In this document: piece after piece, positions 1-58,785 of the stretch
Layout of the letters: each line of letters starts with the position of its first letter
Position numbering within the stretch: the stretch's first letter is position 1
IMG/VR virus record: IMGVR_UViG_3300030085_002174
Location: 2,012-60,796 of that record
DNA length: 58,785 bases
DNA from: a virus
Strand: one strand, 5' to 3'
Notes under the pieces: model-generated
What the model saw: only the letters and a program-made list of their open reading frames with translations
Told to the model about the DNA's origin: nothing
Databases searched by the model: none
Program-made: the position numbers and the translations under genes

Positions 1-2
1 TG

Positions 3-194
3 ATTAAGGAAGGTGTCTTTGAGAACTTGGAGTATCCTTGGTTTGCTCCGAAGATGCAGGTGTTTGACTCTGGAGAAGTTCAAGACATGTGCGGCGAGGA
101 CGTATCTTTCTGTCTTGATGCGAAAGAGAGGGGCTTCGAGATCTGGTGTGATCCGAAGATCCGTGTGGGTCATGAGAAGACTCGTATTCTTTGA
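3..194 (+). CDS. Glycosyltransferase, C-terminal part (5' end outside window)
   Basis: The open frame enters from the left edge and ends at TGA 192-194, leaving 63 residues. It contains PWFAP followed by MCGEDVSFCLDAKERGF and IWCDPKIRVGH. The pattern GED-x2-FC-x5-8-G-x-I-x2-DP-x3-V-x-H is the C-terminal half of the GT-A fold of family 2-like glycosyltransferases, where the ED pair and the final His help place the sugar-nucleotide and metal. The role would be transfer of a sugar to a phage or host acceptor; the substrate cannot be inferred. T4-like cyanophages often carry such genes next to structural genes. The N-terminal nucleotide-binding half is not in the window, so completeness is unknown. 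Confidence 0.72.
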   Translation: MKEGVFENLEYPWFAPKMQVFDSGEVQDMCGEDVSFCLDAKERGFEIWCDPKIRVGHEKTRIL

Positions 195-204
195 TAAAAA
201 AATC

Positions 205-222
205 GGCGCGTTTCGGCGCGCC
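205..222 (-). terminator. GC-rich hairpin, possible terminator read on the minus strand
   Basis: GGCGCG (205-210) pairs with CGCGCC (217-222) around the loop TTTCGG. Read on the minus strand, the stem is followed after two bases by seven T (plus-strand A at 196-202), the form of an intrinsic terminator. Read on the plus strand there is no T-run. No minus-strand gene is evident nearby, so it may act only as a 3'-end stabiliser for the glycosyltransferase message. The octamer TCGGCGCG is also directly repeated at 203-210 and 213-220, unusual in this AT-rich sequence. Confidence 0.35.
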
Positions 223-257
223 CAAAATCGCGAAAACATTCTAAGGTATTCTAAATT

Positions 258-407
258 ATGGCAGTTAAATCAAAAGTTGGTCTGGTAAAAGACGGTTTCA
301 TGCCTGGCAAGCCCAAAAAGACTCGTCAAGGTGCAAGTCAACATACCAAACTTTCAGCATCTTCCCGTAATGGTAAGAAGAAGCGTTATCGTGGTCAAGG
401 TCGGTGA
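258..407 (+). CDS. Small very basic protein (49 aa)
   Basis: ATG 258 to TGA 405-407 encodes 49 residues, strongly Lys/Arg-rich, running from MAVKSKVGLVKDGFMPGKPK to a KKKRYRGQGR end. There are no acidic clusters, no membrane segment and no recognisable domain. Short basic proteins of this look occur in T4-like cyanophages, but I cannot assign a function; nucleic-acid or ribosome binding would be a guess from charge alone. The frame is intact and sits tightly between the glycosyltransferase and the next gene, whose ATG follows 2 bases after the stop. It is too short for common ORF thresholds. Confidence 0.7.
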   Translation: MAVKSKVGLVKDGFMPGKPKKTRQGASQHTKLSASSRNGKKKRYRGQGR

Positions 408-409
408 TA

Positions 410-1267
410 ATGGAAATGTTTGATGGTAATGGAGAAGCTTCAGGACCCATAGTTGAAGCAAACCAAAGAATGGCTAATGGTTTTGCATCTATTGAAAACT
501 TCACGTACCCTGGTCAAATATTTGAGGAATCAGGTCTTGAATCCCTTTATAATTTTACTGAAAGAATCAAGGGCAAGTACATTGCAGAAAAAATTCTAGT
601 AGAAAATCCAAGAGCAAAGATTGCAATCTATGGTGATAGTTTTGCAGCAGTTGGTGAAAATTCACAATCAAATAGAATACCAGATCATGAAAGCAAAACT
701 TGGATTTATTTCCTAGCAAACATTCTGGAAGTTGAGTGTCACTCTTATGGAGTATCATGCTCTGGTGAAGGTGACATTTCTCATTATGTTCATAAAACCT
801 TAGATAGGGATGATTATGATTATGTAATTATTTTCCATACTGATCCCACAAGACCATCTCGATATTGTCCCGATGAGCATTCTTTTAAGAATTGCAAAAG
901 GATGCTGGGTGATTTGAAAAATTATAATGCTTTGCACGTATATTGGGATGAATATCATCAGGTCTTTAATTATTCCGATGATGAGGGTAAAGAAACTTTC
1001 GTCTCAAATTATCATCTTACTAATCCAAATAATCCACCAGACTTTGTACACGAGCATTGGGTGAAGGACACTGAGGATTCCAACAAGGTCGTGAGCACAG
1101 CGTTGAACCCAGAAATTCAGGCAAAAACATGCATCGTGGTTGAACCCTCTCAAAATCCTTTAGACAACCAATATGGCATTCGCCCTTGTGGAATTAATCA
1201 TATGAGTGAAAGGGGAAATCTAAGATTCGCTGTTGAGATTAGTAAAATTATCGATAAATACTTGTAA
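410..1267 (+). CDS. SGNH/GDSL-hydrolase-like protein
   Basis: The protein has 285 residues from ATG 410. A GTG at 404 would add two residues but overlaps the preceding stop, and an AAGG at about 397-400 fits ATG 410. After about 70 residues comes AIYGDSFAAVG (GDS at 75-77), resembling the GDS block carrying the nucleophilic Ser of SGNH hydrolases. A YDYVIIFHTDPTR strand follows, and near the C-terminus GINHMSERGN, resembling the block with the catalytic His. The Asp normally three residues before that His is not obvious (Gly there), so catalysis is uncertain. If active it could be an esterase acting on surface polysaccharide, which would fit the neighbouring glycosyltransferase. No signal peptide or membrane segment is seen. 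Confidence 0.55.
   Translation: MEMFDGNGEASGPIVEANQRMANGFASIENFTYPGQIFEESGLESLYNFTERIKGKYIAEKILVENPRAKIAIYGDSFAAVGENSQSNRIPDHESKTWIYFLANILEVECHSYGVSCSGEGDISHYVHKTLDRDDYDYVIIFHTDPTRPSRYCPDEHSFKNCKRMLGDLKNYNALHVYWDEYHQVFNYSDDEGKETFVSNYHLTNPNNPPDFVHEHWVKDTEDSNKVVSTALNPEIQAKTCIVVEPSQNPLDNQYGIRPCGINHMSERGNLRFAVEISKIIDKYL
1253..1260 (+). promoter_or_regulatory. Late-promoter-like element GATAAATA
   Basis: GATAAATA differs from the T4 late consensus TATAAATA at the first base only. It lies in the last codons of the SGNH-like gene, 25 bases before the ATG of the next small gene. Assignment rests on motif and position only. Confidence 0.4.
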
Positions 1268-1285
1268 CGTTTACATTTTATTACC

Positions 1286-1432
1286 ATGGCAGCAAAAGGA
1301 CCTAATCCTGCAGATGCACCTCCATCAACACCTGAAGGCACTCTGACTGCATCTTATAACGTTGCACAGAATGCAAAGGCACGTGCTAAGACTGCTAACA
1401 GAAATACAGCATCTCCACTAGCAGCAGGATGA
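1286..1432 (+). CDS. Small Ala/Pro/Thr-rich protein (48 aa)
   Basis: ATG 1286 to TGA 1430-1432 encodes 48 residues rich in Ala, Pro, Thr and Asn, starting MAAKGPNPADAPPSTPEG and ending with a helical NAKARAKTANRN stretch. It has no acidic cluster beyond the N-terminus, no Cys and no membrane segment. I do not recognise a domain. A late-promoter-like element lies 25 bases upstream, and the next gene begins one base after the stop, so the two are probably co-transcribed. A structural or scaffold-accessory role is conceivable but unsupported. Confidence 0.6.
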   Translation: MAAKGPNPADAPPSTPEGTLTASYNVAQNAKARAKTANRNTASPLAAG

Positions 1433-1433
1433 A

Positions 1434-1958
1434 ATGACTGAACGTGAATCTATTGTACATGATTGGATCAAACAAGTTTCCGTAAAACACGAAGAACTTG
1501 GTGGATTTGCAGTTTGCCCTTATGCTTCTGGGTCTGATACTCTAATTAAAGACACACCTATTGATGATATTGTGCCCGAATCTGGGTATGATGTCATCAT
1601 TTTCATTGTCGAAGATTTTTGGAAACCAGCTAAAATAAGAAAATGGGTTGAAAAGTATAACGAACAGTATCCTTTGTACTGGTTTGTTGAAGATTTGTCT
1701 TGCGAAAACACATATATTAATGGTATCAAGACCAATAATTCCAAACTGAATATAATTTTATGTCAATCTAGAAGAAAAATAGCAAACATTCGTAAAAAAT
1801 TAGCAAAAACAAAGTACTATAACTATTGGAGTGAGGAGTATTTGGAAGAAGTATTAGGTGATGACCCCAAATTGATTGAAAAAATCAAAGGAATTGACCC
1901 ATATCAAGCAAAGAAAGAGTTAATTGATGAAGTTTTAGACTACGATTCGTCCAAATAG
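1434..1958 (+). CDS. Hypothetical protein (174 aa)
   Basis: A soluble, mixed alpha/beta-looking protein. Residues 23-29 read GFAVCPY, which faintly recalls the LCPFA segment of DUF1415 proteins, but the rest does not obviously match and I make no assignment. The middle has two hydrophobic strands (YDVIIFIVEDFW and YPLYWFVEDLSC), then a basic stretch (QSRRKIANIRKKLAKTKYY) and an acidic, helical C-terminus. It lies one base after the 48-residue gene and 37 bases before gp25, so it probably belongs to the same late unit as the baseplate genes. Function unknown. Confidence 0.6.
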   Translation: MTERESIVHDWIKQVSVKHEELGGFAVCPYASGSDTLIKDTPIDDIVPESGYDVIIFIVEDFWKPAKIRKWVEKYNEQYPLYWFVEDLSCENTYINGIKTNNSKLNIILCQSRRKIANIRKKLAKTKYYNYWSEEYLEEVLGDDPKLIEKIKGIDPYQAKKELIDEVLDYDSSK

Positions 1959-1995
1959 TCTTATACATATATTAAGAACTCTTTGATCACAGTAA

Positions 1996-2433
1996 ATGGC
2001 CTTAGAAATCGAGGACATAAGAAATGATCCTGTGAAGTACAGGAAAATTTCTCGTCAATTTAAGGACATTAGTCTTTCATTTACGAGAAATCCTGTTACA
2101 AATGACATTATTGTCTTAAAAAATGAAGATGCAATCAAAAAATCTGTTGTCAATCTGGTCAGAACTAGACTTGGCGAGAGATTTTTTAATGATTTGTTAG
2201 GAACGTCTGTAAGTAATACATTATTTGAGAATGCTGGACCCGAAATATATGGTATTGAGAGTGAAATTGACGTTTTATTGAAGAATTTTGAACCAAGAGT
2301 TGCTAATGGAAAGACCAAAGTAACTCATGAAGAAGATTCTAACGATTTACTTGTGAGAATTGAGTACGATATTGTCGGAATAGATGCTCCGAGACAAGAA
2401 TTAGAGTTTATTTTACAACCCACTAGAATCTAA
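1996..2433 (+). CDS. 25: Baseplate wedge subunit gp25
   Basis: At 145 residues it is close to T4 gp25 (132). The family pattern (GPW/gp25) is visible: FTRNPVTNDIIVLKNEDAIK, then a helical VVNLVRTRLGERFF segment and LLGTSVSNTLFEN, then an acidic C-terminal sheet ending ELEFILQPTRI. gp25 resembles the lysozyme-like wedge protein of contractile injection machines; with gp6 it forms the wedge core tying the wedge to the central hub and sheath. The TAA overlaps the ATG of gp6 by one base, so the two are translationally coupled, as expected for wedge partners. Confidence 0.93.
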   Translation: MALEIEDIRNDPVKYRKISRQFKDISLSFTRNPVTNDIIVLKNEDAIKKSVVNLVRTRLGERFFNDLLGTSVSNTLFENAGPEIYGIESEIDVLLKNFEPRVANGKTKVTHEEDSNDLLVRIEYDIVGIDAPRQELEFILQPTRI

Positions 2434-4304
2434 TGTCCTTCAATCAGTTTACAAACTTAGATTTTAATGATCTAAGATCTCAAATTAAAGACTATCTTAG
2501 ATCCAGTACGGATTTTAGTGATTTTGACTTTGAAGGATCTAATTTTTCGGTCTTAATTGACCTGCTTGCTTATAATTCATACCTCACTGCGTTCAATACG
2601 AACATGGCAGTCAATGAGGTATTCCTTGATAGTGCGACATTGCGAGAAAATGTTGTCGCTCTTGCAAGAAATATTGGATATACACCACGATCAGTCCGTG
2701 CAGCTAAGGCTATCGTGAGTTTTTCTGTTGATATGTCCGCTTTTTCGGACGCTAGAACTGTAACTTTGAAGGCCGGACAAGTTTGTCTAGGTGCAGTTTC
2801 TAATAGTGGGTACATTTATTCTATTCCAGAGGATGTTACCACTCCAATCAACAGTCAAAGTAATGCAATATTTGATGATCTTGAGATTTATGAAGGAATT
2901 TACGTAAAAAACGTTTTTACAGTTGATGCATCGATTCCTAATCAAAGATTTATCCTTCCAAACGCAAATATTGACACGACCACAGTAAGAGTTTCTGCAA
3001 AAACTAATGTAGTTGAACAATATACACTATATTCTGATATTTTGAACGTAGATTCTTCTTCTAGACTCTTTTTATTGGAGGAAGTCTCCGATCAAAGGTA
3101 TGAAGTTCGTTTTGGTGACGGTGTTTTGGGTAAAAAACCCGCTGCAGGTACGGTTATTGAAGTTACGTATATTGTAAGTAATGGAAAAGATGGAAATGGA
3201 GCTCAAAATTTCACTTTTTCTGGAATTTTAAAGGATAACAACCAAACTCCAATTACAGATAACATTTCGACTGTCTTAACAACTACTCAGGCAGAGAATG
3301 GAGACGATATTGAAGATGTTGACTCTATCAAATACTTGGCACCCCGTGTATACTCCTCACAGTTCCGTGCCGTGACCGCCAACGACTATAAAGGACTCAT
3401 TCCATACATTTACACCAATATCGATTCTGTGACTGCCTACGGGGGTGAGGAGTTAGACCCACCAGAATACGGAAAAGTCTTTATTTCGATTAAACCTAGA
3501 GGTGCAACTGTTCTATCTCAACTCACAAAAGAACAAATATCGAGATCTCTTAAACAATATTCTATTGCTGGTATCAAACCCGAGTTAATTGACTTGAAAT
3601 ATCTTTATGTCGAAGTCGATTCGACAATTTATTACAATAAGAACCAGGTATCTGATGTTCCTTCATTAAAAACTAAAGTTCTCAACACTTTGAGCGTTTA
3701 TTCTAATTCTGCAGACGTTAATAGTTTTGGTGGAAGATTCAAATATAGTAAAATTAACGCTCTGATTGATGAAACCGATTCTTCAATCACATCGAACATT
3801 ACAAAAGTTAGAATGCGTAGAGATATGCAACCAGCATTCAATACGTTTGCGACTTATGAAGTCTGTTTTGGTAATAAAATTTATATTAAGAAAGATGGAT
3901 ACTCTATTAAGTCATCTGGATTCAAAATTCAAGGAATTAGTGATACTCTCTACATGGGAGACATATCTTTAGATAATAGCACTGGAAGAGTATTTTTCTT
4001 TAAACTTGAAAATAACATTCCAACAATTGTAAAGACAAATGCAGGTACAATTGATTATGTTAAAGGAGAGATCCTTCTTGATGTGGTAAATATAACATCA
4101 ACTAGTTTAAATAATAACGTTATTGAGGTTCAGGCAGTGCCCGAGTCGAATGACGTTCTTGGATTGAAGGATTTATATCTCCAAATTGACGTTGGCAATT
4201 CTGTGGTAAATACTATAGAAGATATTATCACTTCTGGTGAAAATACCTCGGCAACATTATTTGTTCCAACTTCTAGTTACCTAAACGGACAGTTTACAAG
4301 ATAA
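2433..4304 (+). CDS. 6: Baseplate wedge subunit gp6
   Basis: At 623 residues it is near T4 gp6 (660). The N-terminus carries the gp6/J-protein signature: FEGSNFSVLIDLLAYNSY, then NMAVNEVFLDSATLRENV and ARNIGYTPRSVRAAKA. A central sheet region follows with YEVRFGDGVLGKKPAAGT (about residues 223-240) and then ITANDYK-type segment VTANDYKGLIPY, both typical of baseplate J-like proteins. gp6 dimers join neighbouring wedges into the baseplate ring and rearrange on sheath contraction. It overlaps gp25 by one base and ends one base before the giant ORF, so the three are very likely one operon. Confidence 0.94.
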   Translation: MSFNQFTNLDFNDLRSQIKDYLRSSTDFSDFDFEGSNFSVLIDLLAYNSYLTAFNTNMAVNEVFLDSATLRENVVALARNIGYTPRSVRAAKAIVSFSVDMSAFSDARTVTLKAGQVCLGAVSNSGYIYSIPEDVTTPINSQSNAIFDDLEIYEGIYVKNVFTVDASIPNQRFILPNANIDTTTVRVSAKTNVVEQYTLYSDILNVDSSSRLFLLEEVSDQRYEVRFGDGVLGKKPAAGTVIEVTYIVSNGKDGNGAQNFTFSGILKDNNQTPITDNISTVLTTTQAENGDDIEDVDSIKYLAPRVYSSQFRAVTANDYKGLIPYIYTNIDSVTAYGGEELDPPEYGKVFISIKPRGATVLSQLTKEQISRSLKQYSIAGIKPELIDLKYLYVEVDSTIYYNKNQVSDVPSLKTKVLNTLSVYSNSADVNSFGGRFKYSKINALIDETDSSITSNITKVRMRRDMQPAFNTFATYEVCFGNKIYIKKDGYSIKSSGFKIQGISDTLYMGDISLDNSTGRVFFFKLENNIPTIVKTNAGTIDYVKGEILLDVVNITSTSLNNNVIEVQAVPESNDVLGLKDLYLQIDVGNSVVNTIEDIITSGENTSATLFVPTSSYLNGQFTR

Positions 4305-4305
4305 A

Positions 4306-7300
4306 ATGGCAAAAGAGAACAGAGTCAACGTTAGTGAAGTATTAGAATCTCAGATTCCAGAGTTCTTACTTCAGGATGCCCCAACTTTTACAAGTTTTCT
4401 CAAAGAATATTATAGATCTCTAGAAACTAGGGGTGGTGCGACTGATCTTGCCACAAATTTGAAAGAATATAAAAATATTGAAGCTTTTTATATTGATAAT
4501 TTAATTCCTTATACGGCATTAACTGCAGACGCTAATATTATTGACGATACCATCAATGTATTAAGCACTCGTGGTTGGCCAGATAAAAATGGTCTCTTAA
4601 AAATTGATGATGAGATCATTCACTATAAAACAAAGACTTCTACAACATTTGAAGGTTGCACTAGAGGATTTAGTGGAATTAATGAGATTGAAAAACCTGC
4701 AGATAGAGCATTTTTAAGTTTTTCTTTAACAGAGTCTGATGATCATACCGCAGGCTCTCTGGTAGTCAATTTAAGTAATTTATTTTTAAGAGAATTTTTC
4801 ACAAAGTTCAAAGCAGAGTTTCTTCCTGGTTTTGAAAATAGAGAATTCTACCCTGGACTTGATATTCAAAATATTTTAACCAGGGCAAAAGATTTTTATA
4901 GATCAAAAGGAACAGATACTTCATATAAAATCCTATTCAAGGTTTTGTATGGGTCTGATATTGAAGTAGTCAAACCTCAAGATTATATGCTTGTTCCTTC
5001 AAGCAATAATTACTTTGTTACAAAAAATCTTTTACTTGAAAAGGTCTCTGGAGCAAATCCTCTTTTAATTAAGGGTTCCGATCTTTATCAAAACCTTTCG
5101 GGTATTGGGACTGTAACAAGTGCAATTTATAATGTAGAATATAGACCTATTGACGACAAAGAGTTTTATGAAATTTCTCTAGACTCTGAAAATTTCAATA
5201 ATTTATTCCAAGTAACTGGAAAAACAAGATTACTTGAAAATGTTCAACCAGGATCAACTACAATGTTAGTGGATTCTACCATTGGATTTTCTCAATCTGG
5301 AAATGTTTTTATAAAACCAGAAGGATATACAGAATATATTAAAATTACTTATACTGATAAAACAACTAATCAATTTTTAGGTTGTTCTGGTATAACAGAA
5401 GAATTAGAATTTGGATTGTCCGTAGTAGAGGATAAATTCGCATTCAGTTATGTTGGATTTGGTCAAACTTCAAGAGTTGATTTTTTAATTTCAAATATAG
5501 TAGATACTGTTGATTTTAGCAAAACATCTAATCTGAAAGTAGATGATAAAGTTACTTTATCTGGTTTTGGTAAAGATCTCAGAGATGTTAGTGAATTTAA
5601 TGGTTGGGTTTACAATGTTCCCACAAATCATACTATCGACAAAGTTGGACAGGTAGATACTAACAAGTATTTGGTAAATTTAATTGATCGTATTGATTTT
5701 TATCTGGGACAAAAAGTTAATTTAGTAAACAAAATTAACCAAGTTTGTGAAGGAACTATTGTTGATATTAACTATGATACTGGTGATGATAGAAGAAAAT
5801 ATAGTCGCGAAGTTGTTGTTCAGGTTCTAAGTCAAACATATGATCCTGTACAATCCATTGCTTTGAGTAAAACATTACTCAAAGGAAAACACTATAGCAA
5901 TTACTTCCAGGATATTGGAAATATTCCAACTGGTGTACAAAATACTTATGTAGATGGAAATGACGATTTTTTCTATGTAACTTCTTCTGGTTTACCAAAC
6001 TATGAGGTATTTGCCGATGACACCGCGAAGGAAATTTCCCTAACAGGTATCACAACCTCTGAAGTATTGACTTCCGTAAATCACAAGTTTTATGATGGAG
6101 AAAGTGTTTACATGATGCCGAACGATTCCGTCGTTTCTGGTATTGATACTGGATATTACTACGTTGAATCATTAACAAAAGATACTTTGTCTCTTGCATA
6201 CAGTAAGGCAGATCTTTTTGGTAAAAAGTTTATAAAGTTAAATCCAGTAGGTGGAATTGGAACAGTTTATAGAAATTCTTACGAAAACAAGACTGTAAAG
6301 AATCAAAAAATTCTAAAGAAATTTAATCTAAAGAGATCTAAAACTTTCTTTGATGATAAAAATCGTAGATCTACTTCTAATAGACAAGTTGGAATTTTAG
6401 CGAATGGAGTTGAGATTTTATCTCCAACTTTATTTGATGAAAATGTTTATTATGGTAGATTAGATTCAATTGAAGTTACAAATCAAGGTGAAGACTATGA
6501 TGTAATCAATCCACCAGAATTAGACATACTAGACAGCCAAGGTTCTGGATGTAAAGCTCATGTAAATTTAAGTGGTGCGGTAAAAGAAGTAAAGGTAATT
6601 AGATCTGGAATTGGATACAGTAAAAAACCAGAAATTAAGATTACTGGAGGAAATGGATCTGGGTGTGTACTTGAAAGTAACTTAGTAAAGACAAGGGTAG
6701 TACTGCAATTTAAACCAACTCAACCTGGAATTGATATTGGTGCAAATACTATCAATCTCTCTGTAAATCACAATTTCCAAATCGGCGAAGAAGTTATTTA
6801 CAATAATAATAAAAACAATAACGTCGGTGGATTAGTTGGCGATTCACATTATTACGTTTCTATTGTAGATAACACTACTGTTAAATTACATAGTTCTTCA
6901 CTAGATGCTATTTCTGGTATCAATACAGTGAATATTACTGGAATTAGTTCTGGATTCCATGCTCTGGAAACTCTAACTGTAAAAAATACTATAAGTACAA
7001 TTTATGTAAAAGAAGCTGGAGAGGGATATTCCAATAGAGCAGTAACCGTTCCTTCAGTAATTAGTTACGGACAAAAAGCTGGAATCAACACATATGATTC
7101 TTTTGTTTTGGCGAGAGGACATGGGTTCTCTGATGGTGAGATCGTTACTTATTCTACCACCGATACTGTTATTGCTGGATTAGATACTACTTCAAAGTAT
7201 TTTGTCCATGTATTAGATCCAGATAGATTTAGAGTTGTTTCCGCAGGTATTAATACAGTAAATGATGAAAACCTTAAACTTAACAAATATGTCAAGTTTG

Positions 7301-10300
7301 TTGATGCGGGGATCGGAACACATACTTTTGCATATCCGCCGATTAAAATAGAAATTAATGCAACAAATGAATCTGGGGACATTGATATTGTACCACCTGT
7401 TCTAGAACCAAAAGTTCTTGGATTTATTGAAGACGTTTATATTGAAGATGGTGGAGTTTCTTATGGTTGTACTAGTCAGTTTAACTATCACAGAAGACCA
7501 ATTGTCCAACCCAAAGCAATAACTTCAAAAGCACTTATTGCTCCAATTATTGTTGATGGGTCGATTGTAGATGTAAAAATTATCAATAAAGGAAATGGAT
7601 ACAGACTAGATTCAGATATTCTTGTTGAAGGTGATGGATCTTTTGCTGAACTAGTTCCCACAATTGAAAATGGTAGAATTACAGCAGTAACAGTGATCAA
7701 CGGTGGTGCTGGATATAATGCTGCAAATACTATCTGTACAGTAGTTACTAGAGGAAAAAATGCAAAGTTTCTGGCAAATGTAACTAATTGGAAAGTAAAT
7801 CAGGTCAAAAAACTAGAGGGAAGTATTTCTAATAATGATGATGGGTATTTTATTCCGAGTAAGAACAATAACTTAGGTATTCAGTTCATCCATTTCTATG
7901 CACCCAAAAAATTAAGATATCAAATTTCAGACAACTTTACTGTAAATGACGAAGAGAGTTCAAACACTAAAGTACACTCTCCAATTATAGGTTGGGCATA
8001 TGATGGAAATCCCATTTATGGTCCATATGGATTTGAAAATACAGACGGAGGTGGAGTAAGAAGAATAGAAACAAGTTATGAGGTAGATGTAGATCTTACC
8101 CCAGGAGTTAGACCAACATCACCCGAGTTTATTGATGGTTTCTTTATTAATGATTATAAATTTAAAGGTTCTGGAGATCTAGATCAAAATAATGGTAGAT
8201 TCTGCAAAACTCCAGAATATCCAGATGGAACTTATGCATATTTTACTTCCGTCACTGTTGATAGCACTGGAAAATCTCAACCAGTATATCCATACTTTAT
8301 TGGAGAATTTTTCCACGGACAACCTATTAGTGAAAACTTCTTACCCTCTTTCAATCAAGATATTGACTTTAATACTTTAGATTTAAAGAGAAACGTTGCT
8401 CCTTATTACATTACATCAACCGATTCCGAGTACCCACTTATTGATAAGGTAGATGAAAAATACAAACAAGAATTCATAGTATCAGAAATTAGAACATCGG
8501 GAATTCACTCTGTCTCTATATTCTCTTCTGGTGATGGATATAAAGTTGGTGATAGTGTAGAAATTGAAAAAAGAGGTGACACTGGTTCTGGAGCTAATAT
8601 TTCTGTAGCTAAGGTCAAAGGTAAGACAGTTTCCACATTTAATGTAAATGAGAGTCTTTTAGAAAATGTAGTATTTGATCTTAAAAAATCTAATACTCTC
8701 ATAGTTAAAACTACTGATCCACATGAAATCTTAAATACTGAGGTTGTAAGTATTTCTGGTATTTCTACTAGTAGTGCGAAAGTTCTAGAAGGTAATAGAT
8801 CTGTAGGTGTAAGAAGTAAAAAAACAAAATTAACTTCTGATATTACAGTTAATGCTACTGGTGTAACAACTACAATTTATGTAAATGATATCAGTGGTTT
8901 TGAAGTTAATGATGTTATCGGTATTGGAACAGAAATTTGTAGAGTTATCCGAATAGATTCCGAGAATTCCTCTTTCGCTGTAAATAGACTTTCATATCCA
9001 GGTATTCATACAGCTCGTGTAGATGATGTTACACTCTTGCCTAATAAGTTGGAACTTGTATTAGAAAGTGATGAAATCCCAGATGAGTATACTTTTAGTA
9101 ATCAAGTAGTCTACTTTGATCCAAAAGAAACAGTTGGTGTAGGGACTACTGGTGTATCCAGAAATATTATAGGAGTCGGTGGAACTATAGTTGAATATAG
9201 AACTATTCCTAAAGGATCTATCTATCTACCAGGTCATAAATTCTTTACTGGACAGGAGTTAAAGTATCACGTAGGACTTGCTGGAACTTCCATATACATT
9301 AATAATGTTGGTTCTGGTACATCTATTGCAATTCTTGATGGTCAAAGTGTATATGCGGTTAATTTGGGTGTAAATTACATTGGTTTGTCTACCATTGGAT
9401 TTACTTCAACTACTGGAATTGGTACACAGTTAAATGCAGCAGAATTTGTTGATTTTACTGATAGTTTCCCTCTAGTTGGTTCTGCACACTCTCTAACCAC
9501 AATATATCCAGAAGTCACTGGATTTATTGAGAGGTATAGTGTTACTGTAGGAACTTCTACGGATCACCAATTAACTTCTGGCGATCGAATTGACTTTAAG
9601 ATTGATAATAGAGAATCGGATCCAATTAAAGTTCTTTACAACCCAGTCATCAGAAAGATGACCACAGGAAAGATCGGATTTGCAAATACCGATGTATCTA
9701 CAGACGATGATACCATTGATTTAACTGGTGAAGAAATTGAAAATGGAGATAAAGTAGTATATTATTCTGCTAATCCTATTAGTGGTTTAAACAATTATCA
9801 GTCATATTTTGTATACAAGAATGACTATAATAAAATCCACTTGTCAGAATATCCTTCTGACGTAGAGTTAGGTAAGTTTGTAGACTTTACTAGTGCTGGT
9901 GGTGGCGACCAAGAGTTATACAAAATCAACCCACCAATTAAATTCATTAAGGGTGATATTATAAGATTTGATATGTCAGATCAAAGTGTATCTGATATGG
10001 AACTTGAGTTTTACGAAGATCCTGGATTTACTAGAAGAATTGAAATCATTGGAAGATCGGAAACTGGTTTTGCAATAACCAGAAGTGGAACTAACGGACT
10101 TGCAGATGCTGAAGTTTCGGTTGACACTTCAAAAGAAAACTTCCCAACAGGTCTTTATTATACTTTGGTGCCCAAAGGACCTGTAGATGAAAGAAAAGAT
10201 CAAATTACCAGAGATGTTGAAGTAAAAGGTGCAAATAAGATCGATTTACTTAGACATTCTTTAAATGACTCTTATATTATTACTACTGCTAGTGATGACA

Positions 10301-13300
10301 AGTTTATTTTTAATCTCACTAGAAAACCATCAGAGTCCGAAAAACGTTCATACAATAATGCAGATACAAAAGTCTCATATGTAACTGATTCTAAGACAAC
10401 TGATGGTCCGATTGAAAGATTAAGAATTAACTTCGCTGGATTGGGTTATGACAGACTCCCTGTTGCTAACGGACTAAAGTCTGATAATGGAAAAGGAGCT
10501 AATATCAAACTTATTTCTGATGAAATCGGAAGAGTTGACAAATATGATCGAATTAAAGACGGATTCGACTATCCAACGGATCCTACTTTAGCTCCATCTC
10601 TAAGTACTCCTTCAGTAGTTGGTATTAAGGATATTAGAACTATTGATTATATTGGAATTACCACTGGTGGTAGAGGATACAACCAGACACCAACTCTTGT
10701 TGTCCCAGATAAAACTAGTATTAAGTTAATTCCTCATATTCAAGGTGGATCTATAGTTAAGGTTGATGTAGCAGAAAATGCAATCGATTTTAGTGTTCCT
10801 CTTGATATTGTAACCATTCATCATTCCCAGGGATATGATATTGACTTCTTTACTGTTAATGGAAATTCAATAACTGCAGAACTATCAAATACTGATATAT
10901 TAACTGCAGGAATTTCTACGGTCTTCCCATTCCAAGAGGGGGATGAAGTTTTTGTAGAAGCATGTAGACTTACTGATGAAACAGATCACTTAGCAAACTA
11001 TAATTCAGATGCATATGGGTACAAGTTCTTCACTGTAACGGGAATTAGTACAATTAACAATACTGTCACTTATGATATGACAGGTATTGCTACTGGAGCA
11101 TTTGGTACTTATGATGATGCTATTACTTTAGGATATCTTGTTAATAAAAAAGATGTTCCAGTTCTTGAAATGGTTCTTAGAGATGACGTAAGTTATCTAT
11201 CCAAAGAAAAAGTTACTGGACCTACTTTTATTGGTAGAGTAATGGAAGGTGGTTGGGATAATGATCTTAACCAACTTAGAGTAAATGATTCATTTGGAAA
11301 TTTAAGAACTGGTGAAAAATTAACTGGTGAATCTTCTAAAGTAATTGGTACTATTGAATATTTCAGTACTTTTAATCTAAATTCTACTCTAGGTGTAACC
11401 AGAGACAAAATTGGTATTATTGATAAATCTACTGGTATCCTCAATAGTTTCCAACAAAGAATTTCTGACAACTTCTATTACCAAAAATTCTCATACTCCA
11501 TTAAGAGTCAACTAAGTTATGATATTTGGAGAGAATCCGTAAGATCTCTTGTTCATCCATCTGGATTCAAAGAGTTTTCAGATTATGAACTAATAACAGA
11601 ACCAACTATTGCTGAGGTTTCTGTTGGTATTGCTAAATCTACTGATATGAAACCAGTAGTGGCAGATAGAACTTCTTCTCTACTTGTTAATATTGATACT
11701 GTTACTTCTTTCTATGATAGACAAGGATTTAATATGGTTTATGAGGAAGATTTACTTCCTGATGGATCAACTCAAAAAGTTTACATGGATGGTGGAATTC
11801 CACTGAAGAGTTATATTCTTAGTAAGACTAATAAGGTAGTTAAGATTGATAATATCGATGACCAATTTGATGGATCTTCGCAACAACAACTTAATGGTAG
11901 ATATGCAGATGCTTCCGATTTATTAGATCTTAATAGACAATTTATTATTGATGAGATTCATGCAAAAACCATTTATAATTATCCATCACTTACAAGTGAT
12001 CCCTTCTACGATGAAACAGAGTTTAAATCTAAGACTGGTAGAGTATTAGATGCAGTTTCTTCCGATCTTAAGTATGACGCAAATAATGAAACTGTAGGCG
12101 TTGCATTTACTTATTGGGATGCTGGATCTTTTGTTGGAGTTAATACTGTAGAAACTGTCTACGGTTACAATTACATGCGATTCTTGGGTCAATATGTAAT
12201 CAACAATCAGACACCTCCAACTTACTATCAATCAACAACTCCACAGTTGTTTAATTTGAGTATCACTCAGGATCCTTACAATCAAAACTTTATTCTTAAT
12301 CATGATTCTAGAGATCTTATTGTAGAAAACAAGAGAGAAATTCTTGACAAATCTCTTGCATCTATTGCAATTCCCTATCCTAATTTTATATTCCCTGGAA
12401 GTTCTGCTAATGATGAACAGAATCGATATGCAATTGGATATAAACTGATTAAAGAGAATGAACAACAGATTATTGATGAATCTTATGCAGCCGCTGTTGC
12501 AAATTATCCCCTTATTGCAAATGATGAACCCAAAGCAAAACTAGCTTTAACAAGATTTATTGATGCAATTGCTACTGACCTATTTACTGGTGGTAACAGG
12601 TATTCTAGACTAGAAACTCTGAGATATTTTGCTGGTGTTTATCCAGATACTAATGCTCTAATTGTTGGTGCTGGTGAACAGAATTATATGTTCGAGCAAG
12701 CAAAAGGTAGAATGAGAAAGGCCGTGAGAAACGGACTGGGTGTTACTTTTGCAGCGTCTGAGGGTCCTTCAATTTTTGGTGTTGGTTCTGACGTTTCTAA
12801 TACTAATATTGAAGCATGTCAAGATGTTCAAAACACAGTCATCACACTATCTGCGATGGTTACTGGACCTATTGGTGTTGCAACCCTTCAATCTTTACCT
12901 CAAGAAAATCTCGGTACTTATAGTACTGGTGCTGCGAAGTGTTTTAGAGATCTTAAGTATATCGTTGATGGTGTTGCTCAAGACATCGCATATGACAGCA
13001 ATCAACATACTGTAAGAAACACCAAGTTCTACTTTGACGCACAGGGCAATCAGAAGACTGATGGTCTTGTCTATGAAGAAGCCGAGTCTATCTACATCTT
13101 CAGATCCGCAATGGATTACATGAAGAAGGCGGTTAGAAATGAGTTACGTGTTCAAGATCGTACTATTGTTCCAGCTAGTGCTATTGGAGTTGATACTAAT
13201 ACATACACCACACAAATTCAAACTGACATTGAGTCTCTCGTCGGTATTCTGACGGTCGCAATTGGAAACAGCAGTCTTTCTTCTATTCCCACAGTTGGAT

Positions 13301-16300
13301 TCGGTACTGGTGATTGTGCAGACGTTAGATTCTCTTTACGAAACTATGTTGGAATTGTAACCAATATTATTGGAATTGGTACAGATCAAGCTCCATCTAT
13401 AATTACTGAACCATCACTTAAAAAGGGTGGAATTATCGTTGGACTCTCTACATTCAAATTAACCAATAAAGGAACTCCTCTTTTCAGAAGAACTTTTGAT
13501 CCTAGTGACGCAACAACATTAAGTTTAGTTGATGATCAATTCACCTTGGTAAATCATAACTTCCAGACAGGTCAAGAACTCATTTATGACCCAATGGGTG
13601 GAACTAGAATTGGCATTGCCACCACTTCTTATATAAGTGGAGACAAAGACATCTTAATGAATGTTGGCAATGCAAGAGGAACTTCTGTACTTAATAATGG
13701 AATTGGTCAACCAATTGATCCAATCACAGGTGTATCTACAGTAGTTGTTCCCACACCAGCGGTAAATCTGACAAAATACTATAATGATGTTGTTGGAACT
13801 GGTAATACAAATGGAACAAATTGTATTGTTGATGTAATTGTTGTACATAGTTCTGTAGATGGTGTTGCTATTTCTACAACTGCATCTCTAGTTAGAGGTG
13901 GTGAAAACTTTGGTGTTGGTGAAACTGTTACCATCGGTGGTACTTATTTTGCAGGAACAAATGGTGTGAATGACTTTACATTCACTGTAACTGCACTAGG
14001 ACCAACAGTTATTCAAACAGAGGCAAATAATTCATATACTAATTTACTGGGAGATACTTCTGGAGTTGGTACAGATGCAACTTTCTCAGTTTCTAGAAAT
14101 GATACTGGTGTAATTACTGATGTTGATGTCATTCTCGGTGGATCTGGATATGCTTCAACTAGCATAATTTCAATCGCGGGAACTGCTATTGGTGGAGTTT
14201 CTCCTGATGATGATATTACTGTAAGTCCAACTGAACTAGGTAGAAATACTTTACCAAATCAAGTATTTGTCTATAAAGAGAGTGACTCTCAGTTCAAACT
14301 AACAGGACTTACAACATCACTATTCTTTGATATTACCAGTGGTGGAATTGGAACTGCAATGTTTACTCTCAAAGATCCAAATCCAAATACCAGCATTGCG
14401 ATTGATGGTATCGTACAAAATCAATTAAGAAGAAAGAATCTTCAAATAACTCTCGGTTCTTCCATTGGAATTAACACAGATATTGTTCAAGTTGCAGCAG
14501 GTATTAACTCCGTAGTTGCTGGTGATATTATTAATGCAAATAATGAATATATTCTAATTAAAACGGTAGGAGTTCTTGCTGACGATCTTCTTCAAGTTGA
14601 AAGAGAATATCTAGGTACTACTGCTGCAGCGCATGATGTTGGAGTTGCTGCAACTATTGTCAATGGTGACTATAACATCGTAGGCGATACTATTTTCTTC
14701 ACGACACCACCATATGGTAAGATTGGACCAGTTGGTTTAGAAACTGGGTCTACTTTCAATGGTAGATTCTTCTCTAGACAAATCAATTCTGATTTACCTC
14801 AAGATAGAAATGTTGTTTTTGATGATATTTCTCTCGCATTTACTGGTATTGCTGCAACCGAATTTACTCTTAAGGTAAATGATGCGACTACTACAGCAGT
14901 TTATAATAATGTAAATAAATCTACTGATATTAACAATAATCCGTTTGTATTCATTAATAATGTCTTCCAACGTCCAAGAAGAGATTTTGATATTGATGGT
15001 TCAACTGCAAATACCATCAGATTCTTAACGGGAACTCCTTCTGCGGGTAGAATTTCTAAAGTTGCAATTACAACTGGATTTGGATACATGTCACCTATCG
15101 CTGCTGCAGGTATTGCAAGCGTAGGAACTGGAATGGGTGGTATCAGTACTGTTATTAGTACAAATATTGATAATAAGACATGTCTTGCTTTCAATCCAGA
15201 TGGATCTAGAGTAATTATTGGTGACAATTCTTCAGAGAAGTTCTTTGAAGGAACTATGACAACTGCATTTGCTATTGATACTATTGCTGGATTTACTTCA
15301 ACAACTATTCTTGGAGAAACAGACATCCATGGTGTCGTGTTTGGACCTAATGGTACTGATATTTTCTATACAGGTGGAAGTAGCAATACAATTAAACAAG
15401 TAACACTATCTACTCCATATGATTATACAACTAATGTTGGTGTTGCAACTAATGCGATTGATCAATCAACTCTGAATACTATAAAAGGATCAACTTATAC
15501 TCCCAGAGGTCTGGGCATTTCTTCCACAGGAAATTACATCTATGCATTAGATGAAGAAGGAATTCTTCAGATCAAACTTGATACTCCTTTTGTTGTTTCC
15601 AGTGCCAATGCTGGTCTAAGTACATTCATTGAAGTTGATAATGTTTCTGGATTTGCTGGTGGACCTACACTAAATTCACCAAGAGGAATCAGTTTTGCAC
15701 ATAGTGGATCTACTATGTTCCTTTGCGATGCTGATTTGGATATTGTTCTTGAATATGGATTAACTACTCCAGAAGATGTTACTACTGCATCTTTAAAACA
15801 ATACAAGAGTTCTACAGGAACTGGTATTCAAGAAGTAGTGTTTATTAAAAATAGAATTTACACAGCTGATAGTGATACGGATATCTTATACGCATTTGAT
15901 TATACAGGCATTCCTGGGACAATCTATGACGTTGTTCAAACTGGAGCTGGTCAAGGATATCAGTTCCCACCACTTGTTAGTGCGGCATCTTCTATTGTTG
16001 GTACTGCTGCATCAATTAGAGCAGTATTAGGTGCTGGTGGAACAGTAACTTCATTCCATGTAGACACTATTGGTGAAGGTTATAATGGTGGAATTGCAAG
16101 ACTATTAGTAACTGAACCAACTGGATATTCTAATCTAGATCTTCACTATACGGGTGTAAGTACTGGAGTTGGTATTGAGGCTACTGCAAAAGTAAGAATT
16201 GGTTCTGGTTCTAGTATTATCGACTTTAATATTGATGATCATGGTAGAGGTTATAAAGTTGGTGATGTTCTTAAAGCTCCCGATTTAATTCAAGACCCAT

Positions 16301-18933
16301 CTCTTTCTGGTTCTTTTGAAGAATTCCAAATTGAAGTCAAAGAAGTCCAAACCGATAAGTTTGCAGGATTCTATCCTGGACAATTCATCCTTTTCGATGA
16401 TTTCTCTAATAAGTTTAACGGATTTAGAAAGAAATTTACTCTTACTGTAACTGAAAATGGTGTATCTGATATTATTAGTCTTAGAACCGAACAGGGTTCT
16501 GATTTGAACGTAGAAAATAATCTATTCATTTACATCAATGATATCCTCCAAGAGCCTAAGAAGGCTTACACCTTCAGAGGATCCAGAGTAATATTTACCG
16601 AGGCACCAAAACCAAATTCTAAGTGTACTGTGATGTTCTTCAGAGGATCAAGCTTAGATGTTGTAACGGTTATTCCTCCTAAGACTATTAAGAGAGGAGA
16701 TACTGTAATTATTAAAGAAAATAGAAAAGATCCTCTCGATAGGGATCAATTTGAGAGAGTTGTTCAAAGAATTAATTCTTCTGATGAATTTGATACCTTC
16801 AGTTATGCAAGTGTTGGTATTGATACTAATCCAGCGAATGTAAGACCATTGACTTGGAAAAAACAAGAACACGATAGAATTATTAATGGTTCTCCTATTT
16901 CCAAGTCCAGACCTGGACTTTCGGGCAAGATCTTACCCACAGCTAAGGTAATTAATAATGTTGGACCAACAGATACTGCAATCTATGTAGATAATGCTTT
17001 CCCGATCTTCACCGAGATCGATTTACTCAGTGAAGATGATAGAAACATCATGATCGTCGAGGAGAAAGAAACTAGACCAGCAATTGCTACTGCTATTGTT
17101 TCCAGTGCGTCTACTATTTCAGAAATTATAATTTCTGACGGTGGAGTTGGTTATGCATATACAGATAATCCAGTTGTCACAATCTCTAGGTCTGCTATTG
17201 TTAAACAAGATTTAATTAATGCTTGGTCCAGCACTGCTGGTGTAGGTACAACTCAGACAACATGGAAGTCTGTTGACTCTAATTCTATAAATGACGGTGG
17301 AGTAACAATTGCTGTTGGCGATAGTTCTAGATATGCCTTTACAACCAATCCAGATTATTGGTTTGATGGTTCTATTGGATATGGTGGAACCATTGTATTC
17401 AATGGAGTTGGAGCTGGTGGAACAAACATTTATATTGCTGTCGGTGAATATGGAATTGTTTCAAAGACTACTGGTTATGGTCAAACTATTGATACAAATT
17501 GGACTGCAATAGACTTGATTGAGGAAAGATTTGAACCAGTAACCAGAGAATTTACTTTAGAATCTAGTTCATATGGCGAAAAAGGTAATACATTTAATAG
17601 TATTGTCTATTCCCCATATCTTGATAATTGGGCCGCAGTCGGTACTGCAGGATCTGTTTTTGGTGCTGCTGGAATTAATTCCACTTCATTCAGAAGTAGA
17701 TTCTCTGGAACAATTCAAGAACTGAATGATGTGATTGCAACTCCTGCTGGAATGATCGCAGTAGGTAATAATGGAACAATTGTTTCTAGTACTGATAATG
17801 TTGTTTGGACAACATCCCCAAGAGTAACTAACCAAAACCTAAACGCGATTGTATATCATGATGGAATCTACGTTGCTGCTGGAACTCAAGGAACTGTTCT
17901 CAAAGGAACAAACTTTGCTAATATTGTCCCAGTAACTACGAATGTTTCTACTAATTTTGTAAGTATTGATTTCCAAGGATTTTATGTTGCTCTTGAAGAA
18001 AATGGAAACGTTTGGTATTCATTCGATCTAGAGTCTTGGATTCAAAGACCTGTTTCTGAAGCTAATGGTAATGATATTAATTCTCTCGTATTTGTACCAG
18101 ATTACAGACCAAATGGTAAATACATTGCTGTTGGCGCTGGATCTACAATCATCTTTGCGGATCAAGAACTGAATAGAACTACTGCACAGTCTTCTGTAAC
18201 AGCTGGAGTTGTTACTTCTATTACCGTTGTGAATGATGGATTTGGTTATTCTCAAGATAACCCACCTTCAGTTCTAATTGAGTCTCCTATCATTAAGAGG
18301 GAAAAAATTGATTCTATTAAGGCAGAGGGTGATTTTGGAGTTATTATTGGTATTCAAACATTTGTTGCTGGTACACCAGGAATCGGCACAACTTCTCCAA
18401 TGATCAAATTTGTTCTTGAATCTGAACAATATAATAATAGCACTTTAGGTGTGGGTTATTCTTCTCTCAATACTTTTGGTGTTACTTATAGTCAACTTTC
18501 TGCTGGTGATTATTTTGTTATTCATGATAGTAATGTTGAGACTGGTCAAGATTTGGTTGGTATAACTACCTTAGATGGATTAAATGGAATGGCAAATTAT
18601 CCACAATCACTTGTGGGTATAGCTAAATCCTTTATTGATGGAGTTTATCGAGTTGATCATGTAACCGCGGCTAATTCTGGAATTGTCACAGTTACATGTC
18701 ACTTCCAAGAACAAGGATATCAGGTTTCTGGACCTTATATCCAAGTTTACAGAAGAGGTGAGAGTGATACTGGAATCAACACAAATGGATACTATGGAAG
18801 ATATTCATGGAGTAGAATCTATGATTTCAGAAATAGAATTTTCGGAAATCCAAAACAATTCACGGTAGATCGTGAATACGGCCTCATCGGAATTAATTCT
18901 GGTCCTACAATTTACAGAACTAGGTCAGTTTAA
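4306..18933 (+). CDS. Giant mosaic baseplate/tail structural protein with YHYH domain (4875 aa)
   Basis: One uninterrupted 14.6-kb frame. The N-terminus (PEFLLQDAPTFTSFLKEYY; later DDTINVLSTRGWP and LLKIDDEIIHYKT) resembles cyanophage baseplate-associated structural proteins encoded after gp6. Regions I can mark by residue: about 719-795 and 1040-1150, GxGYxxPP modules; about 1225-1340, a YHYH domain (IGWAYDGNPIYGPYG, then NGRFCKTPEYPDGTYAYF); about 2545-3030, a helical repeat module shared with the tail fibre at 33945; about 3620-3865, NHL/lactonase-like propeller repeats (LAFNPDGSRVIIGD, GLGISSTGNYIYALD, GISFAHSGSTMFLCD); about 4320-4620, YCF48/BNR-like repeats (MIAVGNNGTIVSSTDNVVW, IYVAAGTQGTVLKG). 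Thousands of residues are short beta-rich units with GIGT/GINT turns. Probably a wedge-attached spike, arm or fibre that contacts the cell surface. No catalytic site is recognised. Being codon-consistent over its length, it is not an obvious assembly fusion. Confidence 0.85.
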   Translation: MAKENRVNVSEVLESQIPEFLLQDAPTFTSFLKEYYRSLETRGGATDLATNLKEYKNIEAFYIDNLIPYTALTADANIIDDTINVLSTRGWPDKNGLLKIDDEIIHYKTKTSTTFEGCTRGFSGINEIEKPADRAFLSFSLTESDDHTAGSLVVNLSNLFLREFFTKFKAEFLPGFENREFYPGLDIQNILTRAKDFYRSKGTDTSYKILFKVLYGSDIEVVKPQDYMLVPSSNNYFVTKNLLLEKVSGANPLLIKGSDLYQNLSGIGTVTSAIYNVEYRPIDDKEFYEISLDSENFNNLFQVTGKTRLLENVQPGSTTMLVDSTIGFSQSGNVFIKPEGYTEYIKITYTDKTTNQFLGCSGITEELEFGLSVVEDKFAFSYVGFGQTSRVDFLISNIVDTVDFSKTSNLKVDDKVTLSGFGKDLRDVSEFNGWVYNVPTNHTIDKVGQVDTNKYLVNLIDRIDFYLGQKVNLVNKINQVCEGTIVDINYDTGDDRRKYSREVVVQVLSQTYDPVQSIALSKTLLKGKHYSNYFQDIGNIPTGVQNTYVDGNDDFFYVTSSGLPNYEVFADDTAKEISLTGITTSEVLTSVNHKFYDGESVYMMPNDSVVSGIDTGYYYVESLTKDTLSLAYSKADLFGKKFIKLNPVGGIGTVYRNSYENKTVKNQKILKKFNLKRSKTFFDDKNRRSTSNRQVGILANGVEILSPTLFDENVYYGRLDSIEVTNQGEDYDVINPPELDILDSQGSGCKAHVNLSGAVKEVKVIRSGIGYSKKPEIKITGGNGSGCVLESNLVKTRVVLQFKPTQPGIDIGANTINLSVNHNFQIGEEVIYNNNKNNNVGGLVGDSHYYVSIVDNTTVKLHSSSLDAISGINTVNITGISSGFHALETLTVKNTISTIYVKEAGEGYSNRAVTVPSVISYGQKAGINTYDSFVLARGHGFSDGEIVTYSTTDTVIAGLDTTSKYFVHVLDPDRFRVVSAGINTVNDENLKLNKYVKFVDAGIGTHTFAYPPIKIEINATNESGDIDIVPPVLEPKVLGFIEDVYIEDGGVSYGCTSQFNYHRRPIVQPKAITSKALIAPIIVDGSIVDVKIINKGNGYRLDSDILVEGDGSFAELVPTIENGRITAVTVINGGAGYNAANTICTVVTRGKNAKFLANVTNWKVNQVKKLEGSISNNDDGYFIPSKNNNLGIQFIHFYAPKKLRYQISDNFTVNDEESSNTKVHSPIIGWAYDGNPIYGPYGFENTDGGGVRRIETSYEVDVDLTPGVRPTSPEFIDGFFINDYKFKGSGDLDQNNGRFCKTPEYPDGTYAYFTSVTVDSTGKSQPVYPYFIGEFFHGQPISENFLPSFNQDIDFNTLDLKRNVAPYYITSTDSEYPLIDKVDEKYKQEFIVSEIRTSGIHSVSIFSSGDGYKVGDSVEIEKRGDTGSGANISVAKVKGKTVSTFNVNESLLENVVFDLKKSNTLIVKTTDPHEILNTEVVSISGISTSSAKVLEGNRSVGVRSKKTKLTSDITVNATGVTTTIYVNDISGFEVNDVIGIGTEICRVIRIDSENSSFAVNRLSYPGIHTARVDDVTLLPNKLELVLESDEIPDEYTFSNQVVYFDPKETVGVGTTGVSRNIIGVGGTIVEYRTIPKGSIYLPGHKFFTGQELKYHVGLAGTSIYINNVGSGTSIAILDGQSVYAVNLGVNYIGLSTIGFTSTTGIGTQLNAAEFVDFTDSFPLVGSAHSLTTIYPEVTGFIERYSVTVGTSTDHQLTSGDRIDFKIDNRESDPIKVLYNPVIRKMTTGKIGFANTDVSTDDDTIDLTGEEIENGDKVVYYSANPISGLNNYQSYFVYKNDYNKIHLSEYPSDVELGKFVDFTSAGGGDQELYKINPPIKFIKGDIIRFDMSDQSVSDMELEFYEDPGFTRRIEIIGRSETGFAITRSGTNGLADAEVSVDTSKENFPTGLYYTLVPKGPVDERKDQITRDVEVKGANKIDLLRHSLNDSYIITTASDDKFIFNLTRKPSESEKRSYNNADTKVSYVTDSKTTDGPIERLRINFAGLGYDRLPVANGLKSDNGKGANIKLISDEIGRVDKYDRIKDGFDYPTDPTLAPSLSTPSVVGIKDIRTIDYIGITTGGRGYNQTPTLVVPDKTSIKLIPHIQGGSIVKVDVAENAIDFSVPLDIVTIHHSQGYDIDFFTVNGNSITAELSNTDILTAGISTVFPFQEGDEVFVEACRLTDETDHLANYNSDAYGYKFFTVTGISTINNTVTYDMTGIATGAFGTYDDAITLGYLVNKKDVPVLEMVLRDDVSYLSKEKVTGPTFIGRVMEGGWDNDLNQLRVNDSFGNLRTGEKLTGESSKVIGTIEYFSTFNLNSTLGVTRDKIGIIDKSTGILNSFQQRISDNFYYQKFSYSIKSQLSYDIWRESVRSLVHPSGFKEFSDYELITEPTIAEVSVGIAKSTDMKPVVADRTSSLLVNIDTVTSFYDRQGFNMVYEEDLLPDGSTQKVYMDGGIPLKSYILSKTNKVVKIDNIDDQFDGSSQQQLNGRYADASDLLDLNRQFIIDEIHAKTIYNYPSLTSDPFYDETEFKSKTGRVLDAVSSDLKYDANNETVGVAFTYWDAGSFVGVNTVETVYGYNYMRFLGQYVINNQTPPTYYQSTTPQLFNLSITQDPYNQNFILNHDSRDLIVENKREILDKSLASIAIPYPNFIFPGSSANDEQNRYAIGYKLIKENEQQIIDESYAAAVANYPLIANDEPKAKLALTRFIDAIATDLFTGGNRYSRLETLRYFAGVYPDTNALIVGAGEQNYMFEQAKGRMRKAVRNGLGVTFAASEGPSIFGVGSDVSNTNIEACQDVQNTVITLSAMVTGPIGVATLQSLPQENLGTYSTGAAKCFRDLKYIVDGVAQDIAYDSNQHTVRNTKFYFDAQGNQKTDGLVYEEAESIYIFRSAMDYMKKAVRNELRVQDRTIVPASAIGVDTNTYTTQIQTDIESLVGILTVAIGNSSLSSIPTVGFGTGDCADVRFSLRNYVGIVTNIIGIGTDQAPSIITEPSLKKGGIIVGLSTFKLTNKGTPLFRRTFDPSDATTLSLVDDQFTLVNHNFQTGQELIYDPMGGTRIGIATTSYISGDKDILMNVGNARGTSVLNNGIGQPIDPITGVSTVVVPTPAVNLTKYYNDVVGTGNTNGTNCIVDVIVVHSSVDGVAISTTASLVRGGENFGVGETVTIGGTYFAGTNGVNDFTFTVTALGPTVIQTEANNSYTNLLGDTSGVGTDATFSVSRNDTGVITDVDVILGGSGYASTSIISIAGTAIGGVSPDDDITVSPTELGRNTLPNQVFVYKESDSQFKLTGLTTSLFFDITSGGIGTAMFTLKDPNPNTSIAIDGIVQNQLRRKNLQITLGSSIGINTDIVQVAAGINSVVAGDIINANNEYILIKTVGVLADDLLQVEREYLGTTAAAHDVGVAATIVNGDYNIVGDTIFFTTPPYGKIGPVGLETGSTFNGRFFSRQINSDLPQDRNVVFDDISLAFTGIAATEFTLKVNDATTTAVYNNVNKSTDINNNPFVFINNVFQRPRRDFDIDGSTANTIRFLTGTPSAGRISKVAITTGFGYMSPIAAAGIASVGTGMGGISTVISTNIDNKTCLAFNPDGSRVIIGDNSSEKFFEGTMTTAFAIDTIAGFTSTTILGETDIHGVVFGPNGTDIFYTGGSSNTIKQVTLSTPYDYTTNVGVATNAIDQSTLNTIKGSTYTPRGLGISSTGNYIYALDEEGILQIKLDTPFVVSSANAGLSTFIEVDNVSGFAGGPTLNSPRGISFAHSGSTMFLCDADLDIVLEYGLTTPEDVTTASLKQYKSSTGTGIQEVVFIKNRIYTADSDTDILYAFDYTGIPGTIYDVVQTGAGQGYQFPPLVSAASSIVGTAASIRAVLGAGGTVTSFHVDTIGEGYNGGIARLLVTEPTGYSNLDLHYTGVSTGVGIEATAKVRIGSGSSIIDFNIDDHGRGYKVGDVLKAPDLIQDPSLSGSFEEFQIEVKEVQTDKFAGFYPGQFILFDDFSNKFNGFRKKFTLTVTENGVSDIISLRTEQGSDLNVENNLFIYINDILQEPKKAYTFRGSRVIFTEAPKPNSKCTVMFFRGSSLDVVTVIPPKTIKRGDTVIIKENRKDPLDRDQFERVVQRINSSDEFDTFSYASVGIDTNPANVRPLTWKKQEHDRIINGSPISKSRPGLSGKILPTAKVINNVGPTDTAIYVDNAFPIFTEIDLLSEDDRNIMIVEEKETRPAIATAIVSSASTISEIIISDGGVGYAYTDNPVVTISRSAIVKQDLINAWSSTAGVGTTQTTWKSVDSNSINDGGVTIAVGDSSRYAFTTNPDYWFDGSIGYGGTIVFNGVGAGGTNIYIAVGEYGIVSKTTGYGQTIDTNWTAIDLIEERFEPVTREFTLESSSYGEKGNTFNSIVYSPYLDNWAAVGTAGSVFGAAGINSTSFRSRFSGTIQELNDVIATPAGMIAVGNNGTIVSSTDNVVWTTSPRVTNQNLNAIVYHDGIYVAAGTQGTVLKGTNFANIVPVTTNVSTNFVSIDFQGFYVALEENGNVWYSFDLESWIQRPVSEANGNDINSLVFVPDYRPNGKYIAVGAGSTIIFADQELNRTTAQSSVTAGVVTSITVVNDGFGYSQDNPPSVLIESPIIKREKIDSIKAEGDFGVIIGIQTFVAGTPGIGTTSPMIKFVLESEQYNNSTLGVGYSSLNTFGVTYSQLSAGDYFVIHDSNVETGQDLVGITTLDGLNGMANYPQSLVGIAKSFIDGVYRVDHVTAANSGIVTVTCHFQEQGYQVSGPYIQVYRRGESDTGINTNGYYGRYSWSRIYDFRNRIFGNPKQFTVDREYGLIGINSGPTIYRTRSV
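11930..13400 (+). repeat. Helical repeat module inside the giant protein, shared with the tail fibre
   Basis: Residues about 2545-3030 of the giant protein. It holds three related units at about 12030-12230, 12530-12900 and 12935-13390, with the pattern RDLxYIxDAVxxDxxxxxNxH followed by KFYFD and a helical KKAVRN stretch, closing with CADVR and NYVGIVT. The same arrangement occurs in the fibre at 37915-39450. At 12205-12228 there is a 24-base stretch identical to 38196-38219, encoding NQTPPTYY. Confidence 0.8.
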
Positions 18934-18936
18934 TTC

Positions 18937-18948
18937 AATAAATAAATA
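18937..18948 (+). promoter_or_regulatory. Late-promoter-like element, two overlapping AATAAATA copies
   Basis: AATAAATA occurs at 18937-18944 and 18941-18948, in the 34-base gap between the giant gene and gp8. It differs from TATAAATA at the first base. The gp8 ATG is 20 bases downstream of the second copy. It could start a transcript independent of the 14.6-kb gene, keeping gp8 expression from depending on full read-through. Confidence 0.4.
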
Positions 18949-18967
18949 AAACCCAGTTTGTTCTAAA

Positions 18968-20563
18968 ATGCCTGCAATTATATCGGATCAATTTAGGATT
19001 CTCAACGCCGAGAATTTCGTAAAGAATATCACTGGCGCTGGAAATACTACTGACAAGTATTATACGTTCATTGGTATGCCCAATGCGCTGGAACCGACGG
19101 CGGGTGGAACTACTGATTGGACAACTAATACTCCGTCTCCTTTAGACGGATTTAGAGAGGAGTCTGAGATTAAAGACTCTATTATTGCAATGAAACAAAT
19201 TACATCTGAGGATGTAAGGAGATTGGTTAGAAAAGTAGAGTGGACTTCTGGTACTACCTATGAAATGTATAGACATGATTACGATGTCTATAATAGAACT
19301 CCAGTAAGCGAGTCCACTTCACTCTATCAGTCAAACTATTATGTTATCAATGATGACCTGAGAGTTTATATTTGTTTACAAAATGGTACTGATCCAGAGA
19401 ATCCATCTGGCAAACCATCTTACGACCAACCCGATTTTATTGACTTAGAACCAAGAGCTGCTGGTACTTCTGGTGATGGTTATGTTTGGAAATATCTTTA
19501 TACTATCAAACCATCTGAAATTGTAAAGTTCGATTCAATTGAATATATCCCAGTTCCTGAAAATTGGGGTACTTCTGGAGAAAGTATTTCTACAAAGAAT
19601 AATGCTATTGAAGGAAAAATTGAGACTATTCTTATCGATACGAGAGGTTCTAATTATCAACCAATTTCTACATCCTTCTCCAACGTACCTATTTTAGGAG
19701 ATGGTACTGGAGGAAAAGCGACAATTACTATCGATTCCTTCGGAAAGGTGTCTGAAGTATTTGTTACTGATGGAGGAAAAAATTATACTTATGGAACCAT
19801 TCAGTTCTATCCAGGTGCTCCTGAATCTGACGCTGGAGAACCTCTGGCTAATCTAGAAAATACTGGAATCGGTCAAACTGGGTTTGCATCCTTCAAAGTT
19901 ATTATTCCACCAAAAGGTGGTCATGGATATGATGTTTATAGAGAACTTGGAGCATACAGAGTTCTTCTATTTTCAAGATTTGAAACTATTGAAACAAATC
20001 CCGATATTATTTTAGGTAATGACTTTGCTAGAGTAGGTGTAATGAAGAATCCTACCATTCCAGGAAGTCAGACCGAAATTTTAAACCAAAACATGGTTAG
20101 TGGTTTGGGAGCATTAAAATTAACAGGTGTCACAACTGCAACTACATATGCAGTTGACTCTGTAATCAAACAAACTGTGGGTGTCGGATCTACGGCTATT
20201 GGATTTGTTGCTTCTTGGGACAAAACAACTGGAGTTCTTAAGTATTATCAACCAACAGGACTTGCATCTAGTGAGTCTGGATTTAGAATTATTCCCTTTA
20301 CGGCTACACCTGATGCTGGGTATGGAGTAACTGTTGTGTGTTCTTCGATTGTTGGACCTGCGTTAGAAATTGACACTACATTTACAGGTGTAACTACGTC
20401 GATAAATAATAAGATATATCAGTTAGGCCTGGACTTTGTGGCTGGTATCGGTTCTGCCGAATTCAATAGAAAGTCTGGAGAAGTTATCTACATAGATAAC
20501 AGGGCGCCAATTCCGAGATCCGCCAGCCAAAAAGAAGATATCAAAGTTGTACTGGAGTTCTAA
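18968..20563 (+). CDS. 8: Baseplate wedge subunit gp8
   Basis: At 531 residues it is longer than T4 gp8 (334), as in other T4-like cyanophages. Recognisable segments include the N-terminal ISDQFRILNAENFVKNI, KYYTFIGMPNALEP, VEWTSGTTYEMYRHDYD, TSLYQSNYYVINDDLRVYIC and GDGYVWKYLYTIKPSE, which recur in gp8 proteins. In T4, gp8 dimers bind gp10 and gp7 and help form the wedge. The extra length is mainly a GxGYxxPP-like insert at about residues 218-290 (ILIDTRGSNYQPI, then a GTGGKA turn, then EVFVTDGGKNYTYG) that also occurs in other virion proteins here, followed by a beta-rich C-terminal part. It is separated by six bases from the next gene. Confidence 0.85.
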   Translation: MPAIISDQFRILNAENFVKNITGAGNTTDKYYTFIGMPNALEPTAGGTTDWTTNTPSPLDGFREESEIKDSIIAMKQITSEDVRRLVRKVEWTSGTTYEMYRHDYDVYNRTPVSESTSLYQSNYYVINDDLRVYICLQNGTDPENPSGKPSYDQPDFIDLEPRAAGTSGDGYVWKYLYTIKPSEIVKFDSIEYIPVPENWGTSGESISTKNNAIEGKIETILIDTRGSNYQPISTSFSNVPILGDGTGGKATITIDSFGKVSEVFVTDGGKNYTYGTIQFYPGAPESDAGEPLANLENTGIGQTGFASFKVIIPPKGGHGYDVYRELGAYRVLLFSRFETIETNPDIILGNDFARVGVMKNPTIPGSQTEILNQNMVSGLGALKLTGVTTATTYAVDSVIKQTVGVGSTAIGFVASWDKTTGVLKYYQPTGLASSESGFRIIPFTATPDAGYGVTVVCSSIVGPALEIDTTFTGVTTSINNKIYQLGLDFVAGIGSAEFNRKSGEVIYIDNRAPIPRSASQKEDIKVVLEF

Positions 20564-20569
20564 ATCAAC

Positions 20570-23500
20570 ATGGCACAAAATATTAATTTAAATTCTTCTC
20601 CATATTTTGACGATTTCGATCCGTCAAAAAATTATCAGAGAGTTTTATTTAAGCCAGGAACTCCAATTCAGGCAAGAGAATTAACTACTCTACAGTCTAT
20701 TTTACAGAATCAGGTTGAAAAATTTGGTAAGCACTTCTTCAAAGAGGGTTCTGTTGTAATTCCTGGACAAATTGCATATGACCCCGACTATTTTTATGTA
20801 CAAATTGATTCAAGTCATTTAGGTGTACCAGTAGAAATTTATTTGGAATCTCTGATTGGACAAACGATCAGAGGTGAAATTAGTGGTGTTAGAGCAAAAG
20901 TAGTTGATTACATAACTGCAACTGAATCGGAAAGAGGAAATCCAACTCTATACGTTAAGTACCAGAGTGGTAGTGAAAATGATGAGGGTGAGATTGGAAA
21001 CCAGGCAATTCAATTTGAAACTGGAGAAAATCTAGTAGTAGTCAATGATGTAAAATATTCTTTATCGACAATTAGAGCAGAATCTACTTTTGCTACAACT
21101 CTTCTCACAGATTCCATTGGTGAAGGATCTGTTGCAAAAATTGCCAATGGTGTATATTTTATTAGAGGATTTTTTGTAGATGTTAGTGACCAGAAAGTAA
21201 TTCTGGATCAATATGACAATCTACCTTCGTATAGAGTTGGTCTATTCATTAATGAAGAGATCTCTGTCGCATCAAATGAAAACTCTGATTTGTTTGATAA
21301 TGCTAGAGGATTCTCGAACTTTGCAGCACCAGGTGCAGATAGACTAAAAATAACTGCGACTCTTATTAAGAAGAGTCTAGATGATCTTAACGATGAAGAC
21401 TTTATTGAACTTCTCAGGATTGAAAATGGAATTGTTCAAAAGTTTGTCAAGGATTCTACTTATAACATCATTAATGATGAACTTGCAAGGAGAACTTATG
21501 ACGAATCTGGTCATTATTATGTAACTCCTTTTAATATTGATGTAAAAGAATCTCTAAATGATCAAGTTGGTAATGATGGAGTATATCTACCAACTCAGAC
21601 AACACAGTCTGGTGTAGTTCCTTCTGATGACATTCTAACCTTACAGATTTCTCCAGGAAAAGCATATGTAAGAGGATATGAAGTTCAGACTATCAGTACT
21701 ACTTCATTAGATGTAGATAAGGCAAGAACAACTGAAAAGAAAGAAAACTCTAGTATTCCTTTTACTCTGGGTAGACAACTAGAACTTGATAACATTCACG
21801 GATCTACTCCTGTTGGATTTTCAACTTCTACAGTAAAACTATATTCGGAGAGAACAGCCTCTGGAGGTGCTGCTTCTGGTCTCGAAATTGGATCTGCTAG
21901 AATGTATGATCTAAAATTGAAGAATGCAGAATATACAGATGATTCTACAACATACGTAGCTACATTATTTGACGTACAGACATATAATTATATTAATTTA
22001 AATTCTAGTATCAATCTTACTGTTCCTGCTTATATTGAGGGTAAGAATAGTAGTGCTCATGGATATTTGGTTGCTGATGCAACTAATACAAATCAAATTA
22101 AACTATATCAAGTCTCTGGAACTTTTATTCCTAATGAGCAGATCAAGATTAATGGAGTTGATGACTCCAGAACCATCGAAGATGTAAGAGACTATAACCT
22201 CACCGATGTAAAACAGTTACAGTCAACTTCCGCAGGATTTACTGCAGACCTCAAATTAAACAGAGCAGTTCCTCTTGCTGAACAAGGTAGTACCTTTAGT
22301 ATTACTTCTGGAGGTGTAGTAAAATCACCAAATCAAACCTTTTTAGTGGGTATTCAAACTGGTGATGTTATTGCATATGCACAAGAAGGTGACACTGTTC
22401 CCACATTTAATAAAGTATCAGCAGTAAATGCAACGGCTAAGAGTCTTGACGTTGTTCCAACTACAACTGTTGCTGGTGTTTGTAATGGAGCGTTGCCAAG
22501 TGGTAATATTACTGTAACTAATGCGTTAAAGGTTGCCCCACAGGAGTTTAATCTAAACAACGCATATCTATTTGCAGAACTTGAGGAAGCAAATGTATCA
22601 GATACTAATATTACAAGTTCTTCTGTAATTATTAGAAAATCATATGAAGTTACAATCGCCAATGGTGGTTTAAATCTTACTCTTGAAACAGATAATGCGT
22701 TAACTCTAGTTCCATTCGATGAAGAGGATTACAACCTATCTTTCACTGGAAATGGAGATGTGGAGTCTTTAGATAATCGTAAACTTACGATTAGTGGCAG
22801 AACAATCACATTGCAGGACATTACTCAGAATGGAAATGCAAGATTGACAGTCACATTCAAGAGAATAAATCTCACTACTAAGAGTAAAGTTTATAATAGA
22901 AATGCACAATTAGTCGTAAATCTTTCCACTAAATCTTCTTCTGGAGCTGGTGCAACTACTGCTCAAGATGGACTTACATTTGGAAGTATTTACGGAACTA
23001 GAGTTCAAGATAAACAAATTTGTTTAAACGTACCCGACGTTGAAGACGTAGTTGCTATTTTTGAATCTAATGATGCAAATGATCCAGAACTTCCAAAACT
23101 AACATTAACTAATTTCAATGCAAATGTATTGAATACTATAAAAGGTGAAAAAATTATTGGTCAGACAAGTGGTGCTGTTGCTACTCTAGTTGATAATAAT
23201 TCAACAAACCAAGTTGAATTTGTATATTTAAACGAACAGAGTTTTTCTACAGAAGAAAAAGTTGTATTTGAAGAATCTCAAGTTACTGCAAATATTTTCG
23301 CAGTAACTACAGGTGATAGAGATATATTATCTAACTTTACTTTAGATCCGAATCAAAAAGTAGAATTTTCTGATTATTCTTTCATAGAAAGAGCCACAGA
23401 TACTGTTGCTCCAAGTAGAAAATTAAAAGTAATTTTCAATCATTACATTCTTAATAGTGATGACCCTGGAGATTTTGTCACTGTAGACTCTTATGAAAAA

Positions 23501-26500
23501 CAAAGATATAAAGATAATATTCCCATGGTTGAGGGATTCTCTTCCAGTGATATTATTGACGTAAGACCAAGAGTTGTTCCTTTTGATCCGGCGACTGCCA
23601 CCAGATCTCCATTTGAATGGGAGGCGAGATCATTTGCATCATCAACTAACTCATCTCCTCATAATTTTGTTTCTGATAGGGCTATTAATTTAGATTATAA
23701 CTTCTATCTCGGAAGAATTGATAGAATTTATGTCAACAAAGATGGAGAATTCTTCCTCGCAACTGGAGTTCCTTCCAAAACTCCAAAAGAACCTCAAGTT
23801 ATTGATACATCCTTGGATATTGGAACCTTAGAAATTCCACCATATACATTTGATGTAAGTCAAGTTGTTGTGAAACTTACACCACATAAGAGATATCGAA
23901 TGATTGATATTTCTTCCATTGATGATAGATTAGCAGTTGTTGAGAACTATACTTCTCTTTCTCTTCTCGAAACAGAGACGAAGAATTTAACCATCCGAGA
24001 TGCTCAGACTGGTCTTGATAGATTTAAGTCTGGTTTCTTTGTTGATAACTTCTCATCTGTTTTTGCTGGTGGTCTTGGACAACAAGACTACAAGTGTTCC
24101 ATTGATGGTGATAATGGGCATCTAAGACCACAACACTATACAACTGCTGTTGATTTGCTTTTGGGATCTGAAGCAGTTATTGGTGCAGCTAATGTTGCAA
24201 ATCCTGCTGCTGATCTCAGATTCGTATCTGATCTTGGAACTCCAAATACGATTAAGAAAGGAGATGCAGTCTGCCTGAACTATGATGATGTAGTATACTT
24301 TGAAAATAAATTTGCTACTAGATCCGAAAATGTAAACCCATTCCACGTTGTAAACTGGATTGGAGCAATTGAACTCAATCCTGGTACTGATACCTGGATT
24401 GAAACTAGAAAGACCAGTAGAACTGCCGATATTGAAGGTAGTTACAATGCAGCAATGGGTATTACTGGTGCTGATAGTAATACTGGATTGTCTTCTGTAG
24501 AATGGGGTGCATGGGAAACAACTTGGAGAGGTAGTAGAGTTACCAGAAGACAAAATGCTGGTAGAACTGCAATTAGAAGTACAGTTACGGGAAGATCAGT
24601 AAGAACTGGTAGGAGAAGGAGAAGAGGTAGACTTAGAACTACTACGACAACACGCAGAGATACATTTACAAGGTTCACTAACGTAACAACGTTAACAACC
24701 AGAAGACAACAGAGAAGTGGAACTCAATTTAGAGTTAGAGAAAGATTTGATACTACAAATCTTGGTGATAGAGTAGTTTCTACTGAAGTTGTTCATACAA
24801 TGAGAAGTAGAAATATTGAATTTATTGCTAGAAGAATGAAACCCAATGGTAGGGTATATCCATTCTTCGATAATGTAGATATGTCGAAGTATGTTGTTCC
24901 AAAACTGATAGAAATTGAAATGTCATCTGGATCTTTCCAGGTAGGCGAAACAATTATTGGTAACTCTGGTTCTGCATCTATTAGAGTAAGAGTAGCTAAG
25001 TCGGACCATAAGTATGGTCCATATAATGCTCCTAGTCAAACATATAAACAGAATCCATACAATAGTCAAGAAGTTCTACCACAATCATACTCTACAACAT
25101 CTACAATTCTCAACATCGATACTGCAAACTTAGAACTGCAATCAGCTGCTGGTTATTTTGGATATATCGTTAAGGGAATGCGATTAGTTGGTCAATCCAG
25201 TGGTGCTGTTGCTGAAGTAAAACAAATTAGACTAAAGGCAGACAATTCTGGAACTATTATTGGTTCTCTGTTTATTCCAGATCCAACCCTAAGTTCAACA
25301 CCATCATTTAGTACTGGAACTAAGACATTCTCTCTGACTTCCAGTAAAACTAAATCTACTATTGTAGGTACTAAGGATAGTGAAGCAGAAACAACTTACA
25401 CTGCTAGTGGAACTCTTCAAAATGTAGAGAATCTGACTCTTAGGATGAGAAATGCGGATGTTGAGAGGAATACTGTCACTGATAGTAGAACTACACGAAG
25501 AAGACGTACAAGAACTCGTGCTAGACAAGTCTTTAGAAATAGAACCACTGTTCAAAGAAGATGGGTTGATCCACTGGCACAATCTTTTGAAGTTCCAGAT
25601 GAAAATGGAATCTTTATTTCTAAGGTGGATTTCTTCTTTAGAACTATTGATGCAACAGGTCTTCCTGTTACTTGTCAGATTAGAACAATGCAGACTGGTC
25701 TGCCAACTCAAACTATCGTTCCTTTTGGGGAAATAGTTTTAACTCCAGATCAAATCAATATCTCTGATGATGCGAGTGTTCCAACTACATTTGAATTCCC
25801 ATCACCTGTATATCTTGCACCTAACCAAGCGTATTGTTTCGTTCTTCTTTCTGCATCTAATGAATATAATGTCTGGATTTCTCGTATGGGAGAAAGAGAC
25901 GTTTCTACTCTGGATAAGGCAGAATCCGAACAAATTATCGTTGCACAACAACCGCTATTGGGATCTCTTTTCAAATCACAAAACGGCGCAACATGGGATC
26001 CTGCACAGTATGAAGACCTTAAGTTGACTGCATATAGAGCAGATTTCTTTGAAGGAACTTCTACTGTTAGATTCTATAATCCAGATCTAGATATTGGTAA
26101 TAATCAGATTGCAAGTCTAGAAGCAAACCCACTTGAAACCACTTCAAAGTCAATTTTAGTTGGTATCGCAAAGAGTTTAACTACCTCAGAAGCTTCTGCT
26201 CTTACTCCTGGTGTTAAAATCTTACAACAAAGTAACTTTGGATTTAGTGGCAATCTCAGAAGTTTAGTTGGTGCTATCGGAATTGGTAGTGACTTAACAA
26301 TTACTAATGCAGGAACTGCGTTTACCTCAAGTTCGATTACTTATCAAAATGTGGATCTGATTTCACTTACTGGTAAAGGTAGTGGCGCAAAAGCAACAGT
26401 TACTGTTGATGGTGGTGTCGCGGTTGCAGCAACAGTTTCTGTTGGTGGAACTGGATATGCAATTGGTGATGCATTAGAAGTTGATTATTCTGATACTGGA

Positions 26501-28075
26501 AACTTTGGTAAGAATCTAATTCTTTCAATTACAAATGAAGTTGGTATTATTTCTGCATTCAATTCATTAATTATTGACAGAGTTCAGGGAGATATTTCCG
26601 TGGACGGATCTTCTACTCTATTCTATGTTGGTGCTGGCGGAACAAACAATATTACTGGTGCTTCTAATGTTAAGTATGCAGAAACTCTAAGTGATGGTCT
26701 ACATCTGAAAGTACGCCATCAAAATCATGGTATGTATTCTATTAATAATTTTGTAAAAATTAGTGGAGTTCAACCAGATCAAAAACCAGAGAAAATCAGT
26801 TCTCAATATAGTCCAACTAATACTGATGACCTAGCGGTTACCTCTGTTGGAATTTTCACAAGTTTTGAGAACGTTCCAGTTTCTACAGTCAACCCTGGAT
26901 ATATTATTATTGATGATGAAGTTATTAGGTATACTGGAGTTAATACTTCTGCAACTTCTCTTGTAGGTATTAGTAGAGCTCAGGATTCTACAATAGCAGA
27001 ACTACATAAGGTCAACGAACCTGTATTTAAGTATGAAATGAATGGTGTTTCTCTAAGAAGAATCAACAAAACTCACGATTTCTCTGAAGTAGATCATTCC
27101 ACATATCCTATTGATATTGATAGTTATCACATTAAGTTGGATCCTACTGAAAATGGAACTGACAGAAGCACTGGAAATGCAAACTCTTTCCCAGTTCTTC
27201 ACTTTAATGAAGATAAAAAGTGCGGATCTTACGATCAGTTAAGCCTCAAGAACTCCACTAGAACTGCAAAAGCAACACAGAATATTCCATTCAGCGCAAT
27301 GACTCCGAATATTCAAACAGCTATTCCAGAAGGAACAACTATTGGGGCTAAAGTAAGAACATTCTCTGGAGGATCTCCTGGAAATCTGGGACAACTTTCT
27401 TTCCAAGATCAAGGATTTGAAGATATTAGTTTGGAAAGTACAAACTTCTTTGAGACTCCCAGAATCGTATGTTCTAAAGTCAATGAAGATGCTTTCTTAC
27501 AAGATTTCCCTGGAAGAAAATCATTCACTATTGAACTATCGTTGACTACAACAGATACCAAGGTTTCTCCAATGATTGACCTTGATAGAGTTAATGCAAT
27601 TTATACTGCAAATAGAATTAACTCTAAAGTTAGTAACTATGCAACTGATGGTAGAGTAAATTCTCCTACTGAAGATCCATCTGCAGCTTCATATGTAACT
27701 AAGATTATTAAACTCGAAAGAGGATCTGATAATCTTAAGGTTTTCTTTGATGCTTATAGACATTTCAGTAATGATATCAGAGTTCTCTATAGACTCTTTA
27801 GATCTGATAGTGATGAGTCAAACCAGGCATATGAACTATTCCCTGGATACAATAATTTAGATGCAAATGGTAACATTGTAGACCGTTCTGCAAATGACGG
27901 ACTTCCAGATAAGATTGTAGACTTCTCAAATACCGATGAAGACTTTAGAAGTTATGAATTTACTGCTAAAGATCTACCACTCTTTAATGGATTCCAAGTC
28001 AAGATCATCATGGCGGGAACTAATGTTGCTAAAGTACCACTAATTAGAGATTTAAGAGTTATCGCAACTGCATAA
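20570..28075 (+). CDS. Large DUF4815-type virion structural protein (2501 aa)
   Basis: The N-terminus (SPYFDDFDPSKNYQRVLFKP, then QARELTTLQSILQNQ and FFKEGSVVIPGQ) matches the DUF4815 family of phage structural proteins. Residues about 1312-1385 and 1637-1665 are Arg/Thr-rich, with runs such as RTGRRRRRGRLR. From about 1663, RWVDPLAQSFEVP, VDFFFRT, VTCQIRTM, then FPSPVYLAPNQAY and NVWISRMGERD form a jelly-roll-like domain seen in several phage baseplate proteins. Residues about 1907-1990 hold a GxGY-type module. The C-terminus has a beta-sandwich-like FRSYEFTAKDLPLFNGFQVK stretch. It lies directly after gp8 and one base before a small gene, so probably a baseplate-periphery or fibre-anchoring protein; gp7 or gp10 functions could be covered here but that is inference. 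Confidence 0.82.
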   Translation: MAQNINLNSSPYFDDFDPSKNYQRVLFKPGTPIQARELTTLQSILQNQVEKFGKHFFKEGSVVIPGQIAYDPDYFYVQIDSSHLGVPVEIYLESLIGQTIRGEISGVRAKVVDYITATESERGNPTLYVKYQSGSENDEGEIGNQAIQFETGENLVVVNDVKYSLSTIRAESTFATTLLTDSIGEGSVAKIANGVYFIRGFFVDVSDQKVILDQYDNLPSYRVGLFINEEISVASNENSDLFDNARGFSNFAAPGADRLKITATLIKKSLDDLNDEDFIELLRIENGIVQKFVKDSTYNIINDELARRTYDESGHYYVTPFNIDVKESLNDQVGNDGVYLPTQTTQSGVVPSDDILTLQISPGKAYVRGYEVQTISTTSLDVDKARTTEKKENSSIPFTLGRQLELDNIHGSTPVGFSTSTVKLYSERTASGGAASGLEIGSARMYDLKLKNAEYTDDSTTYVATLFDVQTYNYINLNSSINLTVPAYIEGKNSSAHGYLVADATNTNQIKLYQVSGTFIPNEQIKINGVDDSRTIEDVRDYNLTDVKQLQSTSAGFTADLKLNRAVPLAEQGSTFSITSGGVVKSPNQTFLVGIQTGDVIAYAQEGDTVPTFNKVSAVNATAKSLDVVPTTTVAGVCNGALPSGNITVTNALKVAPQEFNLNNAYLFAELEEANVSDTNITSSSVIIRKSYEVTIANGGLNLTLETDNALTLVPFDEEDYNLSFTGNGDVESLDNRKLTISGRTITLQDITQNGNARLTVTFKRINLTTKSKVYNRNAQLVVNLSTKSSSGAGATTAQDGLTFGSIYGTRVQDKQICLNVPDVEDVVAIFESNDANDPELPKLTLTNFNANVLNTIKGEKIIGQTSGAVATLVDNNSTNQVEFVYLNEQSFSTEEKVVFEESQVTANIFAVTTGDRDILSNFTLDPNQKVEFSDYSFIERATDTVAPSRKLKVIFNHYILNSDDPGDFVTVDSYEKQRYKDNIPMVEGFSSSDIIDVRPRVVPFDPATATRSPFEWEARSFASSTNSSPHNFVSDRAINLDYNFYLGRIDRIYVNKDGEFFLATGVPSKTPKEPQVIDTSLDIGTLEIPPYTFDVSQVVVKLTPHKRYRMIDISSIDDRLAVVENYTSLSLLETETKNLTIRDAQTGLDRFKSGFFVDNFSSVFAGGLGQQDYKCSIDGDNGHLRPQHYTTAVDLLLGSEAVIGAANVANPAADLRFVSDLGTPNTIKKGDAVCLNYDDVVYFENKFATRSENVNPFHVVNWIGAIELNPGTDTWIETRKTSRTADIEGSYNAAMGITGADSNTGLSSVEWGAWETTWRGSRVTRRQNAGRTAIRSTVTGRSVRTGRRRRRGRLRTTTTTRRDTFTRFTNVTTLTTRRQQRSGTQFRVRERFDTTNLGDRVVSTEVVHTMRSRNIEFIARRMKPNGRVYPFFDNVDMSKYVVPKLIEIEMSSGSFQVGETIIGNSGSASIRVRVAKSDHKYGPYNAPSQTYKQNPYNSQEVLPQSYSTTSTILNIDTANLELQSAAGYFGYIVKGMRLVGQSSGAVAEVKQIRLKADNSGTIIGSLFIPDPTLSSTPSFSTGTKTFSLTSSKTKSTIVGTKDSEAETTYTASGTLQNVENLTLRMRNADVERNTVTDSRTTRRRRTRTRARQVFRNRTTVQRRWVDPLAQSFEVPDENGIFISKVDFFFRTIDATGLPVTCQIRTMQTGLPTQTIVPFGEIVLTPDQINISDDASVPTTFEFPSPVYLAPNQAYCFVLLSASNEYNVWISRMGERDVSTLDKAESEQIIVAQQPLLGSLFKSQNGATWDPAQYEDLKLTAYRADFFEGTSTVRFYNPDLDIGNNQIASLEANPLETTSKSILVGIAKSLTTSEASALTPGVKILQQSNFGFSGNLRSLVGAIGIGSDLTITNAGTAFTSSSITYQNVDLISLTGKGSGAKATVTVDGGVAVAATVSVGGTGYAIGDALEVDYSDTGNFGKNLILSITNEVGIISAFNSLIIDRVQGDISVDGSSTLFYVGAGGTNNITGASNVKYAETLSDGLHLKVRHQNHGMYSINNFVKISGVQPDQKPEKISSQYSPTNTDDLAVTSVGIFTSFENVPVSTVNPGYIIIDDEVIRYTGVNTSATSLVGISRAQDSTIAELHKVNEPVFKYEMNGVSLRRINKTHDFSEVDHSTYPIDIDSYHIKLDPTENGTDRSTGNANSFPVLHFNEDKKCGSYDQLSLKNSTRTAKATQNIPFSAMTPNIQTAIPEGTTIGAKVRTFSGGSPGNLGQLSFQDQGFEDISLESTNFFETPRIVCSKVNEDAFLQDFPGRKSFTIELSLTTTDTKVSPMIDLDRVNAIYTANRINSKVSNYATDGRVNSPTEDPSAASYVTKIIKLERGSDNLKVFFDAYRHFSNDIRVLYRLFRSDSDESNQAYELFPGYNNLDANGNIVDRSANDGLPDKIVDFSNTDEDFRSYEFTAKDLPLFNGFQVKIIMAGTNVAKVPLIRDLRVIATA

Positions 28076-28076
28076 T

Positions 28077-28307
28077 ATGGAAAAACAACCAGTAAAAGAT
28101 GTTCCTGGATTATTTCGTGATTCCCAAAGCGGAGCAATTCTAAATTGCTCCGATGTTGAGTATAGGAACTACATGGATGCTAAAAACCAAAAAATGAAAG
28201 AACTCAATCAAAGGGAAAATGATAGAAATGAAGTTCAACAATTAAAGTCGGATGTGGATGAATTAAAAGATATGATGAAACTCATCTTACACAAATTGGA
28301 TAAATAA
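28077..28307 (+). CDS. Small coiled-coil protein (76 aa)
   Basis: ATG 28077 lies one base after the stop of the 2501-residue gene. The N-terminal half (VPGLFRDSQSGAILNCSDVE) is followed by a long helix from about residue 30 with heptad-like Leu, Val and Met spacing (EVQQLKSDVDELKDMMKLIL), indicating a coiled coil. It is highly charged and has a single Cys. The family is not recognised; a small structural or assembly cofactor for the large neighbour is plausible from the tight spacing. Its last codons carry a GATAAATA element that may serve the next gene. Confidence 0.7.
   Translation: MEKQPVKDVPGLFRDSQSGAILNCSDVEYRNYMDAKNQKMKELNQRENDRNEVQQLKSDVDELKDMMKLILHKLDK
28299..28306 (+). promoter_or_regulatory. 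Late-promoter-like element GATAAATA
   Basis: It differs from TATAAATA at the first base, overlaps the stop codon of the coiled-coil gene and lies 22 bases before the ATG at 28329. Motif and position only. Confidence 0.45.
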
Positions 28308-28328
28308 CTAAAACTGTAAGTATTACTA

Positions 28329-28664
28329 ATGGCGGCGAGAAACGTAAATCTGGTTCTTGAACAGGGTGTTGATTTTCAAGCCACTTTCAGTATTAATAAT
28401 GTATATAATAATGCTCCTTTGAATTTAGTTGGTTATGCAGGCATTTCTTCAATAAGAAAACATCCAGATTCTTCAACAGCATACCCACTAACTGTAAAAT
28501 TTACAGATAGATTGAGAGGTAAGGTTCAGGTTTCTATGGGTTATTCTGCAACTTCTCTAATAGAAGGTGGTAGATATGTTTATGATTTGGTATTAATTTC
28601 TCCAAATTCCCTTAGAACAAGAGCTGTTCAGGGTAATGTTCTAGTAACTCCAGGTGTTGTCTAA
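28329..28664 (+). CDS. Small beta-rich virion protein (111 aa)
   Basis: An all-beta-looking protein: EQGVDFQATFSI, then LNLVGYAGISSIRKHPDSS, KVQVSMGYSATSLIEGGRY, VYDLVLISPN and a closing VQGNVLVTPGVV. The alternation and the final G-x-V-x-V-TPGVV strand look like the Ig/BppU-like N-terminal adaptor folds that attach fibres to tails, but the match is only in style. It overlaps the next gene by one base and follows a late-promoter-like element. A role as baseplate- or fibre-attachment protein is inferred from the neighbourhood. Confidence 0.6.
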   Translation: MAARNVNLVLEQGVDFQATFSINNVYNNAPLNLVGYAGISSIRKHPDSSTAYPLTVKFTDRLRGKVQVSMGYSATSLIEGGRYVYDLVLISPNSLRTRAVQGNVLVTPGVV

Positions 28665-29338
28665 TGTCAAACTACTTAGTTAACGTACAAAGTTCAGAAT
28701 ATGATGTTGGTGTAAATTATGAAATACCAACTAAATCTATCCAGAATGCGAATGTAGTTCTTGACGCACTTAATTCGCAATTTAATGGTACTGAAACAGT
28801 ATTTAATCTAACGTATCAGAGCAATCCATACGTTCCAATTAACGATCAACAAATTCTTGTGGTCAAAAATGGACTCGTTCTGGAACCCGTTGAAGATTAC
28901 AATATTTCTGACAGTAATATTCAATTTACAGTTGCGCCTACAAGTAGTGACGATGTTTTTATTGTTGGACTTCAGTATGTAGCAGATTTAACTAGAACTG
29001 TCAATTTTATAGTTGATGCAGGTTCTGCAGATATGACTACTGGTATCAAAGGTTCTGTTGCTGTAGATGTTACAGGAACAATTGAACATGCACAAATCAC
29101 TGCGGATCAATTAGGTAGTGTTTCTGTAGAGATTAAAAAATCAAATTATGCGACTTACCCAAACTTTACCACCATAACTGATGGTGGATATGTAAGTCTC
29201 ACTAACTCCCAACTTATAAGAGATGATAACCTAAATAGTTGGGATAAAACCATCACATCTGGAGACATTCTCCAATTTGAAGTGGTTTCGGTCACTAACA
29301 TTAGAAGATTTCTAATCTCTTTGAAATTAAATTTATAA
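28664..29338 (+). CDS. Fibre-associated structural protein with NG-LEP-DY module (224 aa)
   Basis: Residues about 60-105 read ILVVKNGLVLEPVEDYNI, SNIQFTVAPTSSDDVFIVGL. This is the common phage tail pattern in which a strand, NG, LEP, DY, a short turn and IxFxxAP form a small beta-domain. Similar segments occur in the giant protein at about 14925-15060 and 16510-16650. The C-terminal part (TADQLGSVSVEIKKS; SGDILQFEVVS; FLISLKLNL) looks like the beta-sandwich tail of phage fibre proteins. It is coupled to the previous gene by a one-base overlap. Likely a minor tail or fibre component; the exact role is unknown. Confidence 0.62.
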   Translation: MSNYLVNVQSSEYDVGVNYEIPTKSIQNANVVLDALNSQFNGTETVFNLTYQSNPYVPINDQQILVVKNGLVLEPVEDYNISDSNIQFTVAPTSSDDVFIVGLQYVADLTRTVNFIVDAGSADMTTGIKGSVAVDVTGTIEHAQITADQLGSVSVEIKKSNYATYPNFTTITDGGYVSLTNSQLIRDDNLNSWDKTITSGDILQFEVVSVTNIRRFLISLKLNL

Positions 29339-29341
29339 ATA
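29334..29341 (+). promoter_or_regulatory. Late promoter TATAAATA
   Basis: An exact match to the T4 late promoter consensus, 43 bases before the ATG at 29385. A weak AT-only hairpin (29337-29343 with 29348-29354, loop AATA) overlaps its 3' end. The downstream gene ends in a clear terminator, so this promoter probably drives a one-gene unit. Confidence 0.65.
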
Positions 29342-29384
29342 ACAATAGTTATTTCAATTGTAGCCAAGAAGGGAGTTGTTTTAA

Positions 29385-30404
29385 ATGGCACTATTAGTCC
29401 CCAATATTGGAGAACTTGAATCACTAAGGTACTTGGTTGCAAATAACAACCACGTTCCTTCACTCAGTGATCAGTCCCCCAGAAACCTTGTTCTCAAGCT
29501 TTTCGTAAGCGACACTACACCTGCAGAAGGCGATACACCTTCCGCAACTGCTTACTTTGAACCATACCAACCTTCAGTTGGTGGTGTTTCAACAAACGCA
29601 TATGGATATGCACCAACCACTGGTTATCCATACTGTGTAAACAACAGAACTGATCAAGCATATACTCAGCAGACAGGTATCCTTCTTAACGGTTCTCGCT
29701 GGGTAATCAATCAGGTTGGTTCTGGTACTACTGCGACTTATCCAGAACAGACCTTCACCTTCTCTGGAGATGCTGGTGACGTATACGGCTACTACGTTAC
29801 TCGCGCTAACAACATGCCTACCAATGTACAAGGTGTTGTACATGCTGCAGGTGTTGGCGTTGGAACAACAGTAACTCTTGGTGATAACGCTGACCCAGTA
29901 ATCGGTGTTATCGGCAACTCCTACATCACCATCGACCCTAACCAGAGTGTTGACGCAATTACTCTTGGAATGATGGTTGGTGGTAACCCTGGTATTCAGG
30001 AAGGAACAAAGGTTATTGGTGTTGATAGAGCACTTAAGGTCATTTACCTAGACAAGGCACTAATTGACAACATTCAGTTAGAAACTGATGCTGATGTCAC
30101 ATTCAGCTTCGGTACTGTCACTATTGCCAACCACGGTCTTGTTGCTGGTGATATCGTCTATATCGCCGCAGGTACTGCAAACACAACTACCGCATCTGGT
30201 ACTTACACCGTATTCAACGTACCAAACAACGATCAGTTCACCACTACTCCTGCACTCAATCCAGTTGAGAACAACCTTGCTGGTGTTGGTACTGCAACTC
30301 TGTACTCTAGCATCATGTATGCTGAGAGATTCACAAATGGTCCATACACCATTCAGAACAACGGTGACCAAATCAAGATCACACTGAACGTCGCACTCGA
30401 CTGA
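29385..30404 (+). CDS. Probable abundant virion protein (339 aa)
   Basis: Begins MALLVPNIGELESLRYLV and continues NLVLKLFVSDTTPAEGD, a start seen in phage structural proteins whose exact place in the virion I cannot name. Residues about 240-290 carry the NHGLVAGDIVYI module found in other virion proteins here. The gene has an exact late promoter, a strong GAAGGGAG-type ribosome binding site nine bases upstream and its own terminator. Its codons use noticeably more C-ending forms (AAC, ACC, GAC, TAC) than the neighbouring giant genes, a usual sign of high expression. Together these suggest a protein made in many copies, such as a collar, fibre or capsid-decorating component; this is inference. 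Confidence 0.65.
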   Translation: MALLVPNIGELESLRYLVANNNHVPSLSDQSPRNLVLKLFVSDTTPAEGDTPSATAYFEPYQPSVGGVSTNAYGYAPTTGYPYCVNNRTDQAYTQQTGILLNGSRWVINQVGSGTTATYPEQTFTFSGDAGDVYGYYVTRANNMPTNVQGVVHAAGVGVGTTVTLGDNADPVIGVIGNSYITIDPNQSVDAITLGMMVGGNPGIQEGTKVIGVDRALKVIYLDKALIDNIQLETDADVTFSFGTVTIANHGLVAGDIVYIAAGTANTTTASGTYTVFNVPNNDQFTTTPALNPVENNLAGVGTATLYSSIMYAERFTNGPYTIQNNGDQIKITLNVALD

Positions 30405-30446
30405 TATTTGAATTTGATTTTTAATTTAATACTTTTGAATTGTGAG

Positions 30447-30473
30447 GGGATTGCTTTTTTATGGAGCAATCCC
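30447..30473 (+). terminator. Intrinsic terminator after the 339-residue virion protein
   Basis: GGGATTGCT (30447-30455) pairs with AGCAATCCC (30465-30473) around a nine-base loop TTTTTATGG, extended by an A-T and a G-T pair at the base. A T-rich TTCTTTG follows. It lies 43 bases after the stop codon and 40 bases before the next ATG, so it closes a one-gene transcription unit. Confidence 0.72.
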
Positions 30474-30512
30474 TTCTTTGTCATTTCACATCGTATCTAG
30501 GGTCGAATTCTG

Positions 30513-33500
30513 ATGGCAATTACGTATACTTACAATTTACAGACGGCCGATAATCCTTTTATAGAAGAGGATTATGGGTTGATTACTGATACGTATATTG
30601 ACGACTCTCAAGATTTTGGTGCATATTTAGAAGCAGGAACTCCAAATCAAGATTCGATTAAATATTATCCAACGAATGATGTAAATCAATATAGTGATAG
30701 TCATCCTTCAATTTTAGATGGATCTTTTGATACTACAGTGTCTACAATGGATGAGGGATTCACTGAAGGTGAACCTTACCTAGATTATGGACTAATTACT
30801 GTATTTGATGATAGATATGGATTTGGTGGTATTAGCGTCTCTGAAGAGGCCGAGGCCGTCACTGCGAAGTCATATGAACCTCCTATAGATCTACTCTTAC
30901 TGTTCTCCGCAGACGCACTTAAGACTCTCGTTAAGGTCTGGGTCGGAACAGGTCAAGTATTTGAAATTTACGATAAAGGCGAAACCAGACTCATTCGCCA
31001 AATTATTGCTTCTGGACAACTCCGATTCGAGGAAAGCACCACTGGTGCTTTGGAATCATTCACTGCGAATCCTCCAGAAGATAAAACAACATTCAGCTTT
31101 ACTGGATCTGCTACAGAGGCTTCAGTAGCTTCGGAGCTCGTATCAGGTCTATTCGACATTACTGGTGCAGGTGGCACCAAGGTCGAGTTCAATTACGGAT
31201 ATTATGGTGATGATGCTGACCCAGGAACTTCGGGTCAAATCACCATTGTTAACGGCGTACACGACGGAGAAACCCCACAAACAAGTTACATACCAGATTA
31301 TACTGGTGTAGGTATCGGAAGTGTCTCTGGCATATTAGACGAACGAATTACCAAGTCTTATAACGAGTCTTCTATTGGACTTGGAAAAGACGATTGGAGA
31401 CTTGTTAGTGAACTTCCAGTTGGATTCGATTGGGGTCAAATTGCACATACTCCAGATCAAAGATCTGAAGACTGGGAGTATATTACCACTCAGGAAGGAT
31501 TCTTCTTCCCATATGGAAAGATTGTCATCGGAAAAGATGGCGGCCTCGGAGAATCGGGAAATACAAGACTACTTTACACCTACATCATTACTGGTGCTGG
31601 AACATCTGGTGGTATTACCTTATCAGGCACTCCTCTCGTACACCCAGATGTTGATTACACTCCACATTATGGTATTGATAGAAATATCGGTATTGGAACC
31701 ACTGGCATTCAACTGAGTGGTGGTTGTGATGATATTATCGTACGTTATGGATATAACGGAACTGGTGACATCAGATTCACCCCATATGTAACAATTGGTG
31801 GAGACTTGGATCTATCCAAGGAAATCAAACCACCATCTTTCGACCAAGATCCAGTTCCCACTTGGGATACAGAATTTGGTGCTGCTGCAACAGAAAGAGT
31901 TACATGGGATCCTGCAGAAGGAACCGTACTATTCAATGCAACTGGAACTGCAAACGAGTCGATTATCTCACAGACTCCAGAAGACGTTGCTCTGTTCAGA
32001 TTCATCGGATCTACCATTGATCCAGATGGAGATCCTAAGTTTACTTCTAGTGAAGTCTCTCAGGGTGGCACGATTTCTCTCAATGGAGATCTAGTCGAAA
32101 GAACAACATTCGATTACTTCGGTGTTGGAATTACTACTATCAGTGGAATTGCTTCTACTAGAGAAGTCGGTGTATATGGTTACTATGGTGATGATAGAGA
32201 TCCTGGTACATCTGGTATCATCACCGTCTCTGGTTCACCGCTAGAAAATCCAGACACTGGTGTAACTTACATTCCACATTATGGTATTGATAAGAATATC
32301 GGTGTCGGAACAACTGGTATTCAATTCCCTGTTGGACCATATGGATTTGATATTGTTGGTAATCCACTTGGTGGAAGATACTACTCGCCAATCTATCCTG
32401 GTAACGCAGGTAAGGATGGCAATCCTGGTATTGGAACCTTCAGACTTAATGATGATAAGGAACTTACAATCTGTAGGGCACTTATTCCATACTTTGGTTC
32501 TGGTGGATTTATTGTTACCAGTTCCGCCTTTGAGGCATTTGGTAATCAAGTCGATGACGATGTTACCACAACTCTTTACCAGATATCTGGAGTTGGTTCT
32601 TGTAGAGAGATTCAGAATTATGGATACTATGGTGATGATGCGGATCCTGGAACTGAAGGTATTATTACAATTAGTGGTGATGATACGAGAGAACGTATCG
32701 CTTATGACTATGAAAGAGCTGTTGGATCTGGAAGTTTCTTCTATTCTGGTGCTGCATCAGATGTCCAAGTTGGATATAGTTATGAAGGCACTGGATCAAT
32801 GTTCATGTTCGACGGACTCGTCGAATCCTTCGGTGCAGTACCTGGTCAAAATGTAGTTCTATTCAATGCAACTGGTGATGCAGTCGAGTCTTACACCAGA
32901 GCAACATTTATTGGTTCTGGAACGATAACTGCTAGTGGAACTGCGGATTCCAGTGTTTCTTATCGTGAAACTGGTGTTGCTAGAAATATCACTCTTTCTG
33001 GAGAATCTGTTGATAAGTGGATTCCAAATTATCCAGCAGCGGGTGATATTCTCATCGGCAAGAAAGACATTACATGTGATAGTGTCGATCGTCTCTGTGA
33101 TTTTGCGGAAGAAGGTCTCATATCCTTCTCCAGAAATACCGCACAATCTACCAATACTGCACTTATTCAAATTTCCGATGCAGCCGCAACTGCAGAAGAA
33201 GATCTATTTGCATTCAACGGTTCTGGATCTATTACTCTTTCTGGAGATACAGTTACTCCTCTGTTCTCCTACGACAAAGAAGGAACTGGATTGTTCCAGT
33301 TTGTTGGAATTGCACAAGAGTCTCTTACAAGGGCAACATACGAAGCCTCGGGAACAATTACTGCTCTCAGTGGAGTTGCCGAGAGTGTTACCTGGAATCC
33401 AAACGAAGGAACAATTCTATACGATCTCAATGGATCTGCGAAAACTGGCGTCGAATGGGAATATGTACATGTTGGTGTCGGTCAAGTCAATCTTTCTGGA

Positions 33501-33896
33501 ACTGCGGAAACCAAGGTCGAGAGAGAACTTCAGGTCAAGGGTCAATCAGTTCTATTCAGACTATCTGGAGAACTTCTCTACCCAGATGTTCGATTTATTC
33601 CACACTATCGTGGTGGTGGAACAATATCTATTCTTGGATCCTCACACAACAAACTTGTCAAAGATTATGAAGGATCAGGAAGTCTCTTCGGACTTGCATC
33701 TGGACTCGAAGCCTTCAGTAAGGCACCATACATTGGTGTTGGTACGATTTATCTTGGTAAGTATGATCCTAATGGAGAACTTGCCAATTCACCAGGTGGA
33801 CTTGCCGGCGGAGGCGGCGCAGGTGGAGGCGGATCCGCTGGAGGCACCGAGAAACGTGCGTTTGAACCAGCAAGAGTCTATGTATGTATAATTTAA
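30513..33896 (+). CDS. Repetitive beta-rich fibre-like structural protein (1127 aa)
   Basis: The protein is built of imperfect repeats. The unit YGYYGDDADPGTSG occurs three times with small changes (about residues 227, 552 and 706), each followed by an I-T-I-x-G strand; two of the downstream copies lead into YIPHYGID-(R/K)-NIG-(I/V)-GTTGIQ. From about residue 780 a shorter unit of the form GSGTITASGTA alternates with LFNATGDAVES. Near the end is the flexible linker GGLAGGGGAGGGGSAGG, then EPARVYVCII. No enzyme motif or membrane segment is seen. The repeat style and position between two fibre-related genes suggest an elongated tail-fibre or whisker protein. The family is not recognised. Confidence 0.7.
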   Translation: MAITYTYNLQTADNPFIEEDYGLITDTYIDDSQDFGAYLEAGTPNQDSIKYYPTNDVNQYSDSHPSILDGSFDTTVSTMDEGFTEGEPYLDYGLITVFDDRYGFGGISVSEEAEAVTAKSYEPPIDLLLLFSADALKTLVKVWVGTGQVFEIYDKGETRLIRQIIASGQLRFEESTTGALESFTANPPEDKTTFSFTGSATEASVASELVSGLFDITGAGGTKVEFNYGYYGDDADPGTSGQITIVNGVHDGETPQTSYIPDYTGVGIGSVSGILDERITKSYNESSIGLGKDDWRLVSELPVGFDWGQIAHTPDQRSEDWEYITTQEGFFFPYGKIVIGKDGGLGESGNTRLLYTYIITGAGTSGGITLSGTPLVHPDVDYTPHYGIDRNIGIGTTGIQLSGGCDDIIVRYGYNGTGDIRFTPYVTIGGDLDLSKEIKPPSFDQDPVPTWDTEFGAAATERVTWDPAEGTVLFNATGTANESIISQTPEDVALFRFIGSTIDPDGDPKFTSSEVSQGGTISLNGDLVERTTFDYFGVGITTISGIASTREVGVYGYYGDDRDPGTSGIITVSGSPLENPDTGVTYIPHYGIDKNIGVGTTGIQFPVGPYGFDIVGNPLGGRYYSPIYPGNAGKDGNPGIGTFRLNDDKELTICRALIPYFGSGGFIVTSSAFEAFGNQVDDDVTTTLYQISGVGSCREIQNYGYYGDDADPGTEGIITISGDDTRERIAYDYERAVGSGSFFYSGAASDVQVGYSYEGTGSMFMFDGLVESFGAVPGQNVVLFNATGDAVESYTRATFIGSGTITASGTADSSVSYRETGVARNITLSGESVDKWIPNYPAAGDILIGKKDITCDSVDRLCDFAEEGLISFSRNTAQSTNTALIQISDAAATAEEDLFAFNGSGSITLSGDTVTPLFSYDKEGTGLFQFVGIAQESLTRATYEASGTITALSGVAESVTWNPNEGTILYDLNGSAKTGVEWEYVHVGVGQVNLSGTAETKVERELQVKGQSVLFRLSGELLYPDVRFIPHYRGGGTISILGSSHNKLVKDYEGSGSLFGLASGLEAFSKAPYIGVGTIYLGKYDPNGELANSPGGLAGGGGAGGGGSAGGTEKRAFEPARVYVCII

Positions 33897-33899
33897 GAT

Positions 33900-33907
33900 A
33901 CTAAATA
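33900..33907 (+). promoter_or_regulatory. Late-promoter-like element ACTAAATA
   Basis: It has the TAAATA core of the T4 late consensus and a C instead of the usual A before it. It lies 37 bases before the start of the 3602-residue fibre gene, in the only gap between the two fibre genes. The same CTAAATA form precedes three other genes in the window. Confidence 0.4.
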
Positions 33908-33944
33908 TATCATAGAAAGTAGTAGTTGAAGAGCGCGTCGTACT

Positions 33945-36900
33945 ATGACCAAACAGGTACAACTTAGAAGAGGTACAGCGGCCGAGCACGCTGTTTTTAC
34001 AGGTGCGATCGGAGAATTAACAATTGATACCACCAATGAGGTTGCGGTTGTACATGATGGGTTGAAACAAGGAGGTTATCCTCTCGTAGGAACCATTGCC
34101 CCGCAAGCGATCTTAAATAAGACTGCAATCGGTATTGGTACGACGGCTCTAGAAAGTGGTCTTTTTGTTGATGGTGGCGATGTAAGAATTAGAAAAAATA
34201 TTTTAGCAGAACCGAAAGAAACGATCCAATATACTGGTATTATTTCTTATTATCCAGGAAATAATAAAATTACTGGAGTACAAACTGCTGGTATTTTCCC
34301 TGGATATAGATTTTCATTAGATACTTATACAACTCCTTCTGCAGGAGTTGCTTTCACCGTCGGCGCAGGTGGAACCAATGCAATTATTACCGCAGTTGGT
34401 AATTCGGAGTTTACATTAGATTCCGTAATTGATACTGGATTTGTAACACCATTTAAGACTGGTTATTGGCCTGATACGGAAACTGATTTTATTGTTGGTA
34501 TTGATACCACAGGTATTAATGTATCTGACAGGGTTCATGGTGATTTCATCCCAGTTGATCCCATCCTCGGCGTTTCTACCGTTAGAGTTTTTGCAGTTGG
34601 TGTAAATCAGGTCCAAGTTGATAATAGTGGTATTAATACCTTTAATGGTTATATAACTCAAACTTGCGAATCAATAGCGGGAGACTCCTCGGTTATTTCT
34701 GATGTATCAGGAACAGATGGATTCCTTCCTGGTGCAACTGTAGTTGATACGATTTACGGTACTACAAACGTTCCCCCAGGAACCACCTTGGTAGCGGTAG
34801 ATTATGATAATGGTAATATCATTCTCAGTGCTCCACTGAATTTAAGTGTAGTTACTGATTTAAGATTTGAAACACCCACCCAATTTACTTTCGGATATTA
34901 CAATTCTGCCTCTATTGATGCATATTATGATGAAGTAGGTGTCGGTAGTATTAGAGGATCTAGTTTATATCTAAAAAAAGGTGATGCGATAGTAAATGAC
35001 GGAAACTTGTCTGTTTCTGGCATTATTACTGCGGGTCTTGGTCTTACAATTACCGAAGGTCCACTGACTCTTCAAAATGGTAATATTACTGCTAATGGTA
35101 GTGTTACTGCTATAGGAGATATTGCCAGCAGTTCAAATCTTCTAATTGTGGGTGTATCCACAATGAGTGGAGGCGCAAATGTATTCGGTCTTCTTAGTGG
35201 TAATAGTGCAAACTTTACTGGCGATGTAGCCGTAGATAATTTAACTGTTAATAACAATATTGTTGGTACTTCTGCTACATTTACTAATACTGTATCAAAT
35301 ACAGTATACGTATCTTCGAGTTTAGAGACTAATGTTTTAAGATCAAACAGTGGTATATCAACTCAATATGAGATCGGAACTTTAAACTATACTACTGGTC
35401 TTGGTACTGATTTAGTACTCACAAATACTTTAGATGTAGGAAATAACGTTGTAGTAAATAACGGCAACGTACAAGTATCTCAAGGTAATCTAACTGTCGA
35501 TAATGGATATGCGAATATCGGTGGTGATTTAGATGTAGGTGGTCAATCCGAATTTGTTGGTGATATCAATGTATCAGGTGTTGCCACTGTAGGAGGAGGT
35601 TTAAGCGTAACTGATGGAGTTTATGTATCAGCTGGTGCTACTTTCCTCGATAGTGTAAGAATTGAAGACCCTGGAACATTTGAAGTCGGAAAAGCTTTTA
35701 TCGGAACTGTAGGGTCCTATAAAGGAGAAACTCTCTCCATAGAGACAAACATAGACATGTTAGGTGGTAATGGAATTCTTACTGCCAAACATATTAATGT
35801 ATCAAGACCTGGTAACATATCACTTTCTGGTCAAATTGTAGATTATCTACCATACAATATTACTGGTATCGACACAACTGGATTATATGTTGGCGATGCA
35901 GTTTCTGTTGCTTCCACAGTTGTAATCTACACCGTTAAAGAACAACCATTTATTCAATCGATTGGTGCAGGAGAACTAACTTTAACAAAACCAATTGAAA
36001 GAACCACTGGAATTGTAACAACAACAGGTTATTTTGATACTGCAGCAACCGCTACTATATCTGGTATCAATACATCTGGATTGATTATTGGATTTGGTGT
36101 AACTGGACCTCTAATTCCAGACAGTGCCACAATTCTTTCTATTGGACAAAGTGCAGCTAACTTAACTCTAAATGCACAAAACACAAGAGACGAGTACTAC
36201 ACAAAATCTGCAAATGTTTCTGCAGGTTCTACAGATATTACTGGCATTGTTACTAGTGGAATAGCAATTGGAGACAGAGTTGAGAACCCAACTGCATTCC
36301 CGAATCTTCCTAATCCAATTGTTACCGAAATTGGTGTCGCTGCAATTAAAGTTTCTTATGCTGCGGATGGAAATGTCTTCGGTGATGATTTCCAATTCTC
36401 TGTATTAAGAAACTTCTACTTCGGTGATACTGGAACTACTAATGGTTATTTTGTCGCAAATAACCCATTATACGGTAAAGTACAAGGAACAGTCTTTGAG
36501 GGTACTAATCTTGGAGTAACAACTTCAAGTTCTCAAAGAATGGAGACCTTAGTTGGTATTATTACTGAGGCAATCATTGATCAAGCGGGTATCTCTACTT
36601 CCTACACTAACGAAGCAAATATTAATGTTGGTGTTGTAACCACTCTAAATGTAGAGAATGGTACATTTACTGAGGTTGGAATTACAAGTTCTTATGTAGA
36701 AAATGCGTATATTAGTGCTGGTATTATTACATCAACTAATATTGAGACCGCTAATATCACAAATGCGAATATTGCATCTGGTATTGCAACTGTAATGAAT
36801 GCAACTAGTGCATATAACTATGAGACATATACTCAAATTGGTATCACTACAACAGGTCATATTGAAAATGCACATATTGATCAACTGAATGCCAATGTAG

Positions 36901-39900
36901 CTATTACAACTACCCTAACTGCTGGTATTGGTACTGTAGAGACTCTCAACTTCACGGTTGCTAGTGGTACAGAAATTACTGGAGTCAACACTATAAGAAC
37001 CGTTGACTTATATGCAGACGTAGGTTTTGTCACTGCAATTCAAGGTGATACTTTCTATGTAAACAGTGGTGTTGTTACAAGTTTCACTTCTGAAAATATT
37101 GCTGCAGGTATTGCAAGTATTGCAACTGGTATTATCACAACTGTCGGTGTTGAAAGTGGTAGATTTGATCAACTGTATTTCAATAATGGTATTGGAACAC
37201 ATCTTGGAATTACTACTGGTACATTTGAAAATGTAGCAATCAGTAGCATGTATGCTAATGTTGGTATCTTTACTAACATTCAGATTCAAGGTAGTAGTAT
37301 TGCGGACTCTGCAAACTTTGATCGTTCAGTTATTGGTATTCTTACAGTAACTCAGGAACAGTTTGGTGTTGATCAAATCAATACTGGTGTTTCTACATTC
37401 GGTTCTGCTACTTTCAATGGTGTAGGTCAAACTGACTTCCATATGATCGGTGATGCAAGAATCAGTGGACAAACCAACATCGGTATCGGAACAACTGGAA
37501 TTGTCCTTGATGGATCTTCTAGAGATATTGTTGGTGTCAATACTCTTGTTGCAAATGCTGGTATTGTTTCTTCGATTACTATCGCTGGAATCAACAGTAC
37601 TACAGGTCTCTCAAGAAATGTAACTCTGAAGACTTCTAGTTCTGGTATTGCAACTGACTATACTCTAACTTTACCCGCAAGACTTGGTAAAGTTGGACAG
37701 GTTCTGTCACTACAAGCGGATAATACTATTGGATTTAATACTGGTGGTCAGGGTCTATATGAAAACAGATATTATGTATCTGCAGTTAACGGTGATGACA
37801 GTAATGATGGTAAGACTCTACCAACTAAAACAATTAAGAGAGCTGCACAGTTAGCATCTTTCGATTCATTCGTTATCCCAGGTCAGAGATTCCTGGATGC
37901 TGGTGACCTAATGGAAACCAACAAAGACTTCATGGTTGATGAAGTTGTTGGCGCAGTTGAATTTAATTATGAAAATATCGGTGTTGCAACAATCTTCCCA
38001 GACTATGACCAAGCTGCTTGGAAGGGATTCGTCGGTGATACTATTGATTCCTTAATTTATAACACCAGATTTGGTGGTAATGATAACGTCAGATCGACTG
38101 CAGTTAGCTTCGGTACTACTACTTTCAACACAACTACCGAACCTGCATTATATGCTTTTGAATATCTCAGATATCTGACTCAACTGGTTGTCAATAATCA
38201 GACACCTCCAACTTACTATACCACTCAGGCAACTAATCCACAGCAGTTCGATTATACGATCACTCAAGATCCTGAGAACAACAATGCAAACTATTTCCAC
38301 AGAAATAAGGATGCTAAGAATCTGTTAGTAGGAAACAGACAAGAAATCATTGATAAGTCTCTTGCGTCTGTCGCAATTGGAGTTGCTGATGTTCCTTCAT
38401 TCTACTTCCCAGGAGATGATGGTCCTGTAACTGATAGATCCAGATATTATACTGCATATCGTCTAATTCAAAAGAATAGACAGGAAATTATCGATTATGC
38501 ATGGGCAGATACTCTTGCAACTTATCCTGGTGTTTCTGCAACGGAAACCAAGTGTAAGAGAGATTTGGGATTCTTTGTAGATGCTATTTCTACTGATGTC
38601 TTTACTGGTGGTAATGAATACGCCAGAAGATTCATGGGACTCTATTTCGATGGAAATGGAAACCCAATTCCTAATGGAGTCCTTGGACAAGAGGACGAAT
38701 CGGTACATGCATTCACTGAGGCTGCAGTTGGTATGTCTTCTGCGGTTAATAACCTACTTGCAGTAACAGATCTAACCGCACCTGCAGATCCATTAACTGG
38801 TTCAAATCAAAATGCATCATCTTGTGCTAATGTAAGATCTACAATTACCACTCTGACTGGTATTGTTACAACTACAATCGGTGCTGGTTCTACTACTGGA
38901 ATTTCTACTGTACCAAACTACGGTTACTTCGTTGTTGATTATCAGAACAGCGTTGGAGCGAACGTTGGTATTGCAACTACCATGGTATTTGGTGGTAGAA
39001 AGTGTGCAAGAGACCTCGGTTATATTATCGATGCTGTCGCACAAGACATCAACTTCGGTAGTAACCAACATATTCTTCGTGCAACCAAGTACTACTTTGA
39101 TGGTGCAGGAGCTCCTAAGACAGATGGATTGTTGGGTGAAGAAAATATTTCTTCTTACTCATTCAGAAGTCTCGCTGGATATGCCAAGAAGGCAATTACA
39201 AACCAGTTAAATTATCAAGATCTTACTATTCAATTTGATGCTGGTATTGGAACTAACAGAGGCGATCTGGTCTGTGCAAATACTCAGTCAGCTATCGATA
39301 ACCTTGTTGGTATCCTTACAACTGCAATTGAGACTGGTTCACTTGCAGGTATCCCAACCACAACTAATCTCGGTGTAACAGATTGTGCAGATGTAAGATC
39401 CACACTCTTCAATTATGTCGGTATTGTTACTACTGCAATCACTGGAATTGGATCTCTCCCTGCAGAAGCCGCACCACAAACCCAGTCACAACCAGTTTGT
39501 ATCTTCGTTGAGGCTGGTAACTACGTAGAAGACAACCCAATCATCCTCTATGATGATATCGCAGTTGTTGGTGATAACCTCAGAAATACTATCGTCAGAC
39601 CCCAAAACCAAGGCAAAGACCTCTTCCGTGTAAGAAACGGTATGTACCTGACTGGTTTTGCGATGAAGGACGCGATTGACTCTGCAGGTATTCCTCAGTC
39701 TACTTGGAGATTCGCAGTTGCATTTGACGATCCATCAGATACATCAACTTCTAGACTTGGGTATGCAACCAAACTGGATAAACCAATTATCAGTAGATCT
39801 CCTTATATTCAGAACTGTTCAATTCTTTCGTTCCTTGGAGGTAATGGTATTCTGGTTGACGGTGCTAAGGTACAGTCACCAAACACTCCAATTATCAAAG

Positions 39901-42900
39901 AAGAGGTCGAAGTTAACGCAGACAACGTACAACCTGAACAGGGTAAGTCCATGGTTGCTGCGGCATTCACCATGGTTTCCTTCGGTGGTATTGGTTGGCG
40001 TGTTATCAATGATGGTTATTCGCAGGTTGTTTCCTGTTTCCAGATCTTCTGTAGATATGGTTCACTTGCACAGTCTGGTGGTTATCTCTCCATCACTAAC
40101 TCCGCAACTAACTTCGGTTTCTACTCTCTAAGGGCGACAGGATTCTCTAGAAACTCCTTTAAGTTTGATAGAGGTAGAATCGCTGCAACTGGTACTTCGG
40201 GCGGTCTACAGACCCTCAAGGCAGTCGGTTACGGACGTTCTGACATCGATAACTACGTCTTAAGATTCTTCAACGATAGTCTTGAAGATAAGACCAATCT
40301 ATTCAAACCAACCACAACTCAGAAAGACTTTGACTCGGCAGTTGCAGTTAACACGGTTGCAGAAACTCTCTCAATTACTAACCACGGATTCACAAATGGT
40401 GATCCCGTCGTTTATAACGGTGATGAAGATGCACAACCACAAAGAGTCATTGGCGGTCTTGTTAATGACAACCAGTATTATGTTGGTTACATTGATGCAA
40501 ACACCATTCAACTTTATGAAGATGACTCTCTTGCACTTCTAGTTGATCTCCAAGACACTGGTGGCGGTGGTATCCATACCCTGACGAAGGCAGCACAAGA
40601 CTTCTTCGCAACTCAGGTTCTTGATGCACATAACCAATATCAGAGACTGACTCTTTCTGGAATTGCAACTGAGGCAACATTCCAATCTGGTAGACTTATC
40701 CAACAGACAGTTCCTTCTGGTACTGCAATTGGTTATGCTGTAACATATGATAATACTTCCAGAGAACTATTAGTTGGTTTGGAACTATCTGGTGGCATCA
40801 GAAGACCATTCAATACTTCTGGTAATACTATTTCTGACCATGCAGCATCACCTCTAACTGGAATTGCTGTTACAGTAACTGCTGGTATTACTACATATTG
40901 GACTGTTGAGTTTAAAGTAGATTCTACTACACCAGGAAATCAGGTTCTCAATATTGCTAATCTACCAGAAGAGTATAGACTACACTTCCATAGACCATCT
41001 ATCGTTAACTCCTCTGCACACACTTGGGAGTACTCTGGTTCTGGTATTGACTATAATGCTCTACCTGAAAACGGTGGACAAAGTGATCCAGCTACCGAAC
41101 AGGTTTCCGAACTGGGTGGACGAGTTTACTCCTCAGGTACTAATGAATTAGGTGACTTTAAGGTTGGTGATGCAATTACCGCATTCAATAGAACTGGTAA
41201 CATCATCTTTAACAACACTGTTACGATCGGTACACTGGATTCTATCCGACTATCTCTATCTGGTGGTGCTGTTATTGAAGAGTTCTCAACTGATGTTGGT
41301 CTTGGGGACAATGAAACTGGTGGTGCTAAGAACACCAGAATTGCAACTCAGTTAGCTGTTAGATCTTTCATCAACAACAGACTCGGATCTGTTCTTGATA
41401 AGACAGTATCTACTAACGCAATTCCTAATGCAGTTGTTCAGTTGAATGCAATCGGTCAGATTAACGCTGATCTAGTTCCACCAAGAACCGTCAATTACTT
41501 CAGATCTACATTTGATGGCGGTAGAATTCAGCTCGTCAACCTCATTCCTGCAACCAACCTTTCTCAGGGTGATACAGTTGTTGAACCAACTGACGCATTC
41601 GTTCTAATCTCTGATCTACTTTCACAATACCTAATTCTAGATTCCACTAATGATGCTGGAATACCACTTGTAAACTATAACTTTAGTAATGGTGATCAAG
41701 TTGTATCCGCAGTTACTGGCGGTGGTGCTATTGGTATTGTTACTAATCCACCTCCTGTAGGAGTACCACATAATGATCCTAACGTAGATCCAGCGATCGG
41801 TTATGGTGCAACTGGTCTCGTTAAGGGCGTACCTCTCGCACTTACGAACCTCCAGGGTGGTTCTGGATATTCTAACCCAGGCATTTACACGGGCGTAAGA
41901 CTCGATCAATCTTCTGGTATTGGTACTGGAACCAGTGCAACTATTACAATCGGACCTTCTGGTAGTGTAACTAACGTTGGTCTGCAAACTGGTGGTTTCC
42001 TCTATGGAGTTGGTGATACACTGACCATCAATGATGCAAACGCAATTGGTGGTAGAGTTGGTGGTTCTAACTTTACGATTGATATTGCTGAAGTTGAAAC
42101 AAGACTATATCTATCTCTAGCAGAAGGCACTGCAGGTATTCAAAAGTTCCCAGGCAGTACTGTTCTTCCTGACTATATCGCTGATGCTGATGCAGTTGGA
42201 TATAGTACAAATATTGGTGTTGCAGTTACTAACACATTCACTCCAACAGATTATCTTGTATCAGGTAATGTTGACTTCGCAAATGACAGAATCGTCCTTG
42301 GCGCGGGTCATGGATTTATTGACGGTGACCCAGTAACTTACAAGACTAATGGTGGTGTTGGTATTAATGATCTACTCGATAGTGAAACGTATTATATCAA
42401 GACTGTTGGTGTTACTTCTGTCCAACTCTTTACCACTTACGGACTTGTTACAGTCAAGAGTCTATTAAGTTCTGGTACTGGAACTCACTCTTTGACTAGA
42501 TCGGGTATCATGACTGCAACCGATCAGGTTGTATTTGTCAACCACCCATTCACTCAGGGTGATGCAGTTAGAATTGCACCAGGAAGTGCAGCACCTATCG
42601 GTGTTACAACTGGAAACTTCTACTACATCGGTTCTAGAACAACTAACTCCTTTACACTACACACCACGCGCCAGCAAGCGATTGACTCTGTTGGTGGTCT
42701 GATTCTTAACACAATTGACCTCGCCGCCCCAGCAAATGCTAATGCTGGTATTGTTACATTCCAGGAACAGAATGTTGTTTACCGCAAGTCTGTAAATACT
42801 TCTTCTCAAGATGTAAGTAATTTCTCCCTCCTGTCTTCCAGTTCACTGGATGCATCAAATATTATTTCGGGTACATTCGATCCTGCAAGACTTGGTAGTG

Positions 42901-44753
42901 GTGTTGCAAACGCAGACGTTGTTCTTTACGGTGACTCTTCCTTCAAGAAGGTTGTAAGTTCGATTGGTATTGGTACTACACAACCAATTGGTGTAACTTA
43001 CACATCCGCAGATCTTGCACCTGGTGGTGTAGGAATGAACACCTACTACGGCAATATTGAAATTACTCTAGACAGAGTTACTTCCACCCCAGATGATTAT
43101 TCTACTGAGGGTATTGCTAAGTACAAACTAAGTACATTTGGAGTAAGTAGTGATGGTGAAATCACCATTCTATCTTCTGTCGCGGGCGGCGATGTTGATG
43201 CTGCAACACTTGGTGGTCAGAATGGTTCTTACTACCTAGACATCAACAACAGTACTGGATCACTTTCTATCGCAAGAGGTGGTACAGGTCTAGGCGCGTT
43301 ACCAGGTAACGGTAGCATCTTGATTGGTAATGGTTCTACTTATACACTAACTGGAGATCCAATACTTTCTGGAACTATTTCCGCAGGATACACAGTTCTG
43401 GGTGGTAAAGATATTACCTTCACTAATTCTGCTTCCTTCACGGGCGAAGCAGCAGGTAGAATCCAACTTTACAATAACTCCCTATATCTTCAGTTTGCAA
43501 CATCCTTGATCGGTAGAACCCAAACAGGTTCTGATGTATTCACACTTGGAAATAATGGAGACCTGACAATCACAGGTATTCTCCAGTCTGTTCGCGCCAA
43601 CTTCACGCAGGCGCAAGGAACTGCACCATTCACAGTTGCATCCAACACGGTAGTCACTAACTTGAATGCCGATATGGTTGATGGTATCAATGCATCGAGT
43701 TTCGTAAGAGCTGATGCAGATGATACTGTTGCAAATAACTTGAGTTTCACTTCGGTTACAACTCCAATCACGACCAATTCCATCCAGTTTAACAATTCTG
43801 AACAGGATGGTACTTATTACACCAATTCAACTGGTCGCCTGGTATTTGATGAAAACTTCCATAACGATCCCGCTTATGGTACAAATGCAACAGATCCTCA
43901 AGGAACATTCACGGGCGGCAATGGTGGTGGCATCCTGATCAGGAACGAAGATGGATGGGGTGCGGTATTTACCTCACAAAACATCCGTTGGGCAGATGCG
44001 AACTTCGGTAACTTGAAGATCAATGGTAACCAGGTATTCCACGCTGGAAACGATGGTTCTGGATCTAATCTTGATGCAGACACTCTTGACGGAATTGATT
44101 CCCTATCATTCCTAAGATCCGATACGAATGATTCCTTCTCGGGCGCGCTTACGGGCTCGGGCACGATTCTAACCACGGGTACTTACATGGGTATCACTGG
44201 TGATGGTGGTGGTGTCGTAATGACAACCAATGATGGTTACGGTAATGCGAACGTGACGTTCAACCACAGATCTGGAATACCTGATCAAAATGGTAACGCA
44301 TTCAGAATCGAAACTAACGTAGATGGCACCTCGGGTGCATCGATGTACTTCGAGTTGAGATCTAACGTTACTGCGGGTCAGGCCGTTAATATTAACAACA
44401 CTGGAATGGTCCTAACGGAAAATGAACTAACCGTTAGTGGTGAAGTTGTTTCAACATCTGATATCAGAACTAAGACTGATATTCAAAATCTTGAGTCTTG
44501 CCTAGACAAGGTTCTCAGACTAAGACCTGTTTCTTATAAGAGAATTGATCTTCCAACTGATAAGACCCACGTTGGTCTGATCGCGCAGGAAGTTCAGGAA
44601 GTCTATCCAGAAGTTGTCACTAAGAGACAAGATGACGAATACCTCGGTGTTGCATATCAACAACTCGTTCCCGCACTCATCGGAGCGATTCAGGAACTCA
44701 AGTCGGAAGTCGATTCTCTCCGCAATGAGGTCCGCGAACTGAAGGGAGAGTAA
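33945..44753 (+). CDS. Giant tail fibre with C-terminal S74 intramolecular chaperone (3602 aa)
   Basis: The N-terminus (KQVQLRRGTAAEH, AIGELTIDT, VVHDG) matches the fibre N-terminal domain seen in tropism-determinant proteins. Residues about 865-1120 carry beta-helix-like repeats of the ANITNANIASGIAT type. At about 1280, YYVSAVNGDDSNDGKTLPTK and TIKRAAQLA begin a pectate-lyase-like beta-helix, interrupted by a helical module (about 1323-1835) shared with the giant protein, and resumed at CIFVEAGNYVEDNPI. Later come NHGFxxGDxVxY and GxGY modules. The last 98 residues are an S74 peptidase-chaperone: SDIRTKTDI gives catalytic Ser3505 and Lys3510, then HVGLIAQEVQEVYPEVV and a C-terminal coiled coil. 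In this family the chaperone drives trimer folding and then cuts itself off just before the Ser. Likely the main host-recognition fibre. Confidence 0.88.
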   Translation: MTKQVQLRRGTAAEHAVFTGAIGELTIDTTNEVAVVHDGLKQGGYPLVGTIAPQAILNKTAIGIGTTALESGLFVDGGDVRIRKNILAEPKETIQYTGIISYYPGNNKITGVQTAGIFPGYRFSLDTYTTPSAGVAFTVGAGGTNAIITAVGNSEFTLDSVIDTGFVTPFKTGYWPDTETDFIVGIDTTGINVSDRVHGDFIPVDPILGVSTVRVFAVGVNQVQVDNSGINTFNGYITQTCESIAGDSSVISDVSGTDGFLPGATVVDTIYGTTNVPPGTTLVAVDYDNGNIILSAPLNLSVVTDLRFETPTQFTFGYYNSASIDAYYDEVGVGSIRGSSLYLKKGDAIVNDGNLSVSGIITAGLGLTITEGPLTLQNGNITANGSVTAIGDIASSSNLLIVGVSTMSGGANVFGLLSGNSANFTGDVAVDNLTVNNNIVGTSATFTNTVSNTVYVSSSLETNVLRSNSGISTQYEIGTLNYTTGLGTDLVLTNTLDVGNNVVVNNGNVQVSQGNLTVDNGYANIGGDLDVGGQSEFVGDINVSGVATVGGGLSVTDGVYVSAGATFLDSVRIEDPGTFEVGKAFIGTVGSYKGETLSIETNIDMLGGNGILTAKHINVSRPGNISLSGQIVDYLPYNITGIDTTGLYVGDAVSVASTVVIYTVKEQPFIQSIGAGELTLTKPIERTTGIVTTTGYFDTAATATISGINTSGLIIGFGVTGPLIPDSATILSIGQSAANLTLNAQNTRDEYYTKSANVSAGSTDITGIVTSGIAIGDRVENPTAFPNLPNPIVTEIGVAAIKVSYAADGNVFGDDFQFSVLRNFYFGDTGTTNGYFVANNPLYGKVQGTVFEGTNLGVTTSSSQRMETLVGIITEAIIDQAGISTSYTNEANINVGVVTTLNVENGTFTEVGITSSYVENAYISAGIITSTNIETANITNANIASGIATVMNATSAYNYETYTQIGITTTGHIENAHIDQLNANVAITTTLTAGIGTVETLNFTVASGTEITGVNTIRTVDLYADVGFVTAIQGDTFYVNSGVVTSFTSENIAAGIASIATGIITTVGVESGRFDQLYFNNGIGTHLGITTGTFENVAISSMYANVGIFTNIQIQGSSIADSANFDRSVIGILTVTQEQFGVDQINTGVSTFGSATFNGVGQTDFHMIGDARISGQTNIGIGTTGIVLDGSSRDIVGVNTLVANAGIVSSITIAGINSTTGLSRNVTLKTSSSGIATDYTLTLPARLGKVGQVLSLQADNTIGFNTGGQGLYENRYYVSAVNGDDSNDGKTLPTKTIKRAAQLASFDSFVIPGQRFLDAGDLMETNKDFMVDEVVGAVEFNYENIGVATIFPDYDQAAWKGFVGDTIDSLIYNTRFGGNDNVRSTAVSFGTTTFNTTTEPALYAFEYLRYLTQLVVNNQTPPTYYTTQATNPQQFDYTITQDPENNNANYFHRNKDAKNLLVGNRQEIIDKSLASVAIGVADVPSFYFPGDDGPVTDRSRYYTAYRLIQKNRQEIIDYAWADTLATYPGVSATETKCKRDLGFFVDAISTDVFTGGNEYARRFMGLYFDGNGNPIPNGVLGQEDESVHAFTEAAVGMSSAVNNLLAVTDLTAPADPLTGSNQNASSCANVRSTITTLTGIVTTTIGAGSTTGISTVPNYGYFVVDYQNSVGANVGIATTMVFGGRKCARDLGYIIDAVAQDINFGSNQHILRATKYYFDGAGAPKTDGLLGEENISSYSFRSLAGYAKKAITNQLNYQDLTIQFDAGIGTNRGDLVCANTQSAIDNLVGILTTAIETGSLAGIPTTTNLGVTDCADVRSTLFNYVGIVTTAITGIGSLPAEAAPQTQSQPVCIFVEAGNYVEDNPIILYDDIAVVGDNLRNTIVRPQNQGKDLFRVRNGMYLTGFAMKDAIDSAGIPQSTWRFAVAFDDPSDTSTSRLGYATKLDKPIISRSPYIQNCSILSFLGGNGILVDGAKVQSPNTPIIKEEVEVNADNVQPEQGKSMVAAAFTMVSFGGIGWRVINDGYSQVVSCFQIFCRYGSLAQSGGYLSITNSATNFGFYSLRATGFSRNSFKFDRGRIAATGTSGGLQTLKAVGYGRSDIDNYVLRFFNDSLEDKTNLFKPTTTQKDFDSAVAVNTVAETLSITNHGFTNGDPVVYNGDEDAQPQRVIGGLVNDNQYYVGYIDANTIQLYEDDSLALLVDLQDTGGGGIHTLTKAAQDFFATQVLDAHNQYQRLTLSGIATEATFQSGRLIQQTVPSGTAIGYAVTYDNTSRELLVGLELSGGIRRPFNTSGNTISDHAASPLTGIAVTVTAGITTYWTVEFKVDSTTPGNQVLNIANLPEEYRLHFHRPSIVNSSAHTWEYSGSGIDYNALPENGGQSDPATEQVSELGGRVYSSGTNELGDFKVGDAITAFNRTGNIIFNNTVTIGTLDSIRLSLSGGAVIEEFSTDVGLGDNETGGAKNTRIATQLAVRSFINNRLGSVLDKTVSTNAIPNAVVQLNAIGQINADLVPPRTVNYFRSTFDGGRIQLVNLIPATNLSQGDTVVEPTDAFVLISDLLSQYLILDSTNDAGIPLVNYNFSNGDQVVSAVTGGGAIGIVTNPPPVGVPHNDPNVDPAIGYGATGLVKGVPLALTNLQGGSGYSNPGIYTGVRLDQSSGIGTGTSATITIGPSGSVTNVGLQTGGFLYGVGDTLTINDANAIGGRVGGSNFTIDIAEVETRLYLSLAEGTAGIQKFPGSTVLPDYIADADAVGYSTNIGVAVTNTFTPTDYLVSGNVDFANDRIVLGAGHGFIDGDPVTYKTNGGVGINDLLDSETYYIKTVGVTSVQLFTTYGLVTVKSLLSSGTGTHSLTRSGIMTATDQVVFVNHPFTQGDAVRIAPGSAAPIGVTTGNFYYIGSRTTNSFTLHTTRQQAIDSVGGLILNTIDLAAPANANAGIVTFQEQNVVYRKSVNTSSQDVSNFSLLSSSSLDASNIISGTFDPARLGSGVANADVVLYGDSSFKKVVSSIGIGTTQPIGVTYTSADLAPGGVGMNTYYGNIEITLDRVTSTPDDYSTEGIAKYKLSTFGVSSDGEITILSSVAGGDVDAATLGGQNGSYYLDINNSTGSLSIARGGTGLGALPGNGSILIGNGSTYTLTGDPILSGTISAGYTVLGGKDITFTNSASFTGEAAGRIQLYNNSLYLQFATSLIGRTQTGSDVFTLGNNGDLTITGILQSVRANFTQAQGTAPFTVASNTVVTNLNADMVDGINASSFVRADADDTVANNLSFTSVTTPITTNSIQFNNSEQDGTYYTNSTGRLVFDENFHNDPAYGTNATDPQGTFTGGNGGGILIRNEDGWGAVFTSQNIRWADANFGNLKINGNQVFHAGNDGSGSNLDADTLDGIDSLSFLRSDTNDSFSGALTGSGTILTTGTYMGITGDGGGVVMTTNDGYGNANVTFNHRSGIPDQNGNAFRIETNVDGTSGASMYFELRSNVTAGQAVNINNTGMVLTENELTVSGEVVSTSDIRTKTDIQNLESCLDKVLRLRPVSYKRIDLPTDKTHVGLIAQEVQEVYPEVVTKRQDDEYLGVAYQQLVPALIGAIQELKSEVDSLRNEVRELKGE
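37915..39450 (+). repeat. Helical repeat module inside the tail fibre, shared with the giant protein
   Basis: Three related units at about 38010-38200, 38540-38880 and 38990-39450 follow the pattern RDLGYIIDAVAQD, SNQHILRATKYYFD and GYAKKAITNQ, each of the last two closing with CADVR/CANVR and a GIVTT strand. They match 11930-13400 in the giant gene in order and motif, with 24 identical bases at 38196-38219. The module sits between the TIKRAAQLA strand and the VEAGNY strand of a beta-helix, so it looks inserted. Confidence 0.8.
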
Positions 44754-44769
44754 GAACTCTCCTATAAAT

Positions 44770-44777
44770 TATAAATA
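44770..44777 (+). promoter_or_regulatory. Late promoter TATAAATA before gp13
   Basis: An exact match to the T4 late consensus, 28 bases before the gp13 ATG, with a second near copy TATAAATT at 44763-44770. It overlaps the 5' arm of the terminator hairpin by five bases. A transcript starting about ten bases downstream would lack most of the 5' arm and so would not form the hairpin. Confidence 0.6.
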
Positions 44778-44804
44778 CCTCTAGGAAACTAGGGGTATTT
44801 TTTT
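44773..44804 (+). terminator. Intrinsic terminator of the fibre gene, abutting the gp13 start codon
   Basis: Arms 44773-44784 (AAATACCTCTAG) and 44789-44800 (CTAGGGGTATTT) pair over 12 base pairs with one T-G pair, closed by a GAAA tetraloop, followed by TTTT directly before ATG 44805. With the arm's own T's there are seven T in a row (44798-44804). The only ribosome-binding-like sequence for gp13, AGGGG at 44791-44795, is inside the 3' arm. Confidence 0.78.
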
Positions 44805-45629
44805 ATGGCGCAACCATCTAGTAGAGCGGAGTTGAGAGAATACTGCCTCAAACAACTAGGTAAGCCAGTTTTAGAAATAAATGTAGATGACGATCAAATT
44901 GACAATTTGATGGATGATGCGATTCAATACTTTCATGAGCGTCACTATGATGGTATTGAACGAGTTTACCTAAAACACAAACTATCAGCCACCGAAAAAG
45001 AAACCATAAGACAGACTGGTATCTCTACAACTTCGTCTGCTACGGTTGTTGGTGCGGGATTAACCAGTATTGATTACGTCGAAGGCGTTAATTATCTACC
45101 GTTACCCGATTCAATTATCGGTGTAAATTCTGTACTCAAATTAAATTCGAGCACAGTTTCTGATGGATTATTCAACATTAAATATCAATTGTTCTTGAAT
45201 GATGTTTACTATTATGGAGCTCTTGATTTATTGAATTATTCAATGGTTAAGAGGTATCTTGAGGATTTAGATCATCTATTAAATCCACAAGCAATGATTA
45301 GATTCAATAAAACTAATCATAAGTTGTATCTTGATATTGACTGGAGTGAAGTCGGTCAAAATGAATATCTCATCATTGATTGTTATAGGATTGTTGATCC
45401 AGCAAATGCATCAAAAGTCTATAACGACTTCTGGTTAAAGAGATACCTTACTGCTCTTATCAAGAAACAGTGGGGTATGAATATGATTAAGTTCCAGGGA
45501 GTTACTCTTCCAGGTGGAGTTCAACTCAACGGAAGACAAATTTATGAGGATGGTCTTGCAGAAATAGAAAAACTGGAAGAACAACTCAAGAATGAGTACG
45601 AATTGCCACCAATCGATTTAATAGGTTGA
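44805..45629 (+). CDS. 13: Neck protein gp13 (head completion)
   Basis: A 274-residue protein (T4 gp13 is 309). Typical gp13 features: SRAELREYCLKQLGKPVLEI, then DQIDNLMDDAIQYFHERHYDG, a central YQLFLNDVYYYGALDLLNYSM segment (length-limited here to LNDVYYYGALDLLNYSM), and a C-terminal VYNDFWLKRYLTALIK-KQWGMN stretch ending in PGGVQLNGRQIYEDGL and a helical tail. gp13 forms the neck ring with gp14 that seals the filled head and joins it to the tail. It starts directly after the terminator T-run and is followed one base later by gp14, with which it is presumably co-translated. Confidence 0.93.
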   Translation: MAQPSSRAELREYCLKQLGKPVLEINVDDDQIDNLMDDAIQYFHERHYDGIERVYLKHKLSATEKETIRQTGISTTSSATVVGAGLTSIDYVEGVNYLPLPDSIIGVNSVLKLNSSTVSDGLFNIKYQLFLNDVYYYGALDLLNYSMVKRYLEDLDHLLNPQAMIRFNKTNHKLYLDIDWSEVGQNEYLIIDCYRIVDPANASKVYNDFWLKRYLTALIKKQWGMNMIKFQGVTLPGGVQLNGRQIYEDGLAEIEKLEEQLKNEYELPPIDLIG

Positions 45630-45630
45630 T

Positions 45631-47862
45631 ATGTCTCCACTAAATTCTTATTTTCTCCAAGGATCTCCTGGTGAGCAGAGACTCATTCAGGATTTGGTGA
45701 ACGAACAATTAAAAATGTATGGTGAGGACGTACTGTACTTACCAAGAAAGATTATTGGAGAAAATACTGTTATAAGAGAAAACACTGTTGCAAAGTTTGA
45801 CGACAGTTTCAGAATTGAAGCATACCTAATGAATTATGAGGGATTTGCAGGAGCGAGTGCAGATTTACTTACAAAATTTGGTGTAAGGAATACTGATGAG
45901 TTAACTCTTGTTATATCAAAAGAAAGATATGATGATTTCTGTCAACCAATTATTGATTTATTTCCAAAAGAAGAAAGAAAAAATGCAAAAAGACCGCAAG
46001 AAGGGGATTTAATTTACTTCCCATTAGAAGAATCTTTATTTGAAATTAAATTTGTTGAAGGGAAGAAACCTTTCTATCAACTCAGAAATTTATATGTTTA
46101 TGAACTTCTTTGTGAAAGATTTGAGTTTGAAGACGAGATCTTCGATGTTCAACAAGCAGAAGATATCGATGGAAGGTCTGACACGAATGTATCCGAAGCA
46201 GTTTCTTCTTATGGAAATGTACATGTGTTGAATCTAGCTGCAACAAATGCAACGGAAGCTGTAGGTTCAATATCAGGTCCAATATCTGTAGATACTGCAA
46301 GAAAATCAGTTCAGTTTATTGATTTGATTCATGATGGTTCTGGGTATAAATTGGCACCTAAGGTTATTATTGAAAAACCACATTTGGGTACAGGAACACC
46401 CCTTGAACTGACATCAACCGTTGGTTCTGGTGGTTCAATATCTTCATTACAAATTGTTAATTCTGGCAGCCAATACTTTAGTTCTCCTCCAACAATAACA
46501 GTACCAAAACCAGAGGTAAGACCCCAGTATAGTCTTGACAAAAAATCAACATATCACTTGAAGTTAGAGGCAGAAACTTTTGACCTTAACATTGAAACGA
46601 ATCAACTACAAAATACTATAAAGTTTGGATATTTTTATACTGGATCTACTTTAGCTTCCAATCAATATCTTTTCCAATCAAATGATGTAAGAGTTAAGTG
46701 GGTATCTGCAAACACTGTTACGGTGGAAGTTAGACAAATTTCAACAAATTCTTTTGTTGAACCTGCACCAATTTCAAATAGAACCGTAACCCTAGGAACG
46801 GGATGGAATGATATAGAAGTATTTTTTGATGGAGAAAGCTTTGAATTGTATGTTACTGTTTTATCAACAAATATTAGAACATTACAATTTGCAGAAGGAA
46901 TTGATGAAGTTTTTGCCAATAATGCAGAAGGTGATATTGGTTTCAGGAGTTTAACATTTGGTGATGATGCTCTCGGACTTCAATATTATGATAATCCAAG
47001 AGTTTTGGATGGTAATGGAACAGAGGTGTGGAGTTATGACTTTAACACATTCCAACAAGCAGAAATAGTTGCTACAACAAATAACAATGGCGAAGTAACA
47101 TCCGTATCCGTATCCAATCCTGGTGCAGGATATACTTCCCCACCAATACTATCAATATCCGATCCTCTTTCTGGAACTAGAGCAACTGCTGTTGCTATTA
47201 TGACAAGTAGAAGTGCGAATCAGGATCTTTCTATCGATAGAGTTTTGATTATCAATCCAGGATATGGATATACACAAATACCTTCTATTCGATTTGAAGG
47301 TGGTGATGGAAGCGGTGCCATAGCTACTTGTACAATTAACAGTGGTGTCCTTTCCCCAGTGGCTATAAGTAGTGGTGGAGTTGGATATTCAACCACGCCA
47401 CAGGTCTTCATTCAACCAGTATTTGTTGCAGATTCTGTTGGAGTTTCTAGTGAAATTAATAATGCTAAGGGAGAAGTGGTTCTTAATGTTAATAATGAAG
47501 TAACTGAAATTAGATATGCTAATGCTGGTGCTGGTTATAGTTTCTCGCCAACCGTAAACTTCACTTCTCCAACATCTGATACATTTGGTGATTATACATA
47601 TAATGAGATAGTAACTGGACAACGTTCGGGTACAACTGGTTATGTGAGAAAGTGGGATAGCGATGATAGAATCTTACATCTCGCAACCGTATCTGGAACT
47701 TTCCAAAGAGGCGAAGCTATCGTAGGTGCTGGAGCAAGTTATAAATTATCTACAGTAGAATCCAATGAATTCTTGGATGAATTTGCAGATAATGAAGATA
47801 TTGAATCAGAAGCAGACGCCATTATTGATTTTAGTCAACAGAATCCATTTGGAGAATTCTAA
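45631..47862 (+). CDS. 14: Neck protein gp14, strongly enlarged (743 aa)
   Basis: Residues 1-185 are gp14-like: LNSYFLQGSPGEQRLIQDL, GEDVLYLPRKIIGENTVIRE, then a VISKERYDDFC and PQEGDLIYFPLEESLFEIKF region. The C-terminal end (SEADAIIDFSQQNPFGEF) also looks gp14-like. T4 gp14 has 256 residues, so roughly 450 are inserted between. The insert holds GxGYxxPP modules at about 226-300 and 481-653 (INPGYGYTQIPSIRFEGGDG; ISSGGVGYSTTPQVFI), with a lectin/LamG-like beta-sandwich between (about 303-473: YHLKLEAETFDL, GWNDIEVFFDGESFELYV). It overlaps gp15 by one base. The insert may project outward from the neck, as whiskers do; inference. Confidence 0.88.
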   Translation: MSPLNSYFLQGSPGEQRLIQDLVNEQLKMYGEDVLYLPRKIIGENTVIRENTVAKFDDSFRIEAYLMNYEGFAGASADLLTKFGVRNTDELTLVISKERYDDFCQPIIDLFPKEERKNAKRPQEGDLIYFPLEESLFEIKFVEGKKPFYQLRNLYVYELLCERFEFEDEIFDVQQAEDIDGRSDTNVSEAVSSYGNVHVLNLAATNATEAVGSISGPISVDTARKSVQFIDLIHDGSGYKLAPKVIIEKPHLGTGTPLELTSTVGSGGSISSLQIVNSGSQYFSSPPTITVPKPEVRPQYSLDKKSTYHLKLEAETFDLNIETNQLQNTIKFGYFYTGSTLASNQYLFQSNDVRVKWVSANTVTVEVRQISTNSFVEPAPISNRTVTLGTGWNDIEVFFDGESFELYVTVLSTNIRTLQFAEGIDEVFANNAEGDIGFRSLTFGDDALGLQYYDNPRVLDGNGTEVWSYDFNTFQQAEIVATTNNNGEVTSVSVSNPGAGYTSPPILSISDPLSGTRATAVAIMTSRSANQDLSIDRVLIINPGYGYTQIPSIRFEGGDGSGAIATCTINSGVLSPVAISSGGVGYSTTPQVFIQPVFVADSVGVSSEINNAKGEVVLNVNNEVTEIRYANAGAGYSFSPTVNFTSPTSDTFGDYTYNEIVTGQRSGTTGYVRKWDSDDRILHLATVSGTFQRGEAIVGAGASYKLSTVESNEFLDEFADNEDIESEADAIIDFSQQNPFGEF

Positions 47863-48914
47863 TGTTTGGAAATTATTTTTATCACGAAATTATAAGAAAG
47901 ACAATTATTGCTTTCGGAACTCTTTTCAATAATATTGAAATTAAACATAAGGACAAGGCTGGTGGCACTGCCAGCGTTATGAGAGTTCCTATTGCATATG
48001 GACCTATGCAAAAGTTTCTGGCAAGAATAGAACAGTCTCCAACCATTAGAAAAGAAGTTGCAATAACTTTACCAAGAATGTCTTTCGAGATGGTGGGCGT
48101 AAGTTATGATCCCACCAGAAAGTCTTCTACAATGCAAACTTTTAGAGCATTGAATGAAGATAGAAAGTCAGTAACAAAGGCATTCATGCCTGTTCCTTAT
48201 AATGTAAATATCAGATTGTCAGTAATGACAAAACTGAATGAAGATGCTCTTCAAATTGTAGAACAGATTCTACCATATTTTCAACCACATTTTAATTTGA
48301 CCATTGACCTGGTGGAACAAATTGGAGAGAAGAGAGATATTCCAATGGTTTTGAATAGCATCACAATGGATGATGACTATGAGGGAGATTTTACTACTCG
48401 TAGAGTCCTTACTTACACTCTAGATTTTACTGCAAAGACATATCTCTTTGGTCCAGTTGATACTGCTGGTGATATTATTAAGAAAGTTCAAGTTGATTAT
48501 CATACTGGTACAAATATCAAAACACCTTCTAGAGAAGTTAGATATACAGTTACACCTAAAGCACTCAAAGATTATGATGGAGATAAGACAACCAAATTGT
48601 TTGAAGATATTACGGAAAATACAACTGAATTCCAAGTTGAATATGGAACCGAATTGGTTGCAAAATCATACATTCAAATTGGTTCGGAAGTCATGTTTAT
48701 CAGAGAAATTTCTGGTGATACAATAAGAGTAAACAGATCGGAAAATGGAACTGTAGCAACAATTCATGAGATAGCAGATCCCATAAATGTCCTGACACCT
48801 ATAGATGATGAACAGATAGATCTTGATGATGACTTTGGATTCAATGAATCTACGGAGTTATTCACAGACGGCAAAATCTATAGCACCACAAAACAAAAGG
48901 ATGTTGAACCATGA
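47862..48914 (+). CDS. 15: Tail completion and sheath stabiliser gp15
   Basis: A 350-residue protein (T4 gp15 is 272). The N-terminus MFGNYFYHEIIRKTIIAFGT with LFNNIEIKHKDK, the IRVPIxYG-type segment MRVPIAYGPMQKFLARIEQ and the central EDALQIVEQILPYFQPHFN are diagnostic; the last is nearly identical in T4 gp15. gp15 forms the terminator ring on top of sheath and tube and docks the tail to gp13/gp14 in the head. Residues beyond about 240 are an extension ending in acidic, beta-rich sequence (DDEQIDLDDDFGFNE). It overlaps gp14 by one base and gp16 by four bases, so neck and packaging genes are tightly coupled. Confidence 0.92.
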   Translation: MFGNYFYHEIIRKTIIAFGTLFNNIEIKHKDKAGGTASVMRVPIAYGPMQKFLARIEQSPTIRKEVAITLPRMSFEMVGVSYDPTRKSSTMQTFRALNEDRKSVTKAFMPVPYNVNIRLSVMTKLNEDALQIVEQILPYFQPHFNLTIDLVEQIGEKRDIPMVLNSITMDDDYEGDFTTRRVLTYTLDFTAKTYLFGPVDTAGDIIKKVQVDYHTGTNIKTPSREVRYTVTPKALKDYDGDKTTKLFEDITENTTEFQVEYGTELVAKSYIQIGSEVMFIREISGDTIRVNRSENGTVATIHEIADPINVLTPIDDEQIDLDDDFGFNESTELFTDGKIYSTTKQKDVEP

Positions 48915-49339
48915 AATACGATGAGATAGATGATGCATTGGATATTACACCCACCGAAGTAAAGTCGGAAAAAATTGTAAAAAAAGAAAAAGAATCTACT
49001 GAAATTGTTACCACAACTCAAGAACAATTAAAGAAGGATTATGAATACACTCGTGGAAATTTGTACTCTCTTATTGAGAAAGGTCAAGAAGCAGTAGATG
49101 GTATATTAGAACTTGCACAAGAATCAGATTCTCCTAGAGCTTTTGAGGTTGCTGGTCAGTTAATTAAACATGTTGGTGATGTTGCTGACAAATTAGCCGA
49201 TCTACATAAGAAAGTAAAAGACATCGAAAAAGAGGATGGAAAGTCTTCCAAGTCAACAAACGTTACGAACAATGCAGTATTCTTTGGCAGTACAGCGGAT
49301 CTGCAAAAATTTCTTAAGAATAACGACAATTCTAAATAG
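48911..49339 (+). CDS. 16: Terminase small subunit gp16
   Basis: A 142-residue protein (T4 gp16 is 164). Charged N-terminus, then a helical hairpin core: LKKDYEYTRGNLYSLIEKGQ, EAVDGILELAQESDSPRAFE, VAGQLIKHVGDVADKLADLH, and a polar C-terminus with VTNNAVFFGSTADLQKFL. The coiled-coil core and the final N-NAVFFGST-x-(D/E)-LQK motif are typical of gp16 in T4-like marine phages. The small terminase recognises concatemeric DNA and regulates gp17. Its ATG overlaps the gp15 stop by four bases. gp17 is not adjacent: a modular Cys/Lys-rich gene and an NblA-like gene lie between. Confidence 0.9.
   Translation: MKYDEIDDALDITPTEVKSEKIVKKEKESTEIVTTTQEQLKKDYEYTRGNLYSLIEKGQEAVDGILELAQESDSPRAFEVAGQLIKHVGDVADKLADLHKKVKDIEKEDGKSSKSTNVTNNAVFFGSTADLQKFLKNNDNSK
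49331..49338 (+). promoter_or_regulatory. Late-promoter-like element TCTAAATA
   Basis: It shares the TAAATA core of T4 late promoters, covers the stop of gp16 and lies 25 bases before the ATG at 49363. Motif and position only. Confidence 0.4.
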
Positions 49340-49362
49340 ATAATAGGATATATTCTGCAACC

Positions 49363-51210
49363 ATGACTAAAGCAAAGAAGTGTCCCCCTGGGAAATACTG
49401 GTGTTTTACAGATAAAAAGTGTAAGAAAATTCCTACTGGATATCATGTCATGGGAGGAGGTCGTCTTATGAAAGACGAAGATCATGAAGATGGTGAAAAC
49501 GGTAAGAAGAATGGTAAGAAAAATGGAAATGGAAATGGTGACTCCAACGGTGGAGATGGTGGCGGGGTAGCAGAGTCTTCATGTGGTTCTACTAAAAAGA
49601 GGAAAAAGAAATTGGCAGAAGTAAGCACCAAAGGTTACGAATATTCTAATTGGAGAGACGAATTCAAAGCGACTGAAGTCGAGTCGGTAGATATCGTAAC
49701 TCCCGAACCATTACAACCAACTGAAGGTATTGGAAGTAAGATGATTGGTGAAGATTGTTGGGACGGATATGAAAAGAAAGGTATGAAGACTATGTTTGGA
49801 AAGAGGTATCCAAACTGTGTCAAAAAGAAAAAGACCAGAAGTGAAGGCGTTCTCGATGCTGCTTTAGAAACCGATAAGAAGATGGGTGAGTTGCATAAGA
49901 AAGTTGATAAAGATGTTAAACGAATGAAGGCAGGTAAAAAATTCAAAGAAGAAACTGAAGTTCTAGAAAAAGCAATGAGTTGCTGGAAAACTCATAAAAA
50001 AGTTGGTATGAAAATGAAAGGAGGTAAACTTGTCAATGATTGTCGCCCCAAAAACGAAGAATTCAGTGACTGGAGAACAGAACTCGAAGAGGGGAACAAA
50101 AGTGGTGATTCTTCTCTGCGTGACTGGTTTGGCAAGAGTCGTTCTTCTGATGGCACCCCTGGTTGGGTTCAACTGGGCGGCAAATATGCAGGAAAACCCT
50201 GCGCCAAACAACCAGGACAAACAACCAAACCAAAGTGCGGTTCTTCAAAAATGAAGAGAGACCTCAATAAAGATGAGGAAGAAAGAGCATTCCGTCGCAA
50301 GAATCGTCAAGACCCAAACCCAGATAGAAAGGGTAAGGCAAAGAATGTAGCAACAGAGTCTGCAGTACCAGGTAAACCAGCAGAAAAATTAGGTGCAGTA
50401 ACTGCGATTCCTAAGGATGAACGAGATGCAGCAAAGGCACGTTTACTTGCAAAGGCTGCGGCAAAACGTGCAAAGAAAGTAAGTGAGTCATCGGGAGAAG
50501 AAGATCATGAGTTTGAAATGGCTCGTCGTCAACTCTCTACAATGAAGAGTGCGGCAAAAAAACTTGAGAAGAAAATGGGTAAAAAAGGTGAAGGTAATCT
50601 CAAAGCTTGGGTGCAATCAAAAATAACTAAAGCTGCTGATTACGCCGATACCGCTGCAGATTATGTGACTAAGGAAGCTGCTGGTGAAAAGGATGCTTGT
50701 TACCATAAGGTCAAGTCTCGTTACTCTGTATGGCCTTCCGCATATGCATCTGGTGCTTTAGTTAAGTGTCGTAAAAAAGGTGCAAAGAACTGGGGTAATA
50801 AAACTAAGAAAGAAAGTTATTCTTTCGAGATAAACAAATCGGATCATAAAAAACAAACCAAACTAGGAAAGATTAGAAATCTTTCAAAAAAAGGTTCTAC
50901 TGAAGGCGAACGTGCAGCAGCGAAGAGAAAATTAGGTCCATCTCTTCCAAGTGAGTCGGTTATTATGCCTGGTAGTATTCTTCCAGAAGACTATCAGAGA
51001 ATACAGTCATATGGTAATGTTTATACTATAATTGTATTGTGGAGAGGAACCTCTCGTCGTGTTCAATTATTCTTCCAAGGAACGGCAAGACCTTCCCGTG
51101 AAGAAGTTAAAAACGAGGTAGAAAAAATCTACCCAGGCGGAATGGTTTCTTACTATTTTCCAAGTGCTGCCGATCCAGGTCAGCCAATTATCGTTTCTAC
51201 AAGGAGTTAA
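49363..51210 (+). CDS. Modular Cys/Lys-rich phage protein (615 aa)
   Basis: A string of short modules: residues 7-34 CPPGKYWCFTDKKCKKIP-TGYHVMGGG; 49-68 a low-complexity NGKKNGNGNGD spacer; 130-156 GEDCWDGYEKKGMKTMFGKR with YPNCVKKKK; 205-230 a degenerate copy (MSCWKTHKKVGMKMKGG, DCRP); 251-331 SLRDWFGKSRSSDGTPGWV with paired Cys and an Arg-rich tail; 384-438 a helical EMARRQLSTM / NLKAWVQSKITKAADY segment; 444-480 ACYHKVKSRYSVWPSAYASG-ALVKCRKKG; 545-613 YQRIQSYGNVYTIIVLWRG with RPSREEVKNEV. I recall similar modules in proteins of marine T4-like phages, but function is unknown. The charge suggests DNA or capsid-interior contact. Located between gp16 and gp17, so a packaging or head-assembly role is plausible. 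Cys pairs could bind metal. Confidence 0.75.
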   Translation: MTKAKKCPPGKYWCFTDKKCKKIPTGYHVMGGGRLMKDEDHEDGENGKKNGKKNGNGNGDSNGGDGGGVAESSCGSTKKRKKKLAEVSTKGYEYSNWRDEFKATEVESVDIVTPEPLQPTEGIGSKMIGEDCWDGYEKKGMKTMFGKRYPNCVKKKKTRSEGVLDAALETDKKMGELHKKVDKDVKRMKAGKKFKEETEVLEKAMSCWKTHKKVGMKMKGGKLVNDCRPKNEEFSDWRTELEEGNKSGDSSLRDWFGKSRSSDGTPGWVQLGGKYAGKPCAKQPGQTTKPKCGSSKMKRDLNKDEEERAFRRKNRQDPNPDRKGKAKNVATESAVPGKPAEKLGAVTAIPKDERDAAKARLLAKAAAKRAKKVSESSGEEDHEFEMARRQLSTMKSAAKKLEKKMGKKGEGNLKAWVQSKITKAADYADTAADYVTKEAAGEKDACYHKVKSRYSVWPSAYASGALVKCRKKGAKNWGNKTKKESYSFEINKSDHKKQTKLGKIRNLSKKGSTEGERAAAKRKLGPSLPSESVIMPGSILPEDYQRIQSYGNVYTIIVLWRGTSRRVQLFFQGTARPSREEVKNEVEKIYPGGMVSYYFPSAADPGQPIIVSTRS

Positions 51211-51212
51211 TT

Positions 51213-51380
51213 ATGCAAGACAACATCGAACTTTCAAGTCTGAACAAAGCACTTGAGTACGAACGTCAATCTAGAGAGATTGATAAAATGACTCTTGAAG
51301 AGGCAAGAGAGTTCGCAAAGTCTTACCTAAAACTCTATTTTAAACAACAAGAAGTAATCGGTTCTATAGCAAACATGTGA
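51213..51380 (+). CDS. NblA-like small protein (55 aa), possible phycobilisome-degradation adaptor
   Basis: ATG 51213 to TGA 51378-51380, with a strong AAGGAG site at 51201-51206. The protein is two helices: NIELSSLNKALEYERQSREI, then DKMTLEEAREFAKSYLKLYF, ending KQQEVIGSIANM. NblA proteins (about 60 residues, helix-turn-helix) share the start (I/L)ELS, a first helix with Phe/Arg, a turn (N/K)M(S/T)xxxA(K/R)(D/E)F and a second helix of aromatic and basic residues. The match to the cyanobacterial pattern is short but runs in order over nearly the whole length. NblA links phycobilisome subunits to Clp protease; marine cyanophage NblA genes have been reported. It could instead be an unrelated helical hairpin, perhaps a terminase cofactor given its position before gp17. 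Confidence 0.5.
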   Translation: MQDNIELSSLNKALEYERQSREIDKMTLEEAREFAKSYLKLYFKQQEVIGSIANM

Positions 51381-51384
51381 TTTT

Positions 51385-51921
51385 ATGAGTGAAGTATATC
51401 TTGGTAATCCTAATCTAAAAAAAGCGAATACACCGATTGAATTTACAGAGGAACAAGTTATTGAGTTCCTCAAATGTAAAGACGATCCTGTTTATTTTGC
51501 AAACAACTATATTAAGATTGTTTCTCTTGATGAGGGTTTGACGCAATTCCACCCTTATCATTTCCAAGAAAAACTTATCAATAATTTCCATGCGAATAGA
51601 TTTAATATTTGCAAAATGCCAAGACAAACTGGCAAGTCCACTACTGTGGTATCTTACCTTTTACATTACGCTGTTTTTAACGATAGTGTTAATATTGGCA
51701 TCCTAGCAAACAAAGCGGCAACTGCAAGAGAACTTCTCGGAAGATTACAAACTGCATACGAGAACTTACCAAAATGGATGCAACAGGGTATTATAGCCTG
51801 GAACAAAGGATCAATGGAGTTGGAGAATGGCAGTAAGATATTGGCAGCTTCTACGTCTGCGAGTGCTGTCCGAGGTATGTCATTTAACATCCTCTTTCTT
51901 CTGGTAAAAACACCAAAGTAA
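51385..51921 (+). pseudogene. 17: Terminase large subunit gp17, N-terminal ATPase fragment (frame broken)
   Basis: The N-terminal part of gp17. Residues 1-75 precede the Walker A loop KMPRQTGKST (78-86). Downstream are NIGILANKAATARELLGRL, then KWMQQGIIAWNKGS and ILAASTSASAVRGMSFNILFL (quoted in part: ASTSASAVRGMSFNILFL), which leads into Walker B in T4 gp17. Here the frame leaves the family sequence straight after NILFL: the expected D-E carboxylates and about 20 residues after them are absent, and the frame ends as LVKTPK at TAA 51919-51921. The rest continues in another frame at 51897. The fragment could not hydrolyse ATP normally. Sequence or assembly error and real deletion are both possible. 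Confidence 0.88.
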
Positions 51922-51944
51922 TTATTGTATCTACCCCACATGGT

Positions 51945-52961
51945 ATGAATCACTTCTACCGTATGTGGCATGATGCGGAAAAGGCTAAGAACGATTATAT
52001 TCCAACTGATGTTCACTGGTCCGAAGTCCCAGGTAGGGATTTAAAGTGGAAAGAACAAACAATTAAAAACACATCAGAACAACAGTTTAAGATTGAGTTT
52101 GAGTGTGAGTTCTTAGGATCTATCGATACTTTGATTTCTGCAGCGAAATTAAAAGCACTTGTTTATGATGATCCAATCAAGAGAAATGCTGGATTGGATA
52201 TCTACGAAGAACCAAAAGAAGATCATACTTATGTTGTCACTGTTGACGTTGCGAGAGGAGTAGATAAAGATTACTCTGCGTTCTGTGTATGTGACACCAC
52301 TACATTTCCATATAGATTAGTAGCTAAGTATAGAAACAATCAGATCAAACCAATTCTTTTTCCTAATATTATCCGAGACGTATCGAAGGCATATAACCAA
52401 GCATTCATACTAGTAGAAGTAAATGATATCGGAGATCAAGTTGCATCTATTTTGCACATGGATCTTGAGTACGATAATATATTGATGTGTTCCATGAGAG
52501 GTCGTGCTGGTCAGGTAGTAGGTCAAGGATTCTCAGGAAAGAAGACACAATTGGGTGTCAAAATGTCCAAGACAGTAAAGAAGATTGGATCTCTAAACCT
52601 GAAAGCCTTAATAGAAGATGATAAGTTATTTGTACAAGATTTAGATGTAATTAGTGAACTAACTACTTTTATACAAAAGGCTGGATCATTTGAGGCTGAA
52701 GAAGGCTGTAATGATGACCTTGCAATGTGTCTTGTTATATTTGCGTGGTTAGTTCAACAGGATTACTTCAAAGAGATGACGGATAATGATGTCCGTAAAA
52801 AAATATATGAAGATCAAAGAGATCAAATTGAAGCTGACATGGCTCCATTTGGATTCATCAGTGATGGATTAAATGATGAGGGAAGTTTTGTTGATCCAGA
52901 GGGTCAAGTTTGGCATACAGATGAATATGGAGATATGTCATATATGTGGGAATATAATTGA
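51945..52961 (+). pseudogene. 17: Terminase large subunit gp17, C-terminal nuclease fragment
   Basis: The rest of gp17. The homologous frame begins by 51897 (SSGKNTKVIIVSTPHGMNHF), upstream of the first ATG at 51945, so that ATG is a codon of the full gene rather than a real start. The RNase-H-like nuclease is complete: VVTVDVARGVDKDYSAF (D101 in this ORF), ILVEVNDIGDQV (E158) and GCNDDLAMCLVIFAWL (D257/D258) correspond to the metal-binding residues of T4 gp17. TPHGMNHFY is the coupling motif of the ATPase. In the full protein this part cuts DNA during headful packaging. Adding both parts and the missing stretch gives about 545 residues, a normal gp17 size. Its stop overlaps the next ATG by one base. 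Confidence 0.88.
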
Positions 52962-53188
52962 TGTCTTTTGAAGAATCTTTTGAATTAGAACACTTATTTC
53001 TTACTGAAAGAAAGTGTAAGAAGTGTAGACAAACAAAAAATTTACTAACTGATTTTTATTTAACGAGAAAAGATAGAGGTACACTTCCCTCTGCATATTC
53101 ATATGAATGTAAAGAATGCACGGTAAGAAGAATAAAAGAATCACGGATTAAAAACAAAACAGTTTTCTGGGAATATCCAGACTGGTAG
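52961..53188 (+). CDS. Small zinc-ribbon-like protein (75 aa)
   Basis: The start is taken as ATG 52961, overlapping the gp17 stop by one base; a TTG three bases earlier is less likely. The core is KCKKCRQTKNLLTDFYLTRK followed by YSYECKECTVRRIKESR, giving two CxxC pairs 29 residues apart, a zinc-ribbon pattern. The same C-x2-C-x4-K-x4-FY-x(n)-C-x2-C arrangement is found at the front of HNH endonucleases and in small stand-alone phage proteins. No HNH residues follow, since the protein ends VFWEYPDW. It may be a stand-alone DNA-binding zinc protein or a remnant of a homing endonuclease. Confidence 0.65.
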   Translation: MSFEESFELEHLFLTERKCKKCRQTKNLLTDFYLTRKDRGTLPSAYSYECKECTVRRIKESRIKNKTVFWEYPDW

Positions 53189-53228
53189 TACGTTCACGTC
53201 CTGTTTCCCCATTCTAGCAATTCAAATT

Positions 53229-53236
53229 TCTAAATA
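53229..53236 (+). promoter_or_regulatory. Late-promoter-like element TCTAAATA before gp18
   Basis: It carries the TAAATA core and lies 37 bases before the gp18 ATG in an 85-base gap that holds no gene. A strong ribosome binding site AGAGGGG (53261-53267) follows. The tail sheath is needed in many copies, so a dedicated promoter would be expected. Confidence 0.45.
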
Positions 53237-53273
53237 GTTTCAGTCATATGAATCTTCTTTAGAGGGGAAAGAC

Positions 53274-55691
53274 ATGTCGCTAAACTTAGTATCACCAGGC
53301 GTAAAAGTTAGAGAAGTTGATCTTACTGTAGGCAGAATTGATGCAGTAAACGATCAAGTGGGAGTAATTGCAGGTCCCTTTGCCAGAGGTCCAATCGGAG
53401 AACCTGTACTGGTAGAAACGGAACAAGACCTCCTTAATACGTTTGGAAAGCCACAGGAAGCTGATGGCCAGTATGAGTATTGGATGTCTGCATCCTCTTA
53501 CTTGTCGTATGGTGGAACACTAAGAGTTATCAGAACTGATGATGACTCTCTAGTCAATGCACATGCGGGTGTTGCTGGAACCGTTCTTCCCCTAAAAATC
53601 AAGTCTACTGAAGACTATGTAAATAATTACGAAAATGCCAGCAATTGGATCTGGGCTGCGAAACAAGCAGGATCATGGGCAAATAACTTAAAAGTTTGCA
53701 CCATTGACGCTGCTGCAGACCAAAGAGTTTCTATCGGTACTTTTGGTATTGAAGTTGGATACGCAATGACTTGCGGAGTTTCAACTCAATATGCAGCCAC
53801 TGACGGAACTGTTAAGAATTTTACTGGTTATACAAAGGCAATCGTCACTGGAGTAAACGTAGATAGCATCGACGTTAAGATGCTTGGAGTCTACGATTCT
53901 GCAACTGACACTTTGGCTGAAGCAGAATACGATGAAGGTGGTCTTGCACAAATCTTTGCTCAGAAACAAGACGAATCTAGCACATATTGGCAGATCTTTA
54001 ACAATGTAGGATCCGCAACTTCTCTAGAGAAGTTTAGAATTAGAAACGGTGCAACAATTTCACTTGGTTCTACCGTCATTGCAAGTTCTACCAACCAACT
54101 CGATGAAGTCCAACCTGGTGACCTGATCCAAACTCTAAACAGTCAGTATAAGGCAAGAGTTGTTGGAGTCAATACCTCAGAAATTGTCGTTGATACTGCA
54201 TCTCCTGTTGCATTTGCTGCAACCTCTATGGTTGTTACTTATGTAAGAGATGATGACGGTGAGGGCGTCAATACTTTAGATAAGGGTGAAGGACTTCTTC
54301 CAAACCCAGATAGAAATCCAGTAGTTGATTGGTACGAGCAACAAACTCTCGGATTGACCAATTCCACAGTTTTCTGGAAGAACATCGCACCAAAACCAGG
54401 AACTTCACTTTGGGCTTCTGAAAGAAGTTCTAAGAATGACGAGTTCCACGTTGTAATTGTAGATGACAATGGATCAATTTCTGGAGTATCTGGAAACATT
54501 CTTGAGAAGTTCACGAGTCTTTCTAAAGGAAGTGATGCAAGAGTAAGTCCAAGTCAAAACATTTACTATAAGAACTACATTGCTAACAATTCCGAATATG
54601 TATTCGGCGGAACTTCTGATTCTTTAGTATCTCCATCATTTATGGATTTGGCGGGTACTACACAGAAGACTGGTACTGCAATTCAGTGGAACCAAGAAGT
54701 AAGTGGAATTACCTTCGGACTTTCTGGTAATAGAAACTACACCTTGGCTAATGGAGCAAACTACGGTGATACTAGTGGTTACAATAATACACTAGCAAAT
54801 GTAATTTCTGCATACAATATCGTAGAAAATCCTGCAGAGTATACCATTAACTTCCTACTTCAAGGACCTAGTGGTGGCGCTACACTGTTTGAATCACAAG
54901 CGAAAGCAAATAGACTTATCGCACTTGCAGAAGCAAGAAAAGACTGCGTTGCAGTAATTTCCCCACATAAGTCTGGAGTTGTTAATATAACAAATTCCGA
55001 CACACAAACACAGAACATCCTACAGTTCTATGGTGCAGTAACATCTTCTTCATATGCAGTATTCGATTCTGGATACAAGTATATGTTCGATAGATTTAAT
55101 AATAAGTTCAGATACATTCCTCTGAATGGTGACATTGCTGGATTGATGGCAAGAACTTCCATCAATAACTATCCATGGTTCTCTCCTGCAGGTGCTCAGA
55201 GAGGAACAATTAATGATGCAATTAAACTTGCATATAATCCTTCACAGGCACAAAGAGATCTTCTCTATCCTAAGAGAATTAACCCAGTAATCTTCTCACC
55301 TGGTTCTGGAATTATCCTCTTCGGTGATAAGACTGGTCTCTCTTATGCATCCGCATTTGATAGAATCAATGTTCGTCGTCTCTTCCTCACAGTGGAGGCA
55401 ACAATCCAACAAGCAGCAAGAGCACAACTGTTTGAGTTTAATGATGCGATCACCAGATCAAACTTTATCAATATCGTAGAACCATATCTCCGCGATATTA
55501 AAGCGAAGAGAGGAATTACAGACTTCCTCTTAGTTTGCGACGAATCAAATAACACCCCAGATGTTATCGACGCAAATCAATTTAGGGCTGACATCTTTAT
55601 CAAACCAGCAAGATCGATTAACTTCATCGGTCTAACCTTCGTTGCTAACAGAACTGGAGTTAGCTTTGAAGAAGTTGTTGGAACTGTTTAA
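53274..55691 (+). CDS. 18: Tail sheath protein gp18
   Basis: An 805-residue protein (T4 gp18 is 659). It opens SLNLVSPGVKVREVDLTVGR, the classical sheath N-terminus, then GVIAGPFARGPIGEPVLVET and a YWMSASSYLSYGGTLRVIRT strand. The conserved C-terminal domain is clear: DRFNNKFRYIPLNGDIAGLM, then ARTSINNYPWFSPAGAQRGT, INDAIKLAYNPSQAQRDLLY and FIKPARSINFIGLTFVAN. The sheath contracts to drive the tube through the host envelope. The middle part is variable, facing outward in T4. It has an upstream late-promoter-like element and strong ribosome binding site, and 47 bases separate it from gp19. Confidence 0.95.
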   Translation: MSLNLVSPGVKVREVDLTVGRIDAVNDQVGVIAGPFARGPIGEPVLVETEQDLLNTFGKPQEADGQYEYWMSASSYLSYGGTLRVIRTDDDSLVNAHAGVAGTVLPLKIKSTEDYVNNYENASNWIWAAKQAGSWANNLKVCTIDAAADQRVSIGTFGIEVGYAMTCGVSTQYAATDGTVKNFTGYTKAIVTGVNVDSIDVKMLGVYDSATDTLAEAEYDEGGLAQIFAQKQDESSTYWQIFNNVGSATSLEKFRIRNGATISLGSTVIASSTNQLDEVQPGDLIQTLNSQYKARVVGVNTSEIVVDTASPVAFAATSMVVTYVRDDDGEGVNTLDKGEGLLPNPDRNPVVDWYEQQTLGLTNSTVFWKNIAPKPGTSLWASERSSKNDEFHVVIVDDNGSISGVSGNILEKFTSLSKGSDARVSPSQNIYYKNYIANNSEYVFGGTSDSLVSPSFMDLAGTTQKTGTAIQWNQEVSGITFGLSGNRNYTLANGANYGDTSGYNNTLANVISAYNIVENPAEYTINFLLQGPSGGATLFESQAKANRLIALAEARKDCVAVISPHKSGVVNITNSDTQTQNILQFYGAVTSSSYAVFDSGYKYMFDRFNNKFRYIPLNGDIAGLMARTSINNYPWFSPAGAQRGTINDAIKLAYNPSQAQRDLLYPKRINPVIFSPGSGIILFGDKTGLSYASAFDRINVRRLFLTVEATIQQAARAQLFEFNDAITRSNFINIVEPYLRDIKAKRGITDFLLVCDESNNTPDVIDANQFRADIFIKPARSINFIGLTFVANRTGVSFEEVVGTV

Positions 55692-55738
55692 TTTTTAGAG
55701 TCAATAACAATTCCCTATTACGAGGTTAAACAAGAACA

Positions 55739-56428
55739 ATGGCACTACAATTTCCTAACACTCCAAATTTCCAAGATAGAACATTAGAAGACTTCAAAGC
55801 AAAACTGATTGGCGGCGGTGCTCGCCCCAATCTGTTTGAAGTTGAGATGGGTTTCCCATCTTTTGCAACCGACAACTCTGGTAATGATCTTCCAGTTGGT
55901 GATGTCAATGAACTCTCAAGGTTCATGATTAAGGCTGCTCAACTTCCAGCATCTACAATTTCACCTATTGAAATTCCTTTCAGAGGTAGAAATCTCAAGG
56001 TTGCTGGTGACAGAACATTCGCACCTTGGACCATCACCGTCATTAATGATAACGACTTCACTCTTAGAACTTCATTCGAGAAGTGGATGAACGCTATCAA
56101 CAAGCATGATGATAACTCTGGTTTGATCAACCCAGCACAATATCAGAAAGACGCAATTGTCAGACAGTTCGGTAGAGCTTCTTTGGCAAATGCTAAGAGC
56201 AATGTCAGTAACCCAACTCAAACTGTTGGACAGCAAATGCCTGTTCTCAAGGCATATAGATTCTTCGGAATCTTCCCAACATCCATCAGTGAGATTGAAG
56301 TTTCTTACGATGCTACAGATCAGATTGAAGAGTTTACTGTAGAACTCCAGGTTCAGTGGTGGGATGCACTTGATTCTCAAGGCACTTCTCAACTTTCTAC
56401 CGCAGAAACAGATACCCAACTCTCCTAA
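55739..56428 (+). CDS. 19: Tail tube protein gp19
   Basis: A 229-residue protein (T4 gp19 is 163). Visible family features: GGGARPNLFEVEMGFPS, LSRFMIKAAQLPASTISPIE, then IPFRGRNLKVAGDRTFAPWT and VINDNDFTLRTSFEKWMNAI, followed by the DATDQIEEFTVELQVQWWD strand near the end. It forms stacked hexamers making the rigid DNA conduit inside the sheath. It follows the sheath gene by 47 bases; its stop codon overlaps a CTAAATA element and a hairpin. Confidence 0.94.
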   Translation: MALQFPNTPNFQDRTLEDFKAKLIGGGARPNLFEVEMGFPSFATDNSGNDLPVGDVNELSRFMIKAAQLPASTISPIEIPFRGRNLKVAGDRTFAPWTITVINDNDFTLRTSFEKWMNAINKHDDNSGLINPAQYQKDAIVRQFGRASLANAKSNVSNPTQTVGQQMPVLKAYRFFGIFPTSISEIEVSYDATDQIEEFTVELQVQWWDALDSQGTSQLSTAETDTQLS

Positions 56429-56451
56429 ATAATAGAACGAAGAGTTCTATT
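56424..56451 (+). promoter_or_regulatory. Late-promoter-like CCTAAATA and hairpin between gp19 and gp20
   Basis: CCTAAATA at 56424-56431 overlaps the gp19 stop. Immediately after, AATAGAAC (56431-56438) pairs with GTTCTATT (56444-56451) around GAAGA. Only two T follow, so the hairpin is a weak terminator at best; it may stabilise the gp19 message or lower read-through into gp20, which needs few copies. Confidence 0.42.
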
Positions 56452-56460
56452 TGAGAGTTA

Positions 56461-58116
56461 ATGCCTAAATTATTTGGTTTTAAATTCAAGGAGCAAGACG
56501 ACGGATCTAAAAAGTCCGTCGTTTCTCCTGTGCCGGAGAATCAGGAAGATTCTTCGGATTATTATGTCTCTAGCGGTTTTTATGGGCAGTATGTAGATAT
56601 TGAAGGCGTATATAAATCCGAGTTTGATTTAATTAAAAGATATCGAGAAATGGCATTGCATCCTGAGGTGGATGGTGCTATTGAAGATGTAATAAACGAA
56701 GCAATTGTTTCAGACCAGAACGATTCTCCTGTGGAGATTGATCTCCAAAACGTTCCTGCTTCTGAGAGACTTAAACAACTTATTAGAGAAGAATTCAAAG
56801 CAATTAAAGATCTTCTCCGTTTCGATGATAGATGTCATGAGATTCTTAGAAACTGGTATGTTGATGGAAGAGTATATTATCATAAAGTAATTGATATTAA
56901 AAAACCAGAAGAGGGTATTAAAGAACTAAGATATATTGATCCTCTTAAAATTCGTTATATTAGAAAGATTAAAAAAGATAAGAATAATCCCCTTGGACCT
57001 CAAGTTGTAACTCAAAGAGGTCAAGAACCAACTCCTTCCCCAGAAATCGAAGAGTTTTATGAGTACGATCCAAATGGTCGTATGGCAAATAAAAGTGGTG
57101 CATTCAAGACTGGTGCTGGTGCAGTAACCAGAATGTCAAAAGATGCTATCTGTTATGTACATTCAGGTCTGGTAGATAGAAATAAGAATACAGTTCTATC
57201 ATACCTTCACAAAGCAATTAAAGCACTCAATCAATTGAGAATGATTGAGGATTCTCTAGTCATCTACAGACTATCAAGAGCACCAGAACGTAGAATTTTC
57301 TACATTGATGTTGGTAATCTACCAAAGATCAAAGCAGAACAATATCTGCGTGAAGTCATGAACCGTTATCGCAATAAGTTGGTTTATGATGCAAACACTG
57401 GCGAAGTTCGTGATGATCGCAAGATGATGAGTATGTTGGAAGATTTCTGGCTTCCTCGTCGTGAAGGTGGTAGAGGAACAGAAATTACCACGTTACCTGG
57501 TGGACAAAACCTTGGCGAACTTGCAGATATTGAATACTTCCAAAAGAAACTATACAGAGCATTAGGTGTTCCCGAGTCTAGACTTGCATCTAGTAGCGGT
57601 TTCAATCTTGGTCGTTCTTCTGAAATTCTAAGAGACGAAATTAAGTTTACAAAGTTCGTCGGAAGAATGAGAAAGAGATTCTCGGGTGTCTTCCATGATA
57701 TGTTGAAGACTCAACTTATACTTAAGAACATTGTCTCTATTGAGGATTGGGATGAAATTTCTGAACATATTCAATATGATTATGTTTACGATAATCACTT
57801 CTCTGAATTAAAAGAGAATGAACTACTTAACGAAAGAATTCAAACTATTACAGCTTTGGAACCTTACGTTGGTAGATATTTCTCTGCAGATTATATCAGA
57901 AGAAATGTTCTCAAACAAAAGGATGAAGAAATAGTTGAGATCGATAAGCAAATCAAAAAAGAAATTAAAGATGGTGTCATTCCAGATCCTAATGCAATGG
58001 TAGATCCTGCAACTGGAATGCCAATGGATCCTAACCAAGCAGCTTTAGGTGCAACTCCACAGACACCCGAACCCGATGTCAAAAAAGTAGAAATGCCCGA
58101 GGGTGGTGAGATATAA
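56461..58116 (+). CDS. 20: Portal vertex protein gp20
   Basis: A 551-residue protein (T4 gp20 is 524). Diagnostic stretches include YVDIEGVYKSEFDLIKRYRE, MALHPEVDGAIEDVINEAIV, LRNWYVDGRVYYHKVIDIKK, LRYIDPLKIRYIRKI, then VHSGLVDRNKNTVLSYLHKA, PERRIFYIDVGNLPKIKAEQ and TTLPGGQNLGELADIEYFQK. The dodecameric portal is the starting point for capsid assembly, the DNA gate for gp17 and the attachment site of the neck. The C-terminus is low-complexity, Pro/Met/Asp-rich (PNAMVDPATGMPMDPNQA). Its last codons contain an exact TATAAATA. Confidence 0.96.
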   Translation: MPKLFGFKFKEQDDGSKKSVVSPVPENQEDSSDYYVSSGFYGQYVDIEGVYKSEFDLIKRYREMALHPEVDGAIEDVINEAIVSDQNDSPVEIDLQNVPASERLKQLIREEFKAIKDLLRFDDRCHEILRNWYVDGRVYYHKVIDIKKPEEGIKELRYIDPLKIRYIRKIKKDKNNPLGPQVVTQRGQEPTPSPEIEEFYEYDPNGRMANKSGAFKTGAGAVTRMSKDAICYVHSGLVDRNKNTVLSYLHKAIKALNQLRMIEDSLVIYRLSRAPERRIFYIDVGNLPKIKAEQYLREVMNRYRNKLVYDANTGEVRDDRKMMSMLEDFWLPRREGGRGTEITTLPGGQNLGELADIEYFQKKLYRALGVPESRLASSSGFNLGRSSEILRDEIKFTKFVGRMRKRFSGVFHDMLKTQLILKNIVSIEDWDEISEHIQYDYVYDNHFSELKENELLNERIQTITALEPYVGRYFSADYIRRNVLKQKDEEIVEIDKQIKKEIKDGVIPDPNAMVDPATGMPMDPNQAALGATPQTPEPDVKKVEMPEGGEI

Positions 58117-58119
58117 ATA
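58112..58119 (+). promoter_or_regulatory. Late promoter TATAAATA before the core-protein genes
   Basis: An exact T4 late consensus across the gp20 stop codon, 27 bases before the ATG at 58146. It would drive the prohead core proteins, needed in many copies, independently of the portal. Confidence 0.62.
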
Positions 58120-58145
58120 TTTGAGTTACTTATTATTTTAATAAA

Positions 58146-58391
58146 ATGGATGATGTAATTGACATGATTGCTAACAATGCGTCTGCAGCAGATGTTAGCG
58201 ACAAACTAAAAGATATGTTGATGCAAAAAGCATCTCAACAAATTGATGTTGCAAGACCACAAGTTGCGGCACAAATGTTTGCGAATCAGGAAGCAGAAGA
58301 AGAACCTGAAGAGGAAACTCCTGAAACTCCTGAAGCTTCTGCAGAAATAGAGACCGAAGAAGAACCAACCCCAGAAGAGGAAACTGACTGA
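58146..58391 (+). CDS. 67: Prohead core protein, gp67-like (81 aa)
   Basis: An 81-residue protein (T4 gp67 is 80). The N-terminal helix MDDVIDMIANNASAADVSDK and LKDMLMQKASQQIDVARPQV is followed by a very acidic tail (EAEEEPEEETPETPEASAE and more). T4 gp67 is likewise a small acidic internal core protein cut to peptides by gp21. The place between gp20 and gp21 is the same as in T4. The one-base overlap with the next ATG indicates coupling. The symbol is given by position and character rather than residue identity. Confidence 0.75.
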   Translation: MDDVIDMIANNASAADVSDKLKDMLMQKASQQIDVARPQVAAQMFANQEAEEEPEEETPETPEASAEIETEEEPTPEEETD

Positions 58392-58666
58392 TGCCTGGAT
58401 ATATCCGTCACGATTCAAATAACAACCCTGCGGGAACACAACCGACAAAAATTATTGTCAATGAACTTGGCGGAACAACTGGTTGGTCAACCGTAGTCTC
58501 TGAAAATTTTAATGGAGACTATATTGCATATACTTATAATAGTAATGCTGGTGTAGGAACGAGGACTCCTGCGTCATATCAACGTCACGACGAAAATAAT
58601 CAACCAGTAGGTGTTGGTACATATCAAAGACATGATTCTAGTAATAACCCCATAACTAGTCCATAG
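58391..58666 (+). CDS. Small protein with three RHDxNNxP repeats (91 aa)
   Basis: The protein carries three copies of one unit: YIRHDSNNNPAGT at the start, YQRHDENNQPVGVGT near residue 64 and YQRHDSSNNPIT at the end. Between the first two is a beta-rich stretch (TKIIVNELGGTTGWSTVV; NGDYIAYTYNSN). No recognised domain. It occupies the place of T4 gene 68 (between 67 and 21), a core protein, but I see no resemblance, so no symbol is given. It starts on the last base of the preceding stop. Function unknown; a head-related component by context. Confidence 0.65.
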   Translation: MPGYIRHDSNNNPAGTQPTKIIVNELGGTTGWSTVVSENFNGDYIAYTYNSNAGVGTRTPASYQRHDENNQPVGVGTYQRHDSSNNPITSP

Positions 58667-58667
58667 T

Positions 58668-58675
58668 CATAAATA
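58668..58675 (+). promoter_or_regulatory. Late-promoter-like element CATAAATA before gp21
   Basis: It differs from TATAAATA at the first base, lies just after the stop of the repeat protein and 26 bases before the gp21 ATG. Confidence 0.45.
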
Positions 58676-58701
58676 AAATATAAGACTCTACCAATAGTGA
58701 A

Positions 58702-58785
58702 ATGAAACTAATCAGGGAAGAAATAGAGAGTGTAGACGTTATCGTCGAATCTAGGGGTGGAAAAAAATCCCTTTATATCGAAGGT
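58702..58785 (+). CDS. 21: Prohead core scaffold and protease gp21 (N-terminus only)
   Basis: ATG 58702 opens a frame running off the right edge, 28 codons visible, reading MKLIREEIESVDVIVESRGG then KKSLYIEG. This matches the N-terminus of gp21 proteases in T4-like cyanophages as I recall them, and the gene order (portal, core proteins, then gp21) is the T4 order. gp21 is a serine protease that matures the prohead by cutting the core and the capsid protein. The catalytic residues lie beyond the window, so the enzyme cannot be verified here. Confidence 0.8.
   Translation, partial: MKLIREEIESVDVIVESRGGKKSLYIEG

Follow-up and report, generated by a model that had tools for sequence, protein, structure and literature searches.

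A 55-residue gene in a T4-like Synechococcus phage probably encodes a divergent NblA-type proteolysis adaptor that is made late. The window, that is, the whole stretch of 58,785 nucleotides that was analysed, makes up most of a 60.8-kb virus record. The adaptor reading was preferred because the 84%-identical copy in phage S-SCSM2R and the copy in S-SCSM1 are already called NblA and nblA, and because the restriction to Synechococcus phages, the profile score, the NblA-like helices, the register and the late motif upstream all point the same way. Against it stand the lack of a match to PF04485, the replacement of the motif in the ClpC region, the failure to keep the Lys53 position and a low hhalign probability. 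If the reading is right, the protein would be made late in infection, would pair into a four-helix dimer and would bring phycobilisome proteins of the host to ClpC/ClpP. The resulting breakdown of the antenna would release amino acids and reduce light capture during virion assembly. Coordinates are given in Table 1.

Table 1. Positions of the NblA-like gene, its neighbours and the putative late promoters in the window, and of a longer family variant elsewhere.
Feature	Position	Strand	Basis or remark
Late-promoter-type motifs CTAAATA/NATAAATA	18937, 29334, 33901, 44770, 49332, 53230, 56425, 58112	almost only +	
gp16, terminase small subunit	48911..49339	+	phrog_445, E 2.6e-54
Late-promoter-type motif CTAAATA	49332..49338	+	~25 nt upstream of 615-aa ORF
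615-aa ORF (orf615); homologues annotated virion or tail fibre protein	49363..51210	+	phrog_727 (unknown function), E 3e-95
Shine-Dalgarno AAGGAG of NblA-like gene	51201..51206	+	within 3' end of upstream 615-aa gene
NblA-like gene, 55 aa	51213..51380	+	ORF; phrog_27081, E 6.2e-15; dN/dS ~0.09; two-helix model
gp17 (terminase large subunit), broken; parts at 51385-51921 and 51945-52961	51385..52961	+	phrog_5989, E 1.9e-58; phrog_2, E 3.7e-30; alignment
Endonuclease VII-like gene, end of the NblA-like gene's unit	52958..53188	+	phrog_4723, E 2.2e-34
134-aa family variant	L027:1240-1644; also L028, L030, L031, L034, L042, L043, L047, L048, L049		

The protein is a member of a cyanophage NblA-like family, phrog_27081, and not an established member of PF04485, because the N-terminal signature and the C-terminal LLKxxW of NblA are missing and the family has its own K-L-Y-x-K-Q-Q-E block instead. 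The phrog_27081 profile, whose function is listed as unknown, matched residues 3-52 of the 55 and also matched every one of the 28 aligned family members. The family pattern I-x-L, K-x-(F/L)-E-Y-E, R-x-I-D, K-x-Y-x-K-L-Y-x-K-Q-Q-E, taken from the columns of 71 sequences, is present in the window protein. At least 477 stretches in viral contigs are related to the gene, and 22 close relatives with 82-93% identity were found in such contigs. When 50,697 phage records were searched, the matches at E < 1e-3 came exclusively from Synechococcus phages and none came from phages of other hosts. The original prediction had named a presence of the ORF throughout phages whose hosts lack phycobilisomes as evidence against itself, and no such distribution was seen. 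No member was found in Prochlorococcus phages, but this is not significant since there are only 24 such records and the gene is rare overall. A 2010 comparison of marine cyanomyoviruses states that nblA was not seen in marine cyanophages (PMC3037559); the marine phage S-SM2, sequenced by 2010, has a member of the family, GC 1205. One family member (L062:3001-3156) lies on a contig filed as a Euryarchaeota archaeon MAG, NZRR01000014.1, which is probably a wrongly binned cyanophage contig.

Homologues in named phages were compared with the window protein. The S-SCSM2R protein (XQU50031.1) is 55 aa long, 84% identical and likewise encoded between an orf615 homologue and gp17, but one extra ORF separates it from gp17 and its Shine-Dalgarno sequence is another one. 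The S-SCSM1 homologue (QFG06501.1), equal in length and 53% identical over 91%, was described as nblA in a publication that relied on an HHpred match and grouped it, alongside S-TIM5 and homologues from cyanomyoviruses, in a cluster with picocyanobacterial nblA (PMC9602691). Its gene is not beside gp17 but is flanked by a virion protein gene on one side and a helicase/2OG-oxygenase cluster on the other. S-TIM5 is predicted to carry an nblA (PMC9602691), and the NblA profile gave no other candidate in that phage; the homologue in S-TIM5 and S-TIM54 (YP_007006038.1, UYE97210.1) is 54 aa long and 49-51% identical, but its gene has tRNA, glutaredoxin and small accessory genes as neighbours. Since the S-SCSM2R copy and the S-SCSM1 homologue already bear the label, identification as NblA is not new: the kind of gene and even its locus had been annotated. 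The novelty implied by the original prediction is therefore lost, as S-SCSM2R has an annotated NblA at the equivalent place. Its central claim, that the ORF is NblA-like, held in part. The name agrees with the S-SCSM2R annotation and the S-SCSM1 HHpred assignment, and the profile and structure tests lean the same way, but Pfam NblA matched none of the 28 members and the N-terminal NblA motif is absent.

The search with the NblA Pfam profile, which had been proposed as a check, failed for all 28 members scanned: neither the window ORF nor 27 relatives matched PF04485 at E up to 10. The NblA profile also had no match in the 60.8-kb virus record, while the S. elongatus control did match, and it matched no family member in a search of ten phage genomes. 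A sequence-profile search of the PDB with the window protein returned chance matches only and no NblA chain, and single-sequence profile searches gave no significant match to the family of Ma-LMM01 and cyanobacterial NblA (PF04485; PDB 1ojh, 2q8v, 3cs5). The window protein resembles those NblA proteins in length, in its helix-loop-helix form and in the IDKMTLE-AR motif over the loop, where Ma-LMM01 NblA reads IDKMTLEQARDRLK and the window protein IDKMTLEEAREFAK; it differs from them in lacking both the N-terminal LEQxF..R and the C-terminal LLKxxW.

The two families were then compared as profiles, one of 16 non-redundant NblA sequences drawn from phages, plasmids and the PDB, the other of 71 family members. 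In hhalign the two profiles scored 22.8 (P 2.6e-4), with a local alignment spanning columns 1-41 against 2-39 and a global alignment running end to end. By comparison, the scores of 300 column-shuffled NblA profiles averaged 9.7 and peaked at 18.3, and the highest score among 27 families of small phage ORFs used as decoys was 16.5. The best ungapped register of the two profiles was an offset of 2, the same as predicted from the helix ends of the models. This comparison supports NblA kinship but does not prove it, because the probability that hhalign itself assigns to the match stays at 5-12% under other settings. The NblA profile also matched a stretch antisense to uvsW in S-SM2 with an E-value of 8e-6 (L186; NC_015279.1 106156-106272, minus strand). 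This candidate was taken as chance, and it shows that short helical profiles are prone to noise.

Structure prediction, which covered monomers, was in line with the original prediction that the ORF has the two-helix build of NblA; the motif that the prediction quoted is likewise real. The AlphaFold2 model of the window protein has helices at residues 10-24 and 28-53 (mean pLDDT 85), and that of a bona fide viral NblA used as a control (L100) has them at 8-22 and 26-54. In both models the first helix is 15 residues and the loop 3 residues long, and the second helices are nearly equal in length. Foldseek searches of the PDB and BFVD gave no useful match for the window protein. The true NblA control did no better, even missing 1ojh, 2q8v and 3cs5, and so the Foldseek result says nothing either way and the method is uninformative at such a protein size. 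Taken together, the profile-profile score, the NblA-like helix lengths and loop and the agreement in register favour remote homology of the family to true NblA, although the kinship would be distant.

The surrounding genes are the virion module of a T4-like cyanophage, in the order gp13, gp14, gp15, gp16, orf615, NblA-like gene, gp17, endonuclease VII, gp18 and portal. The late promoter reported for cyanomyoviruses is NATAAATA (PMC2984593). In the window, late motifs stand about 24-50 nt before the starts at 18968, 29385, 33945, 44805, 49363, 53274, 56461 and 58146, and CTAAATA itself occurs less often than chance would predict (6 times, with 14 expected). The copy at 49332 is kept in six relatives (L002, L004, L007, L008, L011 and L051), about 30 nt ahead of their orf615 homologue, and it likely heads the unit from which the NblA-like gene is transcribed. 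The next late motif is the one at 53230, before gp18. None was found between 49338 and the NblA-like ORF, so orf615, the NblA-like gene, gp17 and endonuclease VII most likely form a single late unit. Late expression is likely on the strength of the conserved late-promoter motif that precedes this unit.

The original prediction implied that a place within the virion operon was peculiar to this phage. Placement in the virion module is instead the rule for the family and not special to the window phage: 117 of 140 family loci lie there, with 44 immediately ahead of gp17 and 73 at most 4 kb upstream of gp13. A further 21 show neither placement in the flanking sequence covered and 2 end too early to tell; the 140 are loci and not independent phages, some being one contig fetched twice. 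No description of this family-wide siting under a conserved late motif was found in the literature consulted. Such a placement, together with the tight translational packing with gp17, the common late unit and the lack of a Pfam NblA match, could also be explained if the protein were a small accessory that helps to assemble virions or package DNA, such as a helical chaperone working with gp13 or gp17, and if its likeness to NblA were one of helix-loop-helix form only. We consider this explanation unlikely. The family occurs in only about two dozen of the 482 phage records that match a query with the gp16-gp18 region, and T4-like phages with this module whose hosts are not cyanobacteria yielded no homologue. 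The restriction of the family to Synechococcus phages is a further point against this explanation. In S-TIM5, S-SCSM1, S-SKS1, Sf-FS3, DSL-LC03 and S-B43 the gene lies away from gp13 and gp17, often near metabolic or small accessory genes, and the NblA profile score exceeds those of all the decoys.

Returning to the NblA-type adaptor, a summary of Nadel et al. 2025 states that viral NblA is regarded as lowering oceanic light harvesting (PMC12892361). Should these proteins act as NblA does, the T4-like cyanophages that carry them, a large group missed by Pfam, would join that account, and the late-promoter placement would predict antenna loss during virion assembly. We tentatively suggest, as a possibility that we do not yet favour, that the family is a distinct adaptor lineage, too diverged for the NblA profile. 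In many T4-like Synechococcus phages it would form part of the late programme of virion assembly, encoded next to gp13 or gp17, and would time antenna destruction with capsid filling and not with early takeover.

The two ends of the protein depart from NblA in different ways. In place of the N-terminal motif L-x-EQ-x-F-x-x-R, which is absent, the 71 family sequences have L-x4-K-x-F-E-Y-E-K; in the NblA set the E of this motif is found in 16 of 16 sequences and the Q in 15 of 16. The N-terminal region of NblA has been reported to bind ClpC (PMC4103541). At the other end, the LLKxxW of NblA is missing from the family, which has a near-invariant K-L-Y-x-K-Q-Q-E block instead. The C-terminal phycobiliprotein contact of NblA reportedly involves Leu51 and Lys53 (Anabaena numbering), as described by Bienert in 2006. 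All 71 family sequences have L, I, F or M at the Leu51 position; at the Lys53 position the window protein has N, and 8 of the 71 have K. Another possible explanation is a Clp adaptor that derives from NblA or resembles it, but in which the C-terminal phycobiliprotein contact has changed and the target is something other than the phycobilisome. The conserved KLY-KQQEV block without an NblA counterpart and the Lys53 position that is not kept would fit such a change, as would the extra C-terminal domain of the 134-aa variant. The restriction to Synechococcus phages, which fits a phycobilisome target, and the L-A-K retained at the Leu51-Lys53 equivalent in relatives L111, L129 and L154 speak against it, and we regard it as slightly more doubtful than a virion accessory. 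The extra domain of the variant is about 75 aa long and had no Pfam match, and no gp13-gp18 homologue was seen in the flanks of the variant loci.

The gene itself was found where the original prediction had put a 55-residue ORF between structural and packaging genes, with an ATG at 51213, a TGA at 51380 and the product MQDNIELSSLNKALEYERQSREIDKMTLEEAREFAKSYLKLYFKQQEVIGSIANM. It starts 2 nt past the stop of the 615-aa ORF (51210) and ends 4 nt before the start of gp17 (51385). Its Shine-Dalgarno sequence, with an anti-SD duplex energy of -7.8 kcal/mol, ranks third among 24 gene starts, in agreement with the earlier description of it as one of the strongest ribosome binding sites in the window, and both this sequence and the start codon are kept in close relatives. 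Compared with relative L001, there are 4, 3 and 10 differences at codon positions 1, 2 and 3 (dN 0.043, dS 0.49), and dN/dS is about 0.09 against the nearest relatives, L001 and L008. Because these differences fall mostly at third codon positions, the ORF encodes a selected protein; it is a real gene, tightly packed between its neighbours. The idea of a chance open frame with no product, which the shortness of the ORF might invite, was ruled out by the codon pattern and has practically no probability left given the purifying selection, the conserved Shine-Dalgarno sequence and the number of related stretches in viral contigs.

Some features of the adjoining genes were also recorded. The lysine-rich 615-aa ORF varies greatly in length and identity among close relatives, its N terminus being better conserved. 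About 273 extra nt are present between the NblA-like gene and gp17 in L001, L004 and L050, and likewise in S-SCSM2R (ORF 119), which suggests that this is an insertion site for small genes. The window copy of gp17 lacks 70 nt at about 51897 and is frameshifted as a result; the missing stretch encodes DEFAFVPNHVADDFFASVYPTIT, in the Walker B region. Since all the relatives examined (L007, L009, L011 and L019) keep the 70-nt stretch, the broken gp17 is likely an assembly error or the mark of a defective genome.
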